DNA of 64,000 nucleotides, taken from assembly GCF_002563635.1 (NCBI RefSeq), contig NZ_PDIZ01000001.1:744001-808000 (forward strand), in the 5' to 3' direction. This DNA comes from Bacillus sp. es.036. Lineage in GTDB: Bacteria > Bacillota > Bacilli > Bacillales > Guptibacillaceae. A program made the position numbers and the translations under genes. The notes under the pieces are model-generated. The model worked only from the letters and a program-made list of their open reading frames with translations. It searched no databases and was not told the DNA's origin. How positions within the stretch are numbered: the stretch's first letter is position 1; the number at the start of each line of letters is the position of its first letter. Shown here piece by piece: positions 1-64,000 of this stretch.

Positions 1-347
1 TAATTCGAGATGATGCGAATGGAGGAGTGAAGCGACCTGTTTCCACCTTATCTGGAGGCGAAACGTTCTTAACCTCTCTTGCGCTCGCACTTGCTCTCTC
101 TGGACAAATCCAACTAAGGGGAGCGCATCCACTGCAATTTTTCTTCCTGGACGAAGGGTTTGGTACATTGGACGAATCGCTGCTAGATACGGTGATTACG
201 GCGCTTGAAAAGTTACAAAACGAGAGTTTATCCGTGGGTGTCATCAGTCACGTTCCAGAACTTAGGGCAAGACTGCCGAGAAAAGTGATTGTCTCTCCTT
301 CAGAACCATCTGGTCGAGGAAGTCGAATCGAAATGGAATCGTTGTAA
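1..347 (+). CDS. sbcC: Exonuclease SbcC, C-terminal fragment
   Basis: This is the 3' end of a gene that begins before the window; the open frame runs in from base 3. It shows the ABC-type signature (STLSGGETF), a Walker B/D-loop block (FFFLDEGFGTLD) and the switch histidine region (ISHVPELRARLP), all typical of the C-terminal ATPase lobe of SbcC/Rad50. SbcC works with the nuclease SbcD to cut hairpins and blocked DNA ends in the cytoplasm. In Bacillus subtilis the same gene (yirY) lies upstream of the yis genes, which fits the order here. Only about 115 residues are present, so the coiled coil and Walker A cannot be judged. Confidence 0.93.
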   Translation, partial: IRDDANGGVKRPVSTLSGGETFLTSLALALALSGQIQLRGAHPLQFFFLDEGFGTLDESLLDTVITALEKLQNESLSVGVISHVPELRARLPRKVIVSPSEPSGRGSRIEMESL

Positions 348-374
348 GTGCAGGTATGGTTGCGAGAATAATTC

Positions 375-480
375 TTGTTAGCCAATAAATTGGGATTATA
401 GCTAAAATATTTCGAATATGGCCAATAAAAAGGAAAAATGGCCAACTTATCAAGATTTTAGCCAATAAAGTGCCATCCCA
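375..480. repeat. 20-nt phased GCCAATAA word repeat
   Basis: The words GCCAATAAA (381), GCTAAAATA (401), GCCAATAAA (421), GCCAACTTA (441) and GCCAATAAA (461) begin exactly 20 nt apart. Each is preceded by TTA, ATA or ATG, and the other bases of each period vary. The array sits just downstream of the sbcC stop and upstream of a terminator. Because 20 is not a multiple of three, it cannot be a coding repeat. The stretch from 348 to 652 holds only this array, the terminator at 533-571 and a leader. Confidence 0.7.
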
Positions 481-532
481 CCCACATCGGTACTAGTCTA
501 TAGCATAGGTATGTCTAGGTGCGTCTAAACAG

Positions 533-571
533 AGAGAAAACATGTCCTTTAGACATGTTTTCTCTTTTTTT
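533..571 (+). terminator. Rho-independent terminator downstream of sbcC
   Basis: A perfect 14-bp stem (533-546 with 552-565) closes a 5-nt loop and is followed by a T run. It lies about 190 nt after the sbcC stop and probably ends that transcript. Confidence 0.85.
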
Positions 572-652
572 CTTGAAAGATACTGTCAAAATACGAGAGT
601 TTATGTAAAAATATGAATAGTAGTTGAGGTAACTTACATAGGAGGAACATGG

Positions 653-1303
653 ATGTCGCATTCTATGAGACTAGTTTTAGGAAGTTTTAAACCTTATTCA
701 CACTTTCGACCACTTCATTCAGCCTATCGGTTGAAAGGGTCATGGTGGCGCTTAATTTTACTCGCTATTTTTTCTTTTCTAATTGTTGGGATTACATCAT
801 TTATGAACATTAAATATGCTGGAGAAATGCCAGAATATACGGGTATTGCCCCTGACGAGCGTATACTTTTTGTCCTCAGTGAAGTCATCACAGATGGTTT
901 GCTTGGTGTTCTGACACTAATCGTCATTGTGGTAGGAGGTGCGCTACTATACTGGCCGTTTTTTCAGCAAGTTGGCTTCAAAAGACTTGCTTACATACAT
1001 AGCTATGTTGTCTTTATTCTTTTAATCGGTATGCTTCTTCAGCTACCCTTTATCCCATTTCTTCATGAACCGTCGCTCATTTCCCCGTATAGTCTAGGTG
1101 TTTACGTTGATTTGTTAACAAACATTCCATTCTGGCTGTATTTCAGCTATAGTTTGTCGCTATTTCTTGCATGGGGCACGTTTGTTCAGTATGCGGCAAT
1201 TAGGCAGAGTACTACGGTGTCCAGAGGATACGCTCTTTTCTGGATTATCATTTTGAACGTATTTATGGTTGCGATCACGGCTTATATGAGAACGGCATTT
1301 TAA
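653..1303 (+). CDS. Yip1-domain membrane protein (YknW-like)
   Basis: A 216-residue polytopic membrane protein with about five hydrophobic segments (near residues 30-50, 80-105, 112-135, 150-175 and 190-212), compatible with the Yip1 family. RBS AGGAGG sits 6-7 nt before the ATG. The stop codon overlaps the first possible start of the next gene (TAATG), so the two are translationally coupled. In B. subtilis a Yip1 protein (YknW) is likewise followed by a membrane-fusion protein (YknX) in the YknWXYZ transporter, which protects against the SdpC toxin. Here the ATPase and permease genes yknY and yknZ are absent. Assignment to YknW rests on topology and neighbourhood, not on a diagnostic motif. 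Confidence 0.6.
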   Translation: MSHSMRLVLGSFKPYSHFRPLHSAYRLKGSWWRLILLAIFSFLIVGITSFMNIKYAGEMPEYTGIAPDERILFVLSEVITDGLLGVLTLIVIVVGGALLYWPFFQQVGFKRLAYIHSYVVFILLIGMLLQLPFIPFLHEPSLISPYSLGVYVDLLTNIPFWLYFSYSLSLFLAWGTFVQYAAIRQSTTVSRGYALFWIIILNVFMVAITAYMRTAF

Positions 1304-1326
1304 TGAAAAAGTTGGAGGGTCAATCT

Positions 1327-2502
1327 GTGAAACGTAAGTCACTGTGGATTAGTATTAGCGTTACGCTTGTTATACTTCTTTTTATTACTGCGAACACGCT
1401 GATCATACAGAGTGTTATTGCAGGAGAGAAGAAGCTTGAGACCGTTACGGTAAAAGGGAAGACGTATCAGGAACTTTCAACTTTTGAAGGGGTCCTTATT
1501 CCAGAATTAGAGGAATCCTATTATTATCAATCATCTCGAGGGGATATCTCGAATGTGCTCGTAAAAGAAGGAGACGATGTCTCTATAGGTACGTCCCTGT
1601 TTGAATATGATGAAGGGGAGGTCGTTAATGTATCTGATTTGAAAGCACAAGTGAACAAGGCGGAAACAGCTGTTTCTGTCCTTGATGATCAGCTAAGTGA
1701 CCTTGCTGTTCAGTCATCGAGAATTGAATCGAACGAGGATCTAGAAGATGAGCAAAAGCTTCAATTACAGTTGGATGTCGAAGAACAAATAAGAGATACG
1801 GAGTATAAGAAAAGACTTGCAGAGCTTGATGTGAAAGAGTTGGAGCGCCAAATTGCTGAAGTAGATACTGAAAAAGTAGAATTATCCGTTGATTCAACGC
1901 TTGATGGAACGGTGGAGCAAGTAAACCGGACACCAGAAGACGGGGAGAGCGTCGTAACGCTATTGTCAAACAAGCTAACTGTTCAAGGTTCGGTTAATGA
2001 ATTGAACTATCCGACGCTAGCTGTGGATCAGGAAGTTGTTATACGTTCAGGCGCTTATCCAGGACAACCAGCAACGGGCAGGCTGACAATACTAGAAAAT
2101 CGACCTTATGAAGTGGATGAAGAGACGGGTCTCAGTATGTATCATTTTAACGTTATGTTAAATGAGGAAAGTGAAATGAAGGCAGGTACGCACGTGGTCA
2201 TTGACATCCCTCTTCATCAAAATAACAATGCTCCTTCAGTCCCAAAAGGAAGTATAATTGTAAAAGATGATAAGAGCTATGTTGTTGTCTATGAAGAAGA
2301 GAAGCTTCATTTAAGAAAAGTAGAGCAAGGCCGAATAGAAGGTGGCAAGGTTGAAATTCTTTCAGGTCTTCAGCTAAAGGAAAAAGTGTTAACTAAGCCT
2401 AGAGAAGCTTTTACTGAATTGCTTTCTGAGAAGGATGAGCTGGAGAAAGACCAAAAAGACCAAGATGAAAATCCAGAGATGGATACCGAAAGCAAAGGAT
2501 AA
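1327..2502 (+). CDS. HlyD/RND-type membrane-fusion adaptor (YknX-like)
   Basis: About 391 residues: one N-terminal transmembrane anchor (about residues 7-32), a biotinyl-lipoyl half-domain (near GDISNVLVKEGDDVSIGT), a charged coiled-coil hairpin (about residues 100-175), the second lipoyl half (STLDGTVEQVNRTPEDGE), a beta-barrel and an acidic, Lys/Glu/Asp-rich tail. These are features of periplasmic adaptor proteins, which in Gram-positives reach out from the membrane. GTG at 1327 is preferred because GGAGGG lies about 8 nt upstream; an ATG at 1303 overlaps the previous stop but has no good RBS. No ATPase or permease follows, so its partners must be encoded elsewhere or the pair acts alone. 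Confidence 0.75.
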   Translation: MKRKSLWISISVTLVILLFITANTLIIQSVIAGEKKLETVTVKGKTYQELSTFEGVLIPELEESYYYQSSRGDISNVLVKEGDDVSIGTSLFEYDEGEVVNVSDLKAQVNKAETAVSVLDDQLSDLAVQSSRIESNEDLEDEQKLQLQLDVEEQIRDTEYKKRLAELDVKELERQIAEVDTEKVELSVDSTLDGTVEQVNRTPEDGESVVTLLSNKLTVQGSVNELNYPTLAVDQEVVIRSGAYPGQPATGRLTILENRPYEVDEETGLSMYHFNVMLNEESEMKAGTHVVIDIPLHQNNNAPSVPKGSIIVKDDKSYVVVYEEEKLHLRKVEQGRIEGGKVEILSGLQLKEKVLTKPREAFTELLSEKDELEKDQKDQDENPEMDTESKG

Positions 2503-2505
2503 CGG

Positions 2506-2534
2506 AAAGACCTGTCGCGCGACAGGTCTTTTTT
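2506..2534 (+). terminator. Terminator after the YknW/X-like pair
   Basis: Self-complementary arms AAGACCTGTCG and CGACAGGTCTT are followed directly by six T residues, 4 nt after the stop codon. Confidence 0.9.
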
Positions 2535-2631
2535 GTATGTCGACATAAAGTTATCAAACAATTCATGAAACAGTGCAGTGTTCATGTCATAATAGATTTA
2601 AGCGTTTTAAAGCAAAGGAGAGGTTAGTGTT

Positions 2632-3507
2632 ATGAAGTTTGTTTCATTTAAGGACAAGAAAGCAGTTGGATTTGGAATTTTAGATGAAAAAAATCAGCAA
2701 ATTATTAATCTAAAAACGTATTTTCACGACCAAGGTCTAGACATACCTGACCTGCGAATGTTTATCCACTATGGGGAACTTCATTTGGATGACATTACCG
2801 AATTTTCAGCTCAGTATAACGTTTTAGTCGAAGATGTGGAGATCATAGCTCCTATCATGAAACCCGCCAAAAATATCGTTTGTGTCGGAAAAAATTATCG
2901 CGACCATGCTATTGAAATGGGGAGTGAGAAAGACATTCCAAAGCATCCAATGATTTTTACGAAAGCGCCGACAACCGTTAGCAACCCGGACCAAGTATTA
3001 ACATTTGAACGTGAGCTAGCTGAAGCGCTTGACTATGAGGGAGAACTTGCGATTGTGATCGGTAAGGAGGGAAAAGGAATTAACATGAATGAAGCCATGG
3101 AATACGTTTTCGGCTATACGATTATCAATGATCTTACAGCGAGGGACCTACAAAAAAAGCATGGTCAATTTTTTGTAGGGAAAAGTCTTGATCAGTCCTG
3201 CCCAATGGGTCCTGCTATTGTACATAAATCTTCCTTAGTCGATCCTCATCAATTAACGATTGTCACGAAAGTAAATGGAGATGTGAGACAAAATGGCAGC
3301 ACGTCTGATTTCATTTTCAATATTCCTGAGCTGATCCACGTTCTCTCGAAGGGCATGACGTTAGAGCCTGGTGATATCATCGCAACCGGAACACCGGCTG
3401 GGGTAGGCAAGGGATTCAATCCGCCTAAATATTTAGGAGATGGAGACGTCATCGAAATAGACATAGAAGGAATCGGCACTTTACGTAATGAAATAAGTAT
3501 AAGATAA
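2632..3507 (+). CDS. yisK: Fumarylacetoacetate hydrolase family protein YisK
   Basis: A 291-residue FAH-superfamily enzyme. The catalytic core starts near residue 80; GKNYRDHA lies at 86-93, and the metal ligands of the EGELA motif (E136, E138) and D167 in the INDLTARD block are all present. Family members cleave or decarboxylate 2-oxo acids with Mg or Mn; B. subtilis YisK has oxaloacetate decarboxylase activity and interacts with the Mbl cytoskeleton. RBS GGAGAGG precedes the ATG. The yisL homologue lies about 3 kb downstream, as expected for the yis region. The true substrate cannot be read from sequence. Confidence 0.85.
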   Translation: MKFVSFKDKKAVGFGILDEKNQQIINLKTYFHDQGLDIPDLRMFIHYGELHLDDITEFSAQYNVLVEDVEIIAPIMKPAKNIVCVGKNYRDHAIEMGSEKDIPKHPMIFTKAPTTVSNPDQVLTFERELAEALDYEGELAIVIGKEGKGINMNEAMEYVFGYTIINDLTARDLQKKHGQFFVGKSLDQSCPMGPAIVHKSSLVDPHQLTIVTKVNGDVRQNGSTSDFIFNIPELIHVLSKGMTLEPGDIIATGTPAGVGKGFNPPKYLGDGDVIEIDIEGIGTLRNEISIR

Positions 3508-3576
3508 CGTTCTCGTGTTTAATTTATTCTCAAAAAAGGAATTGTTATCCAGAGAACCGACTAGGAGGGCTAGCAA

Positions 3577-5001
3577 ATGGAAAAGTTTCATTACATTAAT
3601 GGTGAGTGGACAGGTCAGGATCTAGAAAAGCTTGAAGTGAACAACCCTGCAACTGGAGAACTCGTTGGTACTGTTCCGGTAGGTGGTAAATCGGAAACGA
3701 AGAAGGCAATTGACGCTGCACACCAGGCATTTCCAGCATGGTCAAGCCTCACTGCTTATGAGCGGTCATCCTACTTAAAGAAACTCCATAGTCTTATGAT
3801 GGATCATGAAGCTGAACTAGCTGAGCTGATGACGCTTGAGATGGGGAAGCCGCTTCATGAATCAAAAGGGGAAGTAGCGTATTCCGCTTCTTTCGTTGAA
3901 TGGTTTGCAGAAGAAGGGAAGCGTGTATATGGGCGAACAATTCCTCCACACAAAGAAGGGCGCATGATGGAAGTCCGCAAACAGCCGGTAGGTGTTGTCG
4001 GTGCGATAACACCATGGAACTTTCCGGCAGCAATGATTGCGCGGAAACTTGCGCCAGCTTTAGCTGCTGGGTGTACGTTTGTCGTTAAGCCACCTTCTGC
4101 AACGCCACTAACGGCCGTAAGACTTGTAGAACTTTGTGAAGAAGCAGGAATACCAAAAGGGGTTGTTAACCTCGTTACGGGAAAATCTTCTGAAGTTGCA
4201 GGCGAGCTCATGAGTAACCCCCACGTTCGTAAAATGACGTTTACAGGATCAACTGAGGTCGGTAAGAAATTGATGGAACAGGCTGCAGAAACGGTGAAAA
4301 ATATTTCACTTGAACTTGGTGGCCATGCCCCAATTATTGTTCTGGATGATGCGGATATTGATAAAGCGGTAGAAGGCGTGATTGCGTCGAAATTTCGAAA
4401 TGGCGGTCAAACGTGCATTTGCGGTAATCGCGTTTACGTACAAGAAAGAATTTACGATGAGTTTATTTCAAAGTTCGCTGATAAAACGAAAGATCTTAAG
4501 GTAGGAAACGGATTGGAAAAAGGTACAGACATTGGTCCAATGATTGATAAAGATGGTTACGAAAAAGTTGAAAAGCACGTCCAAAATGCGCTTAGTCAAG
4601 GTGCTGAATGCGTCGTTGGTGGAGAAGGATATGAAGAGAACGGCTCCTATTTCTACCGTCCAACAATATTGAAAGATGTAACGCCTGGCATGCTCATTAT
4701 GAATGAAGAAACGTTTGGACCGGTTGCACCGATTCAAAAGGTGAACACGGATGATGAAGCGATTAAATATGCGAACCAAACACCATTTGGTTTAGCGGCA
4801 TACGTCTTTAGTGAAAGCGTTCGAAGAGGAAATCATGTGGTTAATGCGCTTGATTATGGAATTGTTGGCTGGAATGACGGCGTGCCGTCAGCTGCACAGG
4901 CTCCGTTTGGTGGCATGAAGCAAAGTGGCATTGGTCGTGAAGGCGGTCATGAAGGGATAGAGGCGTATCTTGAAACAAAATACGTTTCGATCGGATTATA
5001 G
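3577..5001 (+). CDS. gabD: NAD(P)-dependent succinate-semialdehyde dehydrogenase
   Basis: A 474-residue aldehyde dehydrogenase of normal family length. It has the oxyanion Asn148 (TPWNFP), the general base Glu246 (LELGG) and the nucleophile Cys280 (GGQTC). The resemblance to GabD suggests oxidation of succinate semialdehyde to succinate in the 4-aminobutyrate shunt; related aldehydes are possible. RBS AGGAGGG is 8 nt before the ATG. The gene is in its own transcription unit, about 70 nt after yisK, and converges on rocD. The next-door ornithine aminotransferase suggests a local arginine, ornithine and GABA catabolic theme, which is an inference. Confidence 0.88.
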   Translation: MEKFHYINGEWTGQDLEKLEVNNPATGELVGTVPVGGKSETKKAIDAAHQAFPAWSSLTAYERSSYLKKLHSLMMDHEAELAELMTLEMGKPLHESKGEVAYSASFVEWFAEEGKRVYGRTIPPHKEGRMMEVRKQPVGVVGAITPWNFPAAMIARKLAPALAAGCTFVVKPPSATPLTAVRLVELCEEAGIPKGVVNLVTGKSSEVAGELMSNPHVRKMTFTGSTEVGKKLMEQAAETVKNISLELGGHAPIIVLDDADIDKAVEGVIASKFRNGGQTCICGNRVYVQERIYDEFISKFADKTKDLKVGNGLEKGTDIGPMIDKDGYEKVEKHVQNALSQGAECVVGGEGYEENGSYFYRPTILKDVTPGMLIMNEETFGPVAPIQKVNTDDEAIKYANQTPFGLAAYVFSESVRRGNHVVNALDYGIVGWNDGVPSAAQAPFGGMKQSGIGREGGHEGIEAYLETKYVSIGL

Positions 5002-5008
5002 AATAGTA

Positions 5009-5042
5009 GAAAGCCTCGCTAAATTTAGCGAGGCTTTTCTTT
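5009..5042. terminator. Bidirectional terminator between gabD and rocD
   Basis: The perfect inverted repeat AGCCTCGCTAAA/TTTAGCGAGGCT is flanked by A and T runs, so it can serve both convergent genes. Confidence 0.88.
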
Positions 5043-5046
5043 ATTG

Positions 5047-6243
5047 CTATTGTACAGATAATACTTCAGTAATTTGTTCGATTGCCCAGTTTAGGTCATC
5101 TTCACTAATGATTAGCGGAGGAGCAAATCGAATGACGGTTTCGTGCGTTTCTTTACACAGTAAGCCTTTTTCTTTTAGCTTCTCGCAATATGGACGAGCT
5201 GCTTCATGAAGTTCAACACCTATGAAAAGACCGCGGCCGCGCACTTCTTTAATGAGAGGATTGTTGATGGCTTTCAATTTATCTTGAAAGTAGTTTCCTA
5301 GTTCAAGAGAGCGATCGGCAAGCTTTTCATCTTCGAGAACTTCTAATGACGCAACCGATACGGCACACGCCAGTGGATTTCCTCCAAATGTTGATCCGTG
5401 TGAGCCAGGAGTAAATACGCCGAGTACTTCTTCGTTTGCTGCTACACACGAGATTGGAAATACACCGCCTCCAAGTGCCTTACCTAGAATGTACATATCA
5501 GGTTCAACGTTATCCCAATCACATGCAAAGCGCTTACCAGATCGACACAGTCCGGCTTGAATTTCGTCCGCAACGAATAGAACGCGCTGCTCTTTACAAT
5601 AGTCATACGCTTCTTTAAGGAAGCCTTCAGGAGGAATGTTAATACCAGCTTCGCCCTGAATCGGTTCAAATAAGAAGCCCGCTGTATTTGGCGTGATTGC
5701 TTTTTTCAATGCCTCAAGATCACCGTATGGAATCAATTTAATTCCTGGAAGCATCGGTCCAAATCCACGCTGGTATTCTTCTTCAGAAGAAAGGGAGACA
5801 GCTGTCATTGTACGACCGTGGAAGTTACCTTCACAGGCAATGATTTCTGCTTTATCTTTCTCGACGCCCTTCACTTCGTAAGCCCAACGGCGCATGGCTT
5901 TTACAGCCGTCTCCACTGCCTCTGCACCCGTATTCATTGGAAGGATCATCTCTTTGTTCGTAAATTCAGAAACTTTTTGATAAAAAGGAGCCAGTTGATC
6001 GTTATGGAAAGCACGAGAAGTTAATGTCACGCGATCAGCCTGATCTTTCAAGGCCTGAATAATCTTTGGATGTCTGTGTCCCTGGTTAACTGCAGAATAA
6101 GCACTAAGCATATCCATATAACGATTACCTTCAGGATCTTTAACCCAAACACCCTCTGCTTCTGCAATAACAATTGGCAGTGGATGATAATTGTGTGCAC
6201 CGTATTGCTCTGTCATTTGGATAATGTCTTTTGTTTGTACCAT
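5047..6243 (-). CDS. rocD: Ornithine aminotransferase
   Basis: A 398-residue class III PLP aminotransferase close in length to B. subtilis RocD (401). Visible landmarks are the early [19 protein letters not shown] block (residues 43-61), D226 of the ADE motif and the PLP-binding K255 (ILGKALGGG). It converts ornithine plus 2-oxoglutarate to glutamate-5-semialdehyde in arginine catabolism. ATG at 6243 (MVQTKD) best matches the family; longer starts at 6261 and 6318 would add residues absent from relatives. It is monocistronic and no rocE or rocF lies nearby, unlike the B. subtilis rocDEF operon. Confidence 0.92.
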
Positions 6244-6412
6244 ATTACCTTTCACTCCCATTCGTTTAATTCTTGCTTCCTTTCTAGTATAACAATGAAA
6301 TCGTTTTCTTCCTATCATTTGAGGAAAATTAGGAAGGATGTTCCATTCTCTGCTCAGAACGGTTTTTCGTGATATGATGAGTAAGATACTGTGGTAAAAG
6401 GAGAGATCATGA

Positions 6413-6763
6413 ATGCTACATGCCCATTATACGGCCTGGGGGTTAACACTTATTCTTTTTCTTGTAAGCTACTTTTTAATGAGAGCTGGAAAAGGAAAAG
6501 CGCAAAATAAAATCCATCTGGTTCTTCGGATATTTTATATTCTTACAGTCATTACGGGAATGTTCCTTGTAGTAGGTTATCAATTTTGGGGTCCTTCAAT
6601 TGTAAAAGGTGTGGTTGCGCTTTGGCTCATTTTTACAATGGAAATGATTCTTGTAAGAGGAAAAAAAGAAAAAATCATTTGGCCATTTTGGCTTCAATTT
6701 ATGTTCGCTTTTCTCCTCGTTGTTTTTTATGGGTATTCTGTACTGCATCTTTATCAGCTATAA
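6413..6763 (+). CDS. yisL: UPF0344 (DUF1516) membrane protein YisL
   Basis: A 116-residue protein of four hydrophobic segments that matches the length and opening ([10 protein letters not shown]) of the YisL family. No function is known. RBS GGAGAG lies 8 nt before the ATG. Its position downstream of yisK mirrors B. subtilis. A terminator follows directly, so it is probably monocistronic. Confidence 0.85.
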
Positions 6764-6769
6764 GTCCTA

Positions 6770-6797
6770 AAACCACCTCATTATAGGTGGTTTTTTT
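6770..6797 (+). terminator. Terminator after yisL
   Basis: AAACCACCT pairs with AGGTGGTTT across a 6-nt loop, followed by a T run. Confidence 0.9.
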
Positions 6798-6950
6798 CTA
6801 TTAAACGTTTCATTTATTTGTGCCGATATAGGAAGTAGGGTAGATTGGCATATTTCTGGAATAGATGTATTCGTACATTCTAGTTTTTGATATTATAGAC
6901 ATAATAAAAACTTTCGAATTAAAGGCATTGAAGGATGAGGTGTGAAAAGC

Positions 6951-9809
6951 TTGAGAACATTTTCAGTTAAGGTCACTCACAAAGAAAACCTGCGCGAATA
7001 TATGGTGAATCACTCGGAATTGTTTCAGGCGCATGCCGTATTCGTTCAACTATATAGTTTTTCGCATAACAAAGAGCGTGCGGCTGGTGTTGCACAGACG
7101 ATAACGACTTTTTTACCTCATGCCGTGCTAATTGGGACCACCGCGGAAGGCGCATTTTATGAGAGTAACTCGGTAACAGAAGGCATTCTGGTTTCTTTCA
7201 CAACGTTTGACAATGCGGAAGTGAAACCATTTGTGATTGAAAGTTCCACTTTGCATAAACCGTTTGAAGGGGATTCAAATGAACTTGTCATTTTATTTAA
7301 TAGTGGAATCGATGATCACACTGTTTTAACAATGATGGGAAAAACACCCTTCATTGGTGGTAAAGCTTCTGGAATGAACCAGACTTCCTTCATAGTAGCA
7401 GGTCAGCAAATTCTATCAAAAGGAATCGTAGGGGCCCGCATAAGTGGACAGAACTTGCATACAAAAGTTTATGAGGAAACCTTTTGGAAACCAGCAGGAC
7501 GATCGTTCGAGGTTACAAAAGCGCTTGGATCCCGTCTTTTTGAAATAGAAGGTCTTTCTTCACTAGCGTTCTATGAGAAGTATGTAGGATACGATATGGC
7601 GAAACGGCTACCTGAATCGTCCGCTCATGTGCCTTTGCTTCACTTACTAAATGGAAAAGAAACGCCAATTTCCGTTTTAAAGAAACATCGAGATGGTTCT
7701 GTGACGATAAACGCGTTTCTTGCTAAAGGATCGAAACTACAGTTTTCTTATGGAGACGCCACGCAAATGGCCCACTCTTATGAGCGAATTCAAAAACACG
7801 CTGAAATGGATGGCTTAGAAAGTCTCTTTTCTTTCTCATCTGCTTCGCTTCCGAAGCTTTTTGCAAACGGATTTGTTCGTTATTTTGATAGTCTAGAGGA
7901 ACTTTGCACACTTACATCTGTTTTGCTTGAATCTGAATATTACTCAGATGGCACTGATTTTCACTACGAAGAGAACAGGATGGTCTTTGCGCACTTCAAC
8001 GAAAAAGATGTCAAACAAAAAGCTGTAAGGCATCTACCATTACACAATCAGGAGATGAATGACTTGGATGGTTTAATGGCACTATCACATTTAATTAAAG
8101 CTTCCACAGAAGAGTTAGAGACGTTAAACACCAATCTTCAGCAGTCAGAGCAGCGCTTTAAATCTCTGTTTGAACAAAACCCGAATCTTGTTTATTCTGT
8201 TGATGTATACGGTAAAATTACGAGTGTCAACCCGGCACTAAAATCGTTACTTGGATATACTTCTGAAGAAGTGATGAGTAAGCATTCCCTTCAGTTTGTC
8301 TCTTCTGAAGATGTCCAAATGACAAGAGAAAAATTTTATCAAACGTTCCAGGGGATGGCTCAAACGTATGATGCTCATCTTGTTCATAAATCCGGAGTCA
8401 GTGTGTTATTTACCATTACAAATATCCCGATCATTGTAAATGGAGAAATTACAGGTGCGTACGGAATTGCCAAAAATATTATGAATCAGCGAAAGGCTGA
8501 AGAGAAAATTGCTCATCTTGCGTATTACGATGTTCTTACAGAGCTACCTAATCGCCTATTGTTTGAGAAATTATTAAATGAATCATTAAAGAATGAAGAA
8601 GAAAAACTAGCTGTGATGTTCATCGATCTTGATCGGTTTAAGTTAATCAATGATAGCCTTGGTCATCAGCGCGGAGACCAAATTCTAAAACAAGTAACCT
8701 TACGTATAAAGGAAGCTATTAAAGATGACGCCGTTCTTGCTAGGTTTGGTGGGGACGAATTTACCGTTCTCCTTCCAGGACTTACGTGTGAAAAGGATGC
8801 GTTAATGCTCGCAAAACGTGTTGTTGATCATCTAAAACAGCCAATTCTCTTTGATGATGTGGAGTACTTCATGACAGTTGGCATCGGGATTAGTCTGTTT
8901 CCACTTGATGGACAGGATTTGGATACGCTCATGAAAAATGCTTATATCGCCTTGGATCGAGCCAAACAACAGGGTGCTAACTATATTGAGTTTTATACAG
9001 ATGAAATGACAGATGAAGCTTTTGAGCGTTTAGAACTAGAAAGTTACTTACGAAGAGCGCTTGAGAAAGAAGAGCTAACATTATTCTACCAACCTCAAGT
9101 GAACCTTGATGAAAAGAAAATTTATGCTTGTGAAGCTTTGATTCGCTGGAATCATCCGAAGCTAGGTCTCGTTTCGCCAGCTCAATTTATACCGCTCGCA
9201 GAAGAAACTGGTTTGATTGAAGAAATTGGCATTTGGGTGTTAAATGAAGCGTGCATGCAAACGAGCCGGTGGCAGGCGCTTGGATACGACGATTTATCTA
9301 TTAGTGTTAACGTGTCTGGTCGACAGTTCCAGAGTGAGCGATTCGTTGAATCCGTTAGAGAAGCTTTAAGAGCTTCAGGACTCTTGCCTCATTCGTTACA
9401 TCTAGAAGTAACGGAGAGCACAACGCTTGTGAATACCGATTACAGTATTTCGATGTTGAACGAATTACGAGGAATGGGTATTAAAGTTTCGATTGATGAT
9501 TTTGGTACTGGTTACTCTTCTCTTAGTTACTTAAAGGATTTTCCGCTTGATATCCTAAAAATAGATCAATCCTTTATTCGAAACCTTCAAGAAAATAATG
9601 CAGATGCTGCCATCGTAAAAGCTGTGATCACAATGTGCGAAGGGTTGAATTTGTCAATCGTGGCAGAAGGAATTGAAACGAAAGAGCAGGGAGACATTAT
9701 TCGAAGTTTTGGCTGTAATTTTGCTCAAGGATTTTTCTATAGTAAACCTTTAAATAAGGACCGTTTTGAAAAGCTTCTTCTATCAAAACGCTTCCCGCTA
9801 GCAACGTAA
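6951..9809 (+). CDS. FIST-PAS-GGDEF-EAL cyclic-di-GMP signalling protein
   Basis: About 952 residues with four modules: an N-terminal FIST sensor (about 10-370), a short helical linker, a PAS domain (about 405-525), a GGDEF cyclase domain (intact FGGDEF near 603) and an EAL phosphodiesterase domain (EAL near 730). The EAL metal and catalytic motifs (SVNVSGRQF, LEVTES, DDFGTGYSSL, KIDQSFI, AEGIE) are all present, so both halves could be active. I see no clear RxxD inhibitory site before GGDEF. No transmembrane segment is evident, so it is cytoplasmic and likely senses a small ligand through FIST and PAS. TTG at 6951 fits RBS GATGAGG (spacing about 10); GTG at 6942 is too close to it. Confidence 0.9.
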   Translation: MRTFSVKVTHKENLREYMVNHSELFQAHAVFVQLYSFSHNKERAAGVAQTITTFLPHAVLIGTTAEGAFYESNSVTEGILVSFTTFDNAEVKPFVIESSTLHKPFEGDSNELVILFNSGIDDHTVLTMMGKTPFIGGKASGMNQTSFIVAGQQILSKGIVGARISGQNLHTKVYEETFWKPAGRSFEVTKALGSRLFEIEGLSSLAFYEKYVGYDMAKRLPESSAHVPLLHLLNGKETPISVLKKHRDGSVTINAFLAKGSKLQFSYGDATQMAHSYERIQKHAEMDGLESLFSFSSASLPKLFANGFVRYFDSLEELCTLTSVLLESEYYSDGTDFHYEENRMVFAHFNEKDVKQKAVRHLPLHNQEMNDLDGLMALSHLIKASTEELETLNTNLQQSEQRFKSLFEQNPNLVYSVDVYGKITSVNPALKSLLGYTSEEVMSKHSLQFVSSEDVQMTREKFYQTFQGMAQTYDAHLVHKSGVSVLFTITNIPIIVNGEITGAYGIAKNIMNQRKAEEKIAHLAYYDVLTELPNRLLFEKLLNESLKNEEEKLAVMFIDLDRFKLINDSLGHQRGDQILKQVTLRIKEAIKDDAVLARFGGDEFTVLLPGLTCEKDALMLAKRVVDHLKQPILFDDVEYFMTVGIGISLFPLDGQDLDTLMKNAYIALDRAKQQGANYIEFYTDEMTDEAFERLELESYLRRALEKEELTLFYQPQVNLDEKKIYACEALIRWNHPKLGLVSPAQFIPLAEETGLIEEIGIWVLNEACMQTSRWQALGYDDLSISVNVSGRQFQSERFVESVREALRASGLLPHSLHLEVTESTTLVNTDYSISMLNELRGMGIKVSIDDFGTGYSSLSYLKDFPLDILKIDQSFIRNLQENNADAAIVKAVITMCEGLNLSIVAEGIETKEQGDIIRSFGCNFAQGFFYSKPLNKDRFEKLLLSKRFPLAT

Positions 9810-9812
9810 GAA

Positions 9813-9843
9813 AGATCGACCCACTGTGGTCGGTCTTTTTTTT
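9813..9843 (+). terminator. Terminator after the FIST-GGDEF-EAL gene
   Basis: AAGATCGACC pairs with GGTCGGTCTT (one wobble), followed by nine T residues. Confidence 0.85.
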
Positions 9844-9886
9844 GAGTAATCGAACTGGAAATATCGGTGTAGGATGCTCAACATTC

Positions 9887-9941
9887 AAACAGTCGTTTTA
9901 TTCGCCGGCAGAGGCTATTTTCGAATGTGCTTTGACTGTTT
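9887..9941 (+). other. Long-range hairpin upstream of the monooxygenase
   Basis: AAACAGTC (9887-9894) is complementary to GACTGTTT (9934-9941), and ATTCG/CGAAT inside it can extend the stem. It ends about 50 nt before the next start codon. It may be a leader structure or operator; no known family was recognised. Confidence 0.35.
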
Positions 9942-9994
9942 CAAGCATTAATTGGAAGGGAATAGAAAAAGTAGCGAAGAAGAGGTGATGGTAC

Positions 9995-11326
9995 ATGGAT
10001 TATGATGTGATGATCATTGGCGGAGGCATATCAGGCCTTACACTCGCTGTTAAATTAGGGCAGTGTAATGTGAAAACGCTATTAATTGAAAAAGATAAAA
10101 AGAGCGGGTTGATTTATAAAGGAGAACTGCTTCAGCCAAAGAGCCTTGAAGTTCTTGATCGGATTAATGTGCTAGAAGTTGTGAAAGAGAACGGGTTTCT
10201 TTTACCTTCGATTGAATTTTACGAGTATAACCAAACAGATGACGGATCAATGGAACAGCTGAGTGCGAATGAGTTCCGTTACGATGTGATTCCGTCTCCA
10301 TACAACACGTCACTTATGATTCCACATGAGCGGCTAAAAGAGCTTTTGTTTCAAGAGGCTTCGAAATATGATTCGGTTGATTATATACAGCCGGCGAAAT
10401 TAACGGGTTTTACTGAAGAAGAGCCTGAGAACAGGAAAGCCATTATTCAAACGAAAGAAGGAGAGCGTGAAATTCACGCAAACTTTTATATTGGCGCCGA
10501 GGGAAGGGCATCTCCGACAAGAACGGCAATGGAAGTTGAGATGAAGAATACGAAATACAATCATCATTTCTTAACAGTTTCGTTTCCGAGACCAGAAACG
10601 CTCGATCAGTCAACGATCATTACGACTCAAAATAAATTTGTGGGTCTTTTTCCGCTCCCAAACAACGAAGTGAGAAGCGTTCTCTTAATTAAACCAGGTG
10701 AATTTAAGACGATGCGAGAAGAGGGACTAGAATCGTTCTACCGTGCTTATTGTGAACTGATGCCTGAACTTGAAGGTTACGTGCATCAGATTGATACGTG
10801 GAAAAAGATTCAGCTCATGATTCCGGTTAGACACAATGTTTCAAATTACGTGAAGAATAATTTCATTTTAACTGGAGATGCAGCTCATAGTGTTCACCCT
10901 ATGGCAGGTGAAGGCATGAACCTGGCGATTCAGGATTCAGACGTATTAGGAGAACTTCTCTGCTGGATGTTTCAAACAAATCAAACGGATTGGAAGCACC
11001 TAAAGTGGTATGAAAAAGTAAGAAAGCCGCGAGCAGAATATGTTTCAACATTAAGCCACCAGGCTGCATTGCTTTACTCATTTCCTTATCGTTCTTGGCA
11101 GAAGCTTCGTATAAAGGGAGTGAACCAAACGGAGCATTCCCCGCTCCTTCATTTTAAACAGATGCTGAATACGTCAGGGCTGGGAATATGGAAATTCACC
11201 TTATTGGATCGTATGAAACAAGCAGGATTCATTCCAGCTTCAATAGGGAATGGGAAATTAAGTAAATACCCTGAGGAGAAAATGATGTTTTCGAAAGAAG
11301 ATGACTATCCGTGGTATCGCAAATGA
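9995..11326 (+). CDS. FAD-dependent monooxygenase (UbiH/PHBH-like)
   Basis: A 443-residue group A flavin monooxygenase. It has an N-terminal Rossmann motif (IIGGGISGLTLA), the middle-domain YIGAEGRASPTR stretch (the family's DG motif, here EG) and the C-terminal FAD-ribose motif GDAAHSVHPMAGEGMN. Such enzymes use FAD, O2 and NAD(P)H to hydroxylate aromatic or quinone-like substrates. RBS GAAGAGGTG precedes the ATG. The methyltransferase gene starts 16 nt after its stop, so the two probably form an operon and may modify the same small molecule. The substrate is unknown. Confidence 0.8.
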   Translation: MDYDVMIIGGGISGLTLAVKLGQCNVKTLLIEKDKKSGLIYKGELLQPKSLEVLDRINVLEVVKENGFLLPSIEFYEYNQTDDGSMEQLSANEFRYDVIPSPYNTSLMIPHERLKELLFQEASKYDSVDYIQPAKLTGFTEEEPENRKAIIQTKEGEREIHANFYIGAEGRASPTRTAMEVEMKNTKYNHHFLTVSFPRPETLDQSTIITTQNKFVGLFPLPNNEVRSVLLIKPGEFKTMREEGLESFYRAYCELMPELEGYVHQIDTWKKIQLMIPVRHNVSNYVKNNFILTGDAAHSVHPMAGEGMNLAIQDSDVLGELLCWMFQTNQTDWKHLKWYEKVRKPRAEYVSTLSHQAALLYSFPYRSWQKLRIKGVNQTEHSPLLHFKQMLNTSGLGIWKFTLLDRMKQAGFIPASIGNGKLSKYPEEKMMFSKEDDYPWYRK

Positions 11327-11342
11327 GACGGGAGGAAGTAAA

Positions 11343-12338
11343 ATGAAAGAAATAAAAAAGATCTGGCGTGCTCGAAAATGGATGAAAAGTAATGAGCCCT
11401 TTTTATATGCCTGGCACGCTCACGTAGGATATGTGCATGATTTATTTGATGAATTCGAATCCGGCTCAACCGTCTCAAGCGTTGCGACCAAACGAGACAT
11501 GAATGAACTGCTTCTAACAAGATGGGCCGATGTTGGTGTGGCAATCGGTCATTTAACACATGAAAAGAATGGAAACATTCGTTCAAAGAAACATATGGTG
11601 GAGTCTATCTCCAAAAACAGTGACCAGTCTGTTGGCATTTTATTAAAAGAAATGATGGAATTACATATTCCGATTCTGCTTTCTTATCCGGACTTACTAA
11701 ACAAAGATCAGCATGCCTTATATCAGGATGAAGATTATGGTGGAACTGTTGCAGCGACATCAAGCTTTATTGAACGTTTTGCTTTTCCAAAAATTTATCA
11801 AGCCATTAAATCAACAAATGCAAATTCTGTCATTGATTTTGGTGCAGGATATGCGGGTTATTTATCGCGTATTGGGGCGAAGCTTGAACATATGAAACTT
11901 GTTGGAATTGAGAAAAATCGATCGGTTTGTTTGGATGCAGAGGAGAACATCCATTTTCCGTTAAAATCACCGATTAACCTGTATCCTGATGATATGATGA
12001 CGTGGAAGTGGGACGGGGAGCCATTTGATGTAGCCATGATGAACAATTTACTTTACTATTTTGCCCCTGAGGATCGAGTGAAGCTGTTTGAGAAAGCCTA
12101 TGAAGTAACAGGGGAAAATGGTCAGCTTCTTATCATCACCCCAATGCATGAATCCAAACATGGCCTTGCCTTTTCAGCAGCGTTTAATAGCTTTATGAGT
12201 GCACACGATAATCTTTTTCCGCTGCCAAGTCGCAAGGAAATGGAAGAGCTCGCTGCTGAAACTGGATTTCAATTAAAGCAGGTAAAACCCGTTGTCAAAG
12301 AAGGCGCATGGTACTTCTTGCGTTTTCAAAAAGTGTGA
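11343..12338 (+). CDS. Class I SAM-dependent methyltransferase
   Basis: A 331-residue protein with a methyltransferase fold in its second half: motif I DFGAGYAGYL (about residue 165), an acidic residue at the end of the next strand (VGIEKN) and the MMNNLLYYF strand IV region. The first 150 residues are helical and may bind the substrate. GGGAGGAAGT sits 6 nt before the ATG at 11343. It lies directly behind the flavin monooxygenase, so paired hydroxylation and methylation of one metabolite is plausible but unproven. The family resembles the SAM enzymes paired with monooxygenases in quinone and polyketide tailoring. Confidence 0.72.
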   Translation: MKEIKKIWRARKWMKSNEPFLYAWHAHVGYVHDLFDEFESGSTVSSVATKRDMNELLLTRWADVGVAIGHLTHEKNGNIRSKKHMVESISKNSDQSVGILLKEMMELHIPILLSYPDLLNKDQHALYQDEDYGGTVAATSSFIERFAFPKIYQAIKSTNANSVIDFGAGYAGYLSRIGAKLEHMKLVGIEKNRSVCLDAEENIHFPLKSPINLYPDDMMTWKWDGEPFDVAMMNNLLYYFAPEDRVKLFEKAYEVTGENGQLLIITPMHESKHGLAFSAAFNSFMSAHDNLFPLPSRKEMEELAAETGFQLKQVKPVVKEGAWYFLRFQKV

Positions 12339-12363
12339 GGCCTTTTAAAAGGTCTCTTTTTTT
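12337..12363 (+). terminator. Terminator overlapping the methyltransferase stop
   Basis: GAGGCCTTTT pairs with AAAAGGTCTC (one G-T wobble) and is followed by seven T residues. The stem begins inside the stop codon. Confidence 0.8.
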
Positions 12364-12443
12364 CGTTGTAACTGAGACATTTTGCACGAAACTTAGGCGT
12401 ATGCATAATGTGAAAAGAGAGCAACGAGGGGAGGAAGATCTTT

Positions 12444-14285
12444 TTGTGTGGGATAACGGGATGGGTGGATTGGAAGAAAAGTCTAACAGGCGAAGAGAAA
12501 GTCCTCCAGCATATGGCGCAAACTTTATCAAAAAGAGGACCTGATGCATCAAACCATTGGGTTGATGGTCATTGTGGATTTGGTCATACGCGTTTAGTCG
12601 TTGTCGATCCGGCTGGTGGAAGTCAGCCGATGACAAGAAAACATGGTGAAATCAACTATACAATTTGTTATAACGGTGAGTTATACAATACAGAGGATTT
12701 ACGCAAAGTTCTCCTCGGTAAGGGGTATACTTTCCAATCTCATTCAGATACGGAAGTTCTTTTAACATGCTATGTTGAGTGGGGAGAGCAGTGCGTGGAT
12801 CATTTGAATGGCATATTTGCCTTTGGGATTTGGGATGGAGAACGTCTCTTTCTTGCAAGAGACCGACTTGGAGTTAAACCATTATTTTATCGTCAAAGTG
12901 GAAGTTCGCTTCAATTCGGATCTGAACTTAAAGCGATCCTTGCGCATCCAGACGTCAAGAAAGAGATCGACCGAAGTGGTTTACAAGAAATCTTTGGCCT
13001 AGGTCCATCTCGTACGCCAGGTCACGGTGTTTTTCGTGGAATCAGTGAGCTCCGGCCGGGGTTTGCTATGAAATTTGAACGGAGCGGAATTCGAATTTGG
13101 CGTTATTGGAATGTTGTCAGTACCGAGCACACGGATGACCTTGATACTACGGTGGAAAAGGTTGGCGATCTTTTAAAAGATTCGATTAAAAGGCAGCTTG
13201 TAGCGGATGTTCCCGTTTGCACGTTTTTATCCGGTGGGGTTGATTCTAGCGCGATTACTTCTGTTGCTAGAAGTGCATTTCAGGATGATGGGAAAGGTAC
13301 GCTTCGTTCTTTTTCCGTAGATTATGTGGATAATGATAAATACTTTAAGAGTAGTGAATTTCAGCCTAATTCAGATGCGCCTTGGATTAAAAAGGTTTCA
13401 GCAGAACTTGCAACAGATCATACGAACTGTGTGATTGACACAGCTCAGCTTGTTCATCATCTAAAAGAAGCGATTGAATGTCGTGATCTTCCAGGCATGG
13501 CTGACGTCGATTCATCCTTGCTATGGTTCTCAAAAGAAATCAAAAAACACGCAACTGTAGCGCTATCTGGTGAATGTGCAGATGAGATCTTTGGTGGTTA
13601 TCCTTGGTTTCATAAACCTGAACTATTAGATCAAGAACAGTTCCCATGGATGCGGTCCACTCTTGAAAGACAGGCGATGTTAAAAGAAGACGTTCGGAAT
13701 AAGTTGAAATTAGAAGACTACGTGATTGAAAGGTATCGTGAATCGATTAAAGAAACCCCAGCGCTTGATGGCGAAAGTGAAATCGAAGCAAAAAGAAGAG
13801 CCCTCTTTTATTTAAATCTAAATTGGTTTATGACAACGTTACTTGAACGCAAAGATCGTATGAGCATGGGGGCTAGTTTAGAAGTTAGGGTGCCGTTTTC
13901 CGATCATCGAATCATTGAATACGTTTGGAATGTACCGTGGGAGATGAAGATGCTTGATGGAAGAGAAAAAGGGCTATTGCGTAAAGCGATGACTGGAACA
14001 CTCTCGCATGATGTGCTCTACCGTAAAAAAAGCCCTTATCCTAAAACATATAACCCGGCTTATACGAAAGCTGTCTCTTCATGGCTTCAAGATACGCTCA
14101 ATAATAAGCAGGCGCCACTCCTCGAATTAATCGATCAAAAAGTTGTTCAAGAAATTATCGATTCAGAAGGGAAAGCATTTAAAGTGCCTTGGTTCGGTCA
14201 ACTAATGGCTGGTCCACAATTAATTGCTCACCTTGCTCAAATCAATTACTGGATGCAACATCATAACGTGAATATAGTAGATTAA
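12444..14285 (+). CDS. asnO: Glutamine-hydrolysing asparagine synthetase AsnO
   Basis: A 613-residue enzyme. The N-terminal Ntn glutaminase domain begins with the nucleophile Cys2 (MCGITGW) and includes the RGPDAS and YNGELYN motifs. The C-terminal synthetase domain carries the ATP pyrophosphatase loop FLSGGVDSSA (about residue 260) and the SGECADEIFGGYPW motif. It converts aspartate, glutamine and ATP to asparagine. The start is TTG (12444), required to place Cys at position 2, with RBS GGGGAGGAAG. Size and neighbourhood (yis region) match B. subtilis AsnO (YisO), which is sporulation-linked, rather than AsnB. Confidence 0.9.
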   Translation: MCGITGWVDWKKSLTGEEKVLQHMAQTLSKRGPDASNHWVDGHCGFGHTRLVVVDPAGGSQPMTRKHGEINYTICYNGELYNTEDLRKVLLGKGYTFQSHSDTEVLLTCYVEWGEQCVDHLNGIFAFGIWDGERLFLARDRLGVKPLFYRQSGSSLQFGSELKAILAHPDVKKEIDRSGLQEIFGLGPSRTPGHGVFRGISELRPGFAMKFERSGIRIWRYWNVVSTEHTDDLDTTVEKVGDLLKDSIKRQLVADVPVCTFLSGGVDSSAITSVARSAFQDDGKGTLRSFSVDYVDNDKYFKSSEFQPNSDAPWIKKVSAELATDHTNCVIDTAQLVHHLKEAIECRDLPGMADVDSSLLWFSKEIKKHATVALSGECADEIFGGYPWFHKPELLDQEQFPWMRSTLERQAMLKEDVRNKLKLEDYVIERYRESIKETPALDGESEIEAKRRALFYLNLNWFMTTLLERKDRMSMGASLEVRVPFSDHRIIEYVWNVPWEMKMLDGREKGLLRKAMTGTLSHDVLYRKKSPYPKTYNPAYTKAVSSWLQDTLNNKQAPLLELIDQKVVQEIIDSEGKAFKVPWFGQLMAGPQLIAHLAQINYWMQHHNVNIVD

Positions 14286-14286
14286 G

Positions 14287-14321
14287 AAAAGGACCGGAGC
14301 GAGGTGCTCCGGTCCTTTTCT
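14287..14321 (+). terminator. Terminator after asnO
   Basis: The strong stem AAAAGGACCGGAGC/GCTCCGGTCCTTTT has a 5-nt loop and begins 1-2 nt after the stop. Confidence 0.9.
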
Positions 14322-14340
14322 ATTGGTGTTTATAGTTTAG

Positions 14341-14868
14341 GGCTTGAAGTGCCTGCCGTGTCTAAACGGGCGCTTCCGCTTTAAATGTCTAGCTGCGCGG
14401 GCCAAATCCTCCGGCTGTTTCGCTCTTTCGATTGAGACAAAAAGCGTCTCATTCGAAAGAGCTCCAACATCCTGCGGATTTAAACGGGCCCGCTCCGCTT
14501 TTCATGAGATCCAGCTGCGACTCGCAGAAACTGCGATATTTCACTCTTTCACCAGAACACAAAGGGCGTGTTCTAGTTCAAGAGTTCCAATATCTCCGTT
14601 TCTAAACGCTCGTCTTCGCCTTTCGTAGATCCAGCTGCAGTGGGCAGACACTCTGTCACTTCACCCTATAACTCGAACACAAAGACCGTGTTCAATTTAT
14701 AGGGTTCCAGTGCCTGCCGTGTCTAGACGCCCACTTCCGCCTTTCGTGTCTAGCTGCAGCCTCCAGACCCTCGGTCACTTCACCTTTTCATCCGAACACA
14801 AAGACCGTGTTCAAATGAAAAGGCTCCAGTGTCTGCCGGGTCTAAACGGAGGCTTCCGCTTTTCGGTT
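14341..14868 (+). repeat. Modular palindromic repeat array, locus 1
   Basis: Head-to-tail units of about 118 nt in the + orientation: a truncated 3' half (14341-14382), type A (14388-14503), type C (14508-14624), type B (14628-14745) and type D (14749-14865). Each full unit opens near (GA)TCYAGCTGC and closes near CCGCYTTTC. Nested complementary arms surround a central hairpin with an ACAAARNNCGT-like loop. In type D the outer arms are GCCTCC/GGAGGC and the middle arms AGACCC/GGGTCT; in type B they are GTGGGC/GCCCAC and AGACAC/GTGTCT, so both partners changed together. The array fills the gap between the convergent asnO and amt genes and ends a few bases from the amt stop. Confidence 0.9.
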
Positions 14869-16272
14869 TTACCCGCTGGTTTTTGCTTCGGCTTGTGGCT
14901 CTTTAACGCCTGGTTCGAGTCCGTTGAGTCTCTCGACTAGGCCGTGGCCGAATGGAGAAGGCGATGATGGGCTTTCGTTGTTGTTTAGAATGCCGCCTCT
15001 AAGCTCGTATGCTGTTGAGCCGTGCTCTGCGAAGTCAAGTCCTTGAATTTCTTCTTCACGAGAAACGCGGATTGATGAGAAACGTGTATAGATGAATAAA
15101 AAGGTACCAACAGTTCCCATTGTCCAGGCCATAACAGCTAGAATTCCGATTGCTTGAACGAGGATGAGTGATGCGCCGCCTCCGTAAAATAAGCCGCCAT
15201 CGATAGCAAATAATCCGACTGCTAAAGTTCCCCATACCCCGCATACACCGTGAACCGCAATTGCTCCAACTGGATCATCTAATTTCACGCGGCGATCGAT
15301 CAATTGAACGGCTTCGATTAGAATAACTCCAGAAATCAGACCGATAAACATAGCACCAATTGGGGATACGCTTGCTGTACCTGCTGTAATACCGACTAAA
15401 CCAGCTAATGCGCCGTTTAGTGTTAAGGAAGCGTCAATTTGCTTATAGCGAATATAAGAATAAAGGGCACTGCCGATGACGCCACTTGAAGCTGAGAGAA
15501 GAGTGGTTGCTACGATAGTAGGAATAAGTGCGTCGCTTGCTGAAAGGGTACTACCTGCATTAAAACCAAACCAACCGAACCAGAGAATGAATACGCCAAG
15601 AGCGCCGAGTGGAATATTATGTCCTTGAATAACATTTACCTTGCCGTTCGAATATTTCCCAATACGTCCTCCGAGAAACGCTACGACAACAACTGCTCCA
15701 AGCGCACCAGTCATGTGAACGACCGTTGATCCTGCAAAGTCCGTGAATCCTAATTCTGCTAGCCATCCGCCACCCCAGATCCAGTGGCCTACGACAGGGT
15801 AGACAAATCCAATCATGATTACTGTAACAGCGATATAGCTAATCAGTTTCATTCGTTCAGCTACTGCGCCAGAAATAATCGTTGCACAAGTTGCTGCAAA
15901 GACGGCCTGGAATACAAAGAATCCAAGATTTTCAGATTGTCCAAAAAGAAAGAAGCCATCACTCCCAATAAACCCGCCCGCTGAAGAACCAAACATTAAT
16001 CCATAGCCAACAATGAAGTAAAGAACTGCACCGATCGACATCGTTAGTAAGTTTTTCATTAAAATGTTTAATGCGTTTTTCGAGCGAGTAAACCCAGTTT
16101 CAACCATTGCGAATCCTGCGTGCATAAAGAATACGAGAAATGCAGCAATCATAATCCAGACGGTATCCATTGAAGCACTTAAGGCACTGACTTCTGTAGC
16201 ATCACCTGCTGCGAAGACATGCCCACCTGAAAGAAGGAAGAGAAGAGCGAACAAACCAGTCATTTTTTTCAT
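14869..16272 (-). CDS. amtB: Ammonium transporter (Amt/NrgA family)
   Basis: About 467 residues: a cleavable-looking signal peptide (MKKMTGLFALLFLLSGGHVFAA), then eleven hydrophobic helices with the Amt signature regions VYPVVGHWIWGGG and HGVCGVWGTLAVG, which carry the pore histidines. The cytoplasmic tail of about 60 residues is longer and more polar than usual and ends beside repeat locus 1. It imports ammonium or ammonia and is gated by the P-II protein encoded just upstream on the same strand (22-nt gap). ATG at 16272 is chosen because AAAAGGAT is correctly spaced for it; the ATG at 16284 directly abuts that RBS. Confidence 0.93.
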   Translation of the reverse strand: MKKMTGLFALLFLLSGGHVFAAGDATEVSALSASMDTVWIMIAAFLVFFMHAGFAMVETGFTRSKNALNILMKNLLTMSIGAVLYFIVGYGLMFGSSAGGFIGSDGFFLFGQSENLGFFVFQAVFAATCATIISGAVAERMKLISYIAVTVIMIGFVYPVVGHWIWGGGWLAELGFTDFAGSTVVHMTGALGAVVVVAFLGGRIGKYSNGKVNVIQGHNIPLGALGVFILWFGWFGFNAGSTLSASDALIPTIVATTLLSASSGVIGSALYSYIRYKQIDASLTLNGALAGLVGITAGTASVSPIGAMFIGLISGVILIEAVQLIDRRVKLDDPVGAIAVHGVCGVWGTLAVGLFAIDGGLFYGGGASLILVQAIGILAVMAWTMGTVGTFLFIYTRFSSIRVSREEEIQGLDFAEHGSTAYELRGGILNNNESPSSPSPFGHGLVERLNGLEPGVKEPQAEAKTSG

Positions 16273-16294
16273 CGAATTTATCATCCTTTTCTTA

Positions 16295-16636
16295 TTATTT
16301 AAATGCCGTTAGTCCATGTTCACCAGATCGTATGCGAATAACATCCTCAACTGGATAGACAAATATTTTCCCGTCCCCAACTTCTCCAGTTGCACATATA
16401 TCTCGAATATTCTTCACCACATGATCAAGGAGATGGTCGTCGAAAATGAGCTCTACTTTAATTTTTGCTTGAAGTGAGACTTCGAAGTGACTTCCTCTAA
16501 ACACACCTGTTTGCTTTTTTTGTAATCCGCATCCGGCTACCTCGGAAACGGTCATCCCGGTGATTCCCTCATCTCGCAATCGATCTCTCAGATCCTGGAA
16601 TGCTTCAGGACGAATAATAGCTTCTACTTTTTTCAT
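16295..16636 (-). CDS. glnK: P-II nitrogen regulator (GlnK/NrgB)
   Basis: A 113-residue P-II protein: an N-terminal KKVEAIIRPE strand, the T-loop (about residues 37-55, KKQTGVFRGSHFEV) and the C-terminal GEVGDGKIFVYPVEDVIRIRSGE block that binds ATP and 2-oxoglutarate. The T-loop lacks the uridylylated Tyr51 of enteric GlnB (Phe/Glu there), as in Gram-positive NrgB. It is the first gene of a glnK-amtB operon and is expected to block the ammonium channel under nitrogen excess. GGAGGG lies about 8 nt before the ATG. Confidence 0.92.
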   Translation of the reverse strand: MKKVEAIIRPEAFQDLRDRLRDEGITGMTVSEVAGCGLQKKQTGVFRGSHFEVSLQAKIKVELIFDDHLLDHVVKNIRDICATGEVGDGKIFVYPVEDVIRIRSGEHGLTAFK

Positions 16637-16687
16637 GTAAGACCCTCCATGTCAGTTTTTCTAACATTGCCTTTTTTCTATATCCTA

Positions 16688-16716
16688 ATGTTATGCTCAG
16701 AAAACGTGAAATTCAA
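16688..16716 (-). promoter_or_regulatory. Putative sigma-A promoter of glnK-amtB
   Basis: On the minus strand TTGAAT (16716-16711) is separated by 17 bp from TAACAT (16693-16688), about 50 nt upstream of the glnK start. Confidence 0.5.
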
Positions 16717-16744
16717 GTTTATTTTTAGAAAATTTAAAATACTT

Positions 16745-16761
16745 TGTTAGAAAATCTTACT
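16745..16761. promoter_or_regulatory. GlnR/TnrA-like operator upstream of glnK-amtB
   Basis: The sequence TGTTAGAAAATCTTACT matches the GlnR/TnrA consensus TGTNANAWWWTMTNACA at every defined position except the last. It lies about 110 bp upstream of glnK. TnrA controls nrgAB in B. subtilis, so nitrogen control of this operon is expected. Confidence 0.75.
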
Positions 16762-16840
16762 ATGGCAAAAAGTAATTATCAGAATATTTAAGGCGTGGTA
16801 AGGGTGGTTGCGCTTACAGGGTAGGTAGAACGTAGGAAGC

Positions 16841-16874
16841 AAAAAAATCTCCCGGATTCAATATCCGAGAGATT
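16841..16874 (-). terminator. Terminator after the neopullulanase gene
   Basis: On the minus strand AATCTCTCGGAT pairs with ATCCGGGAGATT (one wobble), followed by a T run. Confidence 0.85.
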
Positions 16875-16879
16875 CCTCC

Positions 16880-18649
<1,770 letters not shown>

Positions 18650-18811
18650 TTAGTTTTAAAAAAATCACCCTAGCTTTTTGTGATAGAAGAAAGGCGTGTA
18701 ATGTTTCTTCCCTATCAAATGTAGAAGATCAATCGCTTCTAGTCAAATGTAAAAAATAAGGAGGGTATGGTATTTCGAAAAAATTTCGAAAAAATTTTGA
18801 AAAAACTTTGT

Positions 18812-18823
18812 GCAAACGGTTGC
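18812..18823. promoter_or_regulatory. LacI-type operator 2 overlapping the mdxE -35 region
   Basis: GCAAACGGTTGC is a perfect match to the LacI-family core and overlaps the -35 hexamer TTGCGA, as expected for repression of the mdx promoter. Confidence 0.75.
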
Positions 18824-18847
18824 GAAAAAATAATAGGCATGTATAAT
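18820..18847 (+). promoter_or_regulatory. Sigma-A promoter of mdxEFG
   Basis: -35 TTGCGA (18820-18825) is 16 bp from a consensus -10 TATAAT (18842-18847), about 90 nt upstream of mdxE and flanked by operators on both sides. Confidence 0.75.
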
Positions 18848-18864
18848 AGGTTATAGATAGTCAG

Positions 18865-18902
18865 TGCAATCGTTTTCACGTAAATCAATGTAAGCGGTTG
18901 TA
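18865..18902. promoter_or_regulatory. LacI/cre-type operators 3 and 4 in the mdxE leader
   Basis: GTGCAATCGTTTTCA (from 18865) and ATGTAAGCGGTTGTA (18888-18902) both fit the cre/LacI pattern with one or two mismatches. They lie just downstream of the -10 box. Confidence 0.6.
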
Positions 18903-18934
18903 TGATGATCGAAAATTTAAGAGGGGGTTAACAC

Positions 18935-20218
18935 ATGAAACGCTTTTTCGCTTTGTTTCTTACTCTAGTTCTTGCAATCGGCGTTCTTGCAGCATGCGGA
19001 CCGCAAAACAATGAAAACGCTTCAAGTAACGGTGGAGGCAGTGATTCTGAAGGGGATGACGCTAACAAACCTGAGAAGCTCGTTGTTTGGGAAGATACAG
19101 ATAAAGGGATTGCGCTTGAACCGGCAATTGCTAGTTTTGAAGAAGAGTATGGTATTAAAGTTGAATTTAAAGAACTAGGTATGGCGGATGAAATTAGAGA
19201 ACAAATTCGTCTTGACGGCCCAGCAGGTACTGGACCTGATGTTATTACACTACCACACGATCAAATTGGACAAGCTGCGGTTGAGGGACTTATTTCTCCA
19301 ATCGAAGTTGAGCAGTCCGTTGTTGATACATTTACAGAATCTTCTATTCAAGCAGAAAATTTTGATGGAAAGCTATACGGACTACCAAAAGCAACAGAAA
19401 CACCTGTTTTTATTTACAACAAAGAACTTATGGACAAAGCACCAGAATCCATGGATGAAGTCTATGATTTCGCAAAAGATTTTACAAAAGACAAGCAGTA
19501 TGGCTTCTTAGCACTTTGGGATAATTTCTATTTTGCAAACGCTGTCTTGGCTGGTTATGGTGGCTATGTCTTTGATCGCACAGATGATGGCCTGAATCCG
19601 GAAGATATCGGTCTGAACAATGAAGGTGCAGTAGAAGGTACTGAGTACATTCAGAAATGGTATGAAGAAGGGCTATTCCCTAAAGGTCTTATTGGTGAAA
19701 ACGGTGGATCAACGATGGACGGTCTCTTTAATGAAGGAAAAGCCGCTTCTGTTATGAACGGACCATGGTCTTTCCAGGGTTATAAAGATGCTGGAATTGA
19801 TATTGGTGTAGCACCAATGCCTAAACTTCCAAATGGCGAAAACTTTAAAACATTTATCGGTGTTAAAGGTTGGCACGTAAGTAATTTCTCTGAGAACAAA
19901 GAGTGGGCTACAAAGCTAGTAGAATGGTTAACAAACGAGGAGAATGCGAAGATTCGTTATGAAGAAACAGCTGAAATTCCTCCAGTTAAATCACTGATTG
20001 AAGATCCAGTTATTGCTGATAATGAAGGTGCTTCTGCAGTTGCAGTTCAATCTCAATATGGTGTTCCTATGCCTAACATTCCAGAAATGGCAGAAGTATG
20101 GGAGCCGGCAGCATCAGCCCTTCAACTAGTTGCTACGAAAAAGCAAGAGCCAAAAGCTGCACTAGATGAAGCAACAAAAACAATTAAGTCTCAAATCGAA
20201 CAAAATCACAGCAACTAA
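18935..20218 (+). CDS. mdxE: Maltodextrin ABC transporter binding lipoprotein
   Basis: A 427-residue family 1 solute-binding protein. The signal peptide ends in the lipobox LAAC with lipidated Cys21, followed by an acidic Ser/Gly/Asn linker typical of surface lipoproteins. The mature part resembles MalE/MdxE (for example GTGPDVITLPHDQIGQAA and GVKGWHVSNFS). It would capture maltose or maltodextrins outside the membrane for MdxFG. RBS GAGGGGG precedes the ATG. The operon has no ATPase gene; related systems borrow the shared ATPase MsmX, so a distant gene is likely. Confidence 0.88.
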   Translation: MKRFFALFLTLVLAIGVLAACGPQNNENASSNGGGSDSEGDDANKPEKLVVWEDTDKGIALEPAIASFEEEYGIKVEFKELGMADEIREQIRLDGPAGTGPDVITLPHDQIGQAAVEGLISPIEVEQSVVDTFTESSIQAENFDGKLYGLPKATETPVFIYNKELMDKAPESMDEVYDFAKDFTKDKQYGFLALWDNFYFANAVLAGYGGYVFDRTDDGLNPEDIGLNNEGAVEGTEYIQKWYEEGLFPKGLIGENGGSTMDGLFNEGKAASVMNGPWSFQGYKDAGIDIGVAPMPKLPNGENFKTFIGVKGWHVSNFSENKEWATKLVEWLTNEENAKIRYEETAEIPPVKSLIEDPVIADNEGASAVAVQSQYGVPMPNIPEMAEVWEPAASALQLVATKKQEPKAALDEATKTIKSQIEQNHSN

Positions 20219-20233
20219 TGAGTTGAAAATTCA

Positions 20234-20262
20234 AAGCGGTACTCCGGAAACGGGGTACTGCT
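20234..20262 (+). other. Stem-loop between mdxE and mdxF
   Basis: AGCGGTACTCCG pairs with CGGGGTACTGCT through wobbles, with no strong T run. Stem-loops after binding-protein genes commonly protect the upstream mRNA and set a higher level of the binding protein. Confidence 0.6.
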
Positions 20263-20313
20263 TCTCACTTTAAAGCTAGAAAAGTGGGGAGAAGAAAGGG
20301 GATTGCCATCACG

Positions 20314-21597
20314 ATGGAGGCAACTGAACGTCAAACCAAGCATCGCAAAACAGCATTAGCACTTTCAATCATACCTGGATTTGGTCAGTTTTATAACAAG
20401 CAAATCCTCAAAGGACTAATGTTCTTTATTCTAACTGTTTCCTTTGCAGTTGCTTTTGCTGACTTAATCAACATTGGATTATGGGGGATCGTTACGTTAG
20501 GAGAACAGCTACCGCGAGATCATTCCATCTTCTTGTTAACACAGGGAATTATCGCTGTCCTTGTTATCCTAATCGGATTGGTTATTTACTTCTTAAACCT
20601 GAGGGATGCGTACTTGAACGGAAGAAATCGTGATCTTGGCATTCCTCTAAATTCTGTGAGAGAGCAATATCGAAATGTTGCAGATCAAGGATTTCCTTAT
20701 TTAATGTTAACACCAGGCTTTTTCTTGTTAATCTTTGTTGTTATTTTTCCGATATTGTTTGTTATTTTGCTTTCATTTACAAACTACGATCTCTATCATT
20801 CTCCACCAGCTAATTTAGTAGACTGGATCGGGATTCAAAACTATATTGATATATTTAAATTAGATATATGGCGCGATACATTTTTGGATGTATTTTCGTG
20901 GACGATCGTTTGGACATTTGTTGCAACGACTGGACAAATTGCGATTGGCATTTTTCTCGCTGTCTTAATGAATCAGAAAGACCTTAAATTTAAAGGCATT
21001 TTCAGAACAATCTTTATCTTGCCATGGGCCGTACCAGCATTCGTATCTATTCTTGTGTTTGCAGGGATGTTTAATGAAACGTTTGGTGCGATAAACAATG
21101 ACATTTTAGCAGCGTTCGGTATCGATGCGATACCATGGCTTACAGAGCCATTCTGGACGAAAATTGCTTTAATTTTGATACAGTTCTGGCTTGGATTTCC
21201 GTTTATTTTTGCAATGGTGACAGGTGTACTGCAATCGATTCCAGATGAGTTATATGAGGCTGCAACAGTTGACGGAGCGAACATGTGGCAGAAGTTCAGA
21301 GGAATTACGCTTCCAATGGTGCTGTTTGCCATCGCTCCAATCTTAATCACGCAATACACGTTTAACTTCAATAACTTTAATGTTATTTACCTGTTTAACG
21401 GCGGTGGGCCTGCAGTATCAGGTCAAACAGCTGGTTCCACTGACATTTTGATCTCGTGGATTTACAAGCTAACATTTACTTCCGCACAATATGGTAAAGC
21501 TGCCGCAATTACTATGATACTATCAGCGATCGTGATCGGTGTTGCACTGTGGCAGTTTAGAAGAACGAAATCATTCCAAGAAGAGGATATGATGTAA
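20314..21597 (+). CDS. mdxF: Maltodextrin ABC transporter permease MdxF
   Basis: A 427-residue MalF-type permease: an N-terminal pair of membrane segments, then a six-helix transport core with the EAA loop (YEAATVDGANMWQKFRGITLP) that docks the ATPase. ATG at 20314 (MEATERQ) is chosen; a GTG at 20284 would add ten residues and has only a weak RBS. The mdxG start codon begins 2 nt after its stop. It forms the transmembrane channel with MdxG. Confidence 0.87.
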   Translation: MEATERQTKHRKTALALSIIPGFGQFYNKQILKGLMFFILTVSFAVAFADLINIGLWGIVTLGEQLPRDHSIFLLTQGIIAVLVILIGLVIYFLNLRDAYLNGRNRDLGIPLNSVREQYRNVADQGFPYLMLTPGFFLLIFVVIFPILFVILLSFTNYDLYHSPPANLVDWIGIQNYIDIFKLDIWRDTFLDVFSWTIVWTFVATTGQIAIGIFLAVLMNQKDLKFKGIFRTIFILPWAVPAFVSILVFAGMFNETFGAINNDILAAFGIDAIPWLTEPFWTKIALILIQFWLGFPFIFAMVTGVLQSIPDELYEAATVDGANMWQKFRGITLPMVLFAIAPILITQYTFNFNNFNVIYLFNGGGPAVSGQTAGSTDILISWIYKLTFTSAQYGKAAAITMILSAIVIGVALWQFRRTKSFQEEDMM

Positions 21598-21598
21598 T

Positions 21599-22441
21599 AT
21601 GAGTCCAAAAATGCAGAATACCTTACGCTTAACCTTGTCCTATATTGCCATCGCGATTGCATGCGTCATTATTTTATATCCAGTTCTCTGGATCGTTGGA
21701 TCATCGTTTAATCCTGGAGATAGCTTATCTGGCTCATCGATTATTCCAAAAGATGCAACGCTTGATCACTACAAATCGTTATTTAATACAGAAGAAAGTG
21801 ACTATCTACTCTGGTACTGGAACACACTTAAGATTTGTATCATTACTATGATTCTAGCTGTATCTATGATTTCTTGTATGGCCTATGCTTTCTCACGTTA
21901 TCGCTTTGTTGGTCGTAAAAATGGATTGATGACTTTCTTAATCCTTCAAATGATCCCGAACTTTGCGGCACTCATTGCGATTTACGTTCTAGCTTATATT
22001 ACCGGATTATTAGATACACACTTTGCATTAATCCTTGTTTATGCAGGTGGGTTACTTCCGATGAATACGTGGTTAGCGAAAGGTTATTTTGATACGATTC
22101 CTAAAGAACTTGACGAGTCAGCACGTATTGATGGAGCAGGGCACTTTCGGATCTTCTGGCAAATCATTTTGCCGCTTGCGAAACCGATTCTTGCTGTAGT
22201 AGCGCTTTTCAGCTTCATTACGCCGTTTACGGACTTTATCCTTGCTCAAGTTATCCTTAGAAGTGAAGAGAAATTCACGCTTGCTGTTGGATTGTATAAA
22301 ATGATTTCTGATCAGTTCGGGAATGAGTTTACAACATTTGCTGCTGGATCTGTTTTGATCGCTATTCCAATTTCCATCCTATTCCTATCGCTTCAACGCT
22401 ACTTTATTTCTGGCCTAACTGCCGGAGGAACAAAAGGATAG
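21599..22441 (+). CDS. mdxG: Maltodextrin ABC transporter permease MdxG
   Basis: A 280-residue MalG-type permease with six transmembrane segments and the EAA loop (LDESARIDGAGHFRIFWQII). Its start is directly adjacent to the mdxF stop and its RBS (AGAGGAT) is inside mdxF, so translation is coupled. It is the last gene of the mdxEFG unit before a terminator. Confidence 0.9.
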   Translation: MSPKMQNTLRLTLSYIAIAIACVIILYPVLWIVGSSFNPGDSLSGSSIIPKDATLDHYKSLFNTEESDYLLWYWNTLKICIITMILAVSMISCMAYAFSRYRFVGRKNGLMTFLILQMIPNFAALIAIYVLAYITGLLDTHFALILVYAGGLLPMNTWLAKGYFDTIPKELDESARIDGAGHFRIFWQIILPLAKPILAVVALFSFITPFTDFILAQVILRSEEKFTLAVGLYKMISDQFGNEFTTFAAGSVLIAIPISILFLSLQRYFISGLTAGGTKG

Positions 22442-22452
22442 ATATCAGACTG

Positions 22453-22507
22453 GAGAAAGAAGATGAAGAGGAAAGCTTCTCTTATTCCTTCTTTCTCTTT
22501 TTTATCT
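22453..22507 (+). terminator. Terminator after mdxG
   Basis: GAGAAAGAAG (22453-22462) pairs with CTTCTTTCTC (22488-22497) around an inner AAGAGGAAAGCTTCTCTT hairpin, followed by T-rich sequence. Confidence 0.75.
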
Positions 22508-22603
22508 TAACCTTACGGGTGAAAAACCTACCTAATAAATACCGATTGAGCCATTTAGGTGTGGGTATATGATTCTGTAGGTTAGGCAGAGATGTTTTTT
22601 TAG

Positions 22604-22619
22604 TAAGAAATCGTTTACA
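22604..22619. promoter_or_regulatory. cre/LacI-like box upstream of the regulator gene
   Basis: AAGAAATCGTTTACA matches the cre consensus with one mismatch and lies about 75 bp upstream of the LacI-family gene. It may mediate autoregulation or CcpA control. Confidence 0.5.
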
Positions 22620-22695
22620 ATAAGTGATTAGGTCATGATTAATGAAATCGTGCTAGGCGCTAAAGTGCTACTAGCTTTGTATAGGAGGAATTCCA

Positions 22696-23736
22696 ATGGC
22701 TGTAACGATAAAAGATGTAGCAAAACTTGCGAATGTCGCACCTTCTACAGTGTCGCGCGTTATCGCAAACAATCCCAGAATTAGTGAACAAACGAAACGC
22801 CGTGTAAGAGAAGCAATGGAAGAGCTTGGCTATCATCCTAACTACAATGCAAGAAGTCTTGCCAATCGGAGTACCCAAACAATTGGTCTTGTGATGCCAA
22901 GTTCTGCCGATAAAGCTTTACAAAATCCATTCTTTCCTGAAGTTCTTCGTGGGATTAGCACGAAGGCGCACGAAAAAGAATATACTCTTTACCTTTCAAC
23001 AGGCGCAACTGAAGAAGAAATGCTGCAAGGGGTTATGGGGATGGTCCACGGTCGGAGAGTGGATGGAATCGTCATGCTGTACTCAAGAATCGATGATAAA
23101 ATCATGGCGTTTCTTGAGGAACAGAACTTTCCATTTACAGTGATTGGCAAGCCATTAGTGAATCCTGATTCCATTACTCACGTCGATAATGACAATTTTC
23201 GAGCCGCGAAAGATGTGACCGATCACTTTATAGGAAAAGGTCACAAGCGGATTGCGTTTGTCGGAGGGAATTTAGATCTTGTTGTAACAGTGGATCGATT
23301 AAGCGGGTATGAAAAGGCACTACGAGAAGCTGATATTCCTTACAGTGATGATTATGTCGTACACGTAGAGTTTCTTAAAGAGGGTGGACATGAAGCCGTA
23401 ATGGAGCTGTTTTCATTAGAAAAACCACCAACCGCGCTCGTTGTAGCCGACGATCTAATGGCCTTAGGAATCATGAGTAAATTAGATGAAATGGGACTAT
23501 CAGTGCCTCATGATGTTTCCATCATTAGCTTTAACAATGTTATGCTAGCCGAATATGCTAGCCCCCCATTAACGTCTGTGGATATTAATATTTTTCAACT
23601 AGGCTATCAGGCCGTTAATTGCTTACTTGAAAAAATCGATGACAATGAGATGGCGAGTAAGCGAGTCTGCATACCGCATCAAGTCGTAGATCGGTGGTCA
23701 GTCAGAACGCTCAACGAAAGCGAAAAAGTAAACTAA
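22696..23736 (+). CDS. mdxR: LacI-family maltodextrin regulator (MdxR/MalR-like)
   Basis: A 346-residue LacI/GalR repressor. The helix-turn-helix and hinge (VTIKDVAKLANVAPSTVSRV, then RSLANRSTQTIG) occupy residues 2-60 and the periplasmic-binding-like effector domain the rest. It directly follows mdxEFG, and the nearby boxes have the GCAANCGNTTGC core recognised by this family, so it very probably controls mdxEFG and the amylase in response to maltodextrins. AGGAGG lies 8 nt before the ATG. The stop codon lies within the terminator stem. Confidence 0.85.
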   Translation: MAVTIKDVAKLANVAPSTVSRVIANNPRISEQTKRRVREAMEELGYHPNYNARSLANRSTQTIGLVMPSSADKALQNPFFPEVLRGISTKAHEKEYTLYLSTGATEEEMLQGVMGMVHGRRVDGIVMLYSRIDDKIMAFLEEQNFPFTVIGKPLVNPDSITHVDNDNFRAAKDVTDHFIGKGHKRIAFVGGNLDLVVTVDRLSGYEKALREADIPYSDDYVVHVEFLKEGGHEAVMELFSLEKPPTALVVADDLMALGIMSKLDEMGLSVPHDVSIISFNNVMLAEYASPPLTSVDINIFQLGYQAVNCLLEKIDDNEMASKRVCIPHQVVDRWSVRTLNESEKVN

Positions 23737-23763
23737 CCGTCTTATAGATGGTTAGTTTTTTTG
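23729..23763. terminator. Bidirectional terminator between mdxR and the LigD polymerase gene
   Basis: AAACTAACC pairs with GGTTAGTTT, with A-rich and T-rich flanks. The stem includes the mdxR stop codon and overlaps the convergent gene's stop. Confidence 0.82.
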
Positions 23764-24641
23764 GTGAGTAGCCAGTCTAATATTTCTTTTAAGGGTTGCT
23801 GATCTCTTGCCTTTTCATAATCGCGGAATGGTGTCAATTTACGCTTTAACACGCGTTCCATTGAAAAATCAGTAGGCGTTAATCCATCTTTTAATTCATT
23901 CCATTCAATTGGTGCGGCAACTAACCCTTCAGCATTTCCACGAGGGGAATACGGTGCAATGATTGTTTTACCTGAAGCATGTTGGACATAGTCAATATAA
24001 AGTCGCTCATTTCGGTTCTTTTTAAGACGCTCAATTGTGAATAAGTTAGGGTTCGTTTCAACTAAGAATTTTGCCATAAATGCAGTAAATACCTTTGTTT
24101 GTTCATAAGTGAACGTATCGATTGGAAGCGGAATATGAATTTGAAGTCCTTTGTTTCCTGATAGTTTCAAAAAACCTGTTAAATGAAGGCGATCAAGGTT
24201 GTCTTTTATTTGTTTTGCGGCGAGCACCGCTAGATGAAACGCCTCATTAGAAGGAGGATCAAGGTCAAAAACAATTTCGGAGGGCTTTTCGGTTTGATAG
24301 GTAGAGAAAGGAATATGAAATTCAATTGCAGCCTGGTTACCAAGCCATAGCAAGGAAGGTAGATCCGAGCAAATAATGTAATTGTTATCTTGGTGCTCAA
24401 CTGTTTTAATAAAGTCTGGAGCGTATTCAGGACAGTTTCTCTGATAAAAGGCTTCTCCGTTAATACCATCAGGATACCGAATGACCGTTAACGGTTTGTT
24501 ATGTAAAAATGGAAGCATTAGGGGAGAGATTCTAGCTAAATAATTCAAATAGTCAGCTTTGGTAACGCCTTTCCATAGAAGCTTCTCCGCATTCGTAATC
24601 GTAAGCTCTACATCTCCCACAGTGATTGAATGTTGTCCCAT
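23742..24641 (-). CDS. ligD: LigD polymerase/primase domain protein (NHEJ), stand-alone
   Basis: A 299-residue archaeo-eukaryotic primase-type polymerase matching the C-terminal half of Bacillus LigD. The metal-binding FDLDPPS motif (D126, D128), the nucleotide-binding SGNKG motif and the YIDYVQHASGKT segment with the third Asp are intact. It fills gaps and adds ribonucleotides at broken ends. In B. subtilis this is the C-terminal domain of one LigD polypeptide; here it is a separate gene that overlaps the ligase gene by 34 nt in another frame. Its own GGGAGG lies 7 nt before the ATG at 24641, so independent, coupled translation is likely rather than a sequencing frameshift. Confidence 0.88.
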   Translation of the reverse strand: MGQHSITVGDVELTITNAEKLLWKGVTKADYLNYLARISPLMLPFLHNKPLTVIRYPDGINGEAFYQRNCPEYAPDFIKTVEHQDNNYIICSDLPSLLWLGNQAAIEFHIPFSTYQTEKPSEIVFDLDPPSNEAFHLAVLAAKQIKDNLDRLHLTGFLKLSGNKGLQIHIPLPIDTFTYEQTKVFTAFMAKFLVETNPNLFTIERLKKNRNERLYIDYVQHASGKTIIAPYSPRGNAEGLVAAPIEWNELKDGLTPTDFSMERVLKRKLTPFRDYEKARDQQPLKEILDWLLTKKTNHL

Positions 24642-25510
24642 GTACAATCCTCCCATGATCGATCAAAACAAAACTGATGAAACCGCGGGTGTCTCAACTT
24701 TTCTTTATATAGATCAAGGTATTTAAGCTGAATGACTATGCCTGGATCTACATACGTTAAACCAGCTTTTTCGTATACTTTATTACGTTTCATCACTTCA
24801 AATAAAGCTGTTCTTTCTTCTGAACGGAGCCCGTGTGTAAAATTCGCCACTTGATAAATATCACCCGATCGCTTAACAGCTGTATGAAAATACCCGTTTG
24901 TTTGATCGTATGCATGCAAGAAAACAGTAGCAAGTTTCCAATTTTTCACCTTTAACCAGTTTTTCGTTCGTTTTCCAGGAGAATAGATGCTGTCAGCTTT
25001 TTTGCAAACCATTCCTTCCCCGTTGTGAGAGGTAATCAAATTCCATAGGGGATCGGCATGAGTGTATGAAACAACATAATAAATACTGTTGTTCGAAGGG
25101 ATTTTTTTCATGATTTTTTGAAGATATGTCTTTCTATTGATTAGTGGAGTTGATAAAAAGACATCATTGTTTAATTCTATAAGATCAAACGCCATAAACG
25201 AAAGGTTATCTTCTTGACCGGTATGAAGGGCTTCAAAATTTGCGAAATATTTATTTTTTAACACACACACTTCACCATCTAAAACGCAAAATGAAATGTT
25301 AGTCTCTTTAAACAATTTGATAAGCGAGTGATGCAACAATTGAAATTTCTTATTAAAATTGTGACCATTTCGACTCGTTAACGTTATCGTATTCCCATCC
25401 CAGTATAAGAATGTACGATAGCCATCATATTTCACCTCATACAACCAGTTTGCTGTATCGGGAATTGAGGCGGTAAGTGTAGGGAGCATAGGAAGATAAG
25501 TTGAAGTCAT
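24608..25510 (-). CDS. ligD: LigD ATP-dependent DNA ligase domain protein (NHEJ), stand-alone
   Basis: A 300-residue ATP-dependent ligase. Visible motifs are the adenylated Lys27 (EVKYDG), the LDGEV motif (E80), GEGMVCKK (E165-K171) and KNWLKVK (K187, K189); an OB-fold domain follows. It seals breaks held by Ku. It starts with an ATGA overlap on the ku stop codon, so ku, ligase and polymerase form one operon. Most Bacillus LigD proteins fuse ligase and polymerase (about 610 residues); here the frame stops just after the ligase (LWEM). Confidence 0.88.
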   Translation of the reverse strand: MTSTYLPMLPTLTASIPDTANWLYEVKYDGYRTFLYWDGNTITLTSRNGHNFNKKFQLLHHSLIKLFKETNISFCVLDGEVCVLKNKYFANFEALHTGQEDNLSFMAFDLIELNNDVFLSTPLINRKTYLQKIMKKIPSNNSIYYVVSYTHADPLWNLITSHNGEGMVCKKADSIYSPGKRTKNWLKVKNWKLATVFLHAYDQTNGYFHTAVKRSGDIYQVANFTHGLRSEERTALFEVMKRNKVYEKAGLTYVDPGIVIQLKYLDLYKEKLRHPRFHQFCFDRSWEDCTWDNIQSLWEM

Positions 25511-26328
25511 TTAGCGACCTTCTTTTTCCTTGGTGCAGCTTTTTTCTTTTTTGGGGGCGCCTTAGGACTTGTATCTAAGCTTGCTTGTAGGGCATCCATG
25601 AGATCGGCAACATTTCTTTTCGGTTTTTCTTCCACAACTTTTATTTCATTCCCAGAAATCTTGCTCTCAATAAGGGCTAATATCGCTTCACGTCGCTCAT
25701 CTTTGTATTGAGAAGGATCAAATTTTGTCGTTAGTTGCTCGATTAACTGTTTTGCCAACTTCTTTTCTTTATCGCTAACTTCGAGTTCTTCGGGTATATC
25801 TGGAACATTATCGATTTCCCTTACTTCATCAGGGAAGTACATCGTTTCAAGCATCAAACCTTTGTCATATACTCGCACCGCTGCAAGGTGTTCTTTAGAG
25901 CGTATCGTTATTTTAGCGAGCCCAATTCTCCCAGACTCTTCCATTGCTTGTTTTAACAGCATATACGGTTTACTTCCGTGATCATTTGGACCGATAAAAT
26001 AGGAGCGATTGAAATAGATTGGATCAATGTCATTTAATTCAACGAAATCTACAATTTCAACTGATTTGTTTTTTTCATGAGCCAGTGCTTCAATCTCATC
26101 CTTTTCCATGATGACGAACTTACCATCTTCGTATTCATAACCACGCACAATATCTTCTGATTCTAACGGTCGATCACAATTTGGGCATCGCTTTTCATAT
26201 TGGATCGGAGTATGACATTCCTTATGAAGGTAGCGCATCTTAATATCCTTATCCTCTGTCGCAGCATAAAGCTTAACAGGTATATTAACCAATCCAAAGC
26301 TAATAGCCCCCTTCCACATCGTATGCAA
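25507..26328 (-). CDS. ku: Non-homologous end-joining protein Ku
   Basis: A 273-residue bacterial Ku. The N-terminus MHTMWKGAISFGLVNIPVKL is diagnostic, a zinc-like Cys pair (RCPNCDRP) follows near residue 50, and the lysine-rich tail (PPKKKKAAPRKKKVAK) is the DNA-binding extension of bacterial Ku. It forms a ring on DNA ends and recruits LigD, important in spores and stationary cells. TTG at 26328 is chosen since AAAGGGTGAG lies 5-6 nt upstream and it restores the conserved start; an upstream TTG at 26346 is less likely. Confidence 0.93.
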   Translation of the reverse strand: MHTMWKGAISFGLVNIPVKLYAATEDKDIKMRYLHKECHTPIQYEKRCPNCDRPLESEDIVRGYEYEDGKFVIMEKDEIEALAHEKNKSVEIVDFVELNDIDPIYFNRSYFIGPNDHGSKPYMLLKQAMEESGRIGLAKITIRSKEHLAAVRVYDKGLMLETMYFPDEVREIDNVPDIPEELEVSDKEKKLAKQLIEQLTTKFDPSQYKDERREAILALIESKISGNEIKVVEEKPKRNVADLMDALQASLDTSPKAPPKKKKAAPRKKKVAK

Positions 26329-26423
26329 CACACTCACCCTTTCCAATTCTTTTCACTTAGTTTCTCACAAGAATCAAAAATCATAATAGAAAAAAATGGT
26401 GGGAAGTATTGCAGTCGGTTAGC

Positions 26424-26450
26424 AAAAAAACCTCCAGTGGAGGTTTTTTT
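26424..26450 (-). terminator. Terminator after the SDR gene
   Basis: The near-perfect palindrome AAAAAAACCTCCA/TGGAGGTTTTTTT serves the minus-strand SDR gene and could act in both directions. Confidence 0.88.
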
Positions 26451-27318
26451 AAGAAGTAACGTATTGTCCGCCATTAATGTGGATGGTTTGACCAGTCATA
26501 TAGGAAGAATCATCCGAGCCAAGAAGGACGTAAGCCGCAGCTAATTCCTCGGGCTGACCCGGTCTTCCCATTGGTGTATTCGTTCCAAAGTTCTTTACTT
26601 TTTCAGCAGAAAACGTTGAAGGGATTAGCGGTGTCCAAATGGGGCCAGGTGCAACGCTGTTCACCCTGATTCCTTTACCTACAAGTGATTTCGCGAGACT
26701 TCTCGTGAATGTTGTAATCGCTCCTTTTGTACTAGAATAGTCAATGAGCTGTTCATTTCCCTCATAAGCCGTAACGGAAGATGTGTTAATAATCGCACTA
26801 CCTTTCTTAAGGTGAGGAAGCGCTGCTTTCGTTAAATAAAACATCGAAAAGACGTTCGTTCGAAAAGTCTTTTCAAGTTGCTCGGCTGTAATTTCTTCAA
26901 TGCTCTGCTTAGGGTGCTGTTCAGCTGCATTGTTAATTAGAATATCCAATTGTCCGAAGTGTTCAATCACCTGATTGATCACGCTTGTCGCAAAGCGTTC
27001 ATCTCCAATATCTCCAGGTAATAATAAGCACTGAGCACCTTCATCTTCTATTTGTTTCTTCGTATTCTGTGCATCTTCATGTTCGTCCAAGTAGACGATG
27101 GCTACATGAGCACCTTCCTTCGCATAAGCGATTGCAACTGCTTCGCCAATTCCGCTATCTCCTCCAGTAATGAGGGCAACTTTACTTGTTAATTTTCCAG
27201 AACCCTTGTAGTCTTGGTCCTCTGTAAGGGGGAGGGGGTTCATTTCTTTTTCAGATCCTGGTTGGTGATTTTGATGCTGGGCAGGTTGTCCTTCAGTTTG
27301 TCTAAAATCCGGTCGCAT
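26449..27318 (-). CDS. Short-chain dehydrogenase (YhxC/YhxD/YdaD stress type)
   Basis: A 289-residue SDR with an N-terminal extension of about 40 polar residues (Gln/Pro/Glu-rich) typical of the YhxD/YdaD group. It has the nucleotide-binding TGGDSGIGEA motif, NNAAEQ, catalytic Ser and YSSTKG (Tyr-x3-Lys). It probably reduces or oxidises a small alcohol or aldehyde with NAD(P)H. Homologues belong to the sigma-B general stress regulon; a weak sigma-B-like promoter lies upstream. RBS AAAAGGAG precedes the ATG. Confidence 0.82.
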   Translation of the reverse strand: MRPDFRQTEGQPAQHQNHQPGSEKEMNPLPLTEDQDYKGSGKLTSKVALITGGDSGIGEAVAIAYAKEGAHVAIVYLDEHEDAQNTKKQIEDEGAQCLLLPGDIGDERFATSVINQVIEHFGQLDILINNAAEQHPKQSIEEITAEQLEKTFRTNVFSMFYLTKAALPHLKKGSAIINTSSVTAYEGNEQLIDYSSTKGAITTFTRSLAKSLVGKGIRVNSVAPGPIWTPLIPSTFSAEKVKNFGTNTPMGRPGQPEELAAAYVLLGSDDSSYMTGQTIHINGGQYVTS

Positions 27319-27353
27319 GTTAGCACTCCTTTTCCTTTGCCTTTATGTAAGAG

Positions 27354-27379
27354 TTTACCAATAAAAATCTTTTCTAAAC
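27354..27379 (-). promoter_or_regulatory. Possible sigma-B promoter of the SDR gene
   Basis: On the minus strand GTTTAG is followed after 14 bp by GGTAAA, close to the sigma-B pattern GTTTAA-N12-15-GGGTAT. It lies about 35 nt upstream of the SDR start. Confidence 0.35.
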
Positions 27380-27461
27380 CTAATGTGGGAGAAGTAATGA
27401 TGACCTTTCCATTACATGATAAAATGAAGCATACTTAAATGTAGTTTGTGAGGCGAAAGGC

Positions 27462-28625
27462 ATGAATGTTGATTTAAAAGAATCGGAATTTAAAGAACAG
27501 CTCGCTTCGTTTTTAGAAGAGAGTCAGCCCCAAATTGTTGAAAAATGGTTGGTGGGGGCAAAAATTTCTCCTGATGATCCTTACTATGAAGAAATCATAA
27601 AAAATGGAAAGCGCACGGTTGAACTGATTTCTCGCTATATTCGAGTGCAGGATGAAAATTGGATCATCACGCTAACGAAAAAAATTGCTAATGAACGAAT
27701 TGAGGCAAATGTTAATATAGGCGAATTTATTGCGAATATTAACTTCGGTCGATCCGTTGTGCTCTCAGTTCTACATGAGTCATCTTTTAACAGAAATGAA
27801 TTGTCGCAAGGACTGCAAATTATAAATAATTACTTTAACGCTTATTCTTATCATTCGGTTACGGAATATACGAAGCTGAAAGATCATATTATTCAGGATA
27901 AAAATAAATTTATTCAAGAAATGCACAGCGATCGGTTAACCATTCTTGGCCAACTTGGGGCGAGTTTTGCCCATGAGTTTCGTAATCCCTTAACCTCAAT
28001 TAAAGGGTTTTTGAAACTAATTGAAGATGAGTGTGAAGCGAATCACCCCTCAGGAAAGCATTATTTTGAAATACTTAACAGTGAAATGAAGAGTCTGGAA
28101 GAAAAGGTAAGTCAATTTCTCTTTTTATCGAAAATGCGCGGAATCGATGATCGCCCTCTGTCTTTAAACTTAAGTGGTTTATTACGATACACTATCGACA
28201 TTCTTTATCCACGTCTTCTTGAATCAAATATAGAAGTCGATACCGACATTGCTGACGATATTCCGTTATTTGGCGTTGAAGAGCAAATGAAACAGGTGGT
28301 TCTTAATATCATGATTAACTCCATTGAAGAGTTAAATGAAAACATCATCGAGAAACGAAAAATTCAGGTAAAGGCAAAAGAAAATCACGGAAGAATCACG
28401 GTAGAAATTTCGAATAATGGACGTCAAATACCATCGCATCTTGTTGAAAGCATCTTTCAACCGTTTATTAGCACGAAGAGGCTAGGAACAGGACTAGGGC
28501 TCTCGGTTTGCAAACAAATTATTGAAAAGCATGAGGGTGTCATCTCCGTTACGTCCAATCCTGAACAAACAACTTTCGTCATCGGGCTTCCAGTGATGGT
28601 TGACAAAGGTGTCAAAGAAGAGTAG
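27462..28625 (+). CDS. Orphan sensor histidine kinase (HisK_N type)
   Basis: A 387-residue soluble kinase. The N-terminal 150 residues form a helical sensor that resembles the HisK_N domain of Bacillus kinases. The DHp region carries the phospho-acceptor H171 (FAHEFRNPLTSIKGF), followed by an ATPase domain with N box (LNIMINSIEEL) and G box (GTGLGLSVCKQI). No response regulator gene is adjacent and no membrane segment is seen, which is the usual picture for phosphorelay kinases that feed Spo0F in spore formers. That role is inference. The start is ATG with RBS GAGGCGAAAGG. Confidence 0.82.
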   Translation: MNVDLKESEFKEQLASFLEESQPQIVEKWLVGAKISPDDPYYEEIIKNGKRTVELISRYIRVQDENWIITLTKKIANERIEANVNIGEFIANINFGRSVVLSVLHESSFNRNELSQGLQIINNYFNAYSYHSVTEYTKLKDHIIQDKNKFIQEMHSDRLTILGQLGASFAHEFRNPLTSIKGFLKLIEDECEANHPSGKHYFEILNSEMKSLEEKVSQFLFLSKMRGIDDRPLSLNLSGLLRYTIDILYPRLLESNIEVDTDIADDIPLFGVEEQMKQVVLNIMINSIEELNENIIEKRKIQVKAKENHGRITVEISNNGRQIPSHLVESIFQPFISTKRLGTGLGLSVCKQIIEKHEGVISVTSNPEQTTFVIGLPVMVDKGVKEE

Positions 28626-28663
28626 TTTAATAGTATCAAACGATTACATGTAAAGCTTTTATA

Positions 28664-28754
28664 TATCCACTAGGGGAGTCATTTTAATGACTGAGACAGG
28701 TGTACCTGGACCCTTTGAACCTGATCTGGTTAGCGCCAGCGGAGGAAAGTGGAG
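28664..28754 (+). ncRNA. TPP riboswitch (THI element)
   Basis: It contains the hallmark pieces ACTAGGGGAGTC, GACTGAGACAGG, CCCTTTGAACCTGATCTGGTT and GCGCCAGCGGAGGAAAGTG in order. It precedes tenA-ykoEDC, which fits thiamine control. Binding of thiamine pyrophosphate should favour the downstream terminator. Confidence 0.95.
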
Positions 28755-28769
28755 ACGGATGCCACCGCA

Positions 28770-28797
28770 GCCGCTCCATTTCTGGAGTGGCTTTTTG
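28770..28797 (+). terminator. Riboswitch-controlled terminator
   Basis: GCCGCTCCA pairs with TGGAGTGGC (one wobble) across a TTTC loop and is followed by five T residues. It lies 16 nt after the TPP aptamer. Confidence 0.85.
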
Positions 28798-28856
28798 ACG
28801 TAGAAAAAACGTTGAAAGCGAGTTGCTTCAGAAATGACGGATCAACGGTATTCAAG

Positions 28857-28897
28857 CTCCTTTCCTCTTCATCAGGTGGATGAAAAGCGGAGAGGAG
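28857..28897 (+). promoter_or_regulatory. Hairpin sequestering the tenA ribosome binding site
   Basis: CTCCTTTCCTCTTCATC (28857-28873) is complementary, with one bulge, to 28878-28897, which ends in the tenA RBS AGAGGAG and is followed by seven T residues and ATG. It could work as a second terminator or as a translational switch. Confidence 0.55.
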
Positions 28898-28904
28898 TTT
28901 TTTT

Positions 28905-29597
28905 ATGTCATTTACGCAACAGTTAAGAGAAGAAGCGGCACCGATTTTTGAGGCGATTTTCAACCATCCATTTGTGAGAGGAATCGCAGAAGGAAAGTTA
29001 GAGAAGGAACAATTAGTACACTACGTAAAGCAGGATTTTGAGTATTTGAATACGTTTGTAAGAATCTATGGCATTGCGTTATCAAAGTGTGAAAATCGAG
29101 AAGAAATGGCACTTTTCAATGAGCAAATATCTTTTGTCCTTCATAGTGAGATTCATCCACATAACAATTTATGTCGCGCCGCTGGCGTTTCTTATGAAGA
29201 GCTACAAGGCTATCCACTTGCGCCGACGTCACACCATTATACGAGACATATGCTTGATGCCGCCCATTCCGGAACGCTAGGTGAAATTATTGCAGCGCTT
29301 CTACCATGTCCTTGGACTTACCTTGAGATCGGTCAGCGATTAATGGAAGAGGTAAACCCTAAAGAAGATCATCCTTTTTATGATTGGATCACGTTTTACG
29401 GAGAGAAATCAATGGAACCTGTTACCGATCAACTTAGAGGGATACTTGACGGCTGGGCTGAAACGGCACCAGAACGAGAGTTAAAGCGAATCAAAGACTA
29501 TTTCATGCTTAGCTGTCAGTTGGAATATGGTTTTTGGGAAATGGCTTATCAAGTGGAAGAGTGGCCAGTAGCGATACAAAAAGGTGAGCGCGTATGA
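28905..29597 (+). CDS. tenA: Aminopyrimidine aminohydrolase TenA (thiaminase II)
   Basis: A 230-residue TenA with the active-site residues of the B. subtilis enzyme: D44 (KQDF), nucleophile C135 (LLPCPW) and E207. TenA deaminates aminopyrimidine breakdown products of thiamine so that HMP can be re-used. It is the first gene behind the TPP riboswitch and its stop overlaps the next start (ATGA). Together with the ECF transporter it forms a pyrimidine salvage operon. Confidence 0.93.
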   Translation: MSFTQQLREEAAPIFEAIFNHPFVRGIAEGKLEKEQLVHYVKQDFEYLNTFVRIYGIALSKCENREEMALFNEQISFVLHSEIHPHNNLCRAAGVSYEELQGYPLAPTSHHYTRHMLDAAHSGTLGEIIAALLPCPWTYLEIGQRLMEEVNPKEDHPFYDWITFYGEKSMEPVTDQLRGILDGWAETAPERELKRIKDYFMLSCQLEYGFWEMAYQVEEWPVAIQKGERV

Positions 29598-30172
29598 AAC
29601 GATTAAAGCTTTCAGATATTTTAATAACAATTGTGATTGCCCTGGTGTTTGGGATTATTTATAAACTATGGGGACCGGTTTACACCATTTTAAAACCTTT
29701 TGGACTACATGTTGGGGACGTCATTTACGGTATGTGGTTCATTGCGGGAACAGTTGCGATTCTTCTTTTACGTAAGCCAGGAGTCGCTTTACTAGCGGAA
29801 ACCGCTGCTGCATCTGGAGAGTTTCTCGTTGGATCAGAATACGGTTTATCTGTTCTTCTATATGGAATCGTACAAGGACTAGGAACGGAATTAATGTTTG
29901 CTTTATTTGGTTACAAACGATACACCGCTTTTGTTGCAGCACTTGGAGGAATTGCTGCAGCGGTAGGCTCATTGGTCATGGATGCTGCCTATGGCTATGT
30001 GATGGATCTCGCGCTTTGGAATTTACTTCTTCTTATCGGCGCCCGTTTGTTAGGTGGCTTTTTGATAGCCGGAATTCTTGCCTATTTTCTTGTTGAGGCT
30101 TTAGAGAAAACCGGCGTAACCACCTTAATTAGACCTGCAAGCGATGAGGATTACAAGGCGTTGGATCAGTAA
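29594..30172 (+). CDS. ykoE: ECF transporter S component YkoE (thiamine/HMP)
   Basis: A 192-residue protein with about six membrane segments, matching the YkoE family (for example TAAASGEFLVGSEYG). It is the substrate-binding subunit of an ECF transporter for thiamine or its hydroxymethylpyrimidine moiety. It overlaps tenA by four bases and is followed 11 nt later by the ATPase gene, in the order YkoE-YkoD-YkoC known from B. subtilis. The soluble YkoF subunit found there is absent. Confidence 0.9.
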   Translation: MKRLKLSDILITIVIALVFGIIYKLWGPVYTILKPFGLHVGDVIYGMWFIAGTVAILLLRKPGVALLAETAAASGEFLVGSEYGLSVLLYGIVQGLGTELMFALFGYKRYTAFVAALGGIAAAVGSLVMDAAYGYVMDLALWNLLLLIGARLLGGFLIAGILAYFLVEALEKTGVTTLIRPASDEDYKALDQ

Positions 30173-30183
30173 GGAGTGGTAAC

Positions 30184-31632
30184 ATGAAAGTTGGCGTATC
30201 AAATCTTCGTGTAAAGTACGCAGGAGCAAAAACGTTATTGTTTAACAACTTGTCACTTCAAGTTAAAGAGGGAGAAAAAGTCTTATTTCTTGGACCTAGT
30301 GGTTGTGGCAAGTCGACACTGTTACAAATTTTATCTGGGTTAATTCCGAATGCCGTTCCAGTTCCGATGAAAGCGGATCAAGTGAAAACCCCTGAGTCTT
30401 CGGGCGTCGTCTTTCAAGATCCAGATTCTCAATTTTGCATGCCTTATGTAGATGAAGAGATGGCTTTCGTTCTCGAGAATCGAGCAGTACCTCAACCTGA
30501 AATGAAGAAGTTGATTCGTCTCTATCTTCATAAAGTGGGTCTTTACTTTTCTGATCCACATGTTGAAATAAGCTCTCTTTCTCAAGGGATGAAACAGCGT
30601 CTCGCCATCGCTTCTATGCTTGCTCTTGAACCAGATGTTATCTTTTTAGATGAACCAACAGCATTGCTCGATCCTGAAGGAACAACGGAAGTGTGGAATA
30701 CGATAAAGCAAATCAATGAAAAACAAACGATGATCATCGTGGAACATAAAATTGATGAAGTGATTCACTTTGTTGATCGAATTGTGCTATTTGATTCAGA
30801 AGGAAAGATGATTGCTGATGCCGATCCTAAAAGTGTGTTTTCATTTTATAAGCCTAAACTAAAGGAATACGGCATCTGGTACCCGGGCGTTTGGGATGAA
30901 CATAGAGAAGAAAAGAAGCTTCCAGCCCCTTATGTAAAAGGACAGCAGCTGATGGTCATCCATCAGCTTCAAGGCTACCGAGGAAAAACGCCAAAAATTG
31001 AAGTATTAGATGCGGTCGCTCATGAGGGCGAATGGATTGTGGTTACAGGTAAAAATGGAGCTGGGAAGAGTTCATTTCTGTTAAGTTTGATGAATGTAAT
31101 GAAAACAACAGGTACGAAAAGCGTAAGAGGGCAATTAAAAACAATCAAGGCATCGCGAGAGCAGCTTGCTTTTGTTTTTCAAAATCCAGAATTTCAGTTT
31201 GTTACAAATTCCGTTTATGATGAGCTTGCTTACTCGCTTGAAATGATGGACGACAAGAAGGTAGCAGAAAAGGTGAAGAACTGGCTAGAGGCTTATGAGT
31301 TACATCACGTTCAAACCCTCCATCCTTATCAGCTTTCTACAGGTCAAAAGAGACGGCTAAGCGTGGGGACGGCATTGTTTGGGAATCAACCTGCTTTGTT
31401 GTTAGATGAACCAACATTTGGACAGGATGCAAGCAATACATTTAAGCTTCTAGCTTTATTTGAACAATTAAGGTCTAAGGGTATGTTAATAATAATGGTT
31501 ACGCATGATGAGATGATTGTGCAAAACTATGCTACGAGAGAATGGGTCATACATGAGGGGAAGCTGATAGAAGATAGGGAGTTAGAACGTCGGGAAGAGG
31601 AGGAACGTCATGCAGTGGACTCTACAATATGA
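30184..31632 (+). CDS. ykoD: ECF transporter duplicated ATPase YkoD
   Basis: A 482-residue protein made of two ABC ATPase domains. Domain 1 has Walker A GPSGCGKST, signature LSQGMKQR and Walker B FLDEPT; domain 2 has GKNGAGKSS, LSTGQKRR and LLDEPT. It provides energy for YkoE/YkoC. RBS AAGGAGTGG precedes the ATG, and the coding end overlaps ykoC by 23 nt. Confidence 0.92.
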   Translation: MKVGVSNLRVKYAGAKTLLFNNLSLQVKEGEKVLFLGPSGCGKSTLLQILSGLIPNAVPVPMKADQVKTPESSGVVFQDPDSQFCMPYVDEEMAFVLENRAVPQPEMKKLIRLYLHKVGLYFSDPHVEISSLSQGMKQRLAIASMLALEPDVIFLDEPTALLDPEGTTEVWNTIKQINEKQTMIIVEHKIDEVIHFVDRIVLFDSEGKMIADADPKSVFSFYKPKLKEYGIWYPGVWDEHREEKKLPAPYVKGQQLMVIHQLQGYRGKTPKIEVLDAVAHEGEWIVVTGKNGAGKSSFLLSLMNVMKTTGTKSVRGQLKTIKASREQLAFVFQNPEFQFVTNSVYDELAYSLEMMDDKKVAEKVKNWLEAYELHHVQTLHPYQLSTGQKRRLSVGTALFGNQPALLLDEPTFGQDASNTFKLLALFEQLRSKGMLIIMVTHDEMIVQNYATREWVIHEGKLIEDRELERREEEERHAVDSTI

Positions 31633-32404
31633 AGAAACCTGGCTTCATCGCTTAAACCCTGCCTTTAAATTGGTTTTCTTTCTTTCACTATTTCTCACTC
31701 TCTTGTTTGTTCATAATCCGAATGTGATGAGCAATTTAACCTTTGTACCATTCATTCTAGTTTTGTTTGCAACAGGACATCGAAGGATCGTCATAGCGCT
31801 ATTGCTTATCCCGTTTTTATTATTATTTTTCTCAAGTGCATCGAGCATGATGTTTTTTGGGCAGGGGTCCACAACATGGTGGAGATGGGGGATTATTCAC
31901 ATTACGGAAGAAAGCTTTTTTCGAGGGCTGCACATTGGATTTCGAGCTTTAAATTTTGCTCTTTTAGGTTTGTTATTTGCGCTTACGACCCGACCTGTCT
32001 TTCTATTTTATTCTCTCATTCAACAGCTTAAAGTGCCGCCGAGGTTTGCCTATAGTTTCATGGCAGCTGTGCGAATTCTTCCCGTAATGGTGGAGGAGTT
32101 CCAGCAGCTTAGGGCTGCTTTATTAATTCGAGGAGTGAAAAAGAAAAAAGGGCTGCGACGCGTCACGCAATCCATTATGCTCTACGCTGTTCCGCTACTC
32201 TCACAAAGCATTCGTAGAGCTCATCGGATTGCTGTTGCGATGGAAGCGAAGCAGTTTAATAATAAAGAGAGAACGTATTATTACAACCAGACTTTTTCGA
32301 AAGTAGACATTTATTTTGTTCTCTATATCATAGCGGGCTTTTGTCTCTCATATTGGATCGGTTATACGTTCCCATACTTTGAGATAACAGATGTTCGAAA
32401 TTAA
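31610..32404 (+). CDS. ykoC: ECF transporter transmembrane component YkoC
   Basis: A 264-residue CbiQ-type T component with about five membrane helices and the coupling motif region (AALLIRGVKKKK, then AMEAKQF) that contacts the ATPase. It begins within ykoD behind GAGGAGG (ATG at 31610). It is the last gene of the riboswitch operon. Confidence 0.9.
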   Translation: MQWTLQYEETWLHRLNPAFKLVFFLSLFLTLLFVHNPNVMSNLTFVPFILVLFATGHRRIVIALLLIPFLLLFFSSASSMMFFGQGSTTWWRWGIIHITEESFFRGLHIGFRALNFALLGLLFALTTRPVFLFYSLIQQLKVPPRFAYSFMAAVRILPVMVEEFQQLRAALLIRGVKKKKGLRRVTQSIMLYAVPLLSQSIRRAHRIAVAMEAKQFNNKERTYYYNQTFSKVDIYFVLYIIAGFCLSYWIGYTFPYFEITDVRN

Positions 32405-32437
32405 GAAACCAGCTAGTTAAACTAGCCGGTTTCTTCG
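32403..32437 (+). terminator. Terminator after ykoC
   Basis: AAGAAACCAGCTAGTT pairs with AACTAGCCGGTTTCTT (one mismatch). The stem begins at the ykoC stop codon. Confidence 0.78.
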
Positions 32438-32449
32438 TGTTTTAAAGCC

Positions 32450-32581
32450 TTATAAATGATCGGTGTCTTTTGAATATTGATGTTTACCGCCTTCACGGTT
32501 TTCTTCTTTTAACCTGTTTTTTAACATTCGTTTAGCGTTTTTATCAACAGGTTTTTTGTTGTTATCTTTTGTCGATGACAA
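32450..32581 (-). CDS. Small DUF3941-like protein
   Basis: A 43-residue, very basic and polar protein (MSSTKDNNKK..., NREGGKHQYSKDTDHL end) that resembles the DUF3941 family of small Bacillus proteins. No function is known. TTG at 32581 is preferred because AAGGGAGG lies 7 nt upstream; a longer frame from 32632 lacks a good RBS. It may be expressed late in sporulation, but nothing in the sequence proves this. Confidence 0.6.
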   Translation of the reverse strand: MSSTKDNNKKPVDKNAKRMLKNRLKEENREGGKHQYSKDTDHL

Positions 32582-32661
32582 TTCAAGTCCTCCCTTGCTG
32601 TCAGGATGGCCATGCACATTTATAGAGTACACGATAATGCGACATCCTATGTAAAAGGAAG

Positions 32662-33516
32662 CTACTTATTTAGGAAAAATAAAGCAAGCGTGCCTGGACC
32701 CGAGTGAGAACCGATCGTTGCGCCTACTTCATGAATGACGAAGCGTTCACTACCATATGTTTCTTGAATCGCGCTTTTTAACTTTTCGGCGCTTTCAAGA
32801 TCGTCACCGTGAGAGATACCGATTAATTGAGACTGTAGATTGACACCGCGTTCTTGCATGATCTCGACCATCCGCTTTGTCACTTTGTTTTTACCACGTA
32901 TCTTTTCAATTGGGATAAGCTTTCCATCATCCACATGAAGCACTGGTTTGATTTTTAACATTCCGCCAAAGAAGGCAGAAGCTTTACTTACTCGACCGCC
33001 ACGCTGAAGAAATTCGAGGTCATCTACTGTGAAAATGTGTTCCATATGCGTTAAATAATCGCTGTGCAAGCTTTCAGAAATTTGTTCAAAGGATTTCCCG
33101 TTCTCAGCAAGCTCTGCAGCATGAATCGCCATAAGTCCATAACCAAGTGACGCTGCCTTTGAGTCAATCACTTCCATTTGAACGTTGGGGAATTCTTCCT
33201 GGACTTCATTTTTTATAATAGCAGCAGATTGATACGTTCCAGAGATACCTGATGATAGGGCGATATAAATGAATGGCTGACCTTTTTCGGCATATTTCAT
33301 AAACGTTTCTTTTATTCTTGCTGGAGGAATTTGCGACGTTTTAGCCATAGTTCCTTCACGTAACAGTTTGTACAATTCTTTCGCCTGAATTTCTTCTCGG
33401 TCATAATATTCTTCCTGGCCAATGATGACCATTAAAGGCATGATTTCAATTTGGTGCTTTTTCACAAGATCCTCAGGTAAATCTGAGGCGCTATCCGTAA
33501 TAATTTGAACGTTCAT
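32662..33516 (-). CDS. yitS: DegV family fatty-acid-binding protein YitS
   Basis: A 284-residue DegV protein. The N-terminal TDSASDLP motif, the SSGISGTYQSA block and the C-terminal GSHSGPGTLALFF motif hold the bound lipid. DegV proteins bind fatty acids, some for the fatty acid kinase. With the yitT, yitU, yitV and yitW homologues nearby it matches B. subtilis yitS. ATG at 33516 is used; the ATG at 33537 would add seven unconserved residues. Confidence 0.85.
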   Translation of the reverse strand: MNVQIITDSASDLPEDLVKKHQIEIMPLMVIIGQEEYYDREEIQAKELYKLLREGTMAKTSQIPPARIKETFMKYAEKGQPFIYIALSSGISGTYQSAAIIKNEVQEEFPNVQMEVIDSKAASLGYGLMAIHAAELAENGKSFEQISESLHSDYLTHMEHIFTVDDLEFLQRGGRVSKASAFFGGMLKIKPVLHVDDGKLIPIEKIRGKNKVTKRMVEIMQERGVNLQSQLIGISHGDDLESAEKLKSAIQETYGSERFVIHEVGATIGSHSGPGTLALFFLNK

Positions 33517-33597
33517 ATTGGACCATCGTCCCTTCATCAATTATTAAATACGTATGTAGATTGAAGCTTGTTTTCTTAAAGTTTATCCCCTAGTCCA

Positions 33598-33714
33598 ATG
33601 GAAATCAATCCTATTAAAGAAGTTGAATAGAAAACAGTTGACGTAGTTGAAATTGTTTGTTTAGATAAACATGGCAAAGTCGAAGGGTTTATTTGAAACC
33701 TAACGATGAACGAC
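33598..33714 (+). pseudogene. Possible relic of a small protein gene
   Basis: From ATG 33598 the frame reads MEINPIKEVE, an in-frame TAG, then KTVDVVEIVCLDKHGKVEGF and a stop. The second part looks protein-like, but there is no convincing RBS. This is the only notable content of the 260-bp gap between yitS and yitT. Confidence 0.2.
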
Positions 33715-33806
33715 AAAGTGTTTGAGCGAAAAAAATGATTACGTGAGAACTCAACTAAAATTCTGTAAACGAGTTAAAGCTCTGTTTCAAAAAGAAGGTG
33801 CTATGT

Positions 33807-34646
33807 TTGGAAGAAGTAAAAAAAATTATTATTATTCTCTTAGGTGCGGTTCTCGGGGCTGTTTCTCTTAACTTGTTTCTAATTCCTGCAAATGTGTATG
33901 CGAGCGGGTTTACAGGGATCGCGCAGCTCATTTCAAGCGTACTAAGTGACTATACACCACTTAACATCTCGACAGGTATTCTGCTCTTGTTACTCAATAT
34001 TCCTGTTGCCATTCTTGGATGGAAGAAAGTAGGGAAGTCCTTTACATTATATAGTGTGATTAGCGTAGGGGCTACCACTATATTCCTTGAAATCATTCCG
34101 GTCCAAGCGCTTTCAGAGGATATTTTGTTAAATGCTGTATTTGGAGGCGTCATTGCAGCGATTGGTATCGGTTTTACGTTAAAATGGGGGGCTTCTACGG
34201 GCGGAATGGACATTGTCGCTATGATCCTTTCTAGAATGAAAGATCGTCCGATTGGTACGTATTTCTTTAGCATGAACGCGTTGATTATTCTAACAGCGGG
34301 AATGCTGTACGGCTGGGAAAAAGCGCTTTACACGCTCGTTACCTTATATGTATCCTCTCGCGTGATTGATGTCATTCACACTCGTCACGAAAAACTAACG
34401 GCCATGATCGTAACAGCGAAAGGTGACGAAATGCAAAAAGCCATTCACGATCGTTTAGTAAGAGGAATCACCAAGCTTCCAGCCAAAGGAGCCTACCGCG
34501 GTGAACCAAAAGAAATGCTTATGATCGTCGTCACAAGATATGAACTCTATGACCTTGAACACATCATTCAAGACATCGACCCAACCGCCTTCACCAACAT
34601 CGTCAACACCACAGGCATATTTGGTTTCTTTAGAACGGATGGTTAG
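33807..34646 (+). CDS. yitT: YitT family membrane protein
   Basis: About 279 residues with five or six N-terminal membrane helices (YitT/DUF161) and a C-terminal soluble DUF2179 domain (from about 220) ending in the TGIFGFF motif. The transport substrate is unknown. TTG at 33807 (MEEVKK) lies 6 nt after AAGGTG and is preferred over GTG at 33798. The stop codon TAG directly abuts repeat locus 2, with AAAAGCGG following. Confidence 0.88.
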   Translation: MEEVKKIIIILLGAVLGAVSLNLFLIPANVYASGFTGIAQLISSVLSDYTPLNISTGILLLLLNIPVAILGWKKVGKSFTLYSVISVGATTIFLEIIPVQALSEDILLNAVFGGVIAAIGIGFTLKWGASTGGMDIVAMILSRMKDRPIGTYFFSMNALIILTAGMLYGWEKALYTLVTLYVSSRVIDVIHTRHEKLTAMIVTAKGDEMQKAIHDRLVRGITKLPAKGAYRGEPKEMLMIVVTRYELYDLEHIIQDIDPTAFTNIVNTTGIFGFFRTDG

Positions 34647-34942
34647 AAAAGCGGAAGTGGGCGTTTAGACACGGCAGGCACTGGAGGCATCCAAATTGAA
34701 CACGCCCTTTGTGTTCGAGTTGGATGGTGAAGTGACCGAGTGTCTGCCCACTGCAGCTGGATCAAAGAAATGCGGAGACGAGCGTTTAGAAACGGAGATA
34801 TTGGAACTCTTGAACTAGAACACGCCCTTTGTGTTCTGGTGAAAGAGTGAAATATCGGAGTTTCTGAAAGTCGCAGCTGGATCAAGAAAAGGGGAAGCGT
34901 CCGTTTAGCCTCGACAAGAGCTGGAGTCTTATCACCGAAACA
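34646..34942 (-). repeat. Modular palindromic repeat array, locus 2 (reverse orientation)
   Basis: Read on the minus strand the order is a truncated unit (34884-34942), type C (34764-34883) and type B (34646-34763). Type B has outer arms GTGGGC/GCCCAC, middle arms AGACAC/GTGTCT and inner arms ATCCAA/TTGGAT; type C has AGAAAC/GTTTCT and AGAACAC/GTGTTCT. The array lies between the convergent yitT and NifU-like genes and touches the yitT stop codon. The truncated copy loses its 5' half at the central hairpin. Confidence 0.88.
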
Positions 34943-34986
34943 CTCCCTAAAAGCTCTCATTAAAAAACGAAAAACCCATAATCAAC

Positions 34987-35024
34987 AAAAAAGTTCCTCA
35001 GGATTACCCCTGAGGAACTTTTTT
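34987..35024 (-). terminator. Terminator after the NifU-N gene
   Basis: A 16-bp perfect stem (AAGTTCCTCAGG with CCTGAGGAACTT plus the A/T runs) with a 6-nt loop. It can act in both directions and follows the minus-strand gene. Confidence 0.9.
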
Positions 35025-35285
35025 CTATGCGTTATTAGAGATGGTTTCCTTTACTTCAGGAAGTAAAGTTTCCCAGTCCGCTTCAGGCATTTTGTTAATC
35101 GTAATGAAATCCTGGTAACCAAATACATTATCCACGCCTTCTAATTTTAGAAGGGCAGCTGCCATCGCATGGTCAGGGGTGTCGTTCTTCTTAAAAGAGT
35201 GACTTGAAGACCCTTCAAAAAGCTGCTGATCGGCAGTAATTTTAACTGCATTTGGATTTGGTGTTCGGTCTACGCGTAGTTCCAT
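35025..35285 (-). CDS. NifU N-terminal domain (scaffold-type) protein
   Basis: An 86-residue protein opening RVDRTPNPNAVKIT, the signature of the Nfu/NifU N-terminal domain, and covering that domain only; the Cys-x-x-Cys Fe-S half is absent. Relatives help in iron-sulfur protein maturation. RBS AAAGGAGG lies 7-9 nt before the ATG. It is probably monocistronic. Confidence 0.8.
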   Translation of the reverse strand: MELRVDRTPNPNAVKITADQQLFEGSSSHSFKKNDTPDHAMAAALLKLEGVDNVFGYQDFITINKMPEADWETLLPEVKETISNNA

Positions 35286-35356
35286 AGTATACGCCTCCTT
35301 TCGCTTTCATCTATTAGTGTATCAGAAACGCTCTTTGCAGCAAATAACCATTCTTG

Positions 35357-35815
35357 TTAAGAAGAGAAAGTAAAGCCGTAGCGTTTTGAGACAATATCGT
35401 GAAACCCAAGAGAATTATACAAATGCTTCGTAATCGCATTGTTAATGCCTGTTTCAAGTTCGATGCCTTTAATGCCCTCATTTTCTGCCCAATAGATCAC
35501 ATGAAGAAGTAGTTTTCTACCAATCCCTTGATTTCGAGCATCTGGGTCTACAAACAATTCGTTTAACCAAATATAAGGACCTCCACTAGCGAGACTAACT
35601 CCGATATTAAAAAAAGCTACGCCGAGTACATCATCGTCAGATTCTGCAATGACGATCCTTGAAGCTGTTTGTTCTTCAAGGGCAAGCTTTACCCCTTTAA
35701 CGAGCTTTTCATAGCTTCCATTCTGATCAGAACGGGTAATTTGCTTCATTAATAGACTTGAAACCTTTTCAATCATTTCGTCATTTGTCTGGCTCGATAA
35801 TTGGTACACATTCAT
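35357..35815 (-). CDS. GNAT family N-acetyltransferase
   Basis: A 152-residue GNAT protein with the acetyl-CoA binding motif A (RNQGIGRKLL, about residue 95) and the conserved NSLGF motif near the end. The substrate is unknown. ATG at 35815 (MNVYQL) is 9-10 nt behind GGAGGT; a longer frame from 35860 adds residues with no RBS. Confidence 0.8.
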   Translation of the reverse strand: MNVYQLSSQTNDEMIEKVSSLLMKQITRSDQNGSYEKLVKGVKLALEEQTASRIVIAESDDDVLGVAFFNIGVSLASGGPYIWLNELFVDPDARNQGIGRKLLLHVIYWAENEGIKGIELETGINNAITKHLYNSLGFHDIVSKRYGFTFSS

Positions 35816-35962
35816 TACCGTTCCACCTCCGTCATACTGTTTCGACCCCATCAACAACAATCCCTTTTTAGTGGTCGAGAATAAAATATTAATTTAATTG
35901 CTGGAAATTTGAAACATTCAGCCATTTCCATTCGTCTATAAGATAGGGAAGGAGCTTACAAG

Positions 35963-36631
35963 ATGAATATGGTTTTTTCATGGAGCTCTGGAAAAGATAG
36001 CGCCATGGCTTTATATGACTGTCTCTCACACTCTCATTTTCAAGTGAAAACGTTATGGACAACGGTGAATGAAACGAATAGGTCCATTCCATTTCACGGC
36101 GTCGATACCGCGTTGTTAAAAAAACAAGCAGATGCAATCGGAATCCCTCTAACGATAACCAATTTACCAGATAATTGTACAAATAAGCAATACGAGAAGC
36201 TTGTTCGGAAGCAATATAAATCATTTCGAAAAGAAGGACTGGAAGGTGTCGCTTTTGCAGATTTGTATTTAGAGGACATACGCCACTATCGCAACACTCT
36301 TTTACAGGACTATCAATTAAAAGCCATCTATCCCATCTGGAAACAGTCAACTTTACATACAGCGAAACGATTTCTCGCCAATGGATTTAAAGCGATCATC
36401 ACAACTGTCGATGAAACGAACCTTCAGAGTGATTGGGTAGGGGAACAATTCGATGAAACTTTTTTAAAAGCGATTCCAGAACACGTCGATCCGTGTGGAG
36501 AGAATGGTGAATTTCATACATTTGTTTATGATGGACCAATTTTCTCTAAAGCCGTTTCTTTTGATATAAAGGAGATTAGAAAAAAGGGATCCTTCCATAC
36601 AGTGCGATTAACTACGAAATCGGAAAGGTAA
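35963..36631 (+). CDS. Dph6-like ATP pyrophosphatase (diphthine-ammonia ligase family)
   Basis: A 222-residue PP-loop ATPase. The SSGKDS loop lies at residues 8-13, and the family-typical stretches GVAFADLYLEDIRHYR and DPCGENGEFHTFVYDGP are present. Eukaryotic Dph6 makes diphthamide, but bacteria lack that modification, so the bacterial substrate is unknown. RBS GGAAGGAG precedes the ATG. The next gene follows after 22 nt and may be co-transcribed. Confidence 0.82.
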   Translation: MNMVFSWSSGKDSAMALYDCLSHSHFQVKTLWTTVNETNRSIPFHGVDTALLKKQADAIGIPLTITNLPDNCTNKQYEKLVRKQYKSFRKEGLEGVAFADLYLEDIRHYRNTLLQDYQLKAIYPIWKQSTLHTAKRFLANGFKAIITTVDETNLQSDWVGEQFDETFLKAIPEHVDPCGENGEFHTFVYDGPIFSKAVSFDIKEIRKKGSFHTVRLTTKSER

Positions 36632-36653
36632 GGAAAGAAGGGGGGAGAAGAAA

Positions 36654-37235
36654 ATGCCGGTACTTGTTTGTTTTGGGGATTGTCTCACCGCTAGAGAAGT
36701 GGACGATAAAGGAAATGAGCGACTGACGTCTAGGATTAGAGGAGCTCTTGATGAATGGATTGTGATCAACGCAGGTTCAACGCCAACTTCTCGTGAAGGG
36801 GTGTCACGTTTTCAATCAGATGTTTTAAGTTACCAACCGGATTATGTCACCATTTTTTTTGGTACACAGGAAGCTTGCTTGATCGATGGTTCAGATATCA
36901 GTGAATTTGAAAGAAATATTGGGTATATGGTTAACAATCTTCCTCCGGAGCGAGTGATTTTGATATCACCTTCACCTGTGATGAATGAGGAAAATGCTTC
37001 GGTGACTAATTTGAAAATTGAAGGGTATGCTGATCGAATTCGTTTTTTGGCTAAGAAGTTTGGGACGAGACATATTGATCTCTGGCAACTGATACATGAA
37101 AGTCGAAAAAGTAAAACACTTTATGAGAAAGACGGTGTTCAGTTAAGTTCCAGGGGGTATAAACTGATTACGAAAGAAGTTTTAAAATCCCTTGGTAGAA
37201 AAACAAGGCTGAAACCGATGATTAAACTATTCTAA
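36654..37235 (+). CDS. SGNH/GDSL-hydrolase-like protein with substituted catalytic residues
   Basis: A 193-residue protein with the full SGNH fold order: block I FGDCLT, block II NAGSTPTS, block III FFGTQEA and block V DGVQLSSRGY. In active relatives these read FGDSLT, GxND and DGxHLS. Here the nucleophile Ser is Cys10, the oxyanion Asn is Gln72 and the catalytic His is Gln163; only Gly41 and Asp160 remain. It is therefore likely a pseudoenzyme or has new chemistry. Length and the rest of the fold are intact and the frame is open, so it is not a decaying gene. RBS GGGGGGAG precedes the ATG. Confidence 0.78.
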   Translation: MPVLVCFGDCLTAREVDDKGNERLTSRIRGALDEWIVINAGSTPTSREGVSRFQSDVLSYQPDYVTIFFGTQEACLIDGSDISEFERNIGYMVNNLPPERVILISPSPVMNEENASVTNLKIEGYADRIRFLAKKFGTRHIDLWQLIHESRKSKTLYEKDGVQLSSRGYKLITKEVLKSLGRKTRLKPMIKLF

Positions 37236-37278
37236 TGAATCGGACGACAGAATTTTAGGAAGCGGCAAGTCCGAAAAT

Positions 37279-37312
37279 AAAGAAACCCGTCACGAGTTGA
37301 CGGGTTTCTTTT
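37279..37312. terminator. Bidirectional terminator after the SGNH-like gene
   Basis: The perfect stem AAAGAAACCCGTCA/TGACGGGTTTCTTT with a 5-nt loop can serve both this gene and the convergent DUF3813 gene. Confidence 0.9.
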
Positions 37313-37323
37313 ATGGGGAAAAA

Positions 37324-37548
37324 TTAAAAGGGTTTATTGGATACTTCATGGCTAAGTTCTTGAATGACTTCCTGGTATGAAGTGAGCTGTTCTTTTTCAG
37401 CGCTAGTTGATTGATGGAAAGCTGCAGAAAGATTGTTAAGGGCCACGTTAATTTGATTTTGTGTATCTGGATGTCCGCTTGTAGCCATTTGTTCTGCTCT
37501 TTCTACCGCTTCACGCGCAAGTTGGAAATAACGATTTCCCATCTTCAT
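37324..37548 (-). CDS. DUF3813 family small protein
   Basis: A 74-residue helical protein (GNRYFQLAREAVERAEQ) resembling DUF3813 proteins of spore formers. Its function is unknown. The ATG overlaps the stop of the upstream 47-residue gene (ATGA), so translation is coupled. Confidence 0.7.
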   Translation of the reverse strand: MKMGNRYFQLAREAVERAEQMATSGHPDTQNQINVALNNLSAAFHQSTSAEKEQLTSYQEVIQELSHEVSNKPF

Positions 37549-37688
37549 TCACCACCAGACAAATTTTCTTGTTGCTGTTTCTTTCTTTGCTGACTGCTTA
37601 AACTTGTCAGGTCGTGCTGATCCATGTTTTGAACGGCACGATCTGCGCCTTCTTTTATCATTCGCTTTGTTTTGCTGTTCTTTGCCAT
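37545..37688 (-). CDS. Hypothetical 47-residue basic protein
   Basis: This short frame begins MAKNSKTKRMIKEGADRAVQ and ends QQENLSGGE. It has a strong GGGAGGG RBS about 8 nt upstream and is coupled to the DUF3813 gene by ATGA. It is lysine- and glutamine-rich and without membrane segments. I do not recognise the family; its size, charge and context hint at a small sporulation-phase protein. Confidence 0.65.
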   Translation of the reverse strand: MAKNSKTKRMIKEGADRAVQNMDQHDLTSLSSQQRKKQQQENLSGGE

Positions 37689-37768
37689 GATTGAATCCCT
37701 CCCTTTCTCTTATAGGATGAGTTCATCAATCAGTTATTATTCTGCATTGATCTCTCCTTTTGAGAAAA

Positions 37769-37801
37769 TAAAAAAGACAGCTTATGATAGCTGTCTTTTG
37801 T
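37769..37801 (-). terminator. Terminator after yitU
   Basis: AAAAGACAGCT pairs with AGCTGTCTTTT across a TATGAT loop, directly after the minus-strand stop. Confidence 0.85.
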
Positions 37802-38621
37802 CAGAAATCGAGAGTTTCAGTCTTTCCTCAAGAAAAGTTGCAATCCCGTCTTCTTCATTTGTTACGGTCACTTCATTCGCGATATTTTTTAATTCATTAA
37901 TTGCATTTCCCATCGCAACGCCAGTACCAGCGTATTCAATCATTTCAAGGTCATTGTCTTCATCGCCAAAAGCAATAATTCTCTCTTGAGGAACGTTAAA
38001 GTGAGTTGCTAAACGCTGCAAACCGACTGCTTTGTTTAATCCTGCTCGAACGATCTCGATGATATTTAATGGAGCAGCCCAAACCCTGTGCTCAATCATT
38101 TCCGCATGATGGTCTCTTAACATTTGGCGAAGATCCGCAAGCTGTTGTTCGTGCGGATGAATGAGAAGAGAGGTTGGATCATCTTTGAGATTTTTATGGA
38201 TTTCCCCAGTGAAAATGGAAGAGTCATTCATAATCATATTTTGCATAATAAGCTCATCATGCTGATGCAGGTAAACATCATCAAGCACTTCAGCCATAAT
38301 GTTTTTTACATTGATATCACTACAGGAAGAAACGATGGATTTCGCAGTAGTTAATTCCATTGGAGAATGAAGAGTTCCAAAAGAGCGATCGAGGGGATGG
38401 TGAACAAATGCCCCGTTAAAATTAACGATTGGAGAATCAAGTGCTAGTTCGTTATAATAGCGAACGCTTGCCCGATAAGGGCGACCTGTTGCGATTGCGA
38501 CGTGATGACCTTGCCTTTTCGCTTCAAAGATGACAGATTTCGTGCGTTCTGAAATATTCTTTTCGCTGTTTAACAACGTGCCATCAAGATCAATTGCGAT
38601 TAGATGCGGTTTAGTTGTCAT
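37782..38621 (-). CDS. yitU: Cof-type HAD-IIB phosphatase YitU
   Basis: A 279-residue HAD phosphatase: motif I AIDLDGTLL with nucleophile Asp, a C2-type cap, motif II region ATGRP and motif IV FGDEDNDLEM. B. subtilis YitU dephosphorylates the riboflavin precursor 5-amino-6-ribitylamino-uracil phosphate, and similar substrates are likely here. It lies next to yitV and yitW as in B. subtilis but on the opposite strand to them. Confidence 0.85.
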   Translation of the reverse strand: MTTKPHLIAIDLDGTLLNSEKNISERTKSVIFEAKRQGHHVAIATGRPYRASVRYYNELALDSPIVNFNGAFVHHPLDRSFGTLHSPMELTTAKSIVSSCSDINVKNIMAEVLDDVYLHQHDELIMQNMIMNDSSIFTGEIHKNLKDDPTSLLIHPHEQQLADLRQMLRDHHAEMIEHRVWAAPLNIIEIVRAGLNKAVGLQRLATHFNVPQERIIAFGDEDNDLEMIEYAGTGVAMGNAINELKNIANEVTVTNEEDGIATFLEERLKLSISDKRQLS

Positions 38622-38809
38622 AAAAGCTCCTTTGAAAAGTGTCTTTTTGGTGTAGCGCCTACAAACTTATTGTACATGGCATAAGATTACGTGTCTATTT
38701 TGTAATATTAAAATTTTGACAAAAGTATTAAAAGGAAACGATAGTCGTTTGAGGAATTATTAAGTAGGGTACACTTTAACTAACATTCCATTGGAGGTGG
38801 CAGTCGATT

Positions 38810-39127
38810 ATGACTAAGAAACAAACATGGCTAATATCAAGTATTGCGGCAGGGACAATCGGCATTTCATCCTATTTGCTAAAGGATGAAGAAAAGAGAG
38901 CGAAACTAAAAACGAAGGCAAATGGTTTGCGTAAGCAAGTCTCAAAGAAATTTAGTGACAGCTTGCCAATCGAAAAAGCAGGCAACCCAACAACACCCGA
39001 TCAATCAGATGATAGCGGAGATAGCAAGATGGTTTATGAAGGTTCACAGTTTCCAACTCAATATTACAATAAATTAGAAAATATGAAATCAGTTGAAAAA
39101 AGTCACGAAGAGCAAGTGAAAAATTAA
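38810..39127 (+). CDS. Hypothetical membrane-anchored protein
   Basis: A 105-residue protein with one N-terminal hydrophobic segment (about residues 8-24), then a Lys-rich helical part and a polar Ser/Asp/Glu tail. The layout resembles YtxH-type small envelope proteins, though no family is certain. RBS TGGAGGTGG lies about 9 nt before the ATG. It is alone in its unit. Confidence 0.65.
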   Translation: MTKKQTWLISSIAAGTIGISSYLLKDEEKRAKLKTKANGLRKQVSKKFSDSLPIEKAGNPTTPDQSDDSGDSKMVYEGSQFPTQYYNKLENMKSVEKSHEEQVKN

Positions 39128-39135
39128 CGAATTTG

Positions 39136-39166
39136 ACATGCAAGCATTGCTTGCATGTTTTTCTTT
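39136..39166 (+). terminator. Terminator after the hypothetical membrane protein
   Basis: ACATGCAAG pairs with CTTGCATGT across a 5-nt loop, followed by a T run. Confidence 0.85.
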
Positions 39167-39248
39167 GCTATCCTTCCTTCAAATTTCTCATGTAACCATA
39201 TGAATGGTACGATAGATAGGACGGTTACTAGAGGAAAGGGGTAAGCTA

Positions 39249-40016
39249 ATGATTACAATTGTAAATGAATACATAGAGAATATACCCGTTCTACACGTTG
39301 TAGATGGTGAACTTGCTGATGAGAAACTGCCGCTCGTTATGTTTCAACATGGTTTTACTAGCGCAAAAGAACATAATCTACATATTGCCTACCTTCTAGC
39401 TGAAGAAGGGTATCGCGTACTTCTTCCTGATGCTGTTCATCACGGAGAACGCGAAAATGATTTATCAGGGAAAAAGCGTCAGTATGTGTTTTGGGAAATT
39501 GTGATTCAAAGTTTAACGGAGCTTGACCAACTGAGACAGCATCTTGTTGATCGAAATCTTGTTCAAGAAGATCGGATTGGGATGTCAGGCACTTCAATGG
39601 GAGGCATACTAACATTTGGGGCGCTTACGCAATATCCATGGATTAAAGCAGCTGTTTCCTTAATGGGGTCGCCGTCTTATTTTAAACTGGCGAACGCTCA
39701 AATTCGCTATTTGAAAGAAGAAGGATTCAGTCTTCCGATTTCTGAAGAAGAAATGAAAAAACAAATTGAAGGTTTACAGTCTTATGACCTTTCTTTACAA
39801 GAAGACAAACTTGATGGTCGTCCACTCATGATGTGGCATAGTACAGTAGATAAGGTCGTTCCGTATACACTTACGGATGATTTCTATCACCAGATTAAAC
39901 CGCTCTATGAAGGGAAGGAAGAGCATCTTAAATTTATTAAAGATGAGACTTCCGGCCATAAAGTTTCACGAGAAGCTGTTCTTGCTTTAGTGGACTGGTT
40001 TAAAACTCATTTATAG
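39249..40016 (+). CDS. yitV: Alpha/beta hydrolase YitV
   Basis: A 255-residue serine hydrolase. The oxyanion HGF motif is near residue 34, the nucleophile S116 is in GMSGTSMGG, the acid is in HSTVDKVVPY and the catalytic His is in SGHKVS. It matches YitV of B. subtilis in size and position before yitW. The family groups with prolyl-oligopeptidase-like esterases; the substrate is unknown. Confidence 0.86.
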   Translation: MITIVNEYIENIPVLHVVDGELADEKLPLVMFQHGFTSAKEHNLHIAYLLAEEGYRVLLPDAVHHGERENDLSGKKRQYVFWEIVIQSLTELDQLRQHLVDRNLVQEDRIGMSGTSMGGILTFGALTQYPWIKAAVSLMGSPSYFKLANAQIRYLKEEGFSLPISEEEMKKQIEGLQSYDLSLQEDKLDGRPLMMWHSTVDKVVPYTLTDDFYHQIKPLYEGKEEHLKFIKDETSGHKVSREAVLALVDWFKTHL

Positions 40017-40032
40017 AATTAAGCCTTTTCGG

Positions 40033-40060
40033 TTTAAGTTAAATCTGAATTTGTTATAAT
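40033..40060 (+). promoter_or_regulatory. Putative sigma-A promoter of yitW
   Basis: TTTAAG (40033-40038) is 16 bp from a consensus TATAAT (40055-40060), about 40 nt before the yitW start. Confidence 0.55.
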
Positions 40061-40098
40061 GAAAGTTGGAAGCACTTGTTATGAAAGGAGAGATTTCA

Positions 40099-40419
40099 AT
40101 GTCTGATCAAACAGATCAAGAAATGAGAGATAAATTATTTGAAGCTCTGGAGAATGTAATTGACCCTGAGCTTGGGATAGACATCGTAAACCTTGGCCTC
40201 GTCTACGAAGCCGATCTTAACGATGAAGGTGTCGCTCAAGTCGTTATGACATTAACTGCAATGGGTTGCCCATTAGCAGGTACAATCGTTAATGACGTAA
40301 AACGCGCACTATCCGATGTGGAGGAAGTAAACGATGCTGATGTTAACATCGTTTGGAATCCACCATGGTCGAAAGACAACATGTCACGTTATGCAAAGAT
40401 TGCACTTGGCATTACATGA
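40099..40419 (+). CDS. yitW: MIP18/DUF59 metal-sulfur cluster assembly factor YitW
   Basis: A 106-residue DUF59 protein with the signature IDPELGIDIVNLGLVYE and the MTLTAMGCP motif, whose Cys may bind a metal or Fe-S cluster. It acts in maturation of iron-sulfur proteins. ATG at 40099 (MSDQTD) lies 8 nt after AAAGGAG; an upstream frame to 40066 is not supported. Confidence 0.9.
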   Translation: MSDQTDQEMRDKLFEALENVIDPELGIDIVNLGLVYEADLNDEGVAQVVMTLTAMGCPLAGTIVNDVKRALSDVEEVNDADVNIVWNPPWSKDNMSRYAKIALGIT

Positions 40420-40423
40420 TTAG

Positions 40424-40457
40424 AAAAGGAAGAGGGGCTCCCTCTTCCTTTTTTTAT
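40424..40457 (+). terminator. Terminator after yitW
   Basis: AAAAGGAAGAGGG pairs with CCTCTTCCTTTT and is followed by a T run. Confidence 0.88.
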
Positions 40458-40499
40458 GTTTTGTGAGCAATTATAGTAAAATGACGTTTCTATTCTATT

Positions 40500-42179
40500 C
40501 TATTCTGTGCGTTCAACGACGATTTTTTCGTTAATCATCTTCCAAATCGCAGGGTCTTCCATACCGAGTCGCCATAAGGCAACACCCTGGACACCAAGTT
40601 CATCGGCTAACCGAATTTTTGCTTCAATGCTTTGTTCGTTTTCAAACCAGACTTCGTGCTTATTTTCTTCCTCATCTGTATAGCGAAAGAAAGGTGTTTT
40701 CCGTTCTTCATCAAATTCGACTTCGGCGTTGTACTTCTTTTTTAATTTCATCGCCATATCATACGTGACGTAGGTGCTTTTTTCTTTATCAAGATTAAAA
40801 TCAAAACCAAACACAGAAATAGCGGATACTAACTTTTCAGGAGGAATTCTCGTTTTGGCATATGTCATGACTTTCTCCATCCACCCGGCCGTCACGGCAG
40901 GACCTGGAGGGCTACCTGGCCAGCCAAATTCGTTATAAAGCATCACGATAAATTGATCAACAGCTTTGCCGATCTCAGCATAATTAAATGGATCTGAGAA
41001 TGGATTAACGAGTTCATCTGAAGCTCTTGAAGGAACACTTGCTGAGAAGAAATACCCTTTCTTACGAAGCTCTTCTCCGATTGTCTGGTAAAGAAGCGTT
41101 AGTTTATCCGCATCTTCAATATAGACGTCTTCAATGTCAATATCGACCCCATCAAAATTATATTTTTCGATTAATTTAACGAGATTTTTTGCAAATGCTC
41201 TTCGGTTTTCCTCGCTTGAAACGAGTGTCTGAACTACCTTCTTACTTGGTTCGGTGTCGCCCCTTTTATACAGTAAGTTATGCACAACAGGCATGATTTT
41301 AATGTTTTGATCATGGGCAAGCTGGACGAGTTTCTCAATTTCTCTATCGCTAAACTTGCCGAACTTCTCAATTGTTGTTGGATTCTCTTGGCTGATCCGA
41401 AAAAGAAACAGAGCTAGCTGCGAAAGGGCGGATCGATTTGAAACAAATGATTTATAAGAAGAAGGGAGCGACGGGCCTTCTTCAAGCGTATAGTAACCGA
41501 TAATCCGCGATACCGGCTTTTCATCTCCATACGCTTTAAATGTAACGAGGCTATCTGCTATCCACCCAGTCGTACCATCATATAACTGCACTTTGTACCA
41601 ATTTCCACGAATACCTTCAACCGCAAGCTTTGCTCCAGTTCTCATTTGAGCAATGATATTATACCCTTTGCCTGGGCCAGTTCTTACATTCGCTCGGTCA
41701 GCTTTCACAACGACTTCTGTATATACTGGAATTTTCAATGTTTGACCTATTGAGAGCGCATCTGATGTTAAATCATTCATCACCTGAATACTTTGAGCTG
41801 TCGTACCATAATTTTGGGCAATGGTGTATAGACTGTCTCCTGCTTTTACTGTATAGTCAATGCGCATTGATCGAGAACGGTTTAGTGGGAGTTCAAGGTG
41901 CTGACCAACATAAATAAGGTTAGATGGCAGTTGATTTAGCTCTCTAACTTCTTCAACTGGAACACGGTAATCTTCTGAAATACTTAATAATGTATCACCC
42001 TGTTTTACGGTATACGTATGGTTAGTAGAAGAAGAGGGGATTCGTAGCATTTGTCCAACGTAAATGATGTTTGAATTAAGCTGGTTCATTTGCTTGATTT
42101 CATTCACGGATTGATCGTGCGATTCTGCAATTTTAAGCAGCGTATCGCCAGGCTTAACCCAATATTCTTTTTGAGGCAT
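40500..42179 (-). CDS. LysM-SH3-GH18 spore or cell-wall glycosidase (YaaH/SleL-like)
   Basis: A 559-residue protein with three N-terminal LysM repeats (about 3-48, 52-97 and 106-152), an SH3b domain (about 155-215) and a GH18 domain (about 220-550). The catalytic motif DGVDIDIE is intact, so hydrolysis of N-acetylglucosaminyl linkages is expected. No signal peptide is seen, as in spore proteins YaaH, YdhD and SleL, which act on the cortex during germination. YaaH has two LysM repeats and no SH3, so this is a longer architecture. ATG at 42179 is 8 nt after AAAGGAG. Confidence 0.85.
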   Translation of the reverse strand: MPQKEYWVKPGDTLLKIAESHDQSVNEIKQMNQLNSNIIYVGQMLRIPSSSTNHTYTVKQGDTLLSISEDYRVPVEEVRELNQLPSNLIYVGQHLELPLNRSRSMRIDYTVKAGDSLYTIAQNYGTTAQSIQVMNDLTSDALSIGQTLKIPVYTEVVVKADRANVRTGPGKGYNIIAQMRTGAKLAVEGIRGNWYKVQLYDGTTGWIADSLVTFKAYGDEKPVSRIIGYYTLEEGPSLPSSYKSFVSNRSALSQLALFLFRISQENPTTIEKFGKFSDREIEKLVQLAHDQNIKIMPVVHNLLYKRGDTEPSKKVVQTLVSSEENRRAFAKNLVKLIEKYNFDGVDIDIEDVYIEDADKLTLLYQTIGEELRKKGYFFSASVPSRASDELVNPFSDPFNYAEIGKAVDQFIVMLYNEFGWPGSPPGPAVTAGWMEKVMTYAKTRIPPEKLVSAISVFGFDFNLDKEKSTYVTYDMAMKLKKKYNAEVEFDEERKTPFFRYTDEEENKHEVWFENEQSIEAKIRLADELGVQGVALWRLGMEDPAIWKMINEKIVVERTE

Positions 42180-42318
42180 GATCATCACTCCTTTCCATAT
42201 AAGATGCATCACTAACAATCTATTCACGGCCTTCTTTATTCATTCGAGTTTTCCATTTAAACGAAATGAGCGAATTTTTGTTACAATGAAGAGGAAAATG
42301 TGAACAGATGGAGATGAG

Positions 42319-43581
42319 ATGATGGTCGAGAGAAGAAAACCAATCACAGTGGAAGAAGCTGTTCAAAAGGTAATGAACCTCTCTTATGAAGGAACGCTTG
42401 AAACAGTGCTATTAGAAGAAAGCGATGGGCGCCATCTCGGAGTCGCCGTTAAAGCCGATCATGATGTTCCACCATTTGATCGTTCACCTTATGATGGCTT
42501 TGCGATCCGAGCGGAAGATACATATGAAGCTTCGAAAGATACGCCAGTTAAATTGAAAGTTATTGAAGAAATTGGAGCAGGCACTGTGGCCTCCAAAGTC
42601 CCTGAGAAAAACGAGGCGATTCGTATTATGACGGGGGCCGCTATACCTGAAGGGACGAATGCAGTGTTCATGCTTGAACTTGTTCAAGAAATCGAGGAAG
42701 AAGATCAGCCATTCATTCAGGTGAAGCGGAAAGTAGTTAAGGGAGACAATCTTTCTTTACGTGGAGAAGATACACAGGAAGGAACCGTACTTATTGAAAA
42801 AGGGACTCTCATTACGCCTGGCGTGAAGGCGCTTCTTGCAACGTTTGGATATGCAAACGTTCCAGTTGCTCGTAAACCGGAAGTAGGCATATACGCTACT
42901 GGTACAGAACTATTGGATCCTGATCAAGCGCTTCAACCAGGAAAGATACGGAATAGTAATTCACCTATGATCGAAGGACAGGTAAAGGAGGCGGGAGCCA
43001 CACCGCTTTATTTTGGAAAATTAGAGGATAACTTTGAAACGAGTTTTTCTTCAATCAAAGCTGCGTTAACAAAAGTAGATTTTCTCATTACAACGGGAGG
43101 CGTATCGGTAGGCGATTATGATTACCTTCCTGCGATCTATGAGAAATTAGGGGCAACGGTGTTATTTAATAAAGTAGGAATGAGACCGGGTAGTGTGACG
43201 ACGGTTGCTGAATGGAATGGGAAATTACTATTTGGTCTATCTGGAAATCCTTCTGCCTGTTTTGTAGGCTTTGAGTTATTCGCAAGACCCATCATTAAGC
43301 GTGCGCTCTTTTCGAAGTATCCTTATCGCATGAAAAGCCAGGGAGAACTGTTAACGAACTTTCCAAAACCTAACCCGTTCACAAGGTTTGTACGAAGTAG
43401 AGTAGAGGAGAAAAACGGTCGACTTTATGTGAAACCAACGGGACTTGATAAATCAGGAAGCGTGACCTCTCTCGCCGAAGCAAATGCTTTTGTCGTATTA
43501 CCTGGAGGAACACGTGGATTCGAGGCTGGAGATACAGTTGAACTACTCCATCTTCGTGAGGATGGATCAGCTACGTGGTAA
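42319..43581 (+). CDS. moeA: Molybdopterin molybdenumtransferase MoeA
   Basis: A 420-residue MoeA with the domain order of the family. Visible are FDRSPYDGFAIRAED in the N-terminal domain, TGTELL and NSNSPMI in the MoCF-binding domain, TTGGVSVGDYDY and LSGNPSACFVGFE. It inserts molybdate into adenylated molybdopterin. RBS GGAGAT precedes the ATG pair. Its end overlaps the mobB start, opening a moeA-mobB-moaE-moaD operon. Confidence 0.93.
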   Translation: MMVERRKPITVEEAVQKVMNLSYEGTLETVLLEESDGRHLGVAVKADHDVPPFDRSPYDGFAIRAEDTYEASKDTPVKLKVIEEIGAGTVASKVPEKNEAIRIMTGAAIPEGTNAVFMLELVQEIEEEDQPFIQVKRKVVKGDNLSLRGEDTQEGTVLIEKGTLITPGVKALLATFGYANVPVARKPEVGIYATGTELLDPDQALQPGKIRNSNSPMIEGQVKEAGATPLYFGKLEDNFETSFSSIKAALTKVDFLITTGGVSVGDYDYLPAIYEKLGATVLFNKVGMRPGSVTTVAEWNGKLLFGLSGNPSACFVGFELFARPIIKRALFSKYPYRMKSQGELLTNFPKPNPFTRFVRSRVEEKNGRLYVKPTGLDKSGSVTSLAEANAFVVLPGGTRGFEAGDTVELLHLREDGSATW

Positions 43582-44078
43582 AAACGCCGGTGATTCAGGT
43601 CGTAGGGTACCAAAATAGTGGGAAGACGCTTTTTGCTGAAAAAATGATTGAACAAGCGTCATCACACGGCATAAAGGTTGGCGTGATTAAGCATCATGGA
43701 CACGGAAGACCTGACGTATATGATGAGAAAAAAGATACAGGACGCCATCGGAATGCCGGAGCCGTTGTTACGGGGGTTAGCGGTGGCGGAATGGTTTCTA
43801 TTCATGCAACGCAGGGAAGCGAATGGGAACTTGAACAGTTAGTTCGTTTATACGATTCATTTGATCTTGATCTTATTTTAGTGGAAGGGTTCAAAGATGA
43901 GAACTATCCAAAGATTGTGCTTTTAAGAAATAAAGATGATCTTCACTTGTTAAACAAAACTCACATCATTGGAACGATTGTGAAAGAAGCTCACGATGTT
44001 TCGGTTGATAATAGCTACTTTTATGATCAAATGTACGACTGTATAGAAGATGTGTTGAAGCATGTTAGGAGAGGGTAA
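43575..44078 (+). CDS. mobB: Molybdopterin-guanine dinucleotide biosynthesis protein MobB
   Basis: A 167-residue P-loop GTPase; Walker A GYQNSGKT lies at residues 11-18 and the VIKHHGHG and DTGRHRNAGA motifs follow. It assists MobA in attaching GMP to molybdopterin. It begins with GTG inside the 3' end of moeA (7-nt overlap) and ends just before moaE. Confidence 0.9.
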   Translation: MVKTPVIQVVGYQNSGKTLFAEKMIEQASSHGIKVGVIKHHGHGRPDVYDEKKDTGRHRNAGAVVTGVSGGGMVSIHATQGSEWELEQLVRLYDSFDLDLILVEGFKDENYPKIVLLRNKDDLHLLNKTHIIGTIVKEAHDVSVDNSYFYDQMYDCIEDVLKHVRRG

Positions 44079-44080
44079 CA

Positions 44081-44542
44081 ATGGAATATTATAAGATAAC
44101 TTCTGAAGAGATTGATATTAATCAAGTAATAACTAGCGTGATCCGTCCTGAAGCTGGGGCAATCAACTCGTTTATTGGCACGGTAAGAGAATTTACTGGT
44201 GAAAAGCAGACCGTTTCGCTACAGTATGAAGCCTATCCTTCTATGGCTGAAAAACAGCTGAAAAGAATCGGAATAGAAATTCGCGAGCAGTGGCCTAATG
44301 TCCAAACATCGATTGTTCATCGAATCGGAAAATTAGCTATTAGTGATATTGCTGTTGTGATTGCTGTCGCATCCCCTCATCGAGCAGAAAGTTATGAAGC
44401 AAGTCGCTATGCGATTGAGCGAATCAAGGAAATAGTCCCAATTTGGAAAAAGGAATACTGGACTGATGGACAAGAATGGATAGGAGATCAGCTTGAAAAC
44501 ACGGCATACAAAAATGGAGCACCGAAGGAGGAGAAAGAATGA
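44081..44542 (+). CDS. moaE: Molybdopterin synthase catalytic subunit MoaE
   Basis: A 153-residue MoaE. The GAINSFIGTVREFT motif near residue 27, VVIAVASPHRAE and the active-site region PIWKKEYW are conserved. With MoaD it adds two sulfurs to cyclic pyranopterin. It starts 2 nt after mobB and overlaps moaD by four bases. Confidence 0.93.
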   Translation: MEYYKITSEEIDINQVITSVIRPEAGAINSFIGTVREFTGEKQTVSLQYEAYPSMAEKQLKRIGIEIREQWPNVQTSIVHRIGKLAISDIAVVIAVASPHRAESYEASRYAIERIKEIVPIWKKEYWTDGQEWIGDQLENTAYKNGAPKEEKE

Positions 44543-44772
44543 TTACTGTTCTTTTCTTTGCAAAACAGCAGGAACAACTTGGCTTGGAAAAGGTAGAGCG
44601 CTCTGAATCAAAGCTCCCTGTTTCTGAGCTGAAACAAAAACTGATAGAGGATTATCCTGAGCTTTCTCTTGCTCATACGATGACAGCGATTAATGAAGAG
44701 TATGCGGAAGAAGATCAAGTCATAAACGATCGCGATGTTGTCGCGTTTATTCCACCGGTTAGTGGAGGCTAA
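44539..44772 (+). CDS. moaD: Molybdopterin synthase sulfur carrier subunit MoaD
   Basis: A 77-residue ubiquitin-like protein ending in PPVSGG, the Gly-Gly tail that carries the thiocarboxylate. ATGA overlap with moaE. The moaA, moaB and moaC genes of the earlier steps are not in this window, nor is any molybdoenzyme. Confidence 0.93.
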   Translation: MITVLFFAKQQEQLGLEKVERSESKLPVSELKQKLIEDYPELSLAHTMTAINEEYAEEDQVINDRDVVAFIPPVSGG

Positions 44773-44777
44773 GTATT

Positions 44778-44801
44778 AAAACACCCAAATGGGTGTTTTT
44801 T
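44778..44801 (+). terminator. Terminator after moaD
   Basis: AACACCC pairs with GGGTGTT and is followed by a T run, 5 nt after the moaD stop. Confidence 0.85.
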
Positions 44802-44819
44802 GTTTGAGAAGGTGCTTGA

Positions 44820-44902
44820 GCAGTTTCGCGGATATATTCGTGTTTTCGCGGAATTATTAACCGATTTCGCGGAATAAATCAGATTATCGCGGAATTGATG
44901 GT
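44820..44902. repeat. 20/21-nt phased TCGCGGAAT word repeat
   Basis: CGCGGA occurs at 44827, 44847, 44868 and 44888, spaced 20, 21 and 20 nt, each preceded by T and followed by A/T-rich sequence. The array lies between the moaD terminator and repeat locus 3. It copies the architecture of the GCCAATAA array at 381 with a different word. Confidence 0.65.
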
Positions 44903-45435
44903 CGAAAGGGGGCGATATCCTGCGGATTTATGCGGGATGGTTCGGCTTTTCGATGATCCAGCTGCGCGGGCCAAATCCTCCGGCTGTTTCGCCCTTTCGA
45001 TTGAGACAAAAATCGTCTCATTCGAAAGAGCTCCAACATCCTGCGGATCTAAACGGGCCCGCTCCGCTTTTCGATGATCCAGCTGCGACTTTCAGAAACT
45101 GCGATATTTCACTCTTTCACCAGAACACAAAGGGCGTGTTCTAGTTCAAGAGTTCCAATATCTCCGTTTCTAAACGCTCGTCTTCGCTTTTCTTTGATCC
45201 AGCTGCAGTGGGCAGACACTCGGTCACTTCACCATCCAACTCGAACACAAAGAGCGTGTTCAATTTGGATGGCTCCAGTGCCTGTCGTGTCTAAACGGGC
45301 GCTTCCGCTTTTCATAAGATCCAGCTGCGCGGGCCAAATCCTCCGGCTGTTTCGCCCTTTCGATTGAGACAAAAAGCGTCTCATTCGAAAGGGCTCCAAC
45401 ATCCTGCGGATTTAAGCAGGCCCGCTCCGCTTTTC
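44903..45435 (+). repeat. Modular palindromic repeat array, locus 3
   Basis: + strand order: truncated 3' half of type A (44903-44951), type A (44955-45072), type C (45076-45192), type B (45196-45313) and type A (45318-45435). Type A has arms GCGGGCC/GGCCCGC, AAATCC/GGATTT and CCCTTTCG/CGAAAGGG. The type B copy ends in GGGCGC rather than GCCCAC, so its outer stem is broken, perhaps by exchange with another unit. The array lies between the convergent moaD and fnr genes and ends at the fnr stop codon. Confidence 0.9.
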
Positions 45436-46125
45436 CTATAACCTACAAATCGTTATTGGGCAGTCTTCGCAGTGGATGGCGCAGCGGAGGAATTCGAGGT
45501 TGTGAATGGTGATGATTCCTTGTTTGACTGAGACAATGTTGGCTTTTTTTAGTTCGCTTAGGATGCGGTTGACGCTTTCTCTTGTAAGACCGCAGAAGTT
45601 GCCTAATTCTTGATTGGTCAGGGGAATGTCGATTAGGATGTCATCGTTTTTTTTGACGCCATATGTATTGGATAGACGAATTAAAGTAGAGTAGAGAGCT
45701 CCTTTTTTTCCGTGTAACAATAGATCTCGAAACTTAGATTGGTTTTTTCTAAAATTCTCGCCCATGAATTTCATGAACTGAGTGGCGAGGATGGCATCGC
45801 TCGTTAATGTTTCTTCAAGGTGGGCCTGTTTAACGAAGGTAGCTTTTACTTTATCAACCGCCCAGGCATTTGCAGAAAAGTTAAGCTGCCCTGTATAAAG
45901 CGCAAGTTCTCCGATAAGATCACCAGGCTGACAAATTTGAAGCGTTAGTTCTCTGCCTTCGGAGGTCAGTTTGTTTAATCGCACGTTTCCAGACTGTATA
46001 AGAAAAAGGCGATCCGCTTTCATCCCATCCATATAAAGTGGTTCGTCTTTTTGAAATGAAATTGATTCGCCTTCTTCAGCAATCCACTTTTTTAGTGCAT
46101 CAGAGTTGATCGTATCTTTTTTCAT
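45436..46125 (-). CDS. fnr: Crp/Fnr family regulator (Bacillus Fnr type)
   Basis: A 229-residue Crp/Fnr protein: a cyclic-nucleotide-binding-like domain (about 1-130), a dimer helix and a winged helix-turn-helix with the recognition helix NFCGLTRESVNRILSEL. The C-terminus reads RCAIHCEDCPITICRL, giving the Cys-x2-Cys-x4-Cys arrangement that binds the 4Fe-4S cluster in B. subtilis Fnr. It is thus an oxygen sensor for anaerobic respiration rather than a cAMP regulator. Its stop codon directly abuts repeat locus 3. Confidence 0.85.
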   Translation of the reverse strand: MKKDTINSDALKKWIAEEGESISFQKDEPLYMDGMKADRLFLIQSGNVRLNKLTSEGRELTLQICQPGDLIGELALYTGQLNFSANAWAVDKVKATFVKQAHLEETLTSDAILATQFMKFMGENFRKNQSKFRDLLLHGKKGALYSTLIRLSNTYGVKKNDDILIDIPLTNQELGNFCGLTRESVNRILSELKKANIVSVKQGIITIHNLEFLRCAIHCEDCPITICRL

Positions 46126-46230
46126 TTTCAGCCTCCCTGGATCAATTTACGTACTATTATCCCACGTTACCTTTCTCCACTACAACCATCATTTCCTTGT
46201 ATTTGTCATATTCTATGTTATAAAGCATAT

Positions 46231-46254
46231 AAAAAACCGGCATTAGCCGGTTAG
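46231..46254 (-). terminator. Terminator after uppP
   Basis: On the minus strand AACCGGC pairs with GCCGGTT across a TAAT loop and is followed by six T residues; it includes the uppP stop. Confidence 0.88.
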
Positions 46255-47045
46255 AAAATAAGGACAAGTGCTCCTACGATAAAGCAATAAATGGAGAAAT
46301 AAATCAAATTACCTCGAGCCATAATATTCATAAACCACTTTAATGAATAGTACGAAGCTGTAAGGGATAATAAAAAGGCTATAATATAAGGGATAAGCAT
46401 ATCGCCAAATTGAAGGTCGCCAATGCTGAGGATCATTGACCCTACGCTAACTGGGATAAACAATAAGAAAGAAAAGCGTAGCGCAGTTTCTTGCTTCATT
46501 CCAAGTCCCATGGCAGCTACAATCGTTGCACCAGAACGACTAATCCCAGGAATTAAGGCCACCGCCTGAGCTAGCCCTACAATTAGCGCATCTTTAAAGT
46601 TAAGAGCGGATTCGCCTTTTGATCCGCGCAAGTTACGAATAAGCCATAGCGCGAGACCCGTAATGATCAAGGTAGCTCCTACTACTTTAAGACCTTTTAA
46701 TTGTTCACCAATGAAATCTTCAAATAGTAAGCCGAGAACCGCTGCAGGAATCGTTGCAACGACAAGGTAAACGATGAACATAAATTCGCTTTTGGACTCT
46801 TTATCTCGAGAGACAACGTATCGTACCCCGTGAGAAGTGAGGCGAATTAGGTCATTGCGGTAAATAAGAAGAACCGCAAGTAATGAGGCAAAGTTCATTA
46901 AAATTTCAAAACTAAGTCCTTTAATTTCTACCCCAAATACTTTTTGTGCTATGACAAGGTGTCCACTTGATGAGATTGGAATTGGTTCAGTGAAGCCTTG
47001 TAGTAAACCAAGAAAAGCGTATTTAAGTAATTCCAACAGTTCCAT
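46251..47045 (-). CDS. uppP: Undecaprenyl-diphosphatase UppP
   Basis: A 264-residue membrane protein with about eight hydrophobic segments and the two catalytic blocks of the BacA/UppP family, [11 protein letters not shown] (about residue 18) and PGISRSGAT (about 160). It recycles undecaprenyl pyrophosphate for cell-wall synthesis and gives bacitracin tolerance. ATG at 47045 lies 8 nt after GGAGGAG; a longer frame from 47087 is not supported. Confidence 0.93.
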
Positions 47046-47216
47046 GAGTAATGCTCCTCCAGTAATTGTTACAAGATAAATTGACACATGTAACCATTAA
47101 ACACCAGTCCTTCCATTTTTGTAAAGGGAAATTTTTAGTCAAGTTACATAAAAGAGTATTCGCTGATGAATGCTGATAGAGGGGGCAAATTTAGACAAGT
47201 GGAAGGAGGGGGATGT

Positions 47217-47405
47217 ATGGGCGGAGAAAATCGTCAGTTTACACCTGGGCAAAAAGCGCCAAACAATGGAGTATACATTGAAATCGGAGAGACAGGTGGA
47301 ATGGTGAAAGATCCGAAACAAATTGAACTACGTGCCGGTGAGGCGTTTCCTGAATGTTCAAATCAAAATCGGAAGTGGTCAAGGGAACCTAAACCGCATC
47401 ACTAA
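47217..47405 (+). CDS. yjzC: YjzC family protein
   Basis: A 62-residue protein beginning MGGENRQFTPGQKAPNNG and containing EIGETGGMVKDP, the signature of YjzC. Its function is unknown. GGAAGGAGGGG lies 4-5 nt before ATG 47217. In B. subtilis yjzC and yjzD flank the competence region in the same way. Confidence 0.88.
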   Translation: MGGENRQFTPGQKAPNNGVYIEIGETGGMVKDPKQIELRAGEAFPECSNQNRKWSREPKPHH

Positions 47406-47424
47406 TAGCAAACAAAGATTGCAC

Positions 47425-47458
47425 AAAAAAACAAGCGCCGCAAAAGGCGCTTGTTTTT
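47425..47458. terminator. Bidirectional terminator between yjzC and yjzD
   Basis: AAAACAAGCGCC pairs with GGCGCTTGTTTT around a GCAAAA loop and serves both convergent genes. Confidence 0.9.
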
Positions 47459-47645
47459 ACTGTTCTGCAGGATCGGAGATGAGACCTTCTCCTATTACCA
47501 TTGCCGCAACGGCTATAGCTACTCCAAAAAGAGATGCGGCTCCAAATTCATAATGGCCGCCTTGCATGGATGCAAGTACGTAGAAAATCATATTACTCAG
47601 TAGAAAACCCCAAATAATTGCCCATAAAAAACGCACGAAATTCAC
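47457..47645 (-). CDS. yjzD: YjzD (DUF2929) membrane protein
   Basis: A 62-residue protein of two hydrophobic segments, matching the DUF2929/YjzD family in size and its location next to yjzC. RBS GAGGTG precedes the ATG. No function is known. Confidence 0.8.
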   Translation of the reverse strand: MNFVRFLWAIIWGFLLSNMIFYVLASMQGGHYEFGAASLFGVAIAVAAMVIGEGLISDPAEQ

Positions 47646-47708
47646 CTCATTTGTAAACGTATTCTATCGAATATCATACCACAAAACGATCCCGTTCATC
47701 TATCAATT

Positions 47709-48170
47709 TTAATTCATCGAATAAATTAGCCACGATAAATAAGTCGCAAAGGATGTCCAAAGGAAATAAGGGACTAATAACCAGCCTGCGACTCGATTTT
47801 GTCTGCCTGCAAGAAAGATAAGAATGAGCGTTGTAATCGCGATAAACAGTGCATCCATAAAGGTTGCAAACAGCGCGTGAAGATTAAATTGCAAGTAACT
47901 AAACGCTTGATTCAATATGTAGTTAATACCCAGCAGTGAAATGTACTCACTATTATGGCGATCAAAGCCGCGTTTTTGGTAGACAATCGCTGTCGACAAT
48001 GCGATGAAACCAAAAAGAATTGCCCAAATCATGCCGATAACGGAGCCGTCTGGTGTCCAGTCTGGCTTTGATAACGAGGTATACCAATCGGCGTCAAAAG
48101 GAAAGAGGAAACCAGAAATACTAAAAAGAAGGTACACAGCTACAAAAACGAGAATAGTTGATTTTTTCAT
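47709..48170 (-). CDS. tspO: TspO/MBR family protein
   Basis: A 153-residue five-helix membrane protein with the WYTSLSKPDWTPDG loop typical of the tryptophan-rich TspO family. Relatives bind porphyrins and related compounds. RBS AGAAGGTGG lies before the ATG. It is monocistronic. Confidence 0.88.
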   Translation of the reverse strand: MKKSTILVFVAVYLLFSISGFLFPFDADWYTSLSKPDWTPDGSVIGMIWAILFGFIALSTAIVYQKRGFDRHNSEYISLLGINYILNQAFSYLQFNLHALFATFMDALFIAITTLILIFLAGRQNRVAGWLLVPYFLWTSFATYLSWLIYSMN

Positions 48171-48383
48171 TCTTTATCACCACCTTCTTTTCAATACCCA
48201 AAAATATCCTAACTCATGCAAAGGTATAGTTGGAAAAAGGGAACATATAATGGCGGAAGGGGTTTTTATCATTTTTTTAGTAAGTGAAAAGGGGAAATTC
48301 CCGATAAATAGGCACTTCACCCTTTCTTCCAAATGCCACTTGCATACGTTATACAGAAAGTGATAAAAGGGCGAGGGGAGAGT

Positions 48384-49106
48384 ATGTGTATTCGTAAACG
48401 AGCCTATCAATTAGACGGGGAGTGGACGATCGTTCTCGTCCCTGAACGGCCTAACGGGTTTGGCATTTTCATAATAGGTGGTTTAGCTCATTTTGTAGAC
48501 GATAATACGAGTTTTTGGTTGCAAAATCACACCCGTCAAGGAATGGTTGCTGATTTTCTTGATGCGGGCTATACCGTATACACAAGCAACTTGTATGGTC
48601 GGCACTGGGGTTCACCAAAAGCTGTGAAATTAACGGAAAGAATCTATAATCTAGTGCATAAACAAGAAATTCTTAATCCAAGGATCCATGTCGTCGCAGA
48701 GGGAATGGGGGTTCTTGCTGCAAATGCTTTCTTAAACAATCGTCAACCCCTCATTCGTTCAGCCGCACTATTCAATCCTTGTTTTGATGTGAAAAGTCTT
48801 GTTCACCAAGAACAGCTGAATCGGCTCTTTTATAAAAGGTTAGTCAAGGAAATGGCTCGAGCCTATGAAATTCAAAGTGAAGAGGTTATTTCTAAAATAG
48901 AAGAAAAAGAAATGATAACGTCTACTTGTCCGATTAAAGTATGGCATCATTCGCTTAAAAGTCCATACTCGCTTGAACAAATTCGAGTGTATGAACGTGT
49001 TCAGAGGGAGATTGGCTATCCCATTGAACTTGCACTATTAAGCGATAGCTATCAATCCCTAGGTAAAAAAATGGTTCGCTTTTTTCAAGAACATGAAAAG
49101 CTCTAA
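48384..49106 (+). CDS. Alpha/beta-hydrolase-like protein with a glycine at the nucleophile position (YjaU-like)
   Basis: A 240-residue protein with the strand-nucleophile-elbow layout of the alpha/beta fold. The elbow reads VVAEGMGVL, so Gly107 sits where the catalytic Ser of GxSxG should be. It probably lost hydrolase activity or uses other chemistry. Its place between yjzC and comZ matches B. subtilis yjaU. ATG at 48384 has the RBS GAGGGGAGAG; an upstream frame to 48333 is not supported. Confidence 0.68.
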   Translation: MCIRKRAYQLDGEWTIVLVPERPNGFGIFIIGGLAHFVDDNTSFWLQNHTRQGMVADFLDAGYTVYTSNLYGRHWGSPKAVKLTERIYNLVHKQEILNPRIHVVAEGMGVLAANAFLNNRQPLIRSAALFNPCFDVKSLVHQEQLNRLFYKRLVKEMARAYEIQSEEVISKIEEKEMITSTCPIKVWHHSLKSPYSLEQIRVYERVQREIGYPIELALLSDSYQSLGKKMVRFFQEHEKL

Positions 49107-49110
49107 GTAA

Positions 49111-50298
49111 CTAACGCTTCAGTCTTGTAATGTCCATTGCTGGATGATGCCCGTATAAAATAAGATCTTTAAGGATTTCAGCACCAAGCATACTGTAAAC
49201 TGTACCGTTTCCACCATAACCAAGCATAAAATAGACGCCGTCATATTTGGGGTGCTTCCCAATGTAAGGAAGACCGTCTTTCGTTGAGCCGAAGATGGCA
49301 CTCCATTCAAAAGCAATTGACGTTTCGATGGAAGGAAACAGTTCATGCAGTTTATTCAACAATTGCTGACCTTCCTGTTCTAGCTTTTCTTCTTTATTTA
49401 AATTGGCATCCAATCCACCAATGAGGATACGGCGATCTGGAGTTGTCCTTAAATAGTAGTATGGGCGATCCGTTTCCCAAATGAGTGATTGGTTGTGCCA
49501 ACCAGGAAATTGGTCAATGGGTTCTGTTGCGATTGTATAGGTGCGCTCTAGTAGGGCGCCTTTTGTTTTGGCAAACTCTTGTGTTCCATAGCCAGTTGCA
49601 TAGATAACGTGTTTCGTACGAATTTCTCCCTTTTCAGTTTGGAAAATTAGTTCTTTATTATGAAATTGGTGAGAAAGCACTTCAGTATGTTCAAATATGT
49701 TCACACCTAGATCGGCTGCATGACTTGCAAGAGCTAGGGCGAATTTATAGGGATTTACTTCTGCCTCGGCTTTCGTGTAGATTCCCGCAGGTGCCTTGAA
49801 GGAGTAGAGGTTTTCAATGGCAGTGGAATCTAAATAATCAGCGTTAAAACCATGTTCTATTAAAGCATCGTACTCCTTTTTCAGTTTTTTAGCATGGTGT
49901 TCATTACTTGCGAAATAAAGGCTCTCCGCCCGCTTGAAATCGGTTTTTTCTTTTAAAGTGGCGTTATACTTATCGAGTTCATCAATTGCCTTTAAACAAA
50001 GCTTATAGAAATAGACAGCTTTTTCTTTCCCGAACTGGTCGATAAGGTCTATTAACATGGCGTCATTAGAAAATTGGAGAAGACCAGTATTCGCAGAAGT
50101 ACTTCCAGAGGCAATTGTATCTTTTTCAATTAAAACGGTATCGATATGGTAGTCTGCAAGCATTCTGGCCATAACTGATCCTGACATTCCTCCACCAATG
50201 ATTAACACATCACATGTAACGGTGGTTGTAAGTTCTGGAAATGATCGTGCCTTTTCTACAGTTGTTGGCCAAAATAGATTTCCATGATGTAGCTCCAT
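49111..50298 (-). CDS. FAD-dependent amine or amino acid oxidase (DadA/GlpD-like)
   Basis: A 395-residue DAO-family enzyme. The FAD-binding motif IIGGGMSGSVMA lies near residue 33, the second ribose-binding stretch KDTIASGSTSANTGLL near 58 and the C-terminal YGGNGTVYS motif near 367. Such enzymes oxidise D-amino acids, glycine or secondary amines. The substrate cannot be assigned. It is the only gene of its unit, convergent with the YjaU-like gene (4-nt gap, no clear terminator). Confidence 0.8.
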   Translation of the reverse strand: MELHHGNLFWPTTVEKARSFPELTTTVTCDVLIIGGGMSGSVMARMLADYHIDTVLIEKDTIASGSTSANTGLLQFSNDAMLIDLIDQFGKEKAVYFYKLCLKAIDELDKYNATLKEKTDFKRAESLYFASNEHHAKKLKKEYDALIEHGFNADYLDSTAIENLYSFKAPAGIYTKAEAEVNPYKFALALASHAADLGVNIFEHTEVLSHQFHNKELIFQTEKGEIRTKHVIYATGYGTQEFAKTKGALLERTYTIATEPIDQFPGWHNQSLIWETDRPYYYLRTTPDRRILIGGLDANLNKEEKLEQEGQQLLNKLHELFPSIETSIAFEWSAIFGSTKDGLPYIGKHPKYDGVYFMLGYGGNGTVYSMLGAEILKDLILYGHHPAMDITRLKR

Positions 50299-50394
50299 GA
50301 TAAAAATCCTCCCTTTTCAATCAGCGACAATGATAACGCTATTAGAATGATCGTACTGAAAGAAAAGTATTCTTAAAGAAGTTGAGGTGGGAAT

Positions 50395-51306
50395 ATGAAG
50401 AAAGTGTTTATAACGGGTGGGTTAGGGTTTATTGGTTATCATTTAACCGATTTTCTTTTAAATAAAGGAATTGAAGTCGTAGGAATCGATGGGAAAGTAG
50501 AGGAAAGAAGAAAAGCTGAATATGAGATGAAAGAAATGATGCTTCTGAGAAACGCGAATTACAAACAAATAAACAGTCGGATTGAGGAAGCTTCCTTAGA
50601 TCATCTATCGAAAGACTGTGATACGATTTTTCACCTTAGTTCTCCAAAAGTTATAAATATGAAACAAGGTTCAAAAATGATTGAAAATAGTCTGGATTGT
50701 ACTCGAAACGTAGTGGAAGCTTCCAAAGGAAAAGTGCTCGTTCATTTATCGAGCACAGAGGTATTTGGTACACGGTATGGAAGTATTACGGAAAGAACGC
50801 CTCATCATCCTCATTCGAATGTTGGAAAGCTAAAATCAGCAGAGGAACACATTCTTCTGAATCGAAAAAGTGATATCGTAAAAATTTTACGTCTGCCGCT
50901 TGTATATGGTCCGTGGCAACCGTCCCATCATGTTTTTCAACACTATTTCTTACATCATAAGCTTCCACTTAAATATGAGGAAGAAGGGTTAAACGCTCAT
51001 TTCGATGCTGTATATGTAAAAGACGTTTGTGAGTCCATTTATCAAGCCGCAATACGGCGTGAACAGTCAGAAACGTTCAATCTAACGAGTGGAAGAGAAG
51101 GAGAATGGCAAAGAGGAGTCGAATGGTGTATAGGAGATTCAATAGACTTACATGGTGAAAAGAAACTAAGGTGTGGGATTTCAAACAAACAATGTGCAAG
51201 TAAGCTTGGTTTTACAAACATCACGTCTATTGAAGAAGGACTGCACCAACAGCGTCTGCACACTGAAAAAATGATCGCATTTGATCCTTCAATCTACTTA
51301 ACGTAA
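50395..51306 (+). CDS. NAD-dependent epimerase/dehydratase-like protein
   Basis: A 303-residue extended SDR with the nucleotide-binding GGLGFIG motif and the HLSSTEVFGT strand, and a plausible C-terminal substrate domain. The catalytic Tyr of YxxxK is not found: the aligned stretch reads VGKLKSAEE, giving Val at the Tyr position. Activity is thus doubtful or altered. Genes of this type often sit just before comZ in Bacillus. RBS GAGGTGGG precedes the ATG. Confidence 0.7.
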   Translation: MKKVFITGGLGFIGYHLTDFLLNKGIEVVGIDGKVEERRKAEYEMKEMMLLRNANYKQINSRIEEASLDHLSKDCDTIFHLSSPKVINMKQGSKMIENSLDCTRNVVEASKGKVLVHLSSTEVFGTRYGSITERTPHHPHSNVGKLKSAEEHILLNRKSDIVKILRLPLVYGPWQPSHHVFQHYFLHHKLPLKYEEEGLNAHFDAVYVKDVCESIYQAAIRREQSETFNLTSGREGEWQRGVEWCIGDSIDLHGEKKLRCGISNKQCASKLGFTNITSIEEGLHQQRLHTEKMIAFDPSIYLT

Positions 51307-51335
51307 TTTCACTGACTGAGAAGGGAAGATTCTGG

Positions 51336-51890
51336 ATGATTGAAAAAACACTTGGTAATTATGATGTACATGATTCCTCTCATGGCCTTCAAGCTTTAAA
51401 GGAAACGAGGGGAAAACTTCTTTCAATGGTAAGTGACATTGAATTTCAGGAACTTCACTATGGATACTCAAGTTTTCCTACAGTAGGAGCTTACTTACTT
51501 CATATTGCACAAATCGAGCTTTGGTGGGTGAAAAATGCGCTTATGGGTGAAAGTGTAACAGAGGAAGAGAAAGAGCGGTACTATTTTCAGGAAGCACAAG
51601 TTATCGCTGCACCTGATGACAAAGAACTTTCCTGGTTCTTAGCTCGTCTTGCCGAAGCTCGTGATTATATTCGAGCGTATTTTAATCAGTTATCAGACGT
51701 GGAATACCGGAAGCCTGGACCAGAAATTACGATTAATGGGGAAACGCTTCGCTATTCTCCTGAATGGATTATTAGCCATTTAATTGATCATGAAGCATAC
51801 CATAGAGGACAGGCTGCAATGGTATTGAAAATGGTTTCCGGACAGCGAGAAGCATGGGAGCATTTCAATACGCCGTATTTGTCGTTATAA
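51336..51890 (+). CDS. DinB family metal-dependent protein
   Basis: A 184-residue four-helix bundle protein. The metal-binding His triad can be seen in LLHIAQIE (about residue 57) and HLIDHEAYHRGQ (about 148-159). DinB proteins bind zinc or nickel and may act as thiol transferases or hydrolases. It starts 29 nt after the epimerase-like gene. Confidence 0.83.
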   Translation: MIEKTLGNYDVHDSSHGLQALKETRGKLLSMVSDIEFQELHYGYSSFPTVGAYLLHIAQIELWWVKNALMGESVTEEEKERYYFQEAQVIAAPDDKELSWFLARLAEARDYIRAYFNQLSDVEYRKPGPEITINGETLRYSPEWIISHLIDHEAYHRGQAAMVLKMVSGQREAWEHFNTPYLSL

Positions 51891-51935
51891 TAGAGGGTGA
51901 GCCTTTTAGGCGAAAGTGAAATAGGAGTGAATGAA

Positions 51936-52112
51936 ATGGATCAAAACATGAGATTTATGCAAATTGCAATGAAGTATTTACCTGAAGCGAAACAATCGCT
52001 CGGTGAACAGGACATTGAACTTGATCTTGAAAAAATGCAGCCGCTACTTCAGCTCTTTCTTAAAGCGATGGATGATGCTTATGAGCTTGGAAAGCAGGAT
52101 GCACAGGAGTAA
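51936..52112 (+). CDS. comZ: Late competence repressor ComZ
   Basis: A 58-residue acidic protein (MDQNMRFMQIAMKYLPEAK) matching ComZ, which in B. subtilis represses the comG operon. ATG at 51936 is behind AGGAGTG; the longer frame from 51897 is not supported. It lies near the fabH locus as in B. subtilis, although med is missing. Confidence 0.85.
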   Translation: MDQNMRFMQIAMKYLPEAKQSLGEQDIELDLEKMQPLLQLFLKAMDDAYELGKQDAQE

Positions 52113-52124
52113 GGAGAGTATAAA

Positions 52125-52268
52125 ATGGGCCGTAAAGCTTTCTGGATCTGGTTTGTCCCACTTGGTGGCTTATTGATAGGCATCTTGATTGGCAGTTTTA
52201 GTTTAATGGTCATCTCTGGTATCTTATTATTTATTAGTGCAGGAAGCATGCTGTTTCTTTCCAAATGA
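52125..52268 (+). CDS. Hypothetical 47-residue membrane protein
   Basis: A short open frame starting MGRKAFWIWFVPLGGLLIGI, with two hydrophobic segments and a Lys end. AAGGAGAG lies about 7 nt before the ATG, 12 nt after comZ, so it probably forms an operon with comZ. I do not recognise the family. Confidence 0.65.
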   Translation: MGRKAFWIWFVPLGGLLIGILIGSFSLMVISGILLFISAGSMLFLSK

Positions 52269-52303
52269 ATTGAAAAGACGTGAAGCCACGTCTTTTCAAT
52301 TAT
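52269..52303. terminator. Bidirectional terminator after the comZ operon
   Basis: ATTGAAAAGACGTG pairs with CACGTCTTTTCAAT across AAGC; it also serves the convergent yppG-like gene. Confidence 0.9.
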
Positions 52304-52626
52304 TTTACGAATAAGTTAAGCAATGATCCCATTTGTTTTACCATAGGTGTGATTTGTTGAACTGTATTCATCATTTTAGGAAAGTCATATTGGCCGTTTT
52401 GCTTTTTGAACTGGTTCATAAATGGCTGCCCACCGGGATATCCCTGATAAGGACCGTATGGTTGTTGGTAATAAGGATGGGGGTAGTAGGGCTGCCCACC
52501 GGGATGATAATTTTGCCCCTGATAGGGTGGTGGATAAGGCGGATAAGGTGTGAACGGCTGTTGCTGATACGGTTGATAGCCAGAGGGTTGATGATAATAT
52601 GACTGTTGCTGATAATACGGATACAT
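52300..52626 (-). CDS. YppG-like Tyr/Pro/Gln-rich protein
   Basis: A 108-residue protein. The first 70 residues are low-complexity repeats of Tyr, Pro, Gln and Gly (for example YPPYPPPYQGQNYHPGG), followed by a short hydrophobic helical tail. This layout matches the YppG family, associated with spore coats. AAGGAGGAT is placed about 7 nt before ATG 52626. Confidence 0.72.
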   Translation of the reverse strand: MYPYYQQQSYYHQPSGYQPYQQQPFTPYPPYPPPYQGQNYHPGGQPYYPHPYYQQPYGPYQGYPGGQPFMNQFKKQNGQYDFPKMMNTVQQITPMVKQMGSLLNLFVK

Positions 52627-52708
52627 CCATCTATCCTCCTTCAATAAAGTTTACTTATAGCTTAGCTTATGAAGCGCGCGCGCAAAAGGTGTGTGCTAGG
52701 CAGTCAGG

Positions 52709-52737
52709 TAGACAAATCATTCAATATGGCTTAAAAT
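52709..52737 (+). promoter_or_regulatory. Sigma-A promoter of fabH-fabF
   Basis: -35 TAGACA (52709-52714) and -10 TAAAAT (52732-52737) are separated by 17 bp. The FapR box starts at the -10 end. Confidence 0.65.
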
Positions 52738-52753
52738 TAGTACCAGCTACTAA
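52737..52753. promoter_or_regulatory. FapR operator
   Basis: TTAGTACCAGCTACTAA resembles the FapR consensus (TTAGTACC followed by an inverted half). It overlaps the transcription start region of fabH, so malonyl-CoA should relieve repression as in B. subtilis. Confidence 0.8.
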
Positions 52754-52799
52754 AGATTGGTTTTAAGTACGAAAATATCCTATAAAGGGGAAATTCAAG

Positions 52800-53738
52800 A
52801 TGAACGCTGGTTTACTAGGTGTAGGACATTATGTACCAGAACGTGTATTAACCAACCACGACTTAGAGAAAATGGTTGATACATCTGACGAATGGATCCG
52901 CACTCGAACAGGTATCGAGGAAAGAAGAATCGCAGATGATGATATGAATACATCGGATATGGCTTATTTAGCTTCAAAAAAAGCCCTTGAAGATGCTAAT
53001 ATAAAAGCGGAAGATCTGGACCTTATTTTAGTTGCGACCGTAACTCCAGACTATCCATTTCCATCAGTTGGCTGTTTGCTTCAAGAGAAACTAGGAGCAA
53101 CTAATGCTGCTGCAATGGATTTAAGTGCAGCTTGTGCAGGTTTCATGTATGGCATGATTACAGCTGGACAGTTCATTAACAACGATACTTACAAAAACAT
53201 CCTAGTTGTAGGGGTTGAAAAACTTTCGAAAATTACGGACTGGGAAGATCGAAACACCGCGGTTCTCTTTGGTGATGGTGCTGGAGCTGCAGTCATTGGC
53301 CCAGTAACAGAAGGAAGAGGGATCCTTTCATTTGAACTTGGTTCAGATGGGGCAGGTGCCAAGCATCTCTACCAGGAGCCAAATGGCTTTATGGCAATGA
53401 ACGGCAGAGAAGTGTTTAAGTTTGCCGTAAGACAAATGGGTCAGTCAGCTATTAATGTGATTGATAAGGCCGGTTTAACAAAGGAAGATGTTGATTTCTT
53501 AATTCCTCATCAGGCAAATATCAGAATTATGGAAGCATCCAGACAACGACTGGAACTCCCGGTTGAAAAGATGGCAACAACGGTGAAGAAGTATGGAAAT
53601 ACATCATCATCGACCATTCCAATTGCGCTTTCAGAAGCAATGGAAGAAGGCAGAGTGAAGGATGACGATGTTGTGATTCTTGTTGGTTTCGGAGGCGGTT
53701 TAACTTGGGGAGCCGTTGCCCTCAAATTAGGACGCTAA
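52800..53738 (+). CDS. fabH: 3-oxoacyl-ACP synthase III FabH
   Basis: A 312-residue KAS III with the full catalytic triad: C112 (SAACAGF), H237 (PHQAN) and N267 (YGNTSS). It primes fatty acid synthesis by condensing acyl-CoA with malonyl-ACP; Bacillus enzymes accept branched primers. It precedes fabF by 34 nt in a FapR-regulated operon. The start ATG has the RBS AAAGGGG. Confidence 0.95.
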
Positions 53739-53772
53739 AACGGTAGTAGTGAAAAAAGGAGCGCTGGTATAA

Positions 53773-55011
53773 ATGAAGAGAAGAGTTGTTATTACCGGGT
53801 TGGGGACAGTTTCCCCACTTGGAAATTCATTAGAGGAAACGTGGACAAATGTATTGAATGGTGTTTCTGGGATCAACCCATTAACTCGTTTAGATAAAGA
53901 TCAGTTCGCAGCAAAAGTTTCAGGAGAAGCGCTTGAATTTGATCCAGAAAAATTCATGGACCGTAAAGAAGCTCGTAAAATGGACAGGTTTACACAGTTT
54001 GCTGTAGCCGCTTCTCAAATGGCTGTTGAAGATGCTGGTTTAAAGATTAATGAAGAAAATGCTGAGAGAGTTGGCGTTTGGATCGGATCAGGTATAGGCG
54101 GTATGGAAACGTATGAATCACAATTCCGTACGTTCATGGATAAAGGCGCTCGTCGCGTTAGTCCATTCTTCGTTCCGATGATGATTCCAGATATGGCGTC
54201 AGGTCAAGTTTCCATTATGCTTGGAGCAAAAGGAATTAACTCATGTACCGTAACTGCCTGTGCTTCAGGAACGAACTCAATCGGTGATTCGTTTAAAGTG
54301 ATTCAGCGAGGTGATGCGGATGTGATGATCACCGGTGGATCTGAAGCGCCGATTACAAGCATGAGCGTAGCTGGATTTGGTTCAATGAAAGCACTATCTA
54401 CTAATGCTGACCCAGCATCTGCAAGTCGCCCATTTGATGCAAACCGTGATGGGTTTGTCATTGGAGAAGGTGCTGGAATTCTTGTCATTGAAAGCCTTGA
54501 GTCTGCTGAAAAACGCGGTGCAAAAATTTATGCAGAAATCGTAGGTTACGGTTCTACTGGTGATGCGTATCACGTTACGCAACCTGCACCTGAAGGAGAA
54601 GGTGGTGCAAGAGCCATGCAACAAGCAATTGATGATGCTGGTCTTTCTCCAACCGATATTGGCTATATTAACGCACACGGAACAAGTACAGATTATAACG
54701 ACAAGTTTGAAACTGCCGCGATTAAGTCTGTGTTTGGAGAGCATGCTTATAAGCTTGCTGTTAGTTCGACAAAGTCGATGACTGGTCATTTACTTGGAGC
54801 AGCTGGCGCAGTTGAAGGTGTATTCTGTGCAAAGGTGTTAGAAGAAGGAATTCTTCCACCTACGATTAACTACGAAACGCCAGATCCAAACTGTGATCTT
54901 GACTATGTGCCAAATAAAGCCCGCAAAGCTGAAGTGAAAGCTGTTATGAATAATTCACTTGGTTTTGGTGGTCACAATGCAACGTTGGTGTTTAAGAAAT
55001 TCGTGAAGTAA
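53773..55011 (+). CDS. fabF: 3-oxoacyl-ACP synthase II FabF
   Basis: A 412-residue KAS II. Nucleophile C163 is in TACASGTNS; the two catalytic His residues are in [11 protein letters not shown] and GHLLGAAG; the C-terminal NSLGFGGHN motif is present. It elongates acyl-ACP. RBS AAAGGAG precedes the ATG. It forms an operon with fabH. Confidence 0.96.
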
Positions 55012-55017
55012 AGAACG

Positions 55018-55053
55018 TAACCTCTGGGGGAAATCCCGGGGGTTATTTTTTTA
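55018..55053 (+). terminator. Terminator after fabF
   Basis: AACCTCTGGG pairs with CCCGGGGGTT through wobbles, followed by seven T residues. Confidence 0.75.
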
Positions 55054-55055
55054 TC

Positions 55056-55577
55056 TGAAATATCTTTATTTCTAAACGCTCGTCTCCGCTTTTCATGATC
55101 CAGCTACGCGGGCCAAATCCTTCGGCTGTTTCACCTTTTTGATTGAGACAAAAAGAGTCTCATTCAAAAAGGCTCCAACATCCTGCGGATTTAAGCGGGC
55201 CCGCTCCGCTTTTCATGATCCAGCTGCAGTGGGCAGGGTCTCGATCGCTTCACCATTTCAAATGAACACAAAGACCGTGTTCTTTTGAAATGCCTCCAGC
55301 GCTTGTCGACCCTAAACGCCCACTTCCGCTTTTCGTGAGATCCAGCTGCAGTGGGCAGACACTCGGTCACTTCACCATCCAACTCGAACACAAAGGGCGT
55401 GTTCAATTTGGATGCCTCCAGTGCCTGCCGTGTCTAACCGCCCACTTTCGCTTTTCGGTGTTCTAGCTGCGCGGGCCAAATCCTCCGGCTGTTTCGCCTT
55501 TTTGATTGAGACAAAAAGCGTCTCATTCAAAAAGGCTCCAACATCCTGCGGATTTAAACGGGCCCGCTCCGCTTTTC
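55056..55577 (+). repeat. Modular palindromic repeat array, locus 4
   Basis: + strand order: truncated 3' half of type C (55056-55094), type A (55097-55214), type B variant (55217-55334), type B (55339-55456) and type A (55461-55577). In the B variant the middle arms are AGGGTC/GACCCT instead of AGACAC/GTGTCT, with unchanged outer arms GTGGGC/GCCCAC: a six-base swap made on both sides. In both type A copies the inner arms are CCTTTTT/AAAAAGG. It follows the fabF terminator and precedes yjbA on the same strand, the only array not between convergent genes. Confidence 0.9.
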
Positions 55578-55643
55578 AGTGTTCTATTAATCTTTTCTTA
55601 ATAATATATTGATTATGGAATAATTTAACTTGGTCCTGACTAT

Positions 55644-55661
55644 ACTGTTTTTACAAACAGT
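55644..55661. promoter_or_regulatory. Operator-like palindrome upstream of yjbA
   Basis: ACTGTTT is repeated inverted as AAACAGT across 4 nt, about 20 bp upstream of yjbA. The regulator is unknown. Confidence 0.35.
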
Positions 55662-55682
55662 AGCGAAGTGAGGGGTAGCCAG

Positions 55683-56429
55683 ATGTTGTATTTGCGAGAT
55701 GTTTGGGTGAATTGGTTTGAGGGCGAAGAGAATGGATACAACGTATGTAATTTCCATGAGTGGCGAAAAGATGATTTTATTGAACTATTGGATCAAGTGC
55801 CTGTCATTAAGGTAGAATCGGTCTTGTATCATTATATCGAGAATGATCTTACTGAGCTTCCGGAGAGTTTGCTTAATGATGTTTTTCAACAGAGCTATAT
55901 TCGAAAGAACAATGAACGATCACCTTTAGAATATTGCTTCCTGGCTACGGATGGCAGAGGTGTTATCGTGATTGATACATTAGGATATAAGATTCCGATT
56001 CGCAAAAGTCGAGTGATTCCAAGACAGGAAAAAGCGGTTTATGAAATGGTGGCAGATATTGAAGCAACACGTTACCCATTTGAAACGGATCAACCTGTGA
56101 AGGAGCATCATATTCTTTCACCAGGACCAGATATTATGATGGGGCTAACACGAAAGGAAAGACAGTTAAAACAGCTTTTGTTTATGGCACTAGATCAGCT
56201 CTACTCAAGTGGGAACTCAGCTGAAATTCGGTATTGGTTCACAGAATGCCAACCAAAAAAATATGTGCAGATTCAAAACATGGAAATGGACGAGGCATGG
56301 GAAGGGCTATATCGAGAAGTGAAAGCAGGTTGGTCAGCAAAACATGAGCAAATTTGTGAGCGGATTATTAAAGGGCAACCGTATTTTGAAAAAATATGGG
56401 AACTTGAAAAGGGAACGCATGTAAACTAA
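55683..56429 (+). CDS. yjbA: YjbA family protein (DUF3603)
   Basis: A 248-residue protein identical in length to B. subtilis YjbA and opening with [20 protein letters not shown], the family signature. Its function is unknown. GAGGGGT lies 6-7 nt before ATG 55683. It converges on trpS as in B. subtilis. Confidence 0.88.
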
Positions 56430-56463
56430 AAGAAGAAGGCTGCTGACGGCAGCCTTCTTCTTT
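56428..56463. terminator. Bidirectional terminator between yjbA and trpS
   Basis: AAGAAGAAGGCTGC pairs with GCAGCCTTCTTCTT; it touches the yjbA stop. Confidence 0.9.
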
Positions 56464-56478
56464 GTTAATTGGATCAAA

Positions 56479-57483
<1,005 letters not shown>

Positions 57484-57507
57484 TCAATATCAATAAAATT
57501 GAATACA

Positions 57508-57775
57508 AAAAGGTCCATTCCTCCCTTTATTGCTAGGGACGAATGGACCGTGGTGCCACCCTGCTTATCCAGTAAGACTGGATCACTTATGGTAATGAAT
57601 ACCGCTAGTGGTAACGTGAATGCTCACGCCAATGCCTACTTACTCGTTCAGCAAAGGGGCTCAGAAGTCCATTCCAAAACGTGTGTTACCTGTTTTCACC
57701 AACCACAGGCTCTCTATAAACACAGCAATTTGTACTACTCTTCCTCAAAGCCGTTCTGTATCCTTCTACGTTACT
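57508..57775 (-). ncRNA. Tryptophan T-box riboswitch of trpS
   Basis: On the minus strand the T-box sequence AGGGTGGCACCACGG (57562-57548) lies beside an intrinsic terminator (57549-57511, then a T run). Stem I carries GGAATGGAC, with the specifier codon TGG at 57671-57669, as expected for Trp. Uncharged tRNA-Trp should stabilise the antiterminator and allow trpS expression. Confidence 0.93.
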
Positions 57776-57805
57776 AGTATAGCGCAATGATTTCATTCGA
57801 TGCAA
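57776..57805 (-). promoter_or_regulatory. Sigma-A promoter of trpS
   Basis: Minus strand TTGCAT is followed after 18 bp by TATACT (57781-57776), directly upstream of the T-box leader. Confidence 0.6.
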
Positions 57806-57813
57806 CAAGTTAG

Positions 57814-58182
57814 CTACTGAATGAGAGCAATGGAAATTATAATCGTAATGATCGTACAAAAAGCACCAGCAAGTAGAAGAGGATAAGTAATGGGGTTATC
57901 ATAATCCAGCTGATATTTAATTTCAGAATGATCTTCTTCAATCATTTGGCGTTTGGCTGTATTTCGAAAATAGCGTTTGAAGGAATACACGATGCCGTCG
58001 AAGAAGCCAGTCTGAACCACATGAAGAGCTGCACCGATTAGTAACATTCCGAGAGCAATCATAAAGAGAATATCGGACACTGGCTGTAAGCCAAACCCTA
58101 CATCAGATGTAATCGATATGATCATTGAAGCAACAATAGCCAGGAAAACCAGTATACCTGACTTAAATGTAAGTGATTTCAT
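57814..58182 (-). CDS. DUF3899-like membrane protein
   Basis: A 122-residue protein with three hydrophobic segments (about 5-30, 36-60 and 95-120) and a polar loop that includes a basic KRYFRNTAKRQ stretch. It resembles the DUF3899 proteins found near opp in Bacillus. ATG at 58182 lies 4-5 nt after GGGGGT. Its function is unknown. Confidence 0.65.
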   Translation of the reverse strand: MKSLTFKSGILVFLAIVASMIISITSDVGFGLQPVSDILFMIALGMLLIGAALHVVQTGFFDGIVYSFKRYFRNTAKRQMIEEDHSEIKYQLDYDNPITYPLLLAGAFCTIITIIISIALIQ

Positions 58183-58317
58183 AGTAACCCCCAATTTTCT
58201 TTCTATTATTAAGTATAAAAAAAGAATGGTTCAAGAACAATAAACAAACGAAAAAAAGCGTAGAATATGTAAGGACTTTACACACCGTTCATATTTCAGA
58301 ATATTTCGCGACATGCA

Positions 58318-58343
58318 TACAGTATACACGAACGTATACTGTA
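58318..58343. promoter_or_regulatory. 26-bp perfect palindrome upstream of oppA
   Basis: TACAGTATAC and GTATACTGTA are inverted around ACGAAC, like a dimeric repressor site. It lies about 310 bp before oppA in a 470-bp intergenic region. The cognate regulator is unknown. Confidence 0.5.
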
Positions 58344-58527
58344 TACTTTCAGGTAAGGGGGGGAGATAGATTTTCATACATTTCATTGTAAAAATTAAAA
58401 TGTTACCCATAAACCAGAGAATTTATACCAGGACTAAAGAACTATTTTCTGTTATGCAAACGTAATGGTGACGCGGTTTTTGTAAATCAGTGTAAAAATT
58501 GTGTATGCAAAATAGTTAGAAAACTTG

Positions 58528-58533
58528 TATAAT
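58528..58533 (+). promoter_or_regulatory. Consensus -10 box of the oppA promoter
   Basis: TATAAT at 58528-58533, about 120 nt before oppA. The -35 region is weak, so an activator or extended leader may matter. Otherwise the region 58183-58652 holds only the palindrome at 58318. Confidence 0.5.
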
Positions 58534-58652
58534 ACGAGTTGTGGGCGAAACGAATCAAAAAAATCTCTCGTAAATTGTTGGATAATTTGATGAATTTCGT
58601 CATGCGGATTACTAGCTTTTATAGCTACATATTTTAAGGGAGGTCACACAGC

Positions 58653-60338
58653 ATGAAGAAATCAAGATGGACGCTTGTCCTATCTCTTGTGCTTGTATTG
58701 AGCGTATTCCTGTCGGCTTGCGGCGGCGGCTCAAACAACGGGGGGAACAGTGGCGGAGAAGGCGACGGAGAAGGCGGTTCTGCTGAACAAGTACTTAACT
58801 TAGTAGAAACAGCTGAAATTCCTTCAATGGATACAACTCAAGCTACTGATAACACATCTTTTAAAGCAATGAACCAGGTTTTCGAAGGACTTTATCGTCT
58901 TGACGAAAATAACGAGCCTACACTTGGTATGGCTGCTGACGAACCAGAAGAAGAAGAAAAAGACGGTGAAACTGTTTACACATTCACAATTCGCGATGAC
59001 GCTAAATGGTCTGACGGATCTGATGTCGTAGCAGGAGATTTCATCTATGCTTGGCATAAAGCACTAAATCCAGATACAATTTCTCCTTACGCTTCTATGT
59101 TTGGTACTGCAGGAATCAAGAACGGTAATGCGATCATTACTGAAGGCGATCCTCTTTACGGTAAAGTAGAAGAGCTTGGAGCTAAAGCAGTAGACGAGAA
59201 AACACTTGAAATTACTGTAGAAAATCAAGTTCCTTATTTCAAATCATTGCTAACTTTTGCAACTTTCTATCCACAACCAGAAGGTTATGCTGAAGAGCAA
59301 GGCGATAATTTTGCACTAGAAGCTGACACGATGCTTTACAACGGACCATTCGTATTCTCTGAGTGGAATCACGGTGAAGGCTGGACTTTCGAGAAAAACC
59401 CTGAGTATTGGGATGCTGACACTGTAAACCTTGAAAAAGTTACAACTAAAGTTGTACAAGATACAGCGACAACAGTTAATCTATACGAAACAGGCAAGAT
59501 TGACCGTGCAGGTCTATCAGCTGACTTCGTCGACCAGTTCAAGGACAACGAAGAGTTCTCAACTCTTGTCGATCCTACAATGTACTTCATGCGTCTAAAC
59601 CAGGAAACTGAAGCACTAGCGAACAAAGATATCCGTAAAGCACTTTACCTTGCATATGACCGCGAAGGACTTGTAAATGTACTTCTTAACAACGGATCAA
59701 TTGCAGCTAAATATTTTGTGCCAAAAGACTTTGTAAAAGGTCCAGAAGGTGATGACTTCCGCGAATTCGCTCCAGACGGCTTCTATGCTGATCAAGGTGA
59801 AGAAGAAGCGAAAAAAGCTTGGGAAGCTGGACTTGAAGCACTAGGTACAGATTCTGTTGAACTTGAATTCCTAACAACTGATAATGAGCTTGCTGCTAAA
59901 ATTGCAGAATATGCTAAAGATCAGTTTGAAACAAAGCTTGACGGTCTTACACTTACAATCAACAAGCAGCCTTGGAAACAGTTCCTTGAGCTTGAAGATT
60001 CAGGCGACTTTGATATCTCAACTGGTGGTTGGGGACCTGACTATCCAGATCCAATGACGTTCCTTTATATGTTTGAAACAGACGGCGCATACAACCGCAT
60101 GGGTTACTCAAGCGAGAAGTATGACGAGTTAGTTTCAGGAGCTAAGAAAGAAACAGATGAAGCGAAGCGTTGGAAAATGATGCAAGATGCTGAGAAAGTT
60201 CTAATGGAAGAGGACATTGCAATCGTTCCTACTTACCAAAAAGGTAACGCAGTCCTTAAAAAGGATTACGTTAAGAACTTCTATGTTCACTCCTTTGGAG
60301 CTGACTCATCTTACAAATGGATCAAGATTGAAAAATAA
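58653..60338 (+). CDS. oppA: Oligopeptide ABC transporter binding lipoprotein OppA
   Basis: A 561-residue family 5 solute-binding protein. The signal peptide ends in LSAC with lipidated Cys23, then a Gly/Asn/Ser/Glu linker (GGSNNGGNSG). It is the outer receptor of the Opp system, which imports peptides including competence and sporulation signalling peptides in B. subtilis. RBS GGGAGGT precedes the ATG. The body is rich in acidic residues (Asp, Glu), in line with an alkaliphile or halotolerant host, which is inference. Confidence 0.95.
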   Translation: MKKSRWTLVLSLVLVLSVFLSACGGGSNNGGNSGGEGDGEGGSAEQVLNLVETAEIPSMDTTQATDNTSFKAMNQVFEGLYRLDENNEPTLGMAADEPEEEEKDGETVYTFTIRDDAKWSDGSDVVAGDFIYAWHKALNPDTISPYASMFGTAGIKNGNAIITEGDPLYGKVEELGAKAVDEKTLEITVENQVPYFKSLLTFATFYPQPEGYAEEQGDNFALEADTMLYNGPFVFSEWNHGEGWTFEKNPEYWDADTVNLEKVTTKVVQDTATTVNLYETGKIDRAGLSADFVDQFKDNEEFSTLVDPTMYFMRLNQETEALANKDIRKALYLAYDREGLVNVLLNNGSIAAKYFVPKDFVKGPEGDDFREFAPDGFYADQGEEEAKKAWEAGLEALGTDSVELEFLTTDNELAAKIAEYAKDQFETKLDGLTLTINKQPWKQFLELEDSGDFDISTGGWGPDYPDPMTFLYMFETDGAYNRMGYSSEKYDELVSGAKKETDEAKRWKMMQDAEKVLMEEDIAIVPTYQKGNAVLKKDYVKNFYVHSFGADSSYKWIKIEK

Positions 60339-60352
60339 GATTAGATTTTCAG

Positions 60353-60388
60353 GAGAGTATATGTCATCCTGACATATACTCTCTTTTT
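60353..60388 (+). terminator. Partial terminator between oppA and oppB
   Basis: GAGAGTATATGTCA pairs with TGACATATACTCTC across TCC and is followed by T residues. It likely lowers oppBCDF expression relative to oppA. Confidence 0.85.
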
Positions 60389-60514
60389 TACCTGTAATAA
60401 GAAATATGTCGAAAAGTAACCTAGATATGAAATAGATAGAAAATTTATTCTAGTGAAATTCCATTTTTCGACTTATAATAAACAGGCAGGTATCTTTTGA
60501 GGAGGTTGGTTGTA

Positions 60515-61444
60515 GTGGGACGTTATATTGGCGGAAGAATCATATCAATGTTGATTACCTTCCTAATTATTGCTTCGCTAACATTTTTTCTAATGAAGCT
60601 TCTCCCTGGTACACCGTTTAATAACCAGGATAAGCTAACAGAAACACAAATTGTTCAATTGAATGATAAATACGGTTTGAACGATCCAATTCCAGTACAG
60701 TACTTCAATTATATGAAGAACTTATTATCTGGTGACCTCGGTGTTTCCTTCCAGCAGGATGGCCGTGAAGTATCAACAATTATCGGTGAGCGTATTGGAC
60801 CATCTGCTTACCTTGGATTACAGTCCTTAGTAGTTGGAACGATTATTGGTCTTTTCCTTGGAATCATTGCAGCATTAAAACACAATTCATTCCTTGATTA
60901 TGGAACAATGGTGATTGCCGTTCTAGGTATTTCCATTCCAAACTTCGTTATCGCTGGCCTTATGCAATACTGGTTTGGCGTAAAGTGGCAGCTTTTACCA
61001 GTAGCTTACTGGGATGGCTTCGCCTATACGATCATGCCAACGATTGCAATAGCTTCGATTGTTGTGGCAACTATAGCTCGTTTTATGAGAACGGAAATGT
61101 TAGAAGTTCTTGGACAGGACTATATTATAACAGCGAAGGCAAAAGGCTTAAGTAGCACAGCGGTTGTTATTAGACATACAATCCGTAATGCTTCTATACC
61201 TATCATTACCATTATGGGACCACTGGTTGTAGGTCTAATGACAGGTACTCTCGTAATTGAGCAAATTTTTGTTATTCCAGGACTTGGTGAAAAATTCGTT
61301 AACTCGATTTTAACAAACGATTTCCCAATTATTATGGGTACAACGCTTTTCTTCAGTATATTATTTATTGTTGTTATCTTATTGGTAGATATTATGTATG
61401 GTATTATTGATCCTCGAATTCGTCTAGCGGGAGGTAAGAGTTAA
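60515..61444 (+). CDS. oppB: Oligopeptide permease OppB
   Basis: A 309-residue DppB/OppB-type permease of six helices with the EAA loop region (ITAKAKGLSSTAVVIRHTIRNA). GTG at 60515 is 8 nt after GAGGAGGT and gives the standard start GRYIGGRI; an upstream TTG at 60497 overlaps that RBS. It is coupled to oppC by a TAATG overlap. Confidence 0.93.
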   Translation: MGRYIGGRIISMLITFLIIASLTFFLMKLLPGTPFNNQDKLTETQIVQLNDKYGLNDPIPVQYFNYMKNLLSGDLGVSFQQDGREVSTIIGERIGPSAYLGLQSLVVGTIIGLFLGIIAALKHNSFLDYGTMVIAVLGISIPNFVIAGLMQYWFGVKWQLLPVAYWDGFAYTIMPTIAIASIVVATIARFMRTEMLEVLGQDYIITAKAKGLSSTAVVIRHTIRNASIPIITIMGPLVVGLMTGTLVIEQIFVIPGLGEKFVNSILTNDFPIIMGTTLFFSILFIVVILLVDIMYGIIDPRIRLAGGKS

Positions 61445-62472
61445 TGAGTATGAAACAAGAAAAGCTACACGACATCTCAGACGACATGTTTCAACCCGCT
61501 AAAATTGATTCTTCTGAAAATGAACAAATAGCACGTGAAAGCACAGGGTTTTGGAAAGATGCGTGGAGAAGACTAAAAAAGAATCCAGGGGCTATTACTG
61601 GACTGATTATCATCGTTGCGATTATTTTACTTGCGATTTTTGGGCCGGGAATGAATGAACACTCATATTCGGAACAAGAATTAACGCGTGCCAAGCTCCC
61701 AGCAAAAGTTCCTGTTTTGGAAAATGTTGATTTCCTCGGTGTAAATGGGGTCGATATTCGTGGAACGGATCAGTACGAAGCAAAAGGTTATGAAGACGAA
61801 TACTTCTGGTTTGGTACCGATGAGTTCGGTCGAGACCAGTGGACGCGTGTATGGCAAGGAACGCGTATTTCTCTCTTTATCGCAGCAGCAGCAGCGTTTA
61901 TTGATTTTGTAATTGGAGTAGCTTACGGTGGTATTTCCGCCTATTACGGTGGACGAGTGGATAATTATCTCCAGCGTATTATTGAAGTGCTAGTTGGTAT
62001 TCCAAACTTAATTTTGATTATTCTCTTTATTTTAATATTTGAACCAGGTATATTCTCGATCATTTTGGCCTTATCAGTCACCGGCTGGATAGGGATGTCG
62101 CGGATAGTTCGAGGACAAGTTTTAAAACTTAAAACACAAGAGTTTGTATTGGCTTCTCGTACTTTAGGAGCTACAAGCGGACGAGTAATTGGGAAGCACT
62201 TAATTCCAAACGTGTTAGGACAAATTATTATTACAACGATGTTTACCATTCCGAGTGCAATATTCTTCGAGGCGTTCCTAAGCTTTATCGGTCTTGGACT
62301 ACGCCCACCAGAGGCTTCACTAGGATCCATTATCAACAACGGATTTAAGAGTCTACAAATTTATCCGCATCTTGTGCTATGGCCATCTATTATCATTTCA
62401 TTGATTATGATTGCCTTTAACCTTCTTGGTGACGGCCTTAGAGATGCATTTGATCCAAAGCTACGTAAATAG
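61444..62472 (+). CDS. oppC: Oligopeptide permease OppC
   Basis: A 342-residue permease with an N-terminal cytoplasmic tail (about 45 residues), a first helix, a large extracytoplasmic loop (about 75-130) and five further helices with the EAA loop (LASRTLGATSGRVIGKHLIPN). It pairs with OppB. It is preceded by GGGAGGT and followed by oppD after 12 nt. Confidence 0.93.
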   Translation: MSMKQEKLHDISDDMFQPAKIDSSENEQIARESTGFWKDAWRRLKKNPGAITGLIIIVAIILLAIFGPGMNEHSYSEQELTRAKLPAKVPVLENVDFLGVNGVDIRGTDQYEAKGYEDEYFWFGTDEFGRDQWTRVWQGTRISLFIAAAAAFIDFVIGVAYGGISAYYGGRVDNYLQRIIEVLVGIPNLILIILFILIFEPGIFSIILALSVTGWIGMSRIVRGQVLKLKTQEFVLASRTLGATSGRVIGKHLIPNVLGQIIITTMFTIPSAIFFEAFLSFIGLGLRPPEASLGSIINNGFKSLQIYPHLVLWPSIIISLIMIAFNLLGDGLRDAFDPKLRK

Positions 62473-62484
62473 GGGGGAATTAGA

Positions 62485-63555
62485 ATGGAAAAGATTCTAG
62501 AAGTGAACAATTTGCACGTCTCCTTTGATACGTTTGCTGGAGAGGTACAGGCAGTTCGTGGAGTAAACTTCCATTTAAATAAAGGTGAAACATTAGCAAT
62601 TGTAGGAGAGTCAGGGTCAGGTAAATCCGTTACATCAAAAGCAGTTATGCGCTTGATTCCAAACCCTCCTGGACGTATTAAAGAAGGTGAGATCAAGTTC
62701 GGTGATCGTGATCTTGCTCAGCTGTCCGAAAAGGAAATGCAAAAACTTCGCGGATCTGAAATCTCAATGATTTTCCAGGATCCAATGACATCATTGAACC
62801 CAACCATGACAATTGGAAAACAAATCATGGAAGGGTTAGTAAAGCATCAAAACATGAGTAAGTCTGAAGCGAAAGAACGTGCGATCGAGCTTTTGAAACT
62901 TGTTGGTATTCCAAATGCAGAGGGAAGAGTGAATGAATTTCCTCACCAATTCTCTGGTGGTATGAGACAGCGTGTTGTTATCGCAATTGCCCTAGCGTGT
63001 AATCCACGTGTTCTTATTGCGGATGAGCCAACTACAGCACTTGATGTAACGATTCAGGCACAAATTCTTGAACTATTAAATGACCTTCAAGAAAAAATGG
63101 GTACGTCGATTATCTTTATTACGCACGACCTTGGGGTTGTAGCAAATATTGCAGATCGTGTAGCTGTTATGTATGCAGGTAAAATTGTTGAAACAGGAAC
63201 TGTTGATGAAATCTTCTACAACCCTCAACATCCTTACACTTGGGGACTTCTTGGTTCCATGCCAAGTCTTGATTCAACGGATGAAGAGCTAATTGCGATT
63301 CCAGGTTCACCTCCAGATCTTCTTGATCCGCCTAAAGGTGACGCATTTGCACCACGTAATCCTTATGCGATGAAGATTGACACGGAGATGGAACCACCTT
63401 TATTCAAGATTTCAGATACGCACTATGCAGCTACATGGCTATTGCACGAAAAGGCACCTAAAGTAGAACCGCCTGCAGCGATTAAAAAGCGGATGCAGGG
63501 AATGGCTCCAAGCGAGCCGATCATTGGCGCGAAAGATGGTGGGAAGAATGTCTAG
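62485..63555 (+). CDS. oppD: Oligopeptide ABC transporter ATPase OppD
   Basis: A 356-residue ATPase. Walker A GESGSGKS, signature FSGGMRQR and Walker B LIADEPT are all present, and the C-terminal OppD/F extension follows. It works as a heterodimer with OppF. Its stop overlaps the oppF start by 8 nt. Confidence 0.95.
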
Positions 63556-64000
63556 TCAAGAGAAACTATTAGAAATCAAAAATTTGAAGCAGCATTTTAA
63601 AGTAGGTAAAAGCACTGTAAAAGCTGTTGATGGTTTAACATTTGATATTTATAAAGGTGAGACGTTCGGCCTTGTAGGTGAGTCTGGTTGTGGGAAATCG
63701 ACAACTGGACGAACGATTATTCGCCTCTACGATGCAACAGATGGTGAAGTTCGTTTTAATGGTGAAGATGTTCATGGAAAGAAGTCTGCAAAAGAGCTTA
63801 AGAAATTTAATCAAAAAATGCAGATGATTTTCCAGGATCCTTATGCTTCATTAAATCCGAGAATGACCGTTTCTGATATTATTGCTGAAGGCATTGATAT
63901 CCACGGTCTTGCAACGTCTAAGAAAGCTCGTATGGACAAAGTGGTTGAGCTTCTTGAAACAGTAGGATTGAACAAAGAGCATGCGAACCGCTACCCCCAC
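63548..64000 (+). CDS. oppF: Oligopeptide ABC transporter ATPase OppF, N-terminal part
   Basis: The first 151 residues of an OppF-type ATPase, truncated by the window end. It starts [17 protein letters not shown] and has Walker A GESGCGKST and the Q-loop FQDPYASLNPR. It overlaps oppD by 8 nt. The signature and Walker B lie beyond the window. Confidence 0.93.
   Translation, partial: MSSQEKLLEIKNLKQHFKVGKSTVKAVDGLTFDIYKGETFGLVGESGCGKSTTGRTIIRLYDATDGEVRFNGEDVHGKKSAKELKKFNQKMQMIFQDPYASLNPRMTVSDIIAEGIDIHGLATSKKARMDKVVELLETVGLNKEHANRYPH

Follow-up and report, generated by a model that had tools for sequence, protein, structure and literature searches.

Hairpin-forming intergenic repeats arranged in arrays in Bacillus sp. 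es.036 and other Bacillales

The closest described counterparts of the repeats analyzed here are intergenic palindromic repeats such as REP, ERIC, BOX, and bcr1. ERIC is an element of Enterobacteria that occurs in E. coli, and BOX carries variable numbers of an inner module. Integron attC sites also bear comparison, as they combine variable complementary stems, conserved unpaired bases, cassette-like arrays, and a strand preference. They end in inverted RYYYAAC / GTTRRRY core sites, and it is their folded bottom strand that a tyrosine integrase recombines. REPs, in the excerpted text of PMC3733652, are short intergenic palindromes with complementary changes, found mostly downstream of genes and proposed to move with Y1 transposases acting on single-stranded DNA. 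The same excerpts describe TIR-associated transposases with GGGGWSAS motifs. The available part of PMC2267715 tabulates the sizes of BOX, RUP, and bcr1 and describes Bhal-1 of Bacillus halodurans, an intergenic stem-loop family of 74 nt and 36 copies.

Like REPs, the units described here are intergenic palindromes with complementary changes, but REPs measure 20-40 bp and carry a GTAG/CGTC tag (PMC3733652, excerpts), whereas our units mostly measure 113-150 nt and have other ends. The units also lie in same-direction tandem arrays, and no matching transposase was found. With ERIC, BOX, RUP, and bcr1 they share a length of about 100-160 bp (sizes from the available part of PMC2267715), an intergenic position, foldability, and a probably non-autonomous nature. 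They differ in their wide host range, strong arm covariation, and fixed 3′ end with an accompanying fragment and, in the case of ERIC, in that one unit used as a blastn query (E 0.01) had no match in 20,395 E. coli records. Going by its partial description in PMC2267715, Bhal-1 might be a piece of the unit family. The resemblance to attC covers all four of the traits named above, but by eye the consensus ends of the unit hold no inverted core-site pair, and the arrays hold no cassette genes.

The window, meaning the whole 64,000-nt stretch of Bacillus sp. es.036 DNA analyzed here, had been predicted to hold 14 full and 4 truncated units of about 118 nt at four loci, with constant ends and a constant loop. 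Reading of the sequence and a covariance-model search of the window confirmed this inventory, and the ends and loop are as described within the window. Full units are 117-118 nt long, and the GATCC end interchanges with TGTCT among them. Each array opens with one truncated unit, which lies 5′ of the full units and corresponds to a 3′ fragment of a unit, and all units within an array share one orientation. The neighboring genes are ordinary by Pfam: asparagine synthase, ammonium transporter, YitT, Nfu, MoaE, Crp-like, ketoacyl synthase, and DUF3603. By the ORF list and Pfam, three arrays run up to the stop codon of a convergent gene: that of the ammonium transporter gene begins at 14869, 5 nt past array 1; that of the YitT-family gene is overlapped by the 3′ end of array 2; and that of the Crp-like gene, at 45436, directly adjoins array 3. 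Array 4 lies upstream of the start of the DUF3603 gene. A 15th model match (14287-14384, 15.7 bits) was rejected as a unit. A different short repeat with TTTCGCGGAAT-like motifs occurs beside several arrays, at 44824-44896 of the window and in the upstream flanks at L060, L076, and L080.

Table 1. Array components and putative terminator-like hairpins in the window
Feature	Positions	Strand	Basis
Array 1, 5′ truncated unit, right-arm part only	14341-14385	+	resembles 3′ part of full unit
Array 1, four full units (14386-14503, 14508-14624, 14628-14745, 14747-14864)	14386-14864	+	model R1, 78-134 bits
Array 2, 5′ truncated unit	34885-34942	-	resembles the unit's 3′ part
Array 2, two full units (34767-34883, 34646-34763)	34646-34883	-	model R1 matches
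Array 3, 5′ truncated unit	44902-44951	+	sequence reading
Array 3, four full units (44955-45072, 45076-45192, 45196-45313, 45318-45435)	44955-45435	+	model R1 matches
Array 4, 5′ truncated unit	55056-55094	+	sequence reading
Array 4, four full units (55097-55214, 55217-55334, 55339-55456, 55460-55577)	55097-55577	+	model R1 matches
Putative terminator-like two-way hairpin between asparagine synthase gene and array 1	14285-14321	.	inverted repeat I1, A and T runs
Putative terminator-like hairpin between Nfu gene and array 2	34987-35024	.	inverted repeat I1

Folded singly, window units (n = 5) gave z-scores of -3.6 to -7.8. The original prediction described a three-stem unit; its variable complementary stems are present, but they stack into one long imperfect hairpin and do not form three separate ones. 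Reading inward, a constant AGC/GCT foot is followed by an outer stem that varies, a TAAAC-like bulge on one side, a middle stem that varies, another short stem, an internal loop, an inner stem that again varies, and finally the apical stem with the loop. Across Bacillales, units are mostly 113-150 nt long and end in GATC/TGTC-YAGCT and CCGCTTTTC. The apical loop is less constant across Bacillales than within the window: it measures 7 nt in 52 and reads AAARNNC in 35 of 87 non-redundant Bacillales units.

The predicted paired changes in the stems are real and exceed both shuffled and slid controls. Among 139 distinct Bacillales units, 91.5% of cells were paired, against 62.9% after shuffling, and the covariation score was 0.664 against 0.174 (sd 0.005), with none of 500 shuffles as high; in this alignment, which was fitted to the model and consists of related sequences, the gap to the shuffles is a large difference and not a p-value. 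Sliding the pairing by 1-3 columns lowered the score to at most 0.13. As a model-free check, 30 units aligned with MAFFT and folded with RNAalifold gave 30 pairs, with 800 of 894 cells Watson-Crick. The same procedure on all 14 window units yielded just 14 pairs, because the unit types were misaligned, and the first model was then built from six equal-length window units. Not every stem stays complementary: most arms pair, but some are mismatched, for example AGTGGG against GGCGCTT in the unit at 45196-45313. A single pair position is G.T in 114 of the 139 units and was excluded from the G.U and A.C counts given below.

Among copies only 1-2 differences apart, 35 of 37 changed pairs were changed on one side, and the share changed on both sides climbed with divergence from 5% to 60% (the latter at 19-30 differences), in percentages based on sequence pairs that are not independent of one another. 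One-sided events numbered 0.12 per paired site and 0.31 per unpaired site (15 clusters, 174 units). With one-sided changes coming first, two-sided changes later, and fewer one-sided events in stems, arm pairing is maintained in two steps. Conservation is higher at unpaired than at paired positions (1.20 vs 0.81 bits).

We then examined how widely the family occurs. The first model gave 87 matches in the genome of Bacillus sp. es.036, in about 33 arrays by manual grouping (scripted counts use 88 matches and 34 arrays, among them two weak matches, at 41.9 and 28.0 bits, and a single one at 27.7 bits). The family is present in each of the 13 same-genus relatives searched, and outside the genus blastn finds it in 4 of 27 genomes. 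A second model, built from 150 of 180 Bacillales matches, detected it in 120 of 150 sampled Bacillales genomes and 65 of 83 genera, with up to 24 candidates scored per genome; repeats like those that the original prediction mentioned for other Bacillaceae are widespread in other Bacillales. In a class-level sample, 24 of 200 genomes matched, and the 12 outside the order were confined to two families. Among the matches listed for an exact junction pattern, hosts included Bacillus, Rossellomorea, Mesobacillus, Neobacillus, Cytobacillus, Metabacillus, Peribacillus, Planococcus, Sporosarcina, Jeotgalibacillus, and Alkalihalobacillus. One unit used as the query had no match in 50,697 phage records or in 72,556 plasmid records, and two exact junction patterns had none in viral contigs; carriage as phage or plasmid cargo was rejected on the outcome of these single-query and exact-pattern searches. 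Two fragment-less single units of the own genome (L078 and L079, at C3:133722-133839 and 172520-172637) lie, by eye, in the apparent 23S-5S spacers of two rRNA operons, antisense to the rRNA, and equal-scoring single units are present in relatives G007 and G009.

An Rfam scan of the window returned only a T-box leader (57532-57757, minus strand) and a TPP riboswitch (28662-28764, plus strand), both away from the arrays. At permissive E-values array 4 gave eight matches, all below the gathering score, and across 18 Bacillales loci RF01690 was matched inside three interrupted units, with the unit itself unmatched. We therefore rejected a known RNA family, as nothing over the gathering score matched the unit in the window or those loci. 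The earlier statement that the unit has no named family likewise stands for the open-access literature searched by name and sequence. A family with very clear arm covariation, present in 120 of the 150 sampled genomes of a large and well-studied order, thus has no Rfam match in the loci scanned.

RF01690 itself, Bacillaceae-1 RNA, is catalogued as an sRNA gene, is highly repetitive, and occurs in 77 of 150 genomes of the order, many of which reach the scoring cap. It resembles the units in being a repeated hairpin element of many of the same genomes, and it sits within some units, but it is a separate 67-nt motif found also outside them (L262:7404-7470; L208:1802-1868 and 2234-2300; L349-L367). 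It lay directly 3′ of AGG or GGG in 16 of 19 loci examined (30 fetched) and looks like an inserting repeat element. Its presence within units was dropped as proof of an RNA strand, because the motif occurs elsewhere too. The units bear in turn on this catalogued RNA, given how repetitive it is and that some copies lie inside them.

The downstream flanks of 14 own-genome arrays were located in 13 relatives (176 matches). Ten sites were picked because the own genome has arrays there; of the 100 orthologous regions fetched for them, 83 contain one or more model matches (partial only in two) and 17 contain none. The array sites are old. Their contents change much faster than their flanks: the flanks are 95-100% identical to those of G007, G009, and G011 (except at W14, with 88% in G009 and 92% in G011), and of 24 own-genome units at the ten sites, only 5, 3, and 5 are matched at 95% at their own site in these three relatives, and 8, 6, and 8 anywhere among the ten sites. 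Arrays that outpace their flanks in this way could serve as fast strain markers. At W55, where units were found by a text pattern with a few false ones and core types were assigned by us, the order of types is near-C, G, B, C for G000, whereas G007 has I, J, B, A and G009 has D, A, x, E, A. L072 is a fragment alone in G009 and a fragment plus one full unit, of differing types, in G000 and G007. L068 is a fragment alone in G009, with one unit in G007 and two in G000. W34 is empty in three relatives and a fragment alone in G007, and L094 holds five consecutive equal-scoring units in one relative. By eye, no clear target duplication was seen at diverged empty sites, and no transposition event was seen among the compared array sites. 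A further repeat with GCGGAAAGCGAGCATCCTGGAGCGGAAATTA was observed in G013 at W55 and L068, once beside an array site and once at a unit-less site.

Core types and outer stems also reassort, with core E joined to four outer stems. The two outer arms of a unit match (at least 5/6) in 67% of 214 units, compared with 27% for arms drawn from two members of an array and 13% for random arms. In 21 of the 214, at most 3/6 outer pairs form, and these look like mismatched recombinants.

Within the genus, a recognizable 3′ fragment precedes 85 of 109 arrays, and the same test gave none for the other 24. Fragments are between 12 and 118 nt long, with lengths peaking broadly at 45-55, and the idea that truncation falls exactly at the loop was dropped given this spread. 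In a wider set (the best 150 units, with some arrays shortened and five loci from Pseudalkalibacillus or strain DSM 16346), CGCTTTTC or a one-letter variant lies directly 5′ of the first unit in 50 of 64 arrays. In 12 of the 34 arrays of the own genome, the stop of an opposing ORF (at least 90 aa) lies -4 to +4 nt from the 3′ end, and in none does it lie at +5 to +38; among convergent arrays of the wider set, the stop lies within -1 to +4 nt in 18 of 22, with the others at +10 and +33.

Array orientation tends to follow replication. It agrees with GC skew in 26 of 34 and in 63 of 80 arrays, the array at 34646 being among the exceptions. Sorted by neighboring genes (34 + 62 arrays), agreement was 37:2 where both genes run along the array, 18:5 in convergent and 13:2 in divergent settings (31:7 for these two combined), and 9:10, without bias, where both genes run against it. 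Measured from dnaA in two closed relatives, with 150 of 168 units taken in and the terminus assumed to lie opposite dnaA, the bias was weaker than by GC skew, at 19:7 and 24:11 (p = 0.03 and 0.04).

We next asked on which strand, and as which molecule, the fold might act. Wobble counts leave out positions whose commonest pair is non-Watson-Crick. The strand shown has 38 G.U vs 64 A.C cells (1.2% vs 2.1%; 87 non-redundant units), and 8 vs 21 in the model-free alignment of 30 units, whereas SAM riboswitches of the order, as a control, have 28 vs 7 (3.6% vs 0.9%; 27 non-redundant, all high-scoring). As G.U is scarcer than A.C, the reverse of SAM, the strand shown does not behave like RNA. The original prediction held that the folded form is selected or copied as RNA or single-stranded DNA, and of this an RNA function of the strand shown is not supported. 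It did not mention the changing contents at conserved sites, the opening half-unit, the 3′ end at stop codons, or the orientation linked to replication. The order-wide control replaced a narrower SAM set that was too weak (31 vs 3 in 30 related sequences; 5 vs 2 in the 5 left once near-identicals were removed). An excess of G.T over A.C on the plus strand in one alignment (110 vs 66) was discarded, being largely one fixed column (69 G.T). On the opposite strand, where A.C becomes G.U, the ratio is 64:38 (model-free, 21:8), which the order-wide control places nearer to that of real RNA. One-sided stem transitions gave a wobble on the strand shown in 25 cases and on the opposite strand in 56 (31 clusters, 238 units), against an expectation of 45:55 from unpaired sites (p = 0.014). 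Folding, too, favors the opposite strand, by about 4-6 kcal/mol: it folds better than the strand shown in 123 of 136 representatives with RNA rules, in 125 with DNA rules, and in 129 with G.U disallowed.

The explanation we tentatively prefer, and consider quite possible, is a non-autonomous intergenic hairpin repeat of the REP/ERIC/BOX kind, whose modules are exchanged between old sites and whose pairing is kept as folded DNA. The DNA level is favored because wobble is scarcer than in SAM riboswitches on either strand, together with the turnover and the orientation. The unit would be a folded hairpin whose ends are constant, whose apical loop is constant in part, and whose stems vary but stay complementary. 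Arrays of, mostly, one right-arm fragment and n full units would persist at old sites, often after what by eye may be a terminator-like hairpin, and would reach the next stop codon or promoter region. Recombination or template switching on folded single-stranded DNA, probably at the replication fork, would let arrays gain, lose, and swap units as modules, and recognition or preservation of a particular folded DNA shape would keep the arms matched. The sites, their contents, the turnover, the pairing, and the absence of a G.U preference on the strand shown are observed; that folded DNA is recognized, that forks are involved, and that a dedicated transposase is now dispensable are our inferences. 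Against such a DNA repeat, the retention in 83 of 100 regions could reflect a host function, homologous recombination of the ordinary kind between copies may account for the turnover with no need for the fold to be recognized, and the wobble ratio of the opposite strand approaches that of real RNA. The weaker orientation bias from dnaA, its absence where both neighbors run against the array, and the failure to see an enzyme or a transposition event count against it too. In the arrays, the copying, swapping, and correction of long palindromes during bacterial replication could be studied as a natural experiment.

A serious rival to a DNA-level fold, even if we rate it as rather unlikely, is that the opposite strand is the one read, giving structured RNA elements that in convergent gene pairs lie directly after the stop of the opposing gene. 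Such RNA might stabilize, process, or end the opposing transcript, or guard against colliding transcription. The closely placed opposing stops in the own genome and elsewhere, the better folding of that strand, its wobble ratios set beside SAM, and the stronger conservation of unpaired positions all speak for it. Arrays are convergent only in part, however, and elsewhere the opposite strand is antisense to both neighbors; its wobble cells (2.1-2.4%) stay below the 3.6% of SAM, and about 33 arrays per genome are too few for a general role at 3′ ends.

The units could instead be neutral palindromes of any origin, in which hairpin-templated repair copies one arm onto the other and so produces paired change without selection or recognition. 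The lack of a wobble preference on the strand shown, the units with mismatched outer arms, and the rise of both-side change with divergence would fit, but bulges, internal loops, the partly constant loop, and the constant G.T persist order-wide when indiscriminate correction should erase them, and the sites are retained over long times. We consider this account improbable.

We regard as doubtful, too, a gene-less integron-like system, in which a widely conserved putative recombinase of Bacillales would act on hairpin cassettes in folded single-stranded form, cutting and joining them. The 5′ fragment of each array would serve as landing site, and recognition would depend on the fold instead of the sequence. 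On this reading, few loci in otherwise near-identical genomes would vary as much as the arrays.

Finally, REP-like miniature elements moved by a Y1 (HUH) transposase of IS200/IS605 or RAYT type are very unlikely: the units are foldable and intergenic with replication-linked orientation, and Y1_Tnp genes occur in 125 of 150 genomes of the order, but 13 of 20 listed genomes without a Y1_Tnp match carry units (several of them at the scoring cap), units lie within about 2.5 kb of only 1 of 16 Y1 genes (open frames of 178-290 aa), and no GTAG or CGTC tag is present at unit ends. A Y1 transposase as present driver was weakened by the same two observations on unit-bearing genomes and gene proximity. 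No dedicated RAYT gene flanked by the repeat was found: 1 of the 16 Y1 loci examined has a unit nearby, and there are unit-rich genomes without a Y1_Tnp match. The search for a driving enzyme found none; by inference only, the simplest candidates are the host's own recombination and replication functions, working on hairpins. Of four such Y1 loci scanned for inverted repeats, one has a different palindrome with GGGGACAGGCACC near the gene (L343:1842-1943), which resembles the GGGGWSAS TIR-associated type as described in the excerpts of PMC3733652.
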